The position numbers and the translations under genes were made by a program. Below are positions 1-37,428 of a stretch of DNA of 37,428 nt, piece by piece; position 1 is the stretch's first letter; each line of letters opens with the position of its first letter. The DNA is taken from positions 10,969 through 48,396 of the forward strand of contig CAKKRM010000213.1 of NCBI GenBank assembly GCA_919902735.1. Direction: 5' to 3'. The notes under the pieces were generated by a model. The model did not search any database. It was not told the origin of the DNA and saw nothing but the letters and a program-made list of their open reading frames with translations. Source of the stretch: Anaerolineales bacterium. Lineage in GTDB: Bacteria > Chloroflexota > Anaerolineae > Anaerolineales > Villigracilaceae.

Positions 1-19
1 ATCCTTTCGGGAGATTTCC

Positions 20-1135
20 ATGAAAAATTTTTTAACTCTGCTCTTTGTGATATTGATTCCGTTAACCGCATGTGACTCAACGACAGCAACGCCTCTCGCT
101 TCGCAGCCGCCGACAGTTGACTCTGTTACCGAAGAGCCTTCATCCCCGCTGACAGATATTCTGCTGCCCGCAGGTTTTGGCGTGGATGGCGGCTGGTTCC
201 AGTTATATTTTACGAACCCCGAAAGTCCGCTTGCATCCCAAGAGACAGGCGGCATTGACGGCCCTCTCGCCGAAGCAATTGACGCCGCGAAATTAAGCGT
301 AGATGTTGCCGTTTATAGTTTAAGTTTGAACAGCGTGCGCGATGCCCTGCTCCGCGCGCATGACCGCGGCGTGCAAGTCCGCATGGTGATGGAAAGCGAC
401 AACCTTGACCGCGCCGACCCGCAGAAGTTGATCGAAGCTGGCATTCCCATTTTGGGTGACCGCCGCGAAGGATTGATGCACAATAAATTCGTCATCATTG
501 ACAACTCCGAAGTGTGGACGGGCTCCACGAACTTCACCGACTCAGGCGCGTATGCCGATAACAACAATGTGATCCGCATCCGCTCGGTGAAACTGGCTGA
601 GAATTTCACCAAAGAATTTGAAGAGATGTTCATTGATGATAAGTTTGGCGATAACGTCGCCGCCGAAACCCCGAACCCGCGCGTGACGATTGACGGCACG
701 CCCATCGATACCTATTTCTCGCCGGACGATGGCGTGCAGAATTCCCTGCTGGATATCATCAGTGAGGCCCAGGAAAGCATTTACTTCATGGCGTTTTCAT
801 TTACCGCAGACCCTCTAGGGGAGGCGGTGCGTGCCCGTGCAGAGGAAGGCGTTACAGTAGCAGGAGTGATGGATACTGAACAGGTCAACTCAAACATCGG
901 CACGGAGTTTGACCTGTTCAGCCAGGCGGGGCTGGATGTCTATCGCGATGGGAACGATGGTCAGATGCATCACAAGGTGATGATCATCGACGAGAGCATT
1001 GTCATCTTTGGGTCGTACAATTTCACCAACAGCGCCGAGGAAAGAAATGATGAGACCCTGCTGGTTATCTATAATGAAGAGATCGCCGCTCAGTTCATTG
1101 CCGAGTTTCAAAGAGTGTACGGGCGGGTGCAATAA
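20..1135 (+). CDS. Phospholipase D-like (HKD) nuclease/phosphodiesterase lipoprotein
   Basis: The 371-residue product starts with a lipoprotein signal peptide and a lipobox ending at Cys18 (LTAC), so it is expected to be anchored outside the cytoplasmic membrane. It contains two HxKxxxxD motifs of the phospholipase D superfamily: His154/Lys156/Asp161 and His317/Lys319/Asp324, each followed by a GSxNFT motif. Two HKD motifs in one chain normally form a single active site acting through a phospho-histidine intermediate. Close bacterial relatives are often Nuc-like endonucleases or cardiolipin synthase-like enzymes; sequence alone does not say whether DNA or lipid is the substrate. A GGGAG ribosome site precedes the ATG at 20. 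A strong terminator follows, so it looks monocistronic or the last gene of an operon. Confidence 0.9.
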   Translation: MKNFLTLLFVILIPLTACDSTTATPLASQPPTVDSVTEEPSSPLTDILLPAGFGVDGGWFQLYFTNPESPLASQETGGIDGPLAEAIDAAKLSVDVAVYSLSLNSVRDALLRAHDRGVQVRMVMESDNLDRADPQKLIEAGIPILGDRREGLMHNKFVIIDNSEVWTGSTNFTDSGAYADNNNVIRIRSVKLAENFTKEFEEMFIDDKFGDNVAAETPNPRVTIDGTPIDTYFSPDDGVQNSLLDIISEAQESIYFMAFSFTADPLGEAVRARAEEGVTVAGVMDTEQVNSNIGTEFDLFSQAGLDVYRDGNDGQMHHKVMIIDESIVIFGSYNFTNSAEERNDETLLVIYNEEIAAQFIAEFQRVYGRVQ

Positions 1136-1160
1136 ATTCCTTGGGGTATTTTTCACAATA

Positions 1161-1200
1161 ACGGCCTTTCAGGAAATTCCCTGGAAGGCCGTAACTTTTT
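1161..1200 (+). terminator. Rho-independent terminator after the HKD lipoprotein gene
   Basis: A near-palindrome with outer arms ACGGCCTT / AAGGCCGT and inner AT-centred arms is followed by a C and five Ts at 1195-1200. It lies 25 bases after the stop codon. Confidence 0.8.
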
Positions 1201-1231
1201 CACCTTGATTGCAACTATTAAGTATCAGTAC

Positions 1232-1289
1232 TTCACGAAAGACTCTGGAGTCAGGCAGTTTGCTGCCTGAAATGCTCCAGAATCGTGAA
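1232..1289. repeat. Interrupted inverted repeat (three stacked stems)
   Basis: Three nested perfect 7-bp stems occur in order: TTCACGA/TCGTGAA, TCTGGAG/CTCCAGA and CAGGCAG/CTGCCTG, with a 4-base TTTG loop. The outermost flanks continue with partial pairing. There is no T-run, so it is not a classic terminator. It could be a repeat element or a structured RNA leader. Confidence 0.7.
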
Positions 1290-1324
1290 CTAATGAGTAT
1301 AGACACCAAATGTCGAGGTGAAAA

Positions 1325-1489
1325 ATGAAACAGATGATAATAATTCTCACGCTTGTTACCATGTATTTTCCCCAACGCCGCCTGCTTCTGCCGTTCATCC
1401 TGAGACCGCCGCTGGTGGATTTGTGCCTGCTGATCCAGGATATGCGGGTTTTATCCCAGTGGAAGGTGTTACAGCAGCTGCAAATGTGA
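1325..1489 (+). CDS. Possible small hydrophobic protein (54 aa), uncertain
   Basis: An ATG preceded by GAGGTG (4-base gap) opens a 54-codon frame rich in Leu, Ile and Arg. It starts MKQMIIILTLVTM and ends QLQM. It has no recognisable family, and an overlapping alternative frame is also open. The ribosome site and hydrophobic start are the only support, so it may be a chance ORF. Confidence 0.25.
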   Translation: MKQMIIILTLVTMYFPQRRLLLPFILRPPLVDLCLLIQDMRVLSQWKVLQQLQM

Positions 1490-1585
1490 AGTGGGGGCGC
1501 GCAATTTTAGGAAGGCCGTAACCTTTTTACCATGAACGCGACTAATCAGATATAACCAATTCAAATATATCAAAGGAGAAAAGAA

Positions 1586-2290
<705 letters not shown>

Positions 2291-2326
2291 TAATCATCTC
2301 TTCAGTACGAACAAGTAGTTTCAAAA

Positions 2327-2360
2327 GGTCGTCTGGGCGCTTCTAAAGACCCAGACGACC
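2327..2360 (+). terminator. Hairpin after the DUF5666 lipoprotein gene
   Basis: A perfect 11-bp stem GGTCGTCTGGG / CCCAGACGACC with a 12-base loop lies just after the gene. It has no T-run (CCCTTG follows), so it may be a weak terminator or an mRNA-stabilising hairpin. Confidence 0.55.
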
Positions 2361-2373
2361 CCCTTGCACCAAC

Positions 2374-3858
2374 ATGGAAAACCTGATGCCAAAACGCTTC
2401 CTGATCCCTACCCTTTTATTTATCCTCTTTTTTATGGGAATGGCAATTGTCCAGTTTGCCACACCCAATATGCCTGATAATGATGGGTACTATCATATCA
2501 AGCTGGCCTGGCTGATGCGAACGGAGAGCCTGAAACCCGATTTCCCCTGGCTTCCGTTGAGCATCCTGAATGAAGGCGAGTTTTACGATCACCATTTCCT
2601 TTTTCATGTTGCGCTAATCCCCTTCACGTTTGGCGATTTGCGTGTCGGCGCAAAATGGGCGGCAGTTGCTTTTTCCGCTCTCGCATTTTTGAGCGTTTGG
2701 TATTTGTTTCATCGCCAGAAGATACCCGCCTCCTGGCTGTGGGCCCTCGCTCTGCTCGGAATTTCAGACGCCTTCCTTTACCGCATGTCCGTTACCCGCG
2801 CACAGTCCCTGTCTCTGGCGGTGTTGGCCCTCGGCCTTGCATGGGTGTTGGAAGGAAAATATAAACACCTGGCAGTACTGTCTTTTCTCTATGTTTGGAT
2901 GTATGACGCCTTTCCGTTGATCCTGGCAATTGTCGGCCTGCATCTACTGGCTGTCCTCATCATGGAAGGCAGGCTGGAACTCCGTCTGCTGGTTTGGGCT
3001 GGGATCGGCGTCGTGGCAGGGTTGATCATCAACCCGTACTTCCCCAACAACCTGATATTTACCTATCACCATCTTTTACCAAAACTATTGGACCCCACCT
3101 CCGTAAGCGTTGGCAATGAGTGGTACCCGTATGATACAGATCAATTGCTGGGGAATTCCCTGCCCGCGTTGATCGCCTTCGTCAGCGGCACGTTTGCGCT
3201 GGGGATGGCAGGCCGTAAAATGGATCTGCGGACTACGCTTTCCTTTCTGATCACCCTCCTGTTTGGATTGATGTTGTTCAAGGCCCGCAGGTTTGTGGAA
3301 TACTTCCCGCCTTTTGCTTTGATCTTTTCCGCATTTGCCTGGGCGCCTTTTTTCCCTGTAGGACGCAAGACCGTTGTCGCTGATTCGAAACTGCTTGCAA
3401 ACCTGCAGATCATTTTACTGGTCGTGGCTGTATCCGCTGGAATCATAAAATCGATCCCTGAAACGCAGGGCAGCATTTCGAATTCAAAACCCTATGATTT
3501 ATACGCAGGCGCATCCGCCTGGCTGGTGCAGAATACCCCGTCAGGCGAACGCGTCTTCCAGACCGATTGGGACGATTTCCCGCGCCTGTTTTTCTACAAC
3601 ACACACAACACCTACCTGGCTGGCCTCGACCCCACCTACCTGCAATTGTACGACCGCGACTTGTACGATGTGTGGGTGAGTATCACACGAGGAGAAGTCG
3701 AGCAGCCATCCAAAATCATTTGGGAGCGATTTTCCGCCCGCTATGTGCATACCGATTTGAATCATGGGAACTTCCTGCGCGAGGCCGCGGACGACCCCCA
3801 TATGATCGAGGTGTATCGCGATGATCAGGCCGTTATTTTTGAAGTGTTGAAACCGTGA
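2374..3858 (+). CDS. Polytopic membrane protein, probable GT-C-fold glycosyltransferase-like
   Basis: The 494-residue product has an N-terminal membrane segment, then an extracytoplasmic acidic motif PDNDGYYHIK (Asp35, Asp37, His41), then about nine further hydrophobic segments up to about residue 360, and a soluble C-terminal domain of about 130 residues. A DxD/DE motif in the first external loop followed by many TM helices is the layout of GT-C glycosyltransferases (STT3, PMT, ArnT), which transfer sugars from lipid-linked donors. Substrate and acceptor cannot be told. ATG 2374 has no clear ribosome site; ATG 2386 (MPKRFL) is an alternative start. A second protein of similar architecture is encoded at 28299-30314. 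Confidence 0.6.
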   Translation: MENLMPKRFLIPTLLFILFFMGMAIVQFATPNMPDNDGYYHIKLAWLMRTESLKPDFPWLPLSILNEGEFYDHHFLFHVALIPFTFGDLRVGAKWAAVAFSALAFLSVWYLFHRQKIPASWLWALALLGISDAFLYRMSVTRAQSLSLAVLALGLAWVLEGKYKHLAVLSFLYVWMYDAFPLILAIVGLHLLAVLIMEGRLELRLLVWAGIGVVAGLIINPYFPNNLIFTYHHLLPKLLDPTSVSVGNEWYPYDTDQLLGNSLPALIAFVSGTFALGMAGRKMDLRTTLSFLITLLFGLMLFKARRFVEYFPPFALIFSAFAWAPFFPVGRKTVVADSKLLANLQIILLVVAVSAGIIKSIPETQGSISNSKPYDLYAGASAWLVQNTPSGERVFQTDWDDFPRLFFYNTHNTYLAGLDPTYLQLYDRDLYDVWVSITRGEVEQPSKIIWERFSARYVHTDLNHGNFLREAADDPHMIEVYRDDQAVIFEVLKP

Positions 3859-3918
3859 TACCATAGTACCCGATAAATTTTGAATGGCAAACTTTGAACC
3901 ACGGATGTCAATAAAACC

Positions 3919-4467
3919 ATGTCATTAGCGGATGTACAACAAGAACTAAAGAACCTGCGCGGGTTGGATTCAAAAACGATCGGCGCAGTCTACGATCAAT
4001 ATTTCTCCGAGGTCTACCGTTATGTGCTGTATCGCATCGGCGACCAGACCCTCGCCGAGGATATTGCCAGCGACGTTTTCATTCGCCTGCTGGAAGCCGT
4101 GCAGGATGGGCGTGCCCCCCAAACCAACCTCAAAGGATGGTTGATCGGGACCGCCTCCCATGTTGTGGCTGACCACATGCGAAAAAAATATCGCCGTCCC
4201 GAGGAAGAGATATCCGATTCACTGCCCGACCTGACGCCTGGCCCCGCTGCCGAAGTGGATCAACGCGAACAGAACCGCGTCGTTCAAAGCGCATATACGC
4301 AGTTGACGCCTGAACAACAACATGTACTGGCTCTGCGATTTGGACAGGGATATTCCCTCGAAGAAACTGCAACCTTCATGAATAAAAATATCAATGCAAT
4401 CAAAGCTCTCCAGTTTCGTGCTCTGGCTGCCCTTCAGCGTGAGCTTGGTGAGGTGGATTATGAATAA
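3919..4467 (+). CDS. ECF-type RNA polymerase sigma factor (sigma-70 family)
   Basis: The 182-residue product has the two-domain ECF layout. Sigma region 2 spans about residues 25-92 (YDQYFSEVYRYVLYRIGD, then AEDIASDVF and LKGWLIGTASHVVADHMRKK). Region 4 spans about 125-175 (LTPEQQHVLALRFGQGYS, then an HTH with NINAIKALQFRALAAL). Its stop codon overlaps the start of the next gene by 8 bases, a typical sigma/anti-sigma arrangement, so the downstream membrane protein is inferred to hold this sigma factor at the membrane. No strong ribosome site is visible before ATG 3919. Target promoters are unknown. Confidence 0.9.
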   Translation: MSLADVQQELKNLRGLDSKTIGAVYDQYFSEVYRYVLYRIGDQTLAEDIASDVFIRLLEAVQDGRAPQTNLKGWLIGTASHVVADHMRKKYRRPEEEISDSLPDLTPGPAAEVDQREQNRVVQSAYTQLTPEQQHVLALRFGQGYSLEETATFMNKNINAIKALQFRALAALQRELGEVDYE

Positions 4468-5761
4468 TATGTTTGATGCCCTTGAAATTTGCCTGCAAGA
4501 ACTTGACCATGGCACGGATATGGAAGCCGTTCTGGCTCGTTTTCCGAACCATGCCAGTGAATTGCGGCCCATCCTAAAAGCCTCTGCAAAAGCGCGGACG
4601 ATGAACGCGTTTGCCGCCGAGCCTTCACAGGATGCCATTCGCCGCGGACGCGCTCGTGTAATGCAGCGCGCCGCGGAAATGCGCGAATCATCATCCAAGG
4701 CCGCGCCGCGCAAACGCATCATCCCCGCTTTTCAGCGGCTGGCTTTTTCGTTCGCACTGGCCGCCTTGTTCCTCATGAGTGGAACGGGTTTGCTCAACGC
4801 GTCGGCCTCTGCATTGCCGGGCGAAAGATTGTACCCAGTCAAACGCTCATGGGAGGGACTGCGTCTGCTTCTGATATTCAACAAAGGCGCCCGCGAGGCT
4901 TTGGAGGATGAATTCGAATATGAACGCCTGGACGAAGTGACTGAATTGCTCACGGAAGGCCGCGATGAAACGATTCAATTCGCAGGCGTTTTTACGCAGG
5001 TAAATGACGTATCCTACGTTTCAGGAGTTCAGGTCATTTTGCCGGCTGGCGCTCAAACCTTTGTCGATGGCGACGCAGTCATCCTCAGCGGGCAAACCAA
5101 TGACCAGGGATTTGTTGTCATCACGAACGTGGATCGTTTGCCCGAAGGCTCCATTGTGCCGCTGGGAAATCCCATTGTGATGGAAGCGGAATCAGAATCC
5201 GAAACAAGCCCAGAGCCCGGCGAAGTGGCGACCGAACCCACTCCCCAATATTTTGCGATGAAGGGAACCCTTGAGTCCATTTCAACCACCACCCTCGTCA
5301 TCAACGGGCTGACAGTTTACCTGGAAAATACACAGATCGAAGGCGAAATTTGCCCTGGAATGCAGGTGGAGGTTAAGGGATATTTTGCCGATAACGGCAG
5401 GTATATCGTTGCCAAACTGGAAGGGGAAGGTTCATGCCTTAACGATGATGGCGGAAATTCCAACTCCAACACCAATACGAATCCGGAAAATGGAAATGAA
5501 GGCAACGGGAACGGAAACACGAACAGCAACACAAACACGAACGGCAACACAAACACAAACACGAACGGCAACGGAAACACAAACACGAACACAAACACAA
5601 ACACAAACACAAACACAAACACAAACACAAACACGAACACGAACACAAACACGAACACAAATACGAACACAAATACGAACACGAACGGCAACGAAAACGG
5701 CAACGAAAACGAGAACGAAAATGAGAATGAGAATGAGGGAAACGACAACGACAACAGCTAA
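4460..5761 (+). CDS. Membrane-anchored anti-sigma-like protein (DUF5667 + DUF5666-like) with Asn/Thr repeat tail
   Basis: Start chosen at ATG 4460, preceded by GAGGTGG (5-6 base gap) and overlapping the sigma factor stop; this gives 433 residues. An upstream in-frame ATG at 4394 lies inside the sigma gene and is unlikely. Residues 1-50 form a small cytosolic helical domain (LARFPNHASELRPIL), the probable sigma-binding part by position. A TM segment lies at about 93-112, followed by a DUF5667-like motif (ALPGERLYPVKRSWEGLRL, 118-136) and a helical stretch. A DUF5666-like beta domain lies at about 266-322, then about 100 residues of NSNTNTNGN and NENENE repeats. Translational coupling to the sigma gene argues for a signalling pair that senses something outside the membrane. 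Confidence 0.75.
   Translation: MNNMFDALEICLQELDHGTDMEAVLARFPNHASELRPILKASAKARTMNAFAAEPSQDAIRRGRARVMQRAAEMRESSSKAAPRKRIIPAFQRLAFSFALAALFLMSGTGLLNASASALPGERLYPVKRSWEGLRLLLIFNKGAREALEDEFEYERLDEVTELLTEGRDETIQFAGVFTQVNDVSYVSGVQVILPAGAQTFVDGDAVILSGQTNDQGFVVITNVDRLPEGSIVPLGNPIVMEAESESETSPEPGEVATEPTPQYFAMKGTLESISTTTLVINGLTVYLENTQIEGEICPGMQVEVKGYFADNGRYIVAKLEGEGSCLNDDGGNSNSNTNTNPENGNEGNGNGNTNSNTNTNGNTNTNTNGNGNTNTNTNTNTNTNTNTNTNTNTNTNTNTNTNTNTNTNGNENGNENENENENENEGNDNDNS
5510..5725 (+). repeat. Coding hexanucleotide microsatellite (AACACR-type units)
   Basis: Near-perfect tandem AACACA/AACACG units encode alternating Asn-Thr, followed by AACGGC and AACGAR units (Asn-Gly, Asn-Glu). The purest run is about 5575-5690. 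Unit length is a multiple of three, so slippage would change tail length without frameshift. Confidence 0.9.
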
Positions 5762-5762
5762 C

Positions 5763-5799
5763 AATCAAAACTGCGAGGCGACCCCTCGCAGTTTTGATT
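5763..5799. terminator. Strong 16-bp hairpin terminator
   Basis: Perfect stem AATCAAAACTGCGAGG / CCTCGCAGTTTTGATT with a 5-base loop, starting 2 bases after the anti-sigma-like gene stop. The A-rich and T-rich arm ends suit termination in either direction. Confidence 0.85.
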
Positions 5800-5869
5800 C
5801 CCCGTCGAATTAATTTGCCTTTTGGCATAAAATCGATTAAATTAACAGTCTAGCACGCACGTTCTAGTA

Positions 5870-5902
5870 AGACCCTAAAGGTTTTTAAAACCTTTAGGGT
5901 CT
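5870..5902. repeat. 33-bp perfect palindromic repeat, family A (intergenic copy)
   Basis: Arms AGACCCTAAAGGTTTT / AAAACCTTTAGGGTCT pair perfectly around one central T. It lies 23 bases before the ATPase start, so it is probably transcribed with that gene. A related copy sits inside the FAD-subunit gene at 36078-36110, which marks this as a dispersed repeat rather than a dedicated terminator. Confidence 0.85.
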
Positions 5903-5925
5903 ATAAAGAGATATGGAGAGACCTC

Positions 5926-8520
5926 ATGCCCGAATCTGATTTCTATCTTGGCCGCCTCGTTGATTCAAAAACCGCAAAACCGACCGCGACTCCCGTTGAA
6001 TATGACCCCGCCGACCTGACCACGCACGCCGTCGTCACAGGCATGACAGGCTCAGGCAAAACAGGTTTATGTATTTCTTTGCTTGAAGAAGCGGCCTTGC
6101 AGGGCGTGCCCGCCATCATCATCGACCCCAAAGGCGACCTTACCAACTTACTGTTACATTTCCCCAATCTCGCCCCGCAAGACTTTCAACCGTGGATCGA
6201 CCCCGAAATGGCTCGTCGCGCAAGCAAAACTCTCGAACAAGCCGCAGATGAGGCCGCTTCCGCCTGGCGCACTGGACTCAAAGAGTGGGGCATAGGCCCA
6301 GACCGTTTGCAGGCTTTGCAGAACGCTGCCCAATTTGCCATCTTCACCCCAGGCTCGGATGCGGGCATCCCCGTCAGCGTGCTCTCTTCACTCGCTGCGC
6401 CAGACCTCGATTGGGAAACCAACCGCGAGGTCCTGCGTGAGCGAATTTCAAGCACCGTCACCGCGCTGCTTGGCTTGGTCGGCCTCAACGATCTCGACCC
6501 GATCCGTTCGCGTGAGCACATCCTGCTCTCCAATATTTTTGAATTCCATTGGAGCGAAGGCAATGACCTCGACCTCACCGAGTTGATCCTGCAAACGCAA
6601 ACTCCACCCTTCGCAAACCTCGGCGCATTCCCCGTGGACACTTTCTTCCCTGCCAAAGACCGTATGGAACTTGCGATGTCCTTGAATAACATCCTCGCCG
6701 CGCCCGCCTTTGAAACCTGGCGCGAAGGCCAATCGCTCGACATCAAATCCCTGCTCTACACCGCAGATGGCCGCCCGCGCCACAGCATTTTCTACCTCGC
6801 GCATCTCTCCGATGGCGAGCGCATGTTCTTCGTCACCCTGCTGCTCTCCGCCGTCGAAACATGGATGCGCACCCAGAGCGGTTCCACGTCCCTGCGCGCC
6901 CTTCTTTACATGGACGAGATTTACGGCTATCTTCCTCCCACCGCCGTCCCGCCCTCAAAAGGCCCGCTCCTGCGCATGTTGAAACAAGCCCGCGCCTTCG
7001 GCCTCGGCCTTTTGCTCGCCACCCAAAACCCCGTCGACATTGATTACAAAGCCCTCTCCAACACGGGCACATGGTTCATTGGCAAACTCCAAACCGAACG
7101 CGATAAGAACCGCCTGCTCGATGGTCTCGAAAGTGCGGCAGGCGGCATCCCCCGCGCCACAATGGACAAACTCATTTCATCGTTGGGCAAACGCGTCTTC
7201 GTCATGCACAACGTCCACGAAAAAATGCCCGTTTTAATGCAAACCCGTTGGGTGATGAATTTCCTCGCCGGGCCGCTCACACGCAACCAGATTCCCGCCC
7301 TTAACGAATTAGCCAACGCGAATGCATCGCTTCAGACTCCGCCCGCGCCTGTCTCTGCTTCGAGGACAGTGTCCAAACCTCAGCCTTCGGTGGATGCTCT
7401 GCAACCTGTTTCTGTTCCTTCATCGTCAGCCGTCAGCGGTCAGCCGTCAGCAACCCTTCGACAGGCTCAGGGCAACGCTTCCCAACCTTCAACCTTCAAC
7501 GTTAAACCTGCAACCGTTAACGGCAGCCTCACCAAACCCCCGCTCCCCGCAGGTATTCGCGAATATTATCTTCCGCAAAATTTCAGCCTGCCCGAAGCCT
7601 TCCAATCCGCGGGACGTGCCATGCCCGCCCAAGCTATGATCCAGGGAGTGATGTATCGCCCCTCATTGCTTGCCGCCGCCCAAGTCCGCATCCTTGACCG
7701 CAAATACGGCGTGGACTCTGAAACCACTCGCGCCACCCTCGTGAACTCGTTGGATCGCCGCGGCATCGTCCGCTGGGATGAATTCACCTACGCTGGCCCC
7801 TCGCTTGATAAAGTGGAGACCATGCCAGTCGCAGGCGCGCGCTTCGGCACAATTGATTCTCCGCTCAATGACACAAAGTTGATGACCGCTCTGCAAAAAG
7901 ATTTCACCGATTGGGCTTTCCGAAATTCATCTGTAACTGCGCGCGCCAATGTTGCGCTCAAAGTCTACGGCGGACCAGACGTCAGCCAGGCCGAATTTAT
8001 GACGGCATGTTCCGAGCAGGCCCGGGCGGGGTGTGATGCGGAAATATCCAAAAAGACATCCGCCATTGAAAAGAAGATCAAATCTCTTGAAGATAAACTT
8101 TTCCGCGAAGAACGCGAACTGCAGCAAGATCAGTCAGACCTGCAAAATCGGAATATTGAGACTGGCCTTAGCGGTGCGGAAGCGGTTGCCGGCATGTTAG
8201 GCTTGGGTCGTAAGAAAAGCCTCTCCACTTCAGTCTCGAAATTCCGCATGGCGCAAAACGCCAAAGAAGACGTGCGAGAATCAGAAGAATCCATCACACA
8301 ATACAAAAAGGACCTCGCCATCCTCGAACGTCAACGTGAAGAAGCTGCCTCTGAGATCAAAGACCGCTGGGGGCGCGTGGTCAATGAGATCAGTGAAGTG
8401 ACCATCAACCCGAAGAAGACGGATGTCTACGTCAATATCTTCGGCGTCGCCTGGATGCCGTATTATGTTGTTCAAGCTGGTGACGAAACCGTTGAAATGC
8501 CCGCCTTTGGCGCTGAATAA
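5926..8520 (+). CDS. HerA/VirB4-like P-loop ATPase with C-terminal coiled coils
   Basis: The 864-residue protein has Walker A GMTGSGKT (39-46), a following DPKGDLTN strand motif (67-74), Walker B ALLYMDE (325-331) and an ATQNP sensor motif (365-369). This is the pattern of HerA/FtsK-clade ATPases that bind DNA or drive secretion and conjugation. After about residue 465 comes an Ala/Ser/Pro-rich linker (to about 538), then a domain starting near REYYLPQNF, two charged coiled coils (about 690-745 and 780-820) and a short beta-rich end. GGAGAG lies 5 bases before the ATG. No nuclease or NurA partner is adjacent, so its role is unassigned; DNA translocation or a contractile or defence-type role are both possible. 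The linker is built from intergenic-type repeat DNA. Confidence 0.75.
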   Translation: MPESDFYLGRLVDSKTAKPTATPVEYDPADLTTHAVVTGMTGSGKTGLCISLLEEAALQGVPAIIIDPKGDLTNLLLHFPNLAPQDFQPWIDPEMARRASKTLEQAADEAASAWRTGLKEWGIGPDRLQALQNAAQFAIFTPGSDAGIPVSVLSSLAAPDLDWETNREVLRERISSTVTALLGLVGLNDLDPIRSREHILLSNIFEFHWSEGNDLDLTELILQTQTPPFANLGAFPVDTFFPAKDRMELAMSLNNILAAPAFETWREGQSLDIKSLLYTADGRPRHSIFYLAHLSDGERMFFVTLLLSAVETWMRTQSGSTSLRALLYMDEIYGYLPPTAVPPSKGPLLRMLKQARAFGLGLLLATQNPVDIDYKALSNTGTWFIGKLQTERDKNRLLDGLESAAGGIPRATMDKLISSLGKRVFVMHNVHEKMPVLMQTRWVMNFLAGPLTRNQIPALNELANANASLQTPPAPVSASRTVSKPQPSVDALQPVSVPSSSAVSGQPSATLRQAQGNASQPSTFNVKPATVNGSLTKPPLPAGIREYYLPQNFSLPEAFQSAGRAMPAQAMIQGVMYRPSLLAAAQVRILDRKYGVDSETTRATLVNSLDRRGIVRWDEFTYAGPSLDKVETMPVAGARFGTIDSPLNDTKLMTALQKDFTDWAFRNSSVTARANVALKVYGGPDVSQAEFMTACSEQARAGCDAEISKKTSAIEKKIKSLEDKLFREERELQQDQSDLQNRNIETGLSGAEAVAGMLGLGRKKSLSTSVSKFRMAQNAKEDVRESEESITQYKKDLAILERQREEAASEIKDRWGRVVNEISEVTINPKKTDVYVNIFGVAWMPYYVVQAGDETVEMPAFGAE
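7424..7521 (+). repeat. Intergenic-type repeats translated as the ATPase linker
   Basis: Four 7-bp units (S)GTCAGC run at 7424-7451. They are followed by CCCTTCGACAGGCTCAGGG (7454-7472), and then by CAACCTTCAACCTTCAACGTT-like direct repeats to about 7521. These motifs look like intergenic repeat DNA, yet here they are read in frame (residues about 500-532, including TLRQAQGN). Confidence 0.65.
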
Positions 8521-8524
8521 TACT

Positions 8525-8625
8525 CCGTCATTGCGAGGAGGGTGCTTTTCCCGACGAAGCAATCTTATATACAGTGTTTGAGATTGCTTCGTCGCAAAAA
8601 GCAAGATCGCTCCTCGCAATGACGG
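8525..8625. repeat. 101-bp nested palindromic intergenic element
   Basis: Outer arms CCGTCATTGCGAGGAG (8525-8540) / CTCCTCGCAATGACGG (8610-8625) and inner arms CGACGAAGCAATCT (8552-8565) / AGATTGCTTCGTCG (8581-8594) are all perfect. The CGTCATTGCGAGGAG..CGAAGCAATCT motif is a familiar dispersed repeat in many bacterial genomes. It would fold as a long hairpin in RNA between the two genes. Confidence 0.85.
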
Positions 8626-8643
8626 GATGAATACAATGTAATA

Positions 8644-8668
8644 TAGTGACGGCCTCAGGTCGTCACTA
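8644..8668. repeat. Small inverted repeat upstream of the methyltransferase-like gene
   Basis: Perfect 8-bp arms TAGTGACG / CGTCACTA with a 9-base spacer, 25 bases before ATG 8694. It could be an operator or an mRNA hairpin; there is no other evidence. Confidence 0.4.
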
Positions 8669-8693
8669 TGCTTTAAAGGACAAAATAACAATC

Positions 8694-9281
8694 ATGAGCA
8701 TCTTCATTCTTCTGTTAGCCCTCGCCATTTGGGGAGTTGTGCATTCTTTCCTTGCCTCTCATTTAGCGAAAGACCTGTTTCGCCTGCGGGCGGGCAGCAT
8801 GGATTTTTACCGCCTTGCCTACAATATTTTTGCAGGCGTCAGCTTTCTCCCCATTCTGTATCTGATGGCAACTTTGCCAGACCAACCTGTTTATCAAGTC
8901 TCCGCGCCGTGGAGCTATCTCATGCTGGGCGGGCAGGTGTTCGCGGCGCTGATGCTGTTCACCGCGTTCCTGCAAACGGACTCGCTGTCCTTTGTGGGCT
9001 TGCGTCAATTGTTTGAGAAAGAGAAAACAGGCGCGCTCGTCACACGCGGCTTGTATCGCGTGGTACGGCACCCGTTGTACACATTCAGTTTGTTGTACAT
9101 CTGGCTTTCGCCAAGAGTTTCGCAAAATTCACTTGTGTTTTATATCGGCGTTACCCTTTATGTTTTGATCGGCGCATATTTTGAAGAGCGCAAACTGTTG
9201 CGTGATTTTGGCGAAGCCTATGCCGAGTACAGGCGCAAGACGCCGATGTTAATCCCAGGTCTGGTGTTGGGAAAGAAGTAG
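8694..9281 (+). CDS. Isoprenylcysteine carboxyl methyltransferase/NnrU-like membrane protein
   Basis: Start chosen at ATG 8694 (MSIFILL), 13 bases after AAGGA. An upstream GTG at 8646 would run through the inverted repeat. The 195-residue product has about five hydrophobic segments. Its C-terminal signature RGLYRVVRHPLYTFSLLY followed by EERKLLRDFGEAYAEYRRKT is typical of the ICMT/PEMT-like integral membrane methyltransferase fold (also NnrU and MddA-like proteins), where the RHPLY and EE segments help bind S-adenosylmethionine. The methyl acceptor is unknown. It stands alone between two repeat-rich gaps. Confidence 0.8.
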   Translation: MSIFILLLALAIWGVVHSFLASHLAKDLFRLRAGSMDFYRLAYNIFAGVSFLPILYLMATLPDQPVYQVSAPWSYLMLGGQVFAALMLFTAFLQTDSLSFVGLRQLFEKEKTGALVTRGLYRVVRHPLYTFSLLYIWLSPRVSQNSLVFYIGVTLYVLIGAYFEERKLLRDFGEAYAEYRRKTPMLIPGLVLGKK

Positions 9282-9355
9282 CCGTTTTTTTATCAGGGTG
9301 GAGAATGTATGGGTTGGGGCGGCAGGCATGGGCGGGGAGGGAAGCGCGGCGGATG

Positions 9356-9718
9356 CTAATCATAAATCCCGCCCGTCTCCATCCCCAAAACAGATGTCAA
9401 TCCCTGAACAAATAAACTCCCCCCGAACAACAAAACCGTGTTCTTCACATTTCCGCTGATAATGGACCAGTGCACGCCAAATGCGAAAGCAGACACGCCG
9501 ATGATGACGAGAAGTAATCCGCTCAACAACAGGCGGCTTTGGGCGATGGGCTGGATGCTGTCCTTGAATGTCGGAATGCCGAAATAGATTGCCAGTATCC
9601 CCGCGCCCGTCTTGAAGGCGATCCAGCCCAATGCCTCGCCCGCCGATACGCATGAGAGGATCAGCAATACGCCGAAGATGGCGTTTAGAAAAGCGATAAG
9701 AATGGAAATGACTTTCAT
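9356..9718 (-). CDS. Small four-helix membrane protein, unknown function
   Basis: The 120-residue minus-strand product starts MKVISILIAFLNAIFGV and is almost entirely hydrophobic, with about four predicted TM segments. A perfect AGGAGG site (9726-9731 on the minus strand) lies 7 bases before the ATG, which supports it over the overlapping minus-strand frame. I recognise no family. It is convergent with the methyltransferase-like gene and separate from the RRM gene upstream of it. Confidence 0.65.
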   Translation of the reverse strand: MKVISILIAFLNAIFGVLLILSCVSAGEALGWIAFKTGAGILAIYFGIPTFKDSIQPIAQSRLLLSGLLLVIIGVSAFAFGVHWSIISGNVKNTVLLFGGSLFVQGLTSVLGMETGGIYD

Positions 9719-9822
9719 GGCTGTGCCTCCTAGTTTCCTGCTTCAAGGATACAAGGAGGCCGCTGGCAAAGTCTATTGAGAGTCTGTCAAATGCTATAAG
9801 GTCCCTCCGCCCGCTCTCGCGG

Positions 9823-9865
9823 AAAAAAAGAAAAATCCCCCGCTCCTTTTGGAGTAGGGGATTTT
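9823..9865 (-). terminator. Terminator of the RRM gene (minus strand)
   Basis: On the minus strand, AAAATCCCC and CTCC pair with GGAG and GGGGATTTT around an AAAA loop, with a 2-base internal loop, followed by C and seven Ts. It lies 28 bases past the RRM stop codon. Confidence 0.85.
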
Positions 9866-9892
9866 GTGATGCGATGTATCTTTGTGCTGCGC

Positions 9893-10147
9893 TTACCCAA
9901 CTTTTGGTTTGGCAACATTGACTTTGAGCGTGCTATCGGCCAGGGAATAAGCATTGAACATGCTGATGGCCTTGTCTGCTTCGGCCTGATCGGGCATGGA
10001 GACAAATGCAAAGCCCTTCGAGAGGCCAGAGACCTTGTCCATGACAAGCTCGCATGAAGAGACCGCCCCAGCGGTTGCGAACAAGGTATTGATTTCAGCC
10101 TGCGTGGTGGCCTTGCTCAGGTTTCCTACATAAATTCGAGTATCCAT
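9893..10147 (-). CDS. Single-RRM RNA-binding protein
   Basis: Start chosen at the ATG giving MDTRIYVGNLSKATT; an upstream in-frame start adds 16 unrelated residues. The 84-residue protein is one RNA-recognition motif. RNP2 is IYVGNL near the start and RNP1 is KGFAFVSM in the middle, with the family's usual beta-alpha-beta-beta-alpha-beta length and little tail. Such short RRM proteins occur in cyanobacteria and Chloroflexota, where some are cold-induced and bind single-stranded RNA. It has its own terminator. Its about 100-base upstream leader is not obviously structured. Confidence 0.9.
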   Translation of the reverse strand: MDTRIYVGNLSKATTQAEINTLFATAGAVSSCELVMDKVSGLSKGFAFVSMPDQAEADKAISMFNAYSLADSTLKVNVAKPKVG

Positions 10148-10330
10148 TTTGTTACTGCTTTCTTCCAGCTCGGCTGGAAATAAAAATGACCGCAACCTTT
10201 TATAAGCGGGTCAACGGCCAAGGTACGACAGAACGATCCAGTTATTTGTTACCTGTTCAGTTTAACACAGTTTCTGTCCATAGCCGGGGCTACAAGAAAT
10301 GCTTATGTTGGCTGATTTGGGAGGCGAAAG

Positions 10331-10363
10331 GGATAGAAGATGGATAGAGGATCGATAGGGGAT
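10331..10363. repeat. Three 11-bp tandem repeats
   Basis: Units GGATAGAAGAT, GGATAGAGGAT and CGATAGGGGAT follow without gaps. The 11-bp period is close to one DNA turn, so they could be regulator sites on one face of the helix, or a decaying minisatellite. Confidence 0.6.
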
Positions 10364-10536
10364 GACAAAAGGCTAAAATTATGAGAAACAGGACACTATC
10401 TTCGTGTAGGCAAGCGCCTGAGCTAGTTCCTGTAAAAGTTACCCGGCTTTAATGCAGCCTCCATCATTTCCAAATTGACCCCGCAATGTTATAGCAAGAA
10501 TATTGAAGCGGGGCTTGATTTTTGAGGAAGTAATTT

Positions 10537-10565
10537 TTGAATTTTGCGGGCTTAAGTAGTATAAT
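10537..10565 (+). promoter_or_regulatory. Sigma70-type promoter for the kinase/TIR island
   Basis: TTGAAT (10537-10542), 17-base spacer, then TATAAT (10560-10565), a perfect -10 box. Predicted start near 10572, about 70 bases before the leader ORF and 125 before the first kinase gene. Confidence 0.6.
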
Positions 10566-10642
10566 TTTCAAACAACGATATTTTGGGTTTTACCTAGTGG
10601 TAGCAGAACATCATAACCACTATATTTAGTGGGAGAATCAAT

Positions 10643-10693
10643 ATGCAAACCATTGTCGATGCTTTCTTCAATATTCAACAAAATCCAGAGTAA
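10643..10693 (+). CDS. 16-codon leader ORF ending 2 bases before the first kinase gene
   Basis: ATG 10643 is preceded by GGGAGA (6-base gap) and opens MQTIVDAFFNIQQNPE. The stop lies 2 bases before ATG 10696. The kinase start itself has only a poor ribosome site, so translation of this peptide may feed ribosomes into it (coupling). It could be a leader peptide or chance. Confidence 0.4.
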   Translation: MQTIVDAFFNIQQNPE

Positions 10694-10695
10694 TT

Positions 10696-12471
10696 ATGGC
10701 AGATAACCCGAACACCCCATTATTTGCTGATCGTTATCGCTTTGAGCCTGTAGCTAATGATTGGGATCGTGGCCGCAGTGGGTATACTCGCCTTGTAAAC
10801 GATCTGAAAGAAAATCGCCTGGGGGTTATTAAGCGTGCAGAGACAATATCAAAACAATCAACCGAAGGACTAAAGAACGAAATCAAGGCTTTAAAGACAC
10901 TCAAAGGATTAGGTGTGCCTGAAGTATATGATACTAGCCAGACCATGTATGGTTCAAAAAACTATGATTACATGGTTATTGAATATATAGACGCGATTCG
11001 TGTCGAAAAGAATCTGGGTTCTTTGAGCATTGTTGAACGCGCCGAAATCATCACCAAGCTTTTTAGACTTTTATCTCAGGCTCATCAAAAAGGGATTGTA
11101 AACGGCGATGTTGATCTAAAGCACTTATTCTGGCGGACAGATAAAAAACGACTAGATCAGAAGGAACTTATCATCATTGATTGGGGAAATGCGAAGCTTA
11201 GTGTTGATCCAAGAAAGAAAACAGATTTTGCTTATGACCTGGCACGTGCTGCAGAGATTATCTTTTCTCTTGTAACTCGTCAGGGTCATCCTCCCGCCAC
11301 TGGCACTATTGCACTACCAGATGATACTGGGTTGATTGTTGGAATAGGGCTTTTGCCGCTGGAATTTCGAAAACTCTCTAAATGGGCACCGCGTACACCT
11401 TCAGATAGCGCGGAGGCTCCTTATACAGCAAAAGAGCTATATGAAATCTCAAAGGAATGGCTTGATGCAATAAAGAGGGCAAAACCTTATAAATCGACGC
11501 GTCAGATACGCCGTATAACATTTTGGGGCGGCATAATATTTATTGCTATTGCTTTATTCATATTTTTCCTAAATTCTATACTTCCTAAGTATTTATCTCT
11601 GTCCACGCCTACATTGCGAGCTTCTGAAACAGCCACAGTTCCTGTCACAAATGAGCCGTACTTGATACTGACTATATCACCAACAATTATTCCAACAGAG
11701 ACTGTCACACCCAAGCCAACTGAAACTGTCACGTCGACTCCGTCGCTACTCCTCCCATCTCCAGGTGCATATTCTTCATTGATAGCCTTTAACAAAACCA
11801 TTCCCTCTAATGAATTCCTAACATTGGAAAAGAAGGAATGTTGGGAAAACAATCCATTAGTCTTATTTCCTAATGAAGGTTTCACCAGGAGGACAGATCA
11901 GAATTGGAGGTTTGAAGTTGGATCAGAGCGATCAGTGGATGATATTGTTCAAGTAGATTTTAGTAATTGTTTCCTAAATAAACAAGTTGATGCTGTTGCA
12001 TTAAATATTGAGGTTACTAAGCTTGAGCCAAAAAGAGAGTTTGGGTTTTTTCTTGAGGGCCAAAACGGCCAAAGAAGGGAATATACGTTTTGGTTAGATG
12101 AAGATAAGGTATTATCTCTGCGGATTCGGGAGGACGATAAAATTTGGAAAGATTATGAACTCAAGTCAGTCGTCAATGCTGCACATATAAAACTTGGTGG
12201 AAATTCGAACAATACATTTCCGTTTTCCCCCTACTATCAGTTTCCCGTGCAGATTTTTATTGAGATAGACAATCAAAGCTTGGATATTATTTATCTGCTT
12301 GAAGGTAAATCAGGAAGGCCACTAGCTACTGATATGGATCCCAAAGGAATGATAGGAATAAACGAGACTGCTCGTCCAACTTTAGGCCAACTTCAAAAGG
12401 TTGGGATCATTGGGCGCGGCGGCCAAACTAAAATTCTTATTTGGCCATTCACCACATTTACAAGGAAATGA
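10696..12471 (+). CDS. Membrane-anchored atypical protein kinase with extracellular domain
   Basis: The 591-residue product has a kinase-like fold at residues about 12-260: probable ATP-binding Lys46 (VIKR), helix-C Glu62, catalytic loop VNGDVDLKHLFW (Asp138, with His143 where Asn is usual) and IIDWGNAK (Asp162) in place of DFG. The IDW motif recalls aminoglycoside/choline kinase-like families, the overall layout Ser/Thr kinases. A basic stretch, one TM segment (274-293), a Thr/Pro-rich stalk (about 300-355) and a probable beta-sandwich extracellular domain (360-591) follow. It could pass an outside signal to the cytosolic kinase. It is the first large gene of the island; kinase activity is inferred. 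Confidence 0.75.
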   Translation: MADNPNTPLFADRYRFEPVANDWDRGRSGYTRLVNDLKENRLGVIKRAETISKQSTEGLKNEIKALKTLKGLGVPEVYDTSQTMYGSKNYDYMVIEYIDAIRVEKNLGSLSIVERAEIITKLFRLLSQAHQKGIVNGDVDLKHLFWRTDKKRLDQKELIIIDWGNAKLSVDPRKKTDFAYDLARAAEIIFSLVTRQGHPPATGTIALPDDTGLIVGIGLLPLEFRKLSKWAPRTPSDSAEAPYTAKELYEISKEWLDAIKRAKPYKSTRQIRRITFWGGIIFIAIALFIFFLNSILPKYLSLSTPTLRASETATVPVTNEPYLILTISPTIIPTETVTPKPTETVTSTPSLLLPSPGAYSSLIAFNKTIPSNEFLTLEKKECWENNPLVLFPNEGFTRRTDQNWRFEVGSERSVDDIVQVDFSNCFLNKQVDAVALNIEVTKLEPKREFGFFLEGQNGQRREYTFWLDEDKVLSLRIREDDKIWKDYELKSVVNAAHIKLGGNSNNTFPFSPYYQFPVQIFIEIDNQSLDIIYLLEGKSGRPLATDMDPKGMIGINETARPTLGQLQKVGIIGRGGQTKILIWPFTTFTRK

Positions 12472-12505
12472 GTAGGTCTCGTTTGGCCCTTATGGAGGGT
12501 TTATT

Positions 12506-14497
12506 ATGACTATGACTAACCTGAACGACTTATACACTGATTTTTTTCGAATAGATATGGACGCACGCGGTGGGTATGCGCGGGTGGCTGATGTAGTCTC
12601 GCATCAAGCAGACGGCACTCTGATTCATCGCGCCTTTAAACTTATGCGTGATGAATTTAAAGATAAACAAGTCGGTATGGAGCGATTCGAAAACGAATTG
12701 AGGATATTGATCGAAATTACAAACGATAGGAATGCGCCGCCAGCCATTACCCGGGTTTATGATAGCGGGTTTGCACCTGTAGAACTTTCCAGAACCTTAC
12801 ATAATCTGCATGATGCTGAGAAGCTAACCCCAAATCTTCAAATTGTTTCTACAGGGGTAGACATACGGGCATTCCTTGAAATGAAGTCTGCTTTGATGGA
12901 GAAAGGGTCTAATAGTTGGGTGCCTTATCTTGTAGTAGATCTCGCACCTTATAGTGATAGTTTGCTACGGCAGATCAAGCCTCAATCTGCAACGGAGTTT
13001 TTGAACTTATACAGATTACCTGTTGATACTATCATCGAAATGGCTCTCCAACTTACAGACGTGATCGAATATTTACATAAGAGACTTCGATACACCTATA
13101 TCGACTGGAAGCCGGAACACATTTATTGGAATGGCCCGTTAAAACAACTAAAGGTAATTGATTGGAATGTTACTCATCGGCTGAAAGACAACCCAAAGGA
13201 AAAACAATTAGTTCGTGAAGATATCCGCATGTTATGTGGCGCAGCGCTTTATTGTAGTCTTGCACTTACAGACCCGGAAGATCAAGGTAAATCTATTGGG
13301 CTAGCCCCGGATTACCCAAAGAATTTGTGGCCCAGTTTAGGGCCAAGATATTGGACAGATCGGCCCAATTTTTATGAACGCGATGCTATTCTGGGTGAAA
13401 AAATTAAGGTGTTGGTACGGAAAGGCTTGGATCCGAACCAAGGTTTCAACTCGCCAAAAGAACTGAAAAACTCACTAAATCAATATCTGGAACAAAACGA
13501 TACGGAGCATGGTGAAGCAGGTGATTTGGGAGTAAATGTAAATTTGCCGTTGGAGGCTGTACAGCATTATCGTCGAGCCCGTTCTTATATTGCGGCGGAA
13601 GATTACACCTATGCTGTGATTGCTCTAGAGGTGGCTATAGAAACCGCAAGAGTTGCGGGCATGAACTACCCGGATGCAGCAAGCCTCTTAACAAGCGTTC
13701 AGAATATCTTGAAAGTAGGAGAGGTCAGACAAAAGGTCAAACTGGCTTTGGATTTAGGAGCTTGGCAGGAGGCCATAAAACTCTATGAAAAATCTCTTGA
13801 CCTGGACCCGGAAAACATAACACCAATGAAGAAAGAGTATAACGGTCTTCAGAGCCTATTAACTTTGGAAGCAGAGTTGAGAAACAAAGGTATTATAAAA
13901 TTCTTCACGAAATCATATCAATTGCAATACGCGTTGAAGTCCACTGAGGATATAGTCAATCCGGGAAATCTTCTATATACTTTTGTAAAGCGACAATATA
14001 ACAAAATTAGGCTGATACAGTTTGGGGGGATGCTTTCGATGCTCGTCATCGTTGTATTTGCATCATTGTCAACTGGAAATTTTCGTTATTCTCCACTGTT
14101 TTTAGGCGATACTGCTACAGCAACCTATACCTTAACTTCTATTCCTTCTATGACAATTACTAAGGTTGTTGCCACACCAGAACCGACCCTCACGTTCACG
14201 GTTACACCTACTGCGACTGTGACAGATACACCTTTGCCTGTAGCCACGCCTACAGTGATTCCACGTTATGGTGTACTTACTGTCTCATTTTTTTACCCTG
14301 TTGAAGAACCGAATGGAAAGAGGATTGAGCCTTCCCTCAAATTAGATCAGTTCGTTACAATTGTAGAAGAAAAGAAAGATTCAAACGATGTTCTTTGGTA
14401 CAAATGTGTATGGGAAACCGAAGGCGTGCCAGGTATAGGTTGGATCCTGGCGGACGATATTAGATTTGCGCCACCTCCAACGACTTCGACACCATAG
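12506..14497 (+). CDS. Atypical kinase - TPR - TM - SH3-like protein
   Basis: GGAGGG lies 6 bases before ATG 12506. The 663-residue protein has an N-terminal kinase-like domain (1-325): loop RGGYARV, Lys45 (FKLM), Glu64, catalytic loop YIDWKPEHIYW (Asp200, His205) and VIDWN (Asp219). A long insert of about 50 residues sits before the hinge-like YLVVDLAPY. A helical module shared with three neighbours lies at about 351-436, ending in a TPR (AWQEAIKLYEKSLDLDPEN). It is followed by a TM segment (about 506-527), a Thr/Pro stalk (535-590) and a C-terminal SH3-like domain ending GWILADDIRF. It is the kinase of module A, paired with the TPR-TIR gene just downstream. Confidence 0.75.
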   Translation: MTMTNLNDLYTDFFRIDMDARGGYARVADVVSHQADGTLIHRAFKLMRDEFKDKQVGMERFENELRILIEITNDRNAPPAITRVYDSGFAPVELSRTLHNLHDAEKLTPNLQIVSTGVDIRAFLEMKSALMEKGSNSWVPYLVVDLAPYSDSLLRQIKPQSATEFLNLYRLPVDTIIEMALQLTDVIEYLHKRLRYTYIDWKPEHIYWNGPLKQLKVIDWNVTHRLKDNPKEKQLVREDIRMLCGAALYCSLALTDPEDQGKSIGLAPDYPKNLWPSLGPRYWTDRPNFYERDAILGEKIKVLVRKGLDPNQGFNSPKELKNSLNQYLEQNDTEHGEAGDLGVNVNLPLEAVQHYRRARSYIAAEDYTYAVIALEVAIETARVAGMNYPDAASLLTSVQNILKVGEVRQKVKLALDLGAWQEAIKLYEKSLDLDPENITPMKKEYNGLQSLLTLEAELRNKGIIKFFTKSYQLQYALKSTEDIVNPGNLLYTFVKRQYNKIRLIQFGGMLSMLVIVVFASLSTGNFRYSPLFLGDTATATYTLTSIPSMTITKVVATPEPTLTFTVTPTATVTDTPLPVATPTVIPRYGVLTVSFFYPVEEPNGKRIEPSLKLDQFVTIVEEKKDSNDVLWYKCVWETEGVPGIGWILADDIRFAPPPTTSTP

Positions 14498-14576
14498 ATC
14501 AATAAAGCATGTATTACATACACATGTTCTTGCATAATACATATAAATTTCAAGCTATAAAAGGGATATTTTCATC

Positions 14577-15719
14577 ATGGATATAAAAGAATTAATAGCG
14601 AGCGCAGATAATGCCTATTATGCAACGGAGTATGATAAGGCGATAGAGTTGTATAAGCAAGCTTTGGATTTAGACCCTGATAATAATCACGCTCAAGAAC
14701 AAATGCCAAAGGCTGAATTTTATAGATCTTTTAAAGGTGTAAAGCCCGAGGATTTGATGGCAGAGGCCCTACAATTGTTTAAACGATCACGTTCTTTTAT
14801 TGATATTGGTGACTTGGAAGAGGCGAAGTCTTTATTGCAAAAAGCAATCAGTGTAGCGGAAAAAGCTGGCGTGGACTTTACGAATGCTAAAGCTGTTCTT
14901 GAAAATCTACACAACGCCTCTAAGGCAACCGAGTTTAAGAAAAGAGCTCTTGATGAATTGGATAAACAACTATGGGTTAGAGCCGAAGCTAACCTCAGCC
15001 TTGCGAATGATTTAGATCCAACGGATCATATCGTTCAAGTATTGTTGCCTCATTTAAGGAGTCTGCTCAAAGCGCAGAATTTAGTCGAGCAATTGAATTC
15101 AGGTTTTGGTAGCGTGAGAAACCTTTTGAAGATAGATAAAGAGATCCAAAGCATTCTTGAGAGTACAAACGAGACTCCAATACTAAGAAATCTGTGGCTA
15201 CAAGTCCTTGGGGCACGACGTCCAAAGTCTATTCAATTGGTAGCCGCAGAGAAAATGAAGTCACACACTCCGAAAATCTTTATTAGTTATTCACACAAGG
15301 ATGAGAGCTACAAGGATGAATTTGTCACGATGTTTGCGGGTTTACAGCGGCGTGGCGTTATCAATGCATGGCAAGACCGCTTCATCGAGGCAGGTGAAGA
15401 ATGGTTTGACGCTATTCGAAATGCCATGGATGAATGTAACATGGCTGTTTTATTAATAAGCCCTGATTTTATCGCTTCTAGTTTTATTCAGCAGGAAGAA
15501 CTTAAACGCCTGTTCGAGCGTCGCGTTAAAGAAGGTCTACGGGTTTTGCCTATTATTATTCGACCGTGTTTATGGCAAGAAGAACCTGTTATTAAACACT
15601 TGCAAGCTCTTCCGAAAGACGGAAAACCGGTAATTAGTTTTTCCCAAACTAATGGCGAACGCGATCAGGTTTGGGCTGATATTGGAAAGAAGATCAAGGA
15701 AATTGCCGAAAATTTATGA
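14577..15719 (+). CDS. TPR-TIR domain protein, probable NAD-consuming effector
   Basis: AAGGGA lies 10 bases before ATG 14577. The 380-residue product starts with a TPR (YDKAIELYKQALDLDPDN, 19-36), then the helical module shared with the island kinases (about 62-152). It ends in a TIR domain (about 232-375): PKIFISYSHKDESYKDEF opens it, and SPDFIASSFIQQEEL carries the probable catalytic Glu307, in the place of the SxWCxxE motif of bacterial TIR NADases (Trp and Cys are Phe and Ile here). Many bacterial TIR proteins are immune effectors that hydrolyse NAD or make cyclic ADP-ribose signals. The N-terminus is paralogous to the product at 18499-19359, which has TM helices instead of TIR. Confidence 0.85.
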   Translation: MDIKELIASADNAYYATEYDKAIELYKQALDLDPDNNHAQEQMPKAEFYRSFKGVKPEDLMAEALQLFKRSRSFIDIGDLEEAKSLLQKAISVAEKAGVDFTNAKAVLENLHNASKATEFKKRALDELDKQLWVRAEANLSLANDLDPTDHIVQVLLPHLRSLLKAQNLVEQLNSGFGSVRNLLKIDKEIQSILESTNETPILRNLWLQVLGARRPKSIQLVAAEKMKSHTPKIFISYSHKDESYKDEFVTMFAGLQRRGVINAWQDRFIEAGEEWFDAIRNAMDECNMAVLLISPDFIASSFIQQEELKRLFERRVKEGLRVLPIIIRPCLWQEEPVIKHLQALPKDGKPVISFSQTNGERDQVWADIGKKIKEIAENL

Positions 15720-15790
15720 GCGTGGATTATTATAGACAGGCGCGGAAATAAAGGCAAAGATGATATGGCTCATGCTTTATTGTCAGCTCT

Positions 15791-15799
15791 TGTTATAAT
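15791..15799 (+). promoter_or_regulatory. Extended -10 promoter giving a probably leaderless mRNA
   Basis: TGTTATAAT is a perfect extended -10 element ending 8 bases before ATG 15808, so transcription would begin at about the start codon. No good -35 box and no ribosome site are present. The start codon is supported by alignment with the paralogue at 12506. Confidence 0.5.
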
Positions 15800-15807
15800 A
15801 GTGCCCA

Positions 15808-18378
15808 ATGACAAATTTAGGCGATTTATATAATGATTTCTTCCGAATAGATTTGGATGCTAAGGGGGGATTTACGCGTGTAGCCGATGTTGTTGCTCGT
15901 CAGGAAGACGGCACCATTATTCACCGAGCTTTCAAGTTAATGCGCCATAATCTGGGTGGAAAGCAAGTGAAGATTGGGATAGAGCGCTTCGAAACCGAGA
16001 TGAGAATATTAGTAGAAATTGCCAAAGATCCGAAGGCACCGTCTGCAATTACTCGGATTTATGATAGTGGTTTTGTGGAATCAGAGTTATCGAAAAAATT
16101 AGAAGTGTTGCGCGAACGTGACGAAAAGCTGACTCCAACCCCAAGCCTGGAAATTATTTCAACAGGTATGGATGTCCAAAAATTTATTGATATGAAGTCT
16201 GTCTTGATGGAAAAAGAACCTAATCGTTGGTTGCCATACTTGGTTGTAGAGCTTGCACCATATGACGATAGCTTATATCGCCAAATAAAAGCCGAATCAA
16301 CTGTTGATTTATTGCCTGTAACTACAATTGTTGAGATGGCGTTGCAAATTTTAGAGGTACTAGATTATTTGCATACTAAACTTCGATATGCTTACATGGA
16401 CTGGAAGCCGGAGCATATTTATTGGAATGGGCTTTCGAAACAATTAAAGCTAATTGATTGGAATGTGGAATTTCAGTTAAAAGGTGATTTGAAAGAAACC
16501 CAAATGATCCGTGATGATATCCGCTTATTCTGCGGTGCGGCATTGTATTGTGGACTTGCAAAAAATGACCCCGATGATTCAGATAAACCTGTTGGAGAAA
16601 AACCTAAGACTTCAAAAAACTTGACTCCTACAATACATCGTAGGTATTGGACAGATAATCCTGTTTATTATGGTCGTGATAATATTTTAGATGAAAAGAT
16701 TAAGTTGCTGGTTCAACAAAGTTTGGATCCTGATCAAGGCTTTAATTCGGCACGAGAGCTGAGCAATGCATTGACTTTGTATGTAGTGCAAAGCAACAAA
16801 GGAAATAAAAGCAACAGAAGATTTTTAAGTGACTTATATAATGATTTCTTCCGAATAGATTTGGACGCTCCCGGTGGATATGCGCGAGTAGCCGATGTTA
16901 TTTCACGACAGGAAGACGGCACCCTTATTCACCGAGCTTTCAAACTTATGCGCCACGAATTGGATGGGAAGAAAGTGGAAGAGCGTTTTGAAAACGAATT
17001 AAAGATATTAGTGGAGATCACTAAAGATAAAAACGCACCTTCTGCGATTACGCGCATTTATGATAGTGGGTTTGTAGAAGCAAAATTATCGGAAAGTTTA
17101 CATACTCTGCGCCATCCGCATACGAAGCTAATCGCAAATACAGATTTTGAAATTGTTTCAACTGGTGTAAATGTTCAAAGATTTCTTGAGACGAAATCTG
17201 ATTTGATGGCTAAGGAACCCGATCGTTGGGTGCCGTACTTGGTGGTAGACCTTGCGCCTTATGGCGATAGCCTGTTACGTCAGATAAAAGCACACTCCTT
17301 GGGTAAAGTCATAAATCTTTATGGATTGCCTCCCAATATGATTGTTGAAATGGGAATACAAATCCTGTATGTGATGGAGTATCTGCACAAAAAACTTCGC
17401 TATGCCTATATAGATTGGAAGCCGGAGCATATTTATTGGAATGAGGAATCGCAACGATTAAAGCTGATTGATTGGAATGTGACTACTCGATTGGATGGCA
17501 GTCTGAGCGAAAAACAAATAATCCGTGAAGATATCAGAATGTTTTGTGGGGCGGCTTTATATTGTAGTCTTGCCTTAACCGACCCAGAGGAATTAAAGAA
17601 ACCGATTGGAACCACATTAACGATACCTGCGGATAAGACTCCCACGATTATCCCCAGATATTGGACCGATAAACCTAATTTTTACCAGCGTGACAGTATT
17701 TTGGATGACGAAATTAAACAACTCGTTCAAAAGGCTTTAGATCCAAGCCAGGGCTTTAATTCGCCTCAAGAACTAAGAAAAGTTCTTGCGCAATATGCTC
17801 AACAGCACAACCCAAAGGGCGGTGGAACTGAGGCGCCATTTGATGCTGTACAACATTTTCGTAGAGCACGTTCTTATATCGCTGCGAGTGATTTTGTGTA
17901 TGCAATAATATGGCTTGAACTGGCCATTGAAACTGCTAAGGCGTCGGGAGAAACTTACCCGGACGCAGAGAGGCTCTTGAAAAATGTACAGGATTTGTTA
18001 AAACTAGGTGAATTCAAACAAGAAGTTAAACCCGTATTGGCAAAAGAAGAATGGAGAGACGCCTTAGGTTTATATGCCAAAGCCGTTGCTTTGGATCCTA
18101 CAAATGCGCCGTTGAAAAAGGAATTCAGCAAGTTGCAGGATCTTTTAGATACAGAAGCGAAATTGCGTAGAAAAAATATCTCAAAAATATTTATGTCTAC
18201 CGAACAATTGCAGGCCATTTTGGATTCTGGAGTAGATGTTGTTGGCTCCGGTAATCCTTTAGTAATCTATATTGCAGAACAGATAAAGAAGACCAGAAAA
18301 CAGATCAGGTTGATTCGGATTGGGTTGATTGGGGCTTTGGTGGGAAGCCTTATTTTTTATCTTATTCTAAGATTATAG
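15808..18378 (+). CDS. Tandem double-kinase - TPR - TM protein
   Basis: The 856-residue protein carries two consecutive copies of the atypical kinase domain (about 1-335 and 340-665), each close to the one at 12506. Copy 1 has YMDWKPEHIYW (Asp198, His203) and LIDWN (Asp217); copy 2 has YIDWKPEHIYW (Asp536) and LIDWN (Asp555). Both copies keep all candidate catalytic residues, so neither is plainly a pseudokinase. The shared helical module follows at about 680-766, and a single TM segment (about 836-855) ends the chain with only a residue or two beyond it. Copy starts are nearly identical in DNA, which points to a fairly recent internal duplication. It is the kinase of module B, followed by its TPR partner. 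Confidence 0.75.
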   Translation: MTNLGDLYNDFFRIDLDAKGGFTRVADVVARQEDGTIIHRAFKLMRHNLGGKQVKIGIERFETEMRILVEIAKDPKAPSAITRIYDSGFVESELSKKLEVLRERDEKLTPTPSLEIISTGMDVQKFIDMKSVLMEKEPNRWLPYLVVELAPYDDSLYRQIKAESTVDLLPVTTIVEMALQILEVLDYLHTKLRYAYMDWKPEHIYWNGLSKQLKLIDWNVEFQLKGDLKETQMIRDDIRLFCGAALYCGLAKNDPDDSDKPVGEKPKTSKNLTPTIHRRYWTDNPVYYGRDNILDEKIKLLVQQSLDPDQGFNSARELSNALTLYVVQSNKGNKSNRRFLSDLYNDFFRIDLDAPGGYARVADVISRQEDGTLIHRAFKLMRHELDGKKVEERFENELKILVEITKDKNAPSAITRIYDSGFVEAKLSESLHTLRHPHTKLIANTDFEIVSTGVNVQRFLETKSDLMAKEPDRWVPYLVVDLAPYGDSLLRQIKAHSLGKVINLYGLPPNMIVEMGIQILYVMEYLHKKLRYAYIDWKPEHIYWNEESQRLKLIDWNVTTRLDGSLSEKQIIREDIRMFCGAALYCSLALTDPEELKKPIGTTLTIPADKTPTIIPRYWTDKPNFYQRDSILDDEIKQLVQKALDPSQGFNSPQELRKVLAQYAQQHNPKGGGTEAPFDAVQHFRRARSYIAASDFVYAIIWLELAIETAKASGETYPDAERLLKNVQDLLKLGEFKQEVKPVLAKEEWRDALGLYAKAVALDPTNAPLKKEFSKLQDLLDTEAKLRRKNISKIFMSTEQLQAILDSGVDVVGSGNPLVIYIAEQIKKTRKQIRLIRIGLIGALVGSLIFYLILRL

Positions 18379-18498
18379 ATTTGAGTCTCTCCTGTAAGGC
18401 TGCTTCGGCGATCAAGTCATGGATCAAAACAAGCGTCTTGTAAGTGATTCTTTGCCGTGTAAACTTAATAAATATTAATTAGATAAGGAACTATCATT

Positions 18499-19359
18499 AT
18501 GACAAGCATACAAGAAATAATAGAAAATGCAGATGACGCTTATTATTTAGCGGAGTATGACAAGGCAATACAGCTATATAAGCAGGCTTTGGATTTAGAT
18601 CCTGACAATAAACATGCTCAAGAACAAATTCGAAAAGCTGGAAGGAGTCGGCAAACAAAAAGTATTAAACAAAATGATGTGCCAATCGAAGCTTTGCCAA
18701 TCAAAGCTTTGCAGTTTTATAAGCGGTCCCGATCTTTTATTGCTATTGGTGATTTGGCTGGAGCGAGGAAGCTGTTAAGACAAGCTGTTGATATTGCCGA
18801 AAAGACTGGTGTAGATTTCGTGTATGCGAAGGATCTGTTGGGAAACCTACAAAATGCGCTTAAGGCGGAGGAGTACAAGAAACATGCTTTCGATAATTTG
18901 GACATGCAACAATGGGTAAAAGCAGAAGCTGATTTGAATCTTGCCATTGCATTTGATCCAACAGATAATACATCTCAGATATTACTTTTGCATTTACGTA
19001 GCTTATTAAAGGCGAAAAATTTGATAGGTAGTTTGAGTTTTTCTGGTATGAAAGCAAAAAGCCGTTTGGCAACCGTTGAAGAGGTTAGAAAAATCATCGA
19101 TGCTACAGATGATGTGACAGCACTTAGTACACTTTGGCAGGAGGTTGTGAGGCTGTTTGGTAATTATCAAAACAAAAATTTTTCAATACCACCAAGTATT
19201 ACTCGCATTGTGTTGATACTGCTTCTTTCAGCTGGAATTATGGGGGGTGTGTCGGCAAGTTATGATTGGTTTACTGGCATTATTATTGCCGTAATATTTT
19301 TTGGAGTTGCCTCAATTCTGTTTGTGCTATCGATATTTCCAGGCATCTTCAAGAGGTGA
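18499..19359 (+). CDS. TPR adaptor with C-terminal double TM
   Basis: AAGGAA lies 8 bases before ATG 18499. The 286-residue product opens like the TPR-TIR protein (YDKAIQLYKQALDLDPDNKHAQEQ versus YDKAIELYKQALDLDPDNNHAQEQ, given here only as that matching core), then carries the shared helical module (about 67-156; KRSRSFIAIGDL, LQNALKAEEYKKHA). Where its paralogue has TIR, it has two TM segments (about 234-255 and 258-284). This looks like exchange of the effector end: a membrane hairpin in place of an NADase. The stop overlaps the ribosome site of the next gene, so the two are probably co-translated. Confidence 0.7.
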   Translation: MTSIQEIIENADDAYYLAEYDKAIQLYKQALDLDPDNKHAQEQIRKAGRSRQTKSIKQNDVPIEALPIKALQFYKRSRSFIAIGDLAGARKLLRQAVDIAEKTGVDFVYAKDLLGNLQNALKAEEYKKHAFDNLDMQQWVKAEADLNLAIAFDPTDNTSQILLLHLRSLLKAKNLIGSLSFSGMKAKSRLATVEEVRKIIDATDDVTALSTLWQEVVRLFGNYQNKNFSIPPSITRIVLILLLSAGIMGGVSASYDWFTGIIIAVIFFGVASILFVLSIFPGIFKR

Positions 19360-19364
19360 TTGCT

Positions 19365-20120
19365 ATGGCTAAGCAAATTTCATCAAAGAATAAAGCAGTC
19401 ACCCCCGTTCGACTAACTAATAATGAGTTGGTAATTCATTTTGAATCCCCTAAGGAACGGAAAAAGATTGAAGAACAAAAGAAGATTGAAGAACAAAAGA
19501 GGGTTGAGGAACTTGAAAGACAAAAAGCGGAACTTAAAAGACAAAAGGATAGAGCGTCCATATTGCGGTCGGTTGTTATATTTTTTTTAATCCTAATTAT
19601 TGGAAGTTTCTTGTATTTGTTAGCGCAGTATGTGTTCCCCAAAAATAATGTAGTTGTTAAAGGTCTTCCTTCTAACTTGGGACTCGTATATATGGCTCCC
19701 AAATATTTAGCTGTGGGAGACGAAAACGCTGTTGAAATCACCCTGACGAATTTAGATTCAATTGAGCCTTTTAATGGAACAGTTACGTTGATAATTTCTG
19801 ACCCAACTAATTCAGTGACGTCAACGCTGGATCGGAGAATGTCGATTCCTATTAAAGATTTGTTTCCCAATGATAAGTTGACCAGTCAGTTTAGATTGAG
19901 ATTATCAAAAGACCCTTCTACAGAAATTATTAGTTTCCATTTTCAAATCACGCTTCCTGATAAAACCCAATATTTTTCTGATGATGGAGTGTTTTTAGTT
20001 TCACCTGTTCAAGGCATTCGTTCTATATGGATTTGGATTGTTGGTGCTTCAAGTCTAATTAGCCTGATAATTTCGTTTTTATTTGACCGCTTTATAAATC
20101 TTTTAGGCGTTCAAAAATAA
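19365..20120 (+). CDS. Coiled-coil membrane protein with extracytoplasmic beta domain, unknown
   Basis: Start chosen at ATG 19365, 6 bases after GAGGTG; a longer frame from 19266 only overlaps the previous gene. The 252-residue product has a charged coiled coil (about 28-63, repeats of KKIEEQ and ELERQKAEL), a TM segment (66-89), a probable Ig-like or beta-sandwich domain (about 95-215; VGDENAVEITLTNLDSIEPF pattern) and a second TM segment near the end (222-247). I recognise no family. It is the last gene of the island and lies 5 bases after the TPR-TM gene, so it is likely a membrane partner of that protein. Confidence 0.65.
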   Translation: MAKQISSKNKAVTPVRLTNNELVIHFESPKERKKIEEQKKIEEQKRVEELERQKAELKRQKDRASILRSVVIFFLILIIGSFLYLLAQYVFPKNNVVVKGLPSNLGLVYMAPKYLAVGDENAVEITLTNLDSIEPFNGTVTLIISDPTNSVTSTLDRRMSIPIKDLFPNDKLTSQFRLRLSKDPSTEIISFHFQITLPDKTQYFSDDGVFLVSPVQGIRSIWIWIVGASSLISLIISFLFDRFINLLGVQK

Positions 20121-20130
20121 TACAAAATGT

Positions 20131-20310
20131 GTCGATATCTTACTTCTTCTTCTTGTGCTACAGTTGTCAAACTACTGTTGTCTAAAAGCGATTAGTTATA
20201 GGCTAATAGCCTTTTATGACAACCCTTCTCATAAAAGAACGCATATCTCATTACCATGGATGACCATCAGCGAGAGATTCCTGATGGTCGTCTTTTTATT
20301 TGTAATGGTA
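20131..20310 (+). pseudogene. Diverged, frameshifted copy of the 8-oxoguanine deaminase promoter and 5' end
   Basis: From ATG 20216 about 92 bases align with the start of the gene at 20479 at roughly 84% identity by eye. The first 21 bases of coding sequence are identical, and the stretch from CCATGGA to CTTTTTATT matches with few changes. One inserted G after ATAAAA shifts the frame, and the reading stops after MTTLLIKERISHYHG. Upstream, GTGCTACAGTTG and AGTTGTC resemble the -10/operator region of the real promoter, so the copy includes regulatory DNA. The rest of the gene is absent. Confidence 0.85.
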
Positions 20311-20366
20311 TTGAATAAAACCACTAGCAGTGACATTATTCATCTTTATGGGTGACTGAAATCCAT

Positions 20367-20395
20367 TTGACATCCTCCCTCTTTTTTGCTACACT
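20367..20395 (+). promoter_or_regulatory. Sigma70 promoter of the purine cluster
   Basis: Perfect TTGACA (20367-20372), 17-base spacer, TACACT (20390-20395). Predicted start near 20402, inside the palindrome below. Confidence 0.75.
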
Positions 20396-20398
20396 TGA

Positions 20399-20413
20399 AG
20401 TTGTCAGACAACT
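20399..20413. promoter_or_regulatory. Palindromic operator-like site at the transcription start
   Basis: AGTTGTCAGACAACT is a perfect 7-bp inverted repeat around one A, placed where repressors commonly sit. TTGT..GACAA-type palindromes are typical of GntR-family regulators, one of which is encoded at 23861. A related site lies at 30360-30374. Confidence 0.55.
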
Positions 20414-20478
20414 AGACTGATTACTAATGGCTCAAAGCTAGCCGCTAAAAGCCATCAGCTAGAGGCTAACAGCTACCC

Positions 20479-21855
20479 ATGACAACCCTTCTCATAAAAA
20501 ACGCACACATAGTCACCATGGACGACCATCAGCGGGAGATTCCTGACGGTGGTCTTTTTATTCGGCGTGGACTGATTGAAGAGGTCGGCCCCATGAGCGA
20601 GCTTCCATCCACCGCCGATGAAGTCCTCGACCTCAAAGGTCACATCGTACTGCCTGGCCTCGTCAACACCCATCATCATTTTTATCAAACCCTCACGCGC
20701 GCCGTGCCTGCCGCGCAGGACGCAAATCTTTTCAACTGGCTTAAAACTTTATATCCCATTTGGGCGCGACTTACTCCCGACGATATTTTTATTTCGACTC
20801 AGACCGCACTCGCAGAGTTGGCCCTTTCGGGATGCACCACCGCAGCGGATCATCTCTATCTTTTTCCAAACGGTTCAAAACTGGACGATGAAATTGCTGC
20901 GGCTTCCGAGATCGGTTTACGCCTGCAAGCATCGCGCGGCTCGATGAGTCTCGGCGAATCCCAAGGTGGACTCCCGCCTGATTCAGTTGTCGACACCGAA
21001 GAGAACATCCTCAAAGATTCACAACGTCTCATTGAAAAATATCATGATGCCAAACCAGGCGCGATGACCCAGATCGTGCTCGCACCATGTTCGCCGTTTA
21101 GCGTCACATCAGACTTAATGAAACAGTCTGCGAAGCTGGCGCGTGAATATGGCGTGCATCTGCATACCCATCTCGCTGAAACCGAAGATGAGGAACAATT
21201 TTGCATGAAGATGTTCGGCCATCGCCCCGTTGGATACATGCAGGAAGTGGATTGGGTGGGGGAGGATGTCTGGTTCGCGCACGCAGTTTGGGTCAATGAC
21301 GAAGAGATCAAAGTCTTCGCCAAACATAACTGCGGCGTGGCGCACTGTCCCACATCCAATATGCGGCTGGCGTCAGGGATTGCTCCTGTCAAAGAATACC
21401 GCGCGGCAGGCGTCAACGTGGGCTTGGGCGTGGATGGCTCCGCTTCCAACGACGGCTCGCATCTGCTGGCGGAAGTCCGCAATGCGATGTTGCTTTCTCG
21501 TCTCAAAGAAGGAATAACGGGCTATTCATTATCCGCTGACCCTAATCGCAAATTGATGACGGCGCGCGAAGCCCTGCATCTCGGCACACGTGGCGGCGCA
21601 GCAGTGCTGGGACGCAACGATATCGGCAGTCTCGAAGCTGGTAAATGCGCCGACTTCTTTGCGATCAACTTAAATAAGCTCGGCTATGCGGGCATGCACG
21701 ACCCCGTCTCTGCGATTGTGTTCGGACAGTCTATGAATGTGGATTTCACGGTTGTGAATGGAAAGTTCGTTGTGAAGGCTGGTCAACTGGTGACGGTGGA
21801 CCAGGGCAGGTTGATCGAGAAGCATAATAAGGCGGCCAAACGGCTGTTGGCATAG
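20479..21855 (+). CDS. 8-oxoguanine deaminase (amidohydrolase family)
   Basis: The 458-residue zinc amidohydrolase has metal ligands in NTHHH (His65, His67), HTHLAE (His231 region, Glu234), His268 and Asp319 (GLGVDGSASND). Family-specific stretches LVNTHHHFYQTLTRAVPAAQ, SGCTTAADHLYLFP, SRGSMSLGESQGGLPP and LAPCSPFSVT match what I recall of the Pseudomonas 8-oxoguanine deaminase, which converts 8-oxoguanine to urate. The related SsnA proteins belong to the E. coli purine cluster. It leads the purine cluster with its own promoter and operator, and is followed by adenine deaminase. No strong ribosome site precedes the ATG. Confidence 0.88.
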   Translation: MTTLLIKNAHIVTMDDHQREIPDGGLFIRRGLIEEVGPMSELPSTADEVLDLKGHIVLPGLVNTHHHFYQTLTRAVPAAQDANLFNWLKTLYPIWARLTPDDIFISTQTALAELALSGCTTAADHLYLFPNGSKLDDEIAAASEIGLRLQASRGSMSLGESQGGLPPDSVVDTEENILKDSQRLIEKYHDAKPGAMTQIVLAPCSPFSVTSDLMKQSAKLAREYGVHLHTHLAETEDEEQFCMKMFGHRPVGYMQEVDWVGEDVWFAHAVWVNDEEIKVFAKHNCGVAHCPTSNMRLASGIAPVKEYRAAGVNVGLGVDGSASNDGSHLLAEVRNAMLLSRLKEGITGYSLSADPNRKLMTAREALHLGTRGGAAVLGRNDIGSLEAGKCADFFAINLNKLGYAGMHDPVSAIVFGQSMNVDFTVVNGKFVVKAGQLVTVDQGRLIEKHNKAAKRLLA

Positions 21856-21871
21856 TTGGAGATTGCTTCCC

Positions 21872-21896
21872 TTCGACACGGTGAGCGCAGGTCGAA
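21872..21896. repeat. Intergenic inverted repeat
   Basis: TTCGAC / GTCGAA arms flank ACGGTGAGCGCAG. The motif resembles dispersed intergenic repeats of the CCTTCGACA type. A second weak repeat (ACACTTGC..GCAGGTGT) lies at about 21930-21962. Confidence 0.5.
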
Positions 21897-21983
21897 CCGT
21901 CAGGACAGGCGTCGGGCTGAAGCCTTTCTCGCAACACTTGCACCGTACGCAGCGCAGGTGTGACATATAAATTGGAGAATTCT

Positions 21984-23774
21984 ATGACATCATCCACAAA
22001 ACTCACCCGCACCCTCGTTGACGTAGCCATGGGACGCGCCCATGCCGACCTTGTGATTCGCGGCGGTAGATGGGTCAGCGTGCAATCGGGTGAGATCATC
22101 GCCAATACCGAAGTAGCCATTGTGGCGGGGCGCATTGCATTCGTTGGGCACAACGCCGAACATACGATTGGTAAAAAGACAAAAGTTATCGAAGCCAAAG
22201 GTAAATATCTTGTGCCAGGCTTGCTGGATGCCCACATGCACGTTGAATCAGGCATGGTCACAGTGACGGAGTTTGTGCGGGCGGTGGCAGTGCGCGGCAC
22301 AACGGGCATGTTCATCGACCCGCATGAGATGGCGAATATCTTCGGCCTCAAAGGCGTGAAGTTGATGGTGGACGAGGCACAGAAGCAGCCCATCCATGTG
22401 TGGGTGCAAATGCCTTCGTGCGTACCGTCTGCGCCAGGGTTTGAGACGCCAGGCTCCTCAATTGGCCCGAAGGAAGTGATCGAAGCCATGCAGTGGAAAG
22501 GCATCATCGGTTTGGGTGAGATGATGAATTTCCCCGGCGTGTTCATGAGCGACAAGAAGATGCTGGATGAAATGTCCGCAACCCATGCGGCTGGCAAGGT
22601 GATCGGCGGGCATTATGCCTCGCCAGATTTGGGATTGCCGTTTCATGGATATGTGGCAGGCGGCGCGGAAGATGACCACGAAGGCACGCGCCTCAATGAT
22701 GCGATTGCAAGGGTGCGGCAGGGCATGAAGGCCATGCTGAGATACGGCTCGGCCTGGTTCGATGTGGCCGCGCAGGTGAAAGCCATAACCGAAAAGAAAA
22801 TGGACTCGCGCCGCTTCATCCTTTGCACGGACGATTCCCATGCGGAGACTCTCACCACCGAAGGCCACATGGATCGCGTCCTGCGCCATGCGATTAGCGA
22901 AGGTTTGAATCCGATGACCGCGATTCAGATGATGACCATCAACACCGCCGAGCATTTTGGCCTTACCAAAGAGATGGGCATGATTGCCCCAGGCCGCTGG
23001 GCGGATGTAGTGCTGGTGGAAGACTTGATGAATTTCAAAGCGGATATGGTCATTGCCAGGGGACAGGTAATTGCCGAGAAAGGCGAACTGCTGGTCAAAC
23101 TGCCAGCGGTGAAATATCCCAAGTGGGTGACGAAGTCTGTGCATTTGAAGAGAACCCTCACAGCGCAGGATTTTGTCCTTCGGACGAGAGCAGTTGACGG
23201 CGCGGAGGTCGAGGCGCATGTCATCGGCGTGATCGAGAATCAGGCGCCGACTCGTCATCTTCGGATGAAGGTCAAAGCGGAAAACGGCGAAGTCAAAGCG
23301 GATTTGAAACGCGACATTGCAAAGATCGCGCTGGTGGAACGTCATCGCGCGACGGGCAAGGTGACGGTTGGTTTGATCAGCGGATTTGGTTTTACGCGAA
23401 AGTGCGCAATCGGTTCGACGGTGGCGCATGACAGCCATCACATGATTGTGGTGGGCACGGATGATGAAAGTATGGCGATTGCCGCAAATGAACTTGCGAA
23501 GTGCGGCGGCGGGCAGGTAGTGGTGATGGATGGCAGGGTAATTGGGCTGGTGGATTTGCAGATTGCGGGGTTGATGTCGAACGAGCGCGCGGATGTTGTG
23601 GCAAAGAAAACCGCAACCGTGCTCGATGGTTTCAAGATGTGCGGCAGTGAATTGAACAACCCGAATATGCAATTGAGTTTGATGGCGCTGGTGGTGATTC
23701 CTGAATTAAGAATTTCCGATAAAGGCCTTGTGGATGTGACTCAATTCGATTTCGTGCCTGTGCTGGAAGATTGA
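21984..23774 (+). CDS. ade: Adenine deaminase
   Basis: Start chosen at ATG 21984 (MTSSTKLTR), 4-5 bases after GGAGAA; a start at 21960 would add eight residues over that site. The 596-residue protein shows the adenine deaminase (AdeC/YicP) pattern: LLDAHMHVESGMVT (His84, His86, Glu88), FIDPHEMANIFG, GLGEMMNFPGV, GHYASPDL and CTDDSHAETL, plus the characteristic C-terminal domain. It hydrolyses adenine to hypoxanthine and ammonia and usually needs Mn or Fe. It feeds hypoxanthine to the xanthine dehydrogenase-type enzyme at the right end. Confidence 0.95.
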   Translation: MTSSTKLTRTLVDVAMGRAHADLVIRGGRWVSVQSGEIIANTEVAIVAGRIAFVGHNAEHTIGKKTKVIEAKGKYLVPGLLDAHMHVESGMVTVTEFVRAVAVRGTTGMFIDPHEMANIFGLKGVKLMVDEAQKQPIHVWVQMPSCVPSAPGFETPGSSIGPKEVIEAMQWKGIIGLGEMMNFPGVFMSDKKMLDEMSATHAAGKVIGGHYASPDLGLPFHGYVAGGAEDDHEGTRLNDAIARVRQGMKAMLRYGSAWFDVAAQVKAITEKKMDSRRFILCTDDSHAETLTTEGHMDRVLRHAISEGLNPMTAIQMMTINTAEHFGLTKEMGMIAPGRWADVVLVEDLMNFKADMVIARGQVIAEKGELLVKLPAVKYPKWVTKSVHLKRTLTAQDFVLRTRAVDGAEVEAHVIGVIENQAPTRHLRMKVKAENGEVKADLKRDIAKIALVERHRATGKVTVGLISGFGFTRKCAIGSTVAHDSHHMIVVGTDDESMAIAANELAKCGGGQVVVMDGRVIGLVDLQIAGLMSNERADVVAKKTATVLDGFKMCGSELNNPNMQLSLMALVVIPELRISDKGLVDVTQFDFVPVLED

Positions 23775-23780
23775 AAAAGA

Positions 23781-23844
23781 TAGCCACGGAGTTCACAGAG
23801 ATTCTTGAGAAAAACCTCAAAGCCCTCTGTGTTCTGTGTGGCTA
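23781..23844. repeat. Solo TAGCCAC-type inverted-repeat element (64 bp)
   Basis: Left end TAGCCACGGAGTTCACAGAG and right end CTCTGTGTTCTGTGTGGCTA pair at 16 of 20 positions. They match the ends of the 402-bp element at 24575-24976, but only about 24 bases lie between. It looks like a gene-less (MITE-like) derivative placed between ade and gntR. Confidence 0.7.
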
Positions 23845-23860
23845 AAAAAGCGAGAAAATT

Positions 23861-24577
23861 ATGGCAAATTTCCCATTTCAAAGATTGCAGACCGATCTGG
23901 CCGCGTTGATCGCGCGTTCCCCCGCGGGCCAACGGCTTCCATCCGAACCTGACCTTGCAAAACAACTTGGCGTTTCGCGCGCCACTTTGCGCGAGGCCAT
24001 GCGTACCTTTGAAACACAGGGACTCATCCGCCGCAGGCAGGGTTCGGGCACGTTTGTGGTTGGCAAAATGGAGGCGCTGGATAGCGGCCTTGAAATCCTC
24101 GAAAGCCTTGAAACGATGGCAAAGCGTTTGGGGCTTGAAGTTTCAGTCAGCGATTTGAACATTGAACCCATCACTGCCGATGAAGAACTTGCAAAGCTGC
24201 TGGGCGTTCCCGTGGGCGAGGCGTTGACTCGTGTGCGCCGCGTTGTCCGTACCGAGAACAGGCCGGTTGCCTATCTTGTGGATATTTTGCCTGAGACGAT
24301 TCTACGCTCGAAGGATTTGCCCACCGATTTCCACGGCTCGGTGCTGGACTTTTTGCTTGGTCGCGGGGATTCTCTGACATCTTCCCGCGCGAATGTCAGC
24401 GCCATTGGCGCAACCGCAGAAGTGGCGAAAGCCATCGAAATCCAACGCGGCGATGTGCTGCTGCATTTCTATTCACAACTGTTCAGCGCCGAAGGCAAGG
24501 TTGTGGATTATTCGTTGAGCTATTTCATTCCAGGCTACTTCCATTTCCATGTTGTCAGGCGGGTGGGAAGCTCCTAG
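23861..24577 (+). CDS. GntR/HutC-family transcriptional regulator
   Basis: The 238-residue regulator has an N-terminal winged helix (about 1-70; LPSEPDLAKQLGVSRATLRE, then LIRRRQGSGTFV) and a C-terminal UTRA effector-binding domain (about 85-235) typical of the HutC subfamily. By position it should control the purine genes; the effector could be a purine or pathway intermediate (inference). Candidate operators are the palindromes at 20399-20413 and 30360-30374. Its stop codon TAG is formed by the first bases of the GxxExxY element, so the last residues may differ from those of the ancestral protein. The ribosome site is weak. Confidence 0.88.
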   Translation: MANFPFQRLQTDLAALIARSPAGQRLPSEPDLAKQLGVSRATLREAMRTFETQGLIRRRQGSGTFVVGKMEALDSGLEILESLETMAKRLGLEVSVSDLNIEPITADEELAKLLGVPVGEALTRVRRVVRTENRPVAYLVDILPETILRSKDLPTDFHGSVLDFLLGRGDSLTSSRANVSAIGATAEVAKAIEIQRGDVLLHFYSQLFSAEGKVVDYSLSYFIPGYFHFHVVRRVGSS

Positions 24578-24976
24578 CCACAGAGTTCACAGAGAAAATG
24601 AGATTTGACGTGTGATGATTAAAGTTTTTGTGTATTGAGTTTAGTAATGAATGGATGGAGGAATGCTTTATGGAATTTAGGAATTTGCTGGAATGAGGGT
24701 TGAAAAGAATGTTCAAATACCGGTCGAATACCGGGGCAGACCAATTGGCGATTACTTCGCTGATTTGCTTGTGGAAGATAAAGTGATTTTGGAACTTAAG
24801 AGTGTAGAACGCCATGACTCTGTTTTTGAAGCGCAAATTTTATCCTATATGAAGTTGACAGAAAAGAAAGTTGGCTTGCTCATTAACTTCAACTCGAAAA
24901 TGGTCAAAGATGGTATTAAGCGCTTTGTTCTATAAGACTCAAATAAGCTCAGCGCACTCTGTGCGCTCTGTGGCTA
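24575..24976. mobile_element. 402-bp element with 20-bp terminal inverted repeats and a decayed GxxExxY gene
   Basis: Left end TAGCCACAGAGTTCACAGAG (24575-24594) and right end CTCTGTGCGCTCTGTGGCTA (24957-24976) match as inverted repeats at 18 of 20 positions. The interior holds only the GxxExxY remnant. It overlaps the gntR stop codon and ends 19 bases before ygeY, leaving the ygeY ribosome site just outside. No transposase is present. Confidence 0.75.
24597..24935 (+). pseudogene. GxxExxY-family protein remnant (PD-(D/E)XK-like)
   Basis: The 80-residue frame from ATG 24693 (RVEKNVQIPVEYRGRPIGDY to KDGIKRFVL) matches the C-terminal two thirds of GxxExxY proteins, including the LLVEDKVILELKSVE nuclease-like core. 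The usual N-terminal third can be traced upstream (NEI..RVMIKVF, then NEWMEECFMEFRNLLE) but is broken by several stops and a frameshift near 24692. Its function, if any, is unknown; relatives are about 120-130 residues. Confidence 0.75.
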
Positions 24977-24995
24977 AATAATTAAGGAGATAATA

Positions 24996-26198
24996 ATGAC
25001 AGACAAAATACAAGAAATACAAAAACGCGTGCAAGCCTCGCGGGAAGACATCATCCAGTTTATGCTGGAGATTGTGGAAATTCCCTCGATGGACTCGCAG
25101 CTCAAAGATGTGGGGGAGCGCATTGCCAAGGAAATGAACAAACTCGGTTTCGATGAAGTCCGCTTCGACAAGATGGGCAACATCATGGGCCGCATCGGAA
25201 ACGGCAAGCGCGTCATTGTCTACGATTCGCATGTGGACACCGTCGGTATTGGCGACCCAACAGAATGGAAATGGGACCCTTTCAAGGGGAAGATCGAAGA
25301 TGGCATTTTATACGCCCGCGGCGCCTGTGACGAAAAAGGCTCCACGCCCGGTATGATCTATGGCCTCGCCATGGCGCGCGACCTCGGTTTGCTCGATGGC
25401 TGGACTGCTTATTACTTTGGCAATATGGAAGAATGGTGCGACGGCATTGCCCCCAACACCTTCGTCGAAGTAGACCCGAAGGTAAAGCCTGACTTTGTCG
25501 TCATCGGCGAGCCGACCAAAATGCTCGTCTATCGCGGCCACAAGGGACGCCTTGAAATGAAAGTCACCGCAAAGGGCAGGTCTGCACATGCCGCCAGCAA
25601 TCATCTTGGCGATAACGCCATCTATAAATTACTGCCCATCATTGCCGGCATCCGCGATCTTGAACCCAAACTCGGCGACCACGAATTTTTAGGACACGGC
25701 AAGATCACAGTTTCAGACATGCACGTCAAAACCCCGTCCATCAACGCCGTGCCCGATGAAGCCATCATCTTCATCGACCGCCGCATGACCTTTGGCGAAA
25801 CCAAGGAAATGGTCAAGCGGCAGGTCGAGGATTTGATCCCCGCCGAATTCAAAGACACCGTCAAACTCGAAGAACTTTTCTATGACGAGCCTTCCTACAC
25901 GGGCTTCGTCTTTCCTGTGGATAAATACTTCCCAGCCTGGGCATTGGATGAAGATCACGCGCTCGTTCAAGCGGGACAGTTGGCACGAAAAACTATCGGC
26001 CTTTCCGAAGCCCCCAGCAGCAAGTGGAACTTCTCCACGAACGGAATTTACTGGGCTGGCAAAGCAGGCATCCCGTCTATTGGTTTTGGCCCCGGCGACG
26101 AAGAGACCGCGCACACCGTCCGCGATTCTGTGTCACTTGAAGATATGGTCAAGGCCACAGAGTTTTACGCGATACTACCGAGCCTGATAATGGGCTAG
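24996..26198 (+). CDS. ygeY: YgeY-family M20 hydrolase
   Basis: AAGGAG lies 6 bases before the ATG. The 400-residue metallohydrolase has the M20 dinuclear zinc ligands: SHVDT (His79, Asp81), GACDEKGS (Asp112), NMEEWCDG (Glu145, Glu146) and a C-terminal HTVRDSV His, plus a dimerisation domain in the middle (GRSAHAASN). Overall wording and the neighbours (carbamoyltransferase, carbamate kinase) match YgeY, which is annotated in selenium/purine clusters and acts on an unproven amide substrate. It probably works downstream of urate or xanthine ring opening. Confidence 0.85.
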   Translation: MTDKIQEIQKRVQASREDIIQFMLEIVEIPSMDSQLKDVGERIAKEMNKLGFDEVRFDKMGNIMGRIGNGKRVIVYDSHVDTVGIGDPTEWKWDPFKGKIEDGILYARGACDEKGSTPGMIYGLAMARDLGLLDGWTAYYFGNMEEWCDGIAPNTFVEVDPKVKPDFVVIGEPTKMLVYRGHKGRLEMKVTAKGRSAHAASNHLGDNAIYKLLPIIAGIRDLEPKLGDHEFLGHGKITVSDMHVKTPSINAVPDEAIIFIDRRMTFGETKEMVKRQVEDLIPAEFKDTVKLEELFYDEPSYTGFVFPVDKYFPAWALDEDHALVQAGQLARKTIGLSEAPSSKWNFSTNGIYWAGKAGIPSIGFGPGDEETAHTVRDSVSLEDMVKATEFYAILPSLIMG

Positions 26199-26218
26199 TC
26201 TGCCAGTTGCGGCCAGAA

Positions 26219-26253
26219 GACTAGAGACTAGAGACTAGAAATTAGAGACTAGA
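26219..26253. repeat. Five 7-bp GACTAGA tandem units
   Basis: GACTAGA occurs three times in a row, then AATTAGA, then GACTAGA, directly before the carbamoyltransferase ribosome site. The same word recurs in the next intergenic gap. Confidence 0.8.
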
Positions 26254-26280
26254 AAACTACAAAACAAGGAGACTAATACT

Positions 26281-27261
26281 ATGCAAACAAATTTTCGTGG
26301 ACGTGATTTTATCGGCGATCTGGACTTCACAAAAGAGGAAGTCGAAACGGTTTTGGATGTAGCCTGGGACTTGAAACGCAAACGCGCATTGGGCGAGTCC
26401 CATGCTTTGCTGCGCGACAAGACCCTCGCCATGTTGTTCTTTTTCACCTCCACCCGCACACGCGGGTCGTTCGAATCGGGCATGGCACAGCTTGGCGGGC
26501 ACGCCGCCTTCATTGACAGTGAGACCACCCAGATATCTCACGGCGATACCGCCAAGGAAATCGGTGAGATTTTTGGCCGCTATTTCGACGGCATCGCCAT
26601 TCGTCAATGTGACTGGCAGTTCGGCAATCAATACATCAACGAAGTTGCCAAAGCCAGCCGCACCCCGATCCTGAACATGCAATGCGATGTCTATCATCCC
26701 TTCCAATGCCTGGCAGATTTGATGACCATTCAAGAGAAAAAAGGCCGCGACCTCAAAAAGAAGAAGGTGGTTGTCTCCTGGGCGTATGCCGCTTCCTACA
26801 GCAAGCCAATCTCGGTTCCCCAATCTCTGATCCTTCAGATGACCCGCTTTGGCTGTGACGTGGTGTTGGCTCATCCACCGGAGTTCAAACTTATGCCTGA
26901 GATCATGCAGCAGGCAAAGGACAACGCCAAAAAATACGGCGTCGGCTTTGACGTCACAGACAACATGGACGAAGCCTTCAAAGATGCGGATGTGGTCTAT
27001 CCCAAATCCTGGGGCCCCATGATGACAACCACTGGCAAGGATGAAGGCAAAGCCCTCATCGAAAAATACAAATCCTGGATCACCGACGAACGCCGCATGA
27101 AGCTGACCAAAGATGACTCGATCTATATGCACTGCCTCCCCGCAGACCGCGGACTCGAAGTCACCGACGGCGTGATCGACGGTCCGCACTCGGTTGTGTA
27201 CGATGAAGCCGAAAACCGCCTGCACGCCCAGAAAGCGGTCATGGCATTGACGATGTCGTAG
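26281..27261 (+). CDS. ygeW: YgeW-type carbamoyltransferase
   Basis: AAGGAG lies 9 bases before the ATG. The 326-residue product has the transcarbamylase signature STRTR (57-61; carbamoyl phosphate binding), HPFQ (139-142) and HCLPADRG (284-291). The substrate-specific loop lacks the ornithine motif I would expect in ArgF and resembles knotted YgeW-type enzymes instead. With carbamate kinase directly downstream, the likely direction is phosphorolysis of a carbamoylated product to carbamoyl phosphate. The acceptor or leaving amine is not known from sequence. Ornithine-type activity remains possible. Confidence 0.75.
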   Translation: MQTNFRGRDFIGDLDFTKEEVETVLDVAWDLKRKRALGESHALLRDKTLAMLFFFTSTRTRGSFESGMAQLGGHAAFIDSETTQISHGDTAKEIGEIFGRYFDGIAIRQCDWQFGNQYINEVAKASRTPILNMQCDVYHPFQCLADLMTIQEKKGRDLKKKKVVVSWAYAASYSKPISVPQSLILQMTRFGCDVVLAHPPEFKLMPEIMQQAKDNAKKYGVGFDVTDNMDEAFKDADVVYPKSWGPMMTTTGKDEGKALIEKYKSWITDERRMKLTKDDSIYMHCLPADRGLEVTDGVIDGPHSVVYDEAENRLHAQKAVMALTMS

Positions 27262-27262
27262 A

Positions 27263-27311
27263 TAGTCTCTAGTCTCTGGTCTTGACCAGCCAACTAGCAG
27301 ACTAGAGACTA
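27263..27311. repeat. Intergenic inverted repeat of GACTAGA type
   Basis: Arms TAGTCTCTAGTCT (27263-27275) and AGACTAGAGACTA (27299-27311) are perfect over 13 bp with a 23-base loop. No T-run follows, so readthrough into the carbamate kinase gene is likely. Confidence 0.8.
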
Positions 27312-27334
27312 GCGACTAATGACGAGGAGACTAT

Positions 27335-28294
27335 ATGACAAACACCAAACTTGCAGTCATCGCAATCGGCGGCAACTCACTGATCGTGGATGAAAAACAC
27401 ATCTCAGTGGAAAGCCAATATAAAGCCGCGAAGGAAACCGCCCTGCATATTGCCGATATGATCGAGCAGGGCTGGGAAGTGGCAATCGGCCACGGAAACG
27501 GCCCGCAGGTCGGCTTCATTCTCAGGCGTTCGGAAATTGCCGCGCGGGTGGAAGGGATGCACGAAGTCCCGCTGGAAGTCTGTGGCGCAGACAGCCAGGG
27601 CGCCATTGGCTATGCCCTTCAGCAGAACCTGCAAAATATCCTCTACCAGCGGGGGATTAAGAAAAAAGTAGTGACCGTCATCACCCAAACCCTTGTGGAC
27701 AAAGCCGACCCTGCCTTCCAAAAACCAACCAAACCCATTGGCGGATTTATGAGCCAGGAAGAAGCGGAGCGCCGCCAGCGTGAGCAAGGCTGGAGCGTGG
27801 TGGAAGATGCCGGGCGCGGTTGGAGGCGGGTCGTCGCTTCGCCCCTGCCAAAGGAGATCGTCGAACTCGAAACCGTCCAAATCCTTCTCGAGAAGGGCAT
27901 TATCACCATCACAGTGGGCGGCGGCGGTATTCCAGTGATTGACCCTGGCGATGGCAATTACGAAGGAATCGCGGCTGTAATTGACAAGGATTTTGCATCC
28001 TCGCTGCTGGCGCGTGAGATCAATGCAGACCTGTTCGTCATCTCCACGGCGGTTGAGAAGGTGGCCATTAACTTCGGCAAGCCCGAACAAAAATGGCTCA
28101 ACACGATCACCCTTGCCGAAGCCAAAGCCTACCTTGCCGAAGGCGTCCATTTTGCCAAAGGCTCGATGGCTCCCAAGATTCAGGCGGTCATCTGGTATTT
28201 GGAAGCGATGCCGAATGGCAAGGCGCTCATCACCAATCCCGAAAATATCGGGCGCGCGCTCAAAGGCGAAACCGGCACATGGATTGTTCCATAA
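27335..28294 (+). CDS. arcC: Carbamate kinase
   Basis: GAGGAGA sits just before the ATG. The 319-residue enzyme shows the amino-acid-kinase-fold carbamate kinase pattern: AIGGNSL at the start, GHGNGPQVG, GGGGIPV, VIDKDFASSLLA and HFAKGSMAPKIQA. It transfers phosphate from carbamoyl phosphate to ADP, giving ATP, carbamate and then ammonia and CO2. In E. coli the yqeA carbamate kinase sits in the ygeW-ygeY cluster, and this layout matches. It is expected to be the ATP-yielding step of the pathway. Confidence 0.95.
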   Translation: MTNTKLAVIAIGGNSLIVDEKHISVESQYKAAKETALHIADMIEQGWEVAIGHGNGPQVGFILRRSEIAARVEGMHEVPLEVCGADSQGAIGYALQQNLQNILYQRGIKKKVVTVITQTLVDKADPAFQKPTKPIGGFMSQEEAERRQREQGWSVVEDAGRGWRRVVASPLPKEIVELETVQILLEKGIITITVGGGGIPVIDPGDGNYEGIAAVIDKDFASSLLAREINADLFVISTAVEKVAINFGKPEQKWLNTITLAEAKAYLAEGVHFAKGSMAPKIQAVIWYLEAMPNGKALITNPENIGRALKGETGTWIVP

Positions 28295-28298
28295 ACGA

Positions 28299-30314
28299 AT
28301 GAAAAATTGGATCAAGCGATTCAATGTCCTGAAATTTACAACACGCAGCGCCGTGTGGTTCATGCTGTTCATCGCCGCGCTGACGTATGGCCTGTTCTTC
28401 TGGCAGCGCGGTTTTTACTGGGATGAATTTCCCTGGGCCTGGATCTATTTCCGCCTGGGCCCGCAGGTTCTCACCAAAACATTTACCACCAGCCGTCCCT
28501 TTTGGGGCATGATCTACCAACTGACATTGCCAATCATTGGTCCCAATCCCTGGGTTTGGCAATTGCTGGCAATCGTTCTGCGCTGGGTGACCGCAATTTT
28601 ATTGTGGGCAATTTTGCGCGCGTTGTGGCCGTCTCATGCGCGGCCCGCAGTTTGGGCGAGCTTGCTCTTCCTCGTTTACCCTGGCATGGGGCAGCATAAC
28701 ATCGCAATGATGTACAGCCATTTTTACATTGTGCTGTCCTGCTTTTTGCTCTCGCTTTACCTTTCCCTGCTGGCATTGCAAAACGAAAAACGCCGCGCGG
28801 TTTTATTTGCCGCATCGTATTTGCTTGCCGCAGTCAACCTGCTGACGATGGAATATTTTTATTTCCTCGAGTTCGCGCGCATCTTCCTCTTTTGGCAAAT
28901 CCTGCCGGGCACAACCAAATCGCGCATCCAAAAATCCATCCTCAACTTTTTGCCATACTTTTTTATTTTTGCAGGCGTCACAATTTGGCGCATGTTCTTC
29001 TTTACCTTCCAAAACGCCAGTTACAAATACATCCTGCTGGATGCCCTGCGCGAAAATTTCCTTTCAGGCTTGTTGCTCCTGCTTGGAAATATCCTCCTGA
29101 GCTTCTGGCGGACTGTGTTTGAAGTCTGGATTTATCCCGCCGCAACCATCGGCACAACTGGACTGGGTCCGCTCACGCTTACCGTGATGCTGGTTCTGTT
29201 ATTCTCGGTCATTTTTTTCGCTGGAATATTCCTGTTTAAATTCGATGCAAACGAAGGCGATGACCGCAATTTTGCAAAACAGGCTGGCTTCATTGGCTTG
29301 ATCTTCTGGGGGCTTTCAGGCGGTTCGGTATGGATCATTGGCATTGTGCCGCAGCTTAATTTTTCGATTGACCGTTTCATGCTGCCCTTTATGCTGGGCG
29401 CAAGTCTGCTGCTCGCAAGCATGATCGCCTTGATAAAGAATCAACGTACGCAGATGATTCTTGTTGCCCTGTTGGTTGGGTTTGCCGCAAGCAGGCATTT
29501 CCGCCTCGATGATATCTACCGCCGCGATTGGGCAACCCAGCAGGATTTATTCTGGCAAATGACATGGCGTATCCCTGCGCTGGAAAAGGGAACGATCCTG
29601 CTTTCAAACGACCTGCCAGTTACCTATTTTTCGGATAACTCCTTAACAGGCCCTCTCAATTGGATATACAGCCCGCCCGGCGAAATGAACGTCATTTTAT
29701 ATTTTGCATCCATTCGCGTGGGTAAAACGTTGCCAAGCGTGGAACCCGGTCAGCCGCATGAGTTATATTACATCGGCCCAACTTTTTATGGAAACACATC
29801 CAACATTTTGGTGGTCGATTATGAGCCGCCGGGTTGTTTCCGCGTGATCGACCCTGAAGTGGAGGAGATAAACCGCCTTCTCCCGCCTGCGCTTAAGGAT
29901 GTGGCGAAGTATTCCAATCAGCGTGTGATTCTGTTCGAGAAACAGAATCAGTTGCCAGGTCAGCTTTATGGAAGCGAGCCATCCCACAAGTGGTGTTATT
30001 ATTTTGGGCAGGCCGAGTTGGCGCGTCAAAAAAAGGATTGGGAGCAGGTTGTCGAATTGGGTGAAATTGCTCTCGCGCTGGACGACCATCCCAATGACCC
30101 GCTGGAGCGCTTCGTTTTTATCGAGGGTTACGCTCATGTCGGAGATTGGGAAAAAGCGGTAGAATTGTCAACAACTTCATATAAGATTTCAAAAAATTAT
30201 GTGGCACCGCTTCTTTGCAAATTATGGAGCCGCATCGAACGTGAGACTCAAAGTACCCCGGAGCAGGCCGCTGCGCTGGATAATGTACGAAGCAAGTTTG
30301 GATGTTCGCCTTAG
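28299..30314 (+). CDS. Polytopic membrane protein, GT-C glycosyltransferase-like, with TPR-like tail
   Basis: Start chosen at ATG 28299, four bases after the arcC stop; the long N-terminal extension open in this frame is only a shadow of arcC. The 671-residue product has an external acidic motif GFYWDEFPW (Asp42, Glu43) after the first TM segment, then about nine further TM segments to about residue 480. A soluble C-terminal part contains TPR-like helices (about 563-660). The DE motif plus multi-TM design fits GT-C enzymes. Co-transcription with purine genes is odd and its role there is unknown. The weak ribosome site suggests translational coupling to arcC. Confidence 0.6.
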   Translation: MKNWIKRFNVLKFTTRSAVWFMLFIAALTYGLFFWQRGFYWDEFPWAWIYFRLGPQVLTKTFTTSRPFWGMIYQLTLPIIGPNPWVWQLLAIVLRWVTAILLWAILRALWPSHARPAVWASLLFLVYPGMGQHNIAMMYSHFYIVLSCFLLSLYLSLLALQNEKRRAVLFAASYLLAAVNLLTMEYFYFLEFARIFLFWQILPGTTKSRIQKSILNFLPYFFIFAGVTIWRMFFFTFQNASYKYILLDALRENFLSGLLLLLGNILLSFWRTVFEVWIYPAATIGTTGLGPLTLTVMLVLLFSVIFFAGIFLFKFDANEGDDRNFAKQAGFIGLIFWGLSGGSVWIIGIVPQLNFSIDRFMLPFMLGASLLLASMIALIKNQRTQMILVALLVGFAASRHFRLDDIYRRDWATQQDLFWQMTWRIPALEKGTILLSNDLPVTYFSDNSLTGPLNWIYSPPGEMNVILYFASIRVGKTLPSVEPGQPHELYYIGPTFYGNTSNILVVDYEPPGCFRVIDPEVEEINRLLPPALKDVAKYSNQRVILFEKQNQLPGQLYGSEPSHKWCYYFGQAELARQKKDWEQVVELGEIALALDDHPNDPLERFVFIEGYAHVGDWEKAVELSTTSYKISKNYVAPLLCKLWSRIERETQSTPEQAAALDNVRSKFGCSP

Positions 30315-30332
30315 ATATGCACCGTGATTTTA

Positions 30333-30361
30333 TTCACAAAAACAGTTGTAACGGGTACAAT
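30333..30361 (+). promoter_or_regulatory. Sigma70-type promoter of the nucleoside transporter genes
   Basis: TTCACA (30333-30338), 17-base spacer, TACAAT (30356-30361), with both boxes one mismatch from consensus. Predicted start near 30367, within the operator-like site. Confidence 0.65.
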
Positions 30362-30374
30362 TGTTTAGACAACT
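30346..30374. promoter_or_regulatory. Operator-like palindromes over the transporter promoter
   Basis: TTGTA-ACGGG-TACAA (30346-30360) covers the -10 box. The imperfect ATTGTTTAGACAACT (30360-30374) follows it and shares AGACAACT with the site at 20399-20413. Both suit a GntR-type repressor. Confidence 0.45.
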
Positions 30375-30450
30375 TGAAAGGAGCTCAAAAGAAAAAATTG
30401 ACCCAACAAGCCTCGTCTCAAAACACATATTTCATAAGGAGAAGAAGAAA

Positions 30451-31650
30451 ATGAAAAAGAACATTATGCGCATCGTGTTTCTCGCAATGGCCCTCACGTT
30501 GGTTCTTGCCGCTTGCGGGGCGAAACCCGAAGAAGTGGGTGGTTTCCAGATCCCTGAAGTTGAAGAAGGGAAATTCAATATCGCCATGGTTTTGATCGGA
30601 CCCCACGATGATGGCGGTTGGTCGCAGGCTCATTATGAAGGCTTGCTCTACGTTGAAGAGAATGTGCCCAATACCAATGTTGCTTATATTGAAAATGTGC
30701 CCGAAGGCGCTGATTCTGAGCAGATTTTCCGAAGCCTCGCGCGCAAAGGATTCGATTTGATCCTGGGCACATCCTTTGGTTACATGGACCCGATGGAAGT
30801 TGTAGCGGGTGAATTCCCTGATTCAATGTTCATCCATTTGACCGGCATCAAATCCAATTTCACAAATTTTGGAAACCTGATGGGCGCCATGGAAGATATG
30901 AAATATCTGGCGGGTATGCTGGCTGGCGCGCGCGCCAAGCAGGATGGCGAAACCAAACTCGGTTACATGGCCACCTTCCCGATCCCCGAAGAAATTCGTT
31001 TGGGAAATGCCATTGCTTTGGGCATGCGCAAGACCTGCCCTGAATGCACATTGGATGTCCGCTGGATCAACACCTGGCATGACCCCATCATCGAGAAGGA
31101 AGCCGCTGCCTCCTTGTTTGACGCTGGCGCGTACGTTGTCTTCACGGGCGCGGATACCCCGGCAGTTGCCGATGTTGCGCAGGAAAAAGGCAAGTATGGC
31201 GTAACCTATGACTGGTTCGGTTCCTGCAAAGTGGATGCCTGTCTTACCGCTCCTTACTGGCTGTGGGGTACTGAATATGCCCGTATTACAGAGGGTATCA
31301 TCGCAGGCACCTACACTCCAGGGTACGATTACTTCGATGCGAATACCGGCGCGCTGGGTTTGTACGGTTTCATGGAAGGCCAGGAATTGACTCCGGGACT
31401 TAAGGATCTTGACCCTGAAGTGCTCGCAATGGTAAAAGACACCCTTGCCCAAATGCTCGCGGGTGAGTTCACCCGCTTTGAGGTATTCACCGGCCCGATC
31501 AATGACAACAAAGGCAATGTAGTGTTGCCTGCCGGCCAACACCTGGAGCAGGTTGATCTTGACGCCTTCCCCGAATTTGGTCTGCCGTGCAGTGTCGATG
31601 TCTGTATGAAGTGGTGGGCTGAAGGCATTACCGCCGAACTGCCTGAATAA
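30451..31650 (+). CDS. BMP/PnrA-family nucleoside-binding lipoprotein
   Basis: Start chosen at ATG 30451, 9 bases after AAGGAG; an upstream in-frame TTG would bury the signal peptide. The 399-residue protein has a lipobox at Cys22 (LAAC) and the BMP-family type I periplasmic-binding fold (GPHDDGGWSQAH, LGTSFGYMDP, and DWF in the ligand region). Family members such as PnrA bind purine nucleosides, though some relatives carry other ligands. It lies directly upstream of an ABC ATPase and two permeases of the matching class, so it is the receptor of this importer. Confidence 0.92.
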   Translation: MKKNIMRIVFLAMALTLVLAACGAKPEEVGGFQIPEVEEGKFNIAMVLIGPHDDGGWSQAHYEGLLYVEENVPNTNVAYIENVPEGADSEQIFRSLARKGFDLILGTSFGYMDPMEVVAGEFPDSMFIHLTGIKSNFTNFGNLMGAMEDMKYLAGMLAGARAKQDGETKLGYMATFPIPEEIRLGNAIALGMRKTCPECTLDVRWINTWHDPIIEKEAAASLFDAGAYVVFTGADTPAVADVAQEKGKYGVTYDWFGSCKVDACLTAPYWLWGTEYARITEGIIAGTYTPGYDYFDANTGALGLYGFMEGQELTPGLKDLDPEVLAMVKDTLAQMLAGEFTRFEVFTGPINDNKGNVVLPAGQHLEQVDLDAFPEFGLPCSVDVCMKWWAEGITAELPE

Positions 31651-31666
31651 AATTAATTTGATACGT

Positions 31667-31700
31667 GGGCTAGGACTCCTTTGGGGTCCTAGCCCTTTTT
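31667..31700 (+). terminator. Terminator or attenuator after the BMP gene
   Basis: Perfect 10-bp stem GGGCTAGGAC / GTCCTAGCCC around a short loop, then five Ts. It lies between receptor and ATPase genes and probably sets the usual excess of receptor over transporter. Confidence 0.85.
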
Positions 31701-31731
31701 GTAAATCATAATTCTGGAGTCCATCAGCAAG

Positions 31732-33342
31732 ATGATGGACAGGAGCAAGCCAGTGACCAAACAGCCCTCCTCAACAACTGAAATACCATTGATCGTCGAA
31801 ATGCGCGGGATCGTCAAGCGTTTTCCCGGCGTGCTGGCAAATGACCACGTTAATTTTGAACTGAAGCGCGGCGAGATCCACGGCTTGCTCGGAGAGAATG
31901 GCGCGGGCAAAAGCACCCTGATGAATGTGCTGGCTGGGTTATACCGTCAGGAGGCGGGCACAATTTTGGTTAAGGGAGAGCCGAAGGTTTTCTCCTCGCC
32001 GCGAGACGCGATCAAGTCTGGTATCGGCATGGTGCATCAGCATTTTATGCTGGTGCCGTCACAGACTGTGACTGAAAATATTTTGCTCGGGCTGGATGAG
32101 CCGCGCTTCATCATGCGTTTACCTGACTATGATTCCAAGATCGCAGAGTTGGGAGAGCGTTTTGGGTTGAAGGTGGACCCGCGCGCAAAGATCTGGCAAT
32201 TATCGGTGGGGGAGCAGCAGCGTGTTGAAATTCTTAAAATGCTTTATCGCGGTGTGGATGTGCTGATCATGGATGAGCCGACCGCAGTTCTTGCGCCGCA
32301 GGAGATCGAGGGTTTATTTACCACCCTGCGCGCCATGATCGCCCAGGGGAAATCGGTTATTTTTATCAGCCATAAATTACAGGAAGTCAGCGCCATTGCA
32401 GACCGTGTGAGTGTTTTGCGAAGGGGAGTTGCCACAGCTTCCGGCGTGGCCTCAAAAGGCGTTTCGCGTCAGGAATTGGCGCGTTTGATGGTGGGGCGGG
32501 ATGTCATATTCGCGCTCGATAAAAAGCCCTGCCAGCCCGGGGATGTTGTTTTGGATGTTCGTGATATTCATGCTGAAAATGACAAGGGATTGCCCGCCCT
32601 GCGCGGACTTTCGCTTAACGTCCGCGCAGGCGAGATCGTGGGCGTGGCTGGTGTGGCGGGCAATGGCCAGAGCGAACTCTCACAGGTGATTTCTGGAATG
32701 CGTGAATGCAAGCAGGGACAGGTCTTGCTGGATGGGGATACTGTCAGCAACCATAGCACTTTATATGGCATTCAACACGGCATGGCCTATGTTCCTGAAG
32801 ACCGCACCCATGTAGGCAGCGCCCCCAATTTGAGCATTACCGATAATGTCATTATGAAAAAATACCGCAAGCCGCCCATTTTGAAAAACGGTTTGCTCGA
32901 TATGAAAGCGGCCACGAAACTTGCAAATGAACTTAAGCAGGCTTACGATATCGTTGTCCCCAATGTTTCCACGCCGGTGCGGCTGCTTTCTGGAGGAAAT
33001 CTTCAACGGGTGATCCTGGCGCGTGAGATTTCAGGGTTGCCCTCTTTTATGGTTGCGGTTCAACCCACCCGCGGGCTGGATGTTGGCGCGATAGAGGGAG
33101 TCCACCATTTGCTGCTGACTCAGCGCGAGGCTGGCGCGGCGGTTCTGTTGATTTCTGAAGAGTTGGAAGAACTGCTTTCGTTAAGCGACCGCGTGTATGT
33201 GATTTACGAAGGAAAAATTATGGGGGAGGTGATAGTCGGGGGCAGGGAACAGGATGAGGCGTTGGTGGATACGATAGGTCAAATGATGACGGGCACTCCG
33301 CTCGATCAAATCCAAAAAGAAGGAGTCGCCGCCCATGGCTGA
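31732..33342 (+). CDS. Nucleoside ABC importer ATPase (two ABC domains)
   Basis: The 536-residue protein has two fused ABC domains. Domain 1 has Walker A GENGAGKST (54-62), signature LSVGEQQR (157-164) and Walker B VLIMDEP. Domain 2 has a degenerate P-loop GVAGNGQSEL, usual for this family, and signature LSGGNLQR (about 419). This is the sugar/nucleoside-type (CUT2/BMP) ATPase. ATG 31732 has a distant GGAG; an in-frame GTG at 31753 with AGGAG 7 bases upstream is a strong alternative start. It energises import through the two permeases downstream and overlaps the first by 8 bases. Confidence 0.93.
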   Translation: MMDRSKPVTKQPSSTTEIPLIVEMRGIVKRFPGVLANDHVNFELKRGEIHGLLGENGAGKSTLMNVLAGLYRQEAGTILVKGEPKVFSSPRDAIKSGIGMVHQHFMLVPSQTVTENILLGLDEPRFIMRLPDYDSKIAELGERFGLKVDPRAKIWQLSVGEQQRVEILKMLYRGVDVLIMDEPTAVLAPQEIEGLFTTLRAMIAQGKSVIFISHKLQEVSAIADRVSVLRRGVATASGVASKGVSRQELARLMVGRDVIFALDKKPCQPGDVVLDVRDIHAENDKGLPALRGLSLNVRAGEIVGVAGVAGNGQSELSQVISGMRECKQGQVLLDGDTVSNHSTLYGIQHGMAYVPEDRTHVGSAPNLSITDNVIMKKYRKPPILKNGLLDMKAATKLANELKQAYDIVVPNVSTPVRLLSGGNLQRVILAREISGLPSFMVAVQPTRGLDVGAIEGVHHLLLTQREAGAAVLLISEELEELLSLSDRVYVIYEGKIMGEVIVGGREQDEALVDTIGQMMTGTPLDQIQKEGVAAHG

Positions 33343-34459
33343 GTCAACCGTTGTAAATAAAAAGCGCGCGTCTTTCCGAATTCGCGTTGAACCGCGATTG
33401 AATGAACCGCCTGCGTGGTACCCAGCCGCAGTGTCGTTTGGCGCGCTGATCGTAGCCTTGATGCTGGGAGGCGTATTAATTTCATTTGCCGGCGGCGACC
33501 CCATCCGTTCCTATCAGCATATTGCCAAAGCATCGTTCGGCGACATTGGTGTGCTTTCAGACACCATCGTAAAAGCGACCCCGATCATCCTGGCGGCCCT
33601 GGCCTGTTCGGTTGCGTTCCGCATGAAGTTATGGAATATCGGCGCCGAGGGACAATTTATCATGGGCGCGTTCGGCGCGGGTGCGATTGTGCTTGCGCCC
33701 GTACTGCCCGCCGAGACCCCGCGCATTATATTTATTCCGGTCATGATGATGGCCGGCATGGCCGCAGGCGCTTTATGGGGATTCATCCCCGGCTATTTAA
33801 AAGCAAAATTCAACGTAAATGAGATCATCAGCACGTTGATGTTGAATTATGTGGCTGTGGCGTGGGTAAACTTTTGGATCTTTGGCGTATGGACGGAAGG
33901 TGGTTTCCAGATGTCTCCCAAATTTCCAGCCACTGCCAGCCTGCCGCGTTTGCTGGATTATGCCGAAGCGTTCCCGATTTTTCGCGGACTTACCACTCAC
34001 CTGGGGCTGATCATTGGGGTCGTTGCCGCGGTCATTTTGTGGTTCATCATCTTTCGCAGCCGCTGGGGCTATGAAATTCGCCTGATCGGCGATAACCCAC
34101 ATGCGGCGCAGTATGCGGGAATTAATATCACGCAGAACGTTATCTGGGTGATGATGCTTTCGGGCGCGCTGGCAGGGTTGGGCGGCATGTCTGAGGTGAC
34201 GGGCGTTATCCACCGCTTGCAGACGGCTCCGATTGCCGCCGGCTATGGTTTTACCGGCATCATCGTGGCCTGGCTGGCGAAATTAAATCCGCTGGTGATT
34301 ATTGTGGCTTCGATATTGTTTGGGGCGTTGATCCTTGCAGGCCGGGAAATTCAACCTTCCGGTGTGCCCAAGATGATTCAGGGAATTATTCTGGTCTGTC
34401 TCATCGCCAGCGACTTTCTGCTGCGCTATCGCATCGTCGTTGAACGCGGGGAGGAATAA
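33335..34459 (+). CDS. Nucleoside ABC transporter permease 1
   Basis: The 374-residue permease of the BPD_transp_2 type has about nine TM segments and the family motif around NIGAEGQFIMGAFGAGAIV. AAGGAG lies in the end of the ATPase gene, 8-10 bases before the overlapping ATG. It pairs with the next permease to form a heterodimeric channel, as in bacterial nucleoside importers of the Nup/Bmp class. Confidence 0.93.
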   Translation: MAESTVVNKKRASFRIRVEPRLNEPPAWYPAAVSFGALIVALMLGGVLISFAGGDPIRSYQHIAKASFGDIGVLSDTIVKATPIILAALACSVAFRMKLWNIGAEGQFIMGAFGAGAIVLAPVLPAETPRIIFIPVMMMAGMAAGALWGFIPGYLKAKFNVNEIISTLMLNYVAVAWVNFWIFGVWTEGGFQMSPKFPATASLPRLLDYAEAFPIFRGLTTHLGLIIGVVAAVILWFIIFRSRWGYEIRLIGDNPHAAQYAGINITQNVIWVMMLSGALAGLGGMSEVTGVIHRLQTAPIAAGYGFTGIIVAWLAKLNPLVIIVASILFGALILAGREIQPSGVPKMIQGIILVCLIASDFLLRYRIVVERGEE

Positions 34460-34462
34460 ACC

Positions 34463-35431
34463 ATGGACTTTACCATTATTCTACAGGCAGGCATCGCCAG
34501 CGGAACGGTTCTGCTGTTTGCAACTATTGGGGAATTATTTTCCGAGCGCGCGGGCGTTCTAAACCTTGGGGTGGAAGGTATGATGTTGATTGGAGCGATG
34601 AGCGCGTTTAGCGCCACCATTGCAACAGGTAATCCATGGCTTGGGGTGATGGTGGCTATGTTATTTGCAGGCCTCATCAGCCAGATCCATGCTTTCATTG
34701 TGATCACGCTGCAGGCTGACCAGGTTGTCAGCGGCCTCTCGCTCACTTTTTTGGGAGCAGGCATCAGTTTAGTGTTAGGCGAGGGCTTGAGCAAGGCTGG
34801 CACCGTTTCGCTCCTGCCTAATTTTTCGATCCCACTGCTTACCTTAATCCCGATCCTTGGAAAGATCTTTTTTACCAATCAAAGCGTACTCGTTTACGTT
34901 GGCTATTTGCTTGTTCCACTTTCCTGGTATTACATAAATCGCACGCGCCCGGGGCTGCATTTGCGCGCAGTGGGTGAGTATCCCTCCGCCGCGGATGCCT
35001 TGGGTATCAACGTTTTTCGTATGCGCTATTTCTACGTTTTTGTGGGCGGCATGTTGGCCGGGCTGGCGGGGGCAACCATTAGCCTTGCAGTTTCACCCGG
35101 CTGGTTCAGCGAACTGACCACCGGCGGGCAGGGTTGGATCGCCATCGGCTTGGTCATTTTCGCTCAATGGGACCCGATCCGCGCGGCGGTTGGCGCGTAT
35201 GCTTTTGGTGCGCTTCGCCGCCTGATTCTGGATATTCAGGGACCGCTTCTTTTATTAGGTTTTAACAATCCTTTTTATTACAATCCCTACCTTGGATTTT
35301 TCCTGCAAATGCTGCCTTATCTTTTTACTGTTATAGTTTTGGTAATTGGCTCTCGCGAAGCCATGCGCAAACGCATCGGCGCGCCTGCCGCGTTGGGCAA
35401 TCCCTATGTGCGCGGTGAACGCGGCAAATAA
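34463..35431 (+). CDS. Nucleoside ABC transporter permease 2
   Basis: The 322-residue permease starts 3 bases after permease 1 with GAGGAA upstream. It has about eight to nine TM segments and the typical early motif LFATIGELFSERAGVLNLG followed by VEGMMLIGA. It completes the receptor-ATPase-permease-permease set. The gap of about 115 bases to the FAD gene has no obvious terminator. Confidence 0.93.
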   Translation: MDFTIILQAGIASGTVLLFATIGELFSERAGVLNLGVEGMMLIGAMSAFSATIATGNPWLGVMVAMLFAGLISQIHAFIVITLQADQVVSGLSLTFLGAGISLVLGEGLSKAGTVSLLPNFSIPLLTLIPILGKIFFTNQSVLVYVGYLLVPLSWYYINRTRPGLHLRAVGEYPSAADALGINVFRMRYFYVFVGGMLAGLAGATISLAVSPGWFSELTTGGQGWIAIGLVIFAQWDPIRAAVGAYAFGALRRLILDIQGPLLLLGFNNPFYYNPYLGFFLQMLPYLFTVIVLVIGSREAMRKRIGAPAALGNPYVRGERGK

Positions 35432-35548
35432 AACATAAAATAAATCCATCGGTTCGGTGGTCGCTGTTTGAGGATCAATCAGCGGCGTTGGGTTGCTTCG
35501 CGACTCATCGAAAAGTGCCGCCGTCCAAAAGAAGGAAGGACGCCACCT

Positions 35549-36442
35549 ATGAACCTATGGCAAGAATATAAACGGCCTGCTTCCGTTTCAGAAGCGCTTC
35601 ACGCCCTCACATCCGCGTCTGGTTCTGTCATGCCCATCGCAGGCGGAACAGATTTATTGCTCGACTTGAAACAAGGCCGCCACGCCCCTATCCACACATT
35701 AATTGATTTGACTTTCATCCCGGAGATGACCCTCCTCGAATTGAGAGGGGACGAACTCTTCATCGGAGCCGCCGTCCCGGTCAACCGCGTCGCACTCGAC
35801 CCGCTAACTGGTGCGCACGCCCAGGCATTGACCGAAGCCTGCAACTTGATCGCAGGCCCGCAAGTCCGCAACACTGCTACGCTTGGGGGCAACGTAGCGC
35901 ACGCCCTCCCCGCCGCAGACGGGACGATTGCCCTGACTGCCCTTGAAGCGCAAGCAGAAGTGGCTGGTATTTCTGGCACGCGACGCATGGCGTTCACATC
36001 CCTCTTCCTCGGCCCGGGTAAATCTGCACTCAATAAAAATGAAGAACTCATTGTTGGTTTTTATATTCCAATAAAACAGGCCCTAAAGGTTTCTGAAACC
36101 CTTAGGGTCTCCTCGTGTTTCAAGAGAATCATGCGCCCGCAGGGAGTGGCTTTGCCTATCTTGAATTGCGCCGTCTGGCTCGAGCGCGCAGGCGATATCG
36201 TCAATGACATTCACATCGCCGTCGGCCCCGGCGCAGCGACTCCCTTCCGCGCCACTGAAGCGGAAGATGCATTGCGTGGACAATCCTTTAACGAAGAAAT
36301 TTTCAACCGCGCCCTCGCATTTCTGCTCGCGCAAGCCCAATTCCGCACCAGCGCCCGCCGTGCCAGCGCGGACTATCGCAAGCATATCGTTGGTGGTTTA
36401 TTCAAGGATGTGCTGGATACTGCGTGGAAACGTGCAGCTTAG
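35549..36442 (+). CDS. FAD-binding subunit of a xanthine dehydrogenase-family molybdenum hydroxylase
   Basis: Start chosen at ATG 35549 (MNLWQEYKRP), 8 bases after AAGGAAGGA; the upstream open frame has no support. The 297-residue protein shows FAD-binding motifs AGGTDLL (31-37) and VRNTATLGGNVAHALPAADG (two-loop PCMH fold), then the CO-dehydrogenase flavoprotein C-terminal domain. It should pass electrons from the FeS subunit to the final acceptor. Together with a fused FeS-Mo partner it resembles the YgfM/XdhD pair of E. coli. Residues about 177-188 come from a palindromic repeat inserted in frame. Confidence 0.9.
   Translation: MNLWQEYKRPASVSEALHALTSASGSVMPIAGGTDLLLDLKQGRHAPIHTLIDLTFIPEMTLLELRGDELFIGAAVPVNRVALDPLTGAHAQALTEACNLIAGPQVRNTATLGGNVAHALPAADGTIALTALEAQAEVAGISGTRRMAFTSLFLGPGKSALNKNEELIVGFYIPIKQALKVSETLRVSSCFKRIMRPQGVALPILNCAVWLERAGDIVNDIHIAVGPGAATPFRATEAEDALRGQSFNEEIFNRALAFLLAQAQFRTSARRASADYRKHIVGGLFKDVLDTAWKRAA
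36078..36110. repeat. Palindromic repeat of family A inside the FAD-subunit gene
   Basis: AGGCCCTAAAGGTTTC / GAAACCCTTAGGGTCT pair at 14 of 16 positions and match the intergenic copy at 5870-5902. It is read as about ALKVSETLRVS between the conserved segments FYIPIKQ and CFKRIMRPQG. Confidence 0.85.
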
Positions 36443-36450
36443 AACAGGAG

Positions 36451-36497
36451 TCCAACGACCTCCGTCGTTGGATGTCAAAAGTCTCCTGACTTTTGAC
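36451..36497. repeat. Two consecutive perfect hairpins between the FAD and FeS-Mo genes
   Basis: TCCAACGAC/GTCGTTGGA (36451-36472) and GTCAAAAGTC/GACTTTTGAC (36474-36497), each with a 4-base loop. The outer words GGAGTC and GACTCC also pair across both. No T-run follows. It looks like an intergenic repeat that may set mRNA stability. Confidence 0.75.
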
Positions 36498-36519
36498 TCC
36501 GCAATTGATAGAGGAAATT

Positions 36520-37428
36520 ATGAACAATCAAATTACATTTACAGTTAACGGCAACAAACATACCCTCGAACCCATCGCGGGCGAGACTCTCTCCACCCTC
36601 CTTCGCGAGCGACTGCGCCTGACTGGCACAAAGATCGGATGCGAAGAAGCCGAGTGCGGCGCATGCACTGTCCTGGTGGATGGCGAGCCGATTATGTCGT
36701 GCGTCTATCCCGCCGGGCGCGCAGATGGGAAAACCATCGTCACCATCGAAGGATTGGCAAAAGAATTTACCGCCAAGAGCGCCAAGAACGCGAAGGAAAA
36801 AGAATTAAATCTTAGCGAGCTTGGCGGTTCAAAAGTTCTGCACCCGTTGCAGGAAGCCTTCGTTGAGCATGGCGCGGTGCAATGCGGATTTTGTATCCCT
36901 GGGCAGATCATGACCGCGTATGCTTTGCTCAAGCGCAACCCGAGTCCCAGTAGCGATGATATTCGTTTTGCATTGAAGGATACGCTCTGTCGCTGTGCAG
37001 GTTATCCAACAATTGAGAATGCCATTATTGCCGCAGCAGAATCTTTGCGCACGGGTGAACCTGTCAAGCCGCCGCACATTCCTGATTCGATTCACATTCA
37101 CAACACCGTCGGTCATACACATACGCGTCCCGATGGAGTTGAAAAAGTTACGGGTGATGCAATTTATACCGACGACCTTGTCTTCGATGGCATGGTATAT
37201 GCCAAAGCGCGCCGCGCGATGATTCCACATGGCATCTTGAAGACGCTCGATATTTCAAAAGCCAAAGCCCTGCCCGGTGTAGTGGCGGTTTTGACCGCCG
37301 AAGACATCCCTGGCGAACCCAATCATGGACTGGTCATTTACGATTGGCCGACAATTGTCGGTATCGGCGAACGCGTCAGATACGTGGGGGATACGATCGC
37401 GATCATAGCGGCGGAAACCCAACAGATC
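36520..37428 (+). CDS. Fused 2Fe-2S / molybdopterin subunit of a xanthine dehydrogenase-family enzyme (partial, cut by window end)
   Basis: GAGGAA precedes ATG 36520, and 303 codons are open to the edge. Residues 1-175 are the two 2Fe-2S domains: plant-type cluster Cys41, Cys46, Cys49, Cys61, and C-terminal cluster Cys122, Cys125, Cys157, Cys159. The start of the molybdopterin-binding subunit (GVEKVTGDAIYTDDL, then VRYVGDTIAII) follows in the same frame. FeS-Mo fusion next to a separate FAD gene is the XdhD/YgfN layout. Likely reaction: hydroxylation of hypoxanthine, xanthine or a related purine. A linker of about 24 extra residues (about 81-106) separates the two FeS domains and is repeat-derived. 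Confidence 0.88.
   Translation, partial: MNNQITFTVNGNKHTLEPIAGETLSTLLRERLRLTGTKIGCEEAECGACTVLVDGEPIMSCVYPAGRADGKTIVTIEGLAKEFTAKSAKNAKEKELNLSELGGSKVLHPLQEAFVEHGAVQCGFCIPGQIMTAYALLKRNPSPSSDDIRFALKDTLCRCAGYPTIENAIIAAAESLRTGEPVKPPHIPDSIHIHNTVGHTHTRPDGVEKVTGDAIYTDDLVFDGMVYAKARRAMIPHGILKTLDISKAKALPGVVAVLTAEDIPGEPNHGLVIYDWPTIVGIGERVRYVGDTIAIIAAETQQI
36767..36830. repeat. ACCGCCAAG-type inverted repeat inside the FeS-Mo gene
   Basis: Perfect arms ACCGCCAAG (36769-36777) and CTTGGCGGT (36820-36828) enclose CGCCAAGAACGCGAAGG-like repeats, a pattern I associate with intergenic repeats. It is translated as about TAKSAKNAKEKELNLSELGG between TIEGLA and LHPLQEAF, which are nearly adjacent in usual family members. 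Confidence 0.75.

Follow-up and report, generated by a model that had tools for sequence, protein, structure and literature searches.

Introduction

Coding palindromes, as far as the accounts consulted here describe them, have earlier been reported from Rickettsia, from Wolbachia and from a number of genomes rich in REPs, with the genes hit, and the sites within them, mostly differing from case to case. In the reports on RPEs and their Wolbachia equivalent, these are short, dispersed palindromes of several families that lie in frame in unrelated conserved genes, at insertion sites that are thought to be tolerated (PMC10969869, PMC2229807). Intragenic REPs, in the account we drew on, often encode 20 to 30 residues, with tRNA synthetases and, in one species, two uvrA genes among their hosts; in recB of Xanthomonas, two species have a REP at roughly the same site, and other genes of the same category are hit at different sites (PMC3733652). 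The same account lists GTAG repeats in Chloroflexi, including GTAG-23 of Thermomicrobium roseum, and gives CGTC REPs a stem of 8 to 9 bp that nearly always starts with two A-T pairs (PMC3733652). Bacterial MITEs (ERIC/RU and Correia) are outlined as small repeats with open frames that are fused to genes (PMC2229807).

Here, we analyzed a window of 37,428 nucleotides, i.e., the final bases of contig C213 from a draft genome of 4.26 Mb, together with related genomes of the Anaerolineales. The window carries a molybdenum hydroxylase whose inter-domain linker is filled, across relatives, by three unrelated palindromic families (F1, F2 and F3). Very probably, this pattern arose as short palindromes inserted repeatedly into tolerant loops and were filtered for open frames, and it constitutes an Anaerolineales analogue of RPEs and intragenic REPs. 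Going by the published description of RPEs, the Anaerolineales elements are like them in being short, dispersed, of several palindromic families and in frame in unrelated genes, but they belong to another phylum, measure ~50 to 75 nt (versus 105 to 150 nt for RPEs) and refill the same linker with unrelated families in orthologues and paralogues. The general mechanism is already known; this multi-family refilling of one linker is new, as is the finding, in four relatives examined, that F3 lies mainly inside genes. Among titles screened on palindromes of Chloroflexota or Anaerolineae, on intragenic REPs, or on repeats in this enzyme, drawn mostly from outside the subscription literature, none indicated such a pattern.

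Results and Discussion

A palindromic element between two FeS domains

The gene at 36520..37428 (+ strand) encodes a fused FeS-Mo hydroxylase of the xanthine dehydrogenase/aldehyde oxidoreductase type (Pfam Fer2, Fer2_2, and Ald_Xan_dh_C) and is truncated by the contig end, which is also the window end, leaving the 5' 303 codons. Upstream of it lies the gene for the FAD-binding subunit of the same enzyme (35549..36442, + strand; Pfam FAD_binding_5 and CO_deh_flav_C), so that Fer2, Fer2_2 and Mo domains plus an FAD partner, the features of this family, are all present. The best NCBIfam match of the FeS-Mo fragment, TIGR03311, scored under its cut-off, and the fragment reached no NCBIfam equivalog cut-off; the nearest named relatives of the gene come from Anaerolineales/Chloroflexi MAGs. 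Foldseek returned 1DGJ and 1SIJ as top hits of the model (query TM 0.74), and fold and domain order are the same as in these Desulfovibrio aldehyde oxidoreductases and in xanthine dehydrogenase.

Residues 81 to 106 (36760..36837, + strand) form a variable inter-domain linker that, in our alignments, is flanked by conserved IEGLA and LHPLQ motifs and comprises 26 residues versus 8 in most relatives. Because Pfam places Fer2 at residues 7 to 59 and Fer2_2 at residues 101 to 169, the insert falls between the two FeS domains. In the alignment to PDB 1SIJ, query residues 80 and 103 pair with adjacent chain residues 80 and 81, and the insert is therefore a clean gap in this solved relative, which, unlike the window protein, has none between its FeS domains.

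Most of the linker is encoded by the hairpin of an F1 element (ACCGCCAAG..CTTGGCGGT; 36769..36828, + strand), which was delineated by repeat search, folding, BLAST and pattern counts, and which is read in frame as TAKSAKNAKEKELNLSELGG. More specifically, an inverted-repeat search gave arms of 19 nt at 36769-36787 and 36810-36828 (84% complementary, 22-nt loop), and the RNA fold of 36760-36840 had a z score of -4.46, with 1 of 200 shuffles at least as stable. A first-pass annotation had proposed a palindromic element at 36767-36830 that adds ~20 residues; the hairpin is real, but its arms are imperfect, and the net gain is ~18 residues.

F1 is a dispersed, degenerate repeat of CGCNAAG units. 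Its unit pattern, CGCNAAGNNCGCNAAG, has 20 matches in the genome (several per single element, and a few being chance matches in genes) versus 1 for the reversed control pattern. BLAST of the element against its own genome gave 21 matches at E ≤ 10, self included, and ~14 further places were judged by eye to be true copies, making F1 a dispersed, multi-copy palindromic element. The exact long palindrome matches once, at the window itself, the degeneracy lying at the N of CGCNAAG. Most copies in this genome appear intergenic, the FeS gene being the sole clear in-frame F1 case. Even within one element, the CGCNAAG units differ in their N bases, and there are arm-to-arm mismatches. Pfam placement, dispersed copies and the gap in 1SIJ bear out the earlier proposal that the repeat occupies, in frame, a linker between the FeS domains that tolerates insertion.

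In AlphaFold2 models of fair quality (mean pLDDT of 69 for the window protein and 72 for the full-length relative L054), the insert is predicted with low confidence between better-predicted FeS domains. Values of <50 were found at residues 97 to 104 of the window protein and, in L054, at residues 83 to 107 and most of 625 to 664, which are two of its insert loops, as well as in some other segments. A surface loop had been predicted for the insert; the low pLDDT agrees with flexible inserts, yet such models fall short of proving surface exposure.

Other insert loops of the enzyme

A second, unrelated palindrome had been claimed for the adjacent gene, and we find it confirmed: CCTAAAGGTTTCTGAAACCCTTAGGG lies in frame at the two-domain junction of the FAD subunit (36082..36107, + strand; Pfam, BLAST). 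It too is dispersed, with 26 BLAST matches at E ≤ 1 that, with strands merged, represent 17 places; this number counts the window copy, and its weakest members are probably due to chance. By eye, the FAD genes among loci L024-L133 have two variable loops with repeat-like inserts, AEIAS-RRIPF and GFYIP-SSCFKR, the second of which holds the window's CCTAAAGG palindrome. A further copy of CCTAAAGG is located at window positions 5870-5902 (C213:16838-16870), just upstream of ORF 5926-8520.

In the FeS-Mo protein itself, inserts of at least 6 residues in 75 orthologues (≥600 residues) are almost confined to three loops: (i) the FeS linker; (ii) a Mo-domain loop near core position 370 (370-374), where the insert is mostly a CCTGACAGGTC palindrome; and (iii) a Mo-domain loop near core position 605 (604-608), with F1, F2 and one further palindrome. 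Outside these loops, three rows have an insert at core position 592, and isolated short inserts occur at 743, at 775 and at the C-terminus.

One linker, several fillings in orthologues

Orthologues were collected from 150 family genomes, 146 of which matched at E ≤ 1e-20 (paralogues counted), and from the best 80 of 258 matches in further genome contigs. Removal of duplicates left 91 distinct proteins, whose linkers were classed by peptide motif and length. Sixty linkers are short (4 to 9 residues, commonly QRVHEEMK), 27 are filled by the three unrelated repeat families (F1, 14; F2, 7; F3, 6), and 4 are other long linkers. From the 170 loci L024-L193, 6 were unparsed in this count, of which L132 and L157 stayed unread and four (L099, L101, L155 and L185) proved on later reading to have short linkers and are not part of the 91. 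The F1 linkers encode an EFTAKSAKNAK-like peptide, the F2 linkers a LTPTPLPQGEGQGVRE-like peptide (DNA CCTCTCCC..GGGAGAGG), and the F3 linkers LPPNAPHLGG or HSPHIQGKWGE (DNA CTCCCCCCA..TGGGGGGAG). Stricter DNA patterns recovered F2 in 4 of the 7 and F3 in all 6 motif-assigned orthologues; across the 150 family genomes, the F1, F2 and F3 patterns are present in 138, 132 and 62, respectively.

Empty sites had been expected in relatives, and they are common, as seen from the 60 of 91 short linkers and the gaps relative to PDB chains. The contrary outcome named beforehand, conservation of the insert in distant homologues devoid of the palindrome, was not seen: a hairpin signal of z ≤ -2 occurs in none of the 60 short linkers. 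The filled linkers are without the QRVHEEMK segment of the short ones, some retaining its final residues, a pattern that resembles replacement more than plain insertion. Such replacement of the short linker would mask any target duplication, and at the linker sites compared we identified neither a fresh insertion nor a target-site duplication. The F elements have inverted arms and, as described for in-frame MITEs, are small repeats with open frames joined to genes. By eye, L027 and L044 show apparent nested insertions, with a second sequence inside the F1 linker element and, in L027, another hairpin, and the L049 linker has two tandem F2-like units.

A fold z score of ≤-2 was reached by 6 of 6 F3, 4 of 7 F2, 6 of 14 F1 and 2 of 4 other long linkers. 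That many filled linkers fold better than shuffles, with F3 doing so throughout, is what selection for the hairpin itself, e.g., as a signal for pausing or mRNA processing between the FeS domains, would produce. We consider this very improbable, since the signal is missing from every short linker and from 8 of the 14 F1 linkers, and since Rfam gave three matches that are all far under threshold, none of them overlapping the F1 element.

Outside the family, 48 genomes of other families of the order had an orthologue, of which 40 were fetched and 37 read. Their linkers range from short up to 33 residues, a few being F2-like by eye (L229 and L232); many of those with 10 to 33 residues are without a clear palindrome, and by eye they are unlike the F1 peptide. 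Such linkers could suggest convergent drift of a low-complexity protein segment towards a hydrophilic Lys/Ala/Glu or Pro/Gly linker, with the palindrome as a by-product. This is scarcely credible for the filled linkers, as their DNA matches dispersed repeats in the same genomes and the same DNA is read in several phases.

Linker changes on the gene tree

Refilling of one linker many times by unrelated elements makes the number, age and fate of insertions countable against the gene tree. A careful tree (LG+G4, linker excluded) was built from 78 orthologues with longer sequences, the other 13, whose sequences are short and which include the window's own gene, being left out; a quick tree, likewise with the linker excluded, covered all 91, the window gene included. 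The quick tree required 22 class changes and the careful tree at least 18, 14 of them between short and filled, in counts that do not separate gain from loss. On the careful tree, F2 accounts for 6 changes in 6 rows, F3 for 5 in 6, and F1 for 6 in 12, of which 4 are forced by well-supported branches. Constraining a family to a single clade was rejected for F3 genes (p-AU 5e-8) and, in this tree from which the window gene is absent, for F1 genes (p-AU 3e-35). F1 could nevertheless represent one or two old gains, followed by repeated loss or replacement.

A patchy distribution of this kind might also arise from few old insertions that were passed among relatives as short segments, i.e., from linker shuffling by homologous recombination, which we judge possible but rather unlikely as the general explanation. 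Its best support comes from L034 (F1) and L049 (F2), whose flanking DNA is 95% identical and whose repeats are different: the last 30 nt upstream of the linker have 8 mismatches versus 0 to 5 in every other 30-nt block (600 nt each side), and because divergence is raised beside the linker, local recombination probably has some part. It is likewise favored by the F1 linkers, all 14 of which share an xEF[TAI]A start (by eye), and by a common phase in 12 of the 15 orthologues whose linker contains a CGCNAAG unit. Against it, the six F3 orthologue linkers differ in inner stem or loop sequence and occur in two phases, F2 changes as often as it has rows, and repeats are found in paralogues that are 43 to 54% identical, beyond easy recombination.

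Repeats in paralogous linkers

The homologous linker was read in 40 such paralogous FeS-domain genes, where DNA patterns detected F2 in 13 and F3 in 3, i.e., in 16 of 40, spread over paralogues that, by eye, fall into two or more clearly distinct types. A use of the paralogues as a stable-linker control was rejected, repeats being present there too. Three of the 40 have a stop within the matched stretch and may be broken or misassembled.

In each of two genomes, G060 and G080, the linkers of a pair of paralogous FeS genes account for 2 of the 8 exact F3 copies (loci L037, L297, L032 and L287), and the paired copies have different stem or loop sequences. This is far above even scatter and would fit sequence-directed insertion, in which the linker DNA (approximately GARGGNYTNGC / CTNCAYCC) is a transposase target. 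We regard such targeting as improbable, however, given that 17 of 20 other F3 copies lie in other, mostly unrelated genes, that the site is used by three unrelated families and that other loops of the enzyme are used too. At 15 of the 20 F3 sites, moreover, the flanking DNA holds at most 0.29 bits of information per position, and a search for a target in these flanks found no shared sequence.

Under recurrent insertion into tolerant loops, the reading we prefer, a short palindromic repeat would have landed, or arrived by recombination, at the linker between the two [2Fe-2S] domains, and F1 would have survived where one orientation and frame was open and hydrophilic. Insertion may occur anywhere, with purifying selection then leaving the frame-keeping copies in tolerant loops, and the FeS linker, its paralogue counterparts and a few other loops would be places where at least three unrelated families land repeatedly. 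From these patterns we infer the movement of the elements and its mode, their near-neutrality, the surface exposure of the inserts and the shares of insertion and recombination.

F3 copies inside other protein-coding genes

In four relatives, we examined every other exact F3 copy (n = 20; G060, 6; G080, 6; G037, 5; G058, 3) and found 17 in frame within Pfam-matched ORFs. By hand-worked coordinates, 12 of the 17 lie inside one domain (CbiQ, amine oxidase, GMC oxidoreductase, FtsJ, ValRS, LeuRS editing domain, Ham1, RimO radical SAM, amino-acid kinase, AlaRS, HemD and amidohydrolase), and 5 lie between or beside domains (Thy1, RlmN, two orthologue-like ABC ATPases and GHMP kinase). In L320 and L329, F3 lies ahead of the ABC-gene domain and may be intergenic, and L322 is without a Pfam match. 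F3 is in frame in ValRS (L317), LeuRS (L318, editing domain), AlaRS (L326), RimO (L321) and RdgB (L319), and the five F3-bearing genes tried on NCBIfam all scored above the curated cut-off (leuS, valS, alaS, rimO and RdgB/TIGR00042). In PDB alignments, the F3 insert is a gap for LeuRS, RdgB and ValRS; the AlaRS alignment as printed stops short of the insert, and no PDB chain matched the Thy1 ORF at the chosen cut-off. In these four relatives, F3 is accordingly in frame in unrelated conserved genes. As palindromes within genes, with tRNA synthetases among the F3 hosts, F1 to F3 are like intragenic REPs.

Across the 17 other genes, F3 is read in phases 10/2/5, and among FeS linkers both F2 and F3 occur in two phases. 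Being read in different frames, F2 and F3 would have moved as DNA, not as a peptide module. A third F2 phase (L288) was discounted, as the pattern start falls inside a longer C/T run and the frame is unchanged. Stop-free frames amount to 91 of 96 for F3 (16 of the 20 copies, with measurable ends), 36 of 60 for F2 (10 copies) and 20 of 42 for F1 (7 hand-picked copies). Since nearly every F3 frame is open, an open frame alone is a weak argument for F3, and Pfam match and position carry the argument. The in-gene share falls from F3 (17 of 20) to F2 (~4 of 10 in the window genome: L334, L336, L339 and L341) to F1 (one clear case), an order that is a trend and not a test because the samples come from different genomes. 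Having few stop codons, F3 above all, such families would therefore end up mostly inside genes.

We accordingly put forward, as a reading for which the case stands about even, that F3 of the Anaerolineales is a family living mainly inside protein-coding genes, almost stop-free in six frames, read in all three in different host genes and in frame in LeuRS, ValRS and AlaRS, and that the Mo-hydroxylase FeS linker is a recurrent docking place of F3 and other families in orthologues and paralogues. If so, the FeS linker would be a long-running natural experiment on insertion tolerance.

The foot of the F3 inner stem is CGTC in 11 of 20 copies and GTAG in 0 of 20 (L313-L332), with outer arms extending beyond the tag. 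On sequence grounds, this may hint at kinship of F3 to CGTC-tagged REPs. Unlike the CGTC REPs as published, however, F3 stems are C-rich, start with CTCCCCCCA/TGGGGGGAG rather than A-T pairs and have outer arms, and they do not conform to the CGTC-type stem. The window F1 element, with 12 to 13 nt on either side, has neither a GTAG nor a CGTC tag; for F2 in the window genome, GTAG occurs within 25 nt in 2 of 10 copies. Thermomicrobium roseum, the source of GTAG-23, is a member of the Chloroflexota.

In-frame repeats in the window genome

The first-pass annotation had held that this genome often domesticates repeats as protein linkers. The practice is clade-wide; in this genome itself, we count about six in-frame cases, F1 being otherwise mostly intergenic. 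"Domesticates" implied a benefit to the host, a claim that we do not maintain, as tolerance alone is enough. Whether inserts merely mark tolerated spots or some become useful linkers is now testable, and repeated DNA can keep remodelling working proteins where insertion is tolerated. For annotation, this means that an unusual stretch rich in Lys/Ala or Pro/Gly in a protein from these genomes can stem from a repeat.

The six or so cases are the FeS gene, the FAD gene, two mannosyltransferase-like genes, a paralogue with an F2-like linker (L273) and an ABC-transporter ORF with F2 (L336). The two mannosyltransferase/PMT-like proteins (L334 and L339, F2 at 1501-1519 in both loci) are paralogues of 37% identity with F2 in the same loop. 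Besides these, a histidine kinase (L341) has one F2 copy at its C-terminus.
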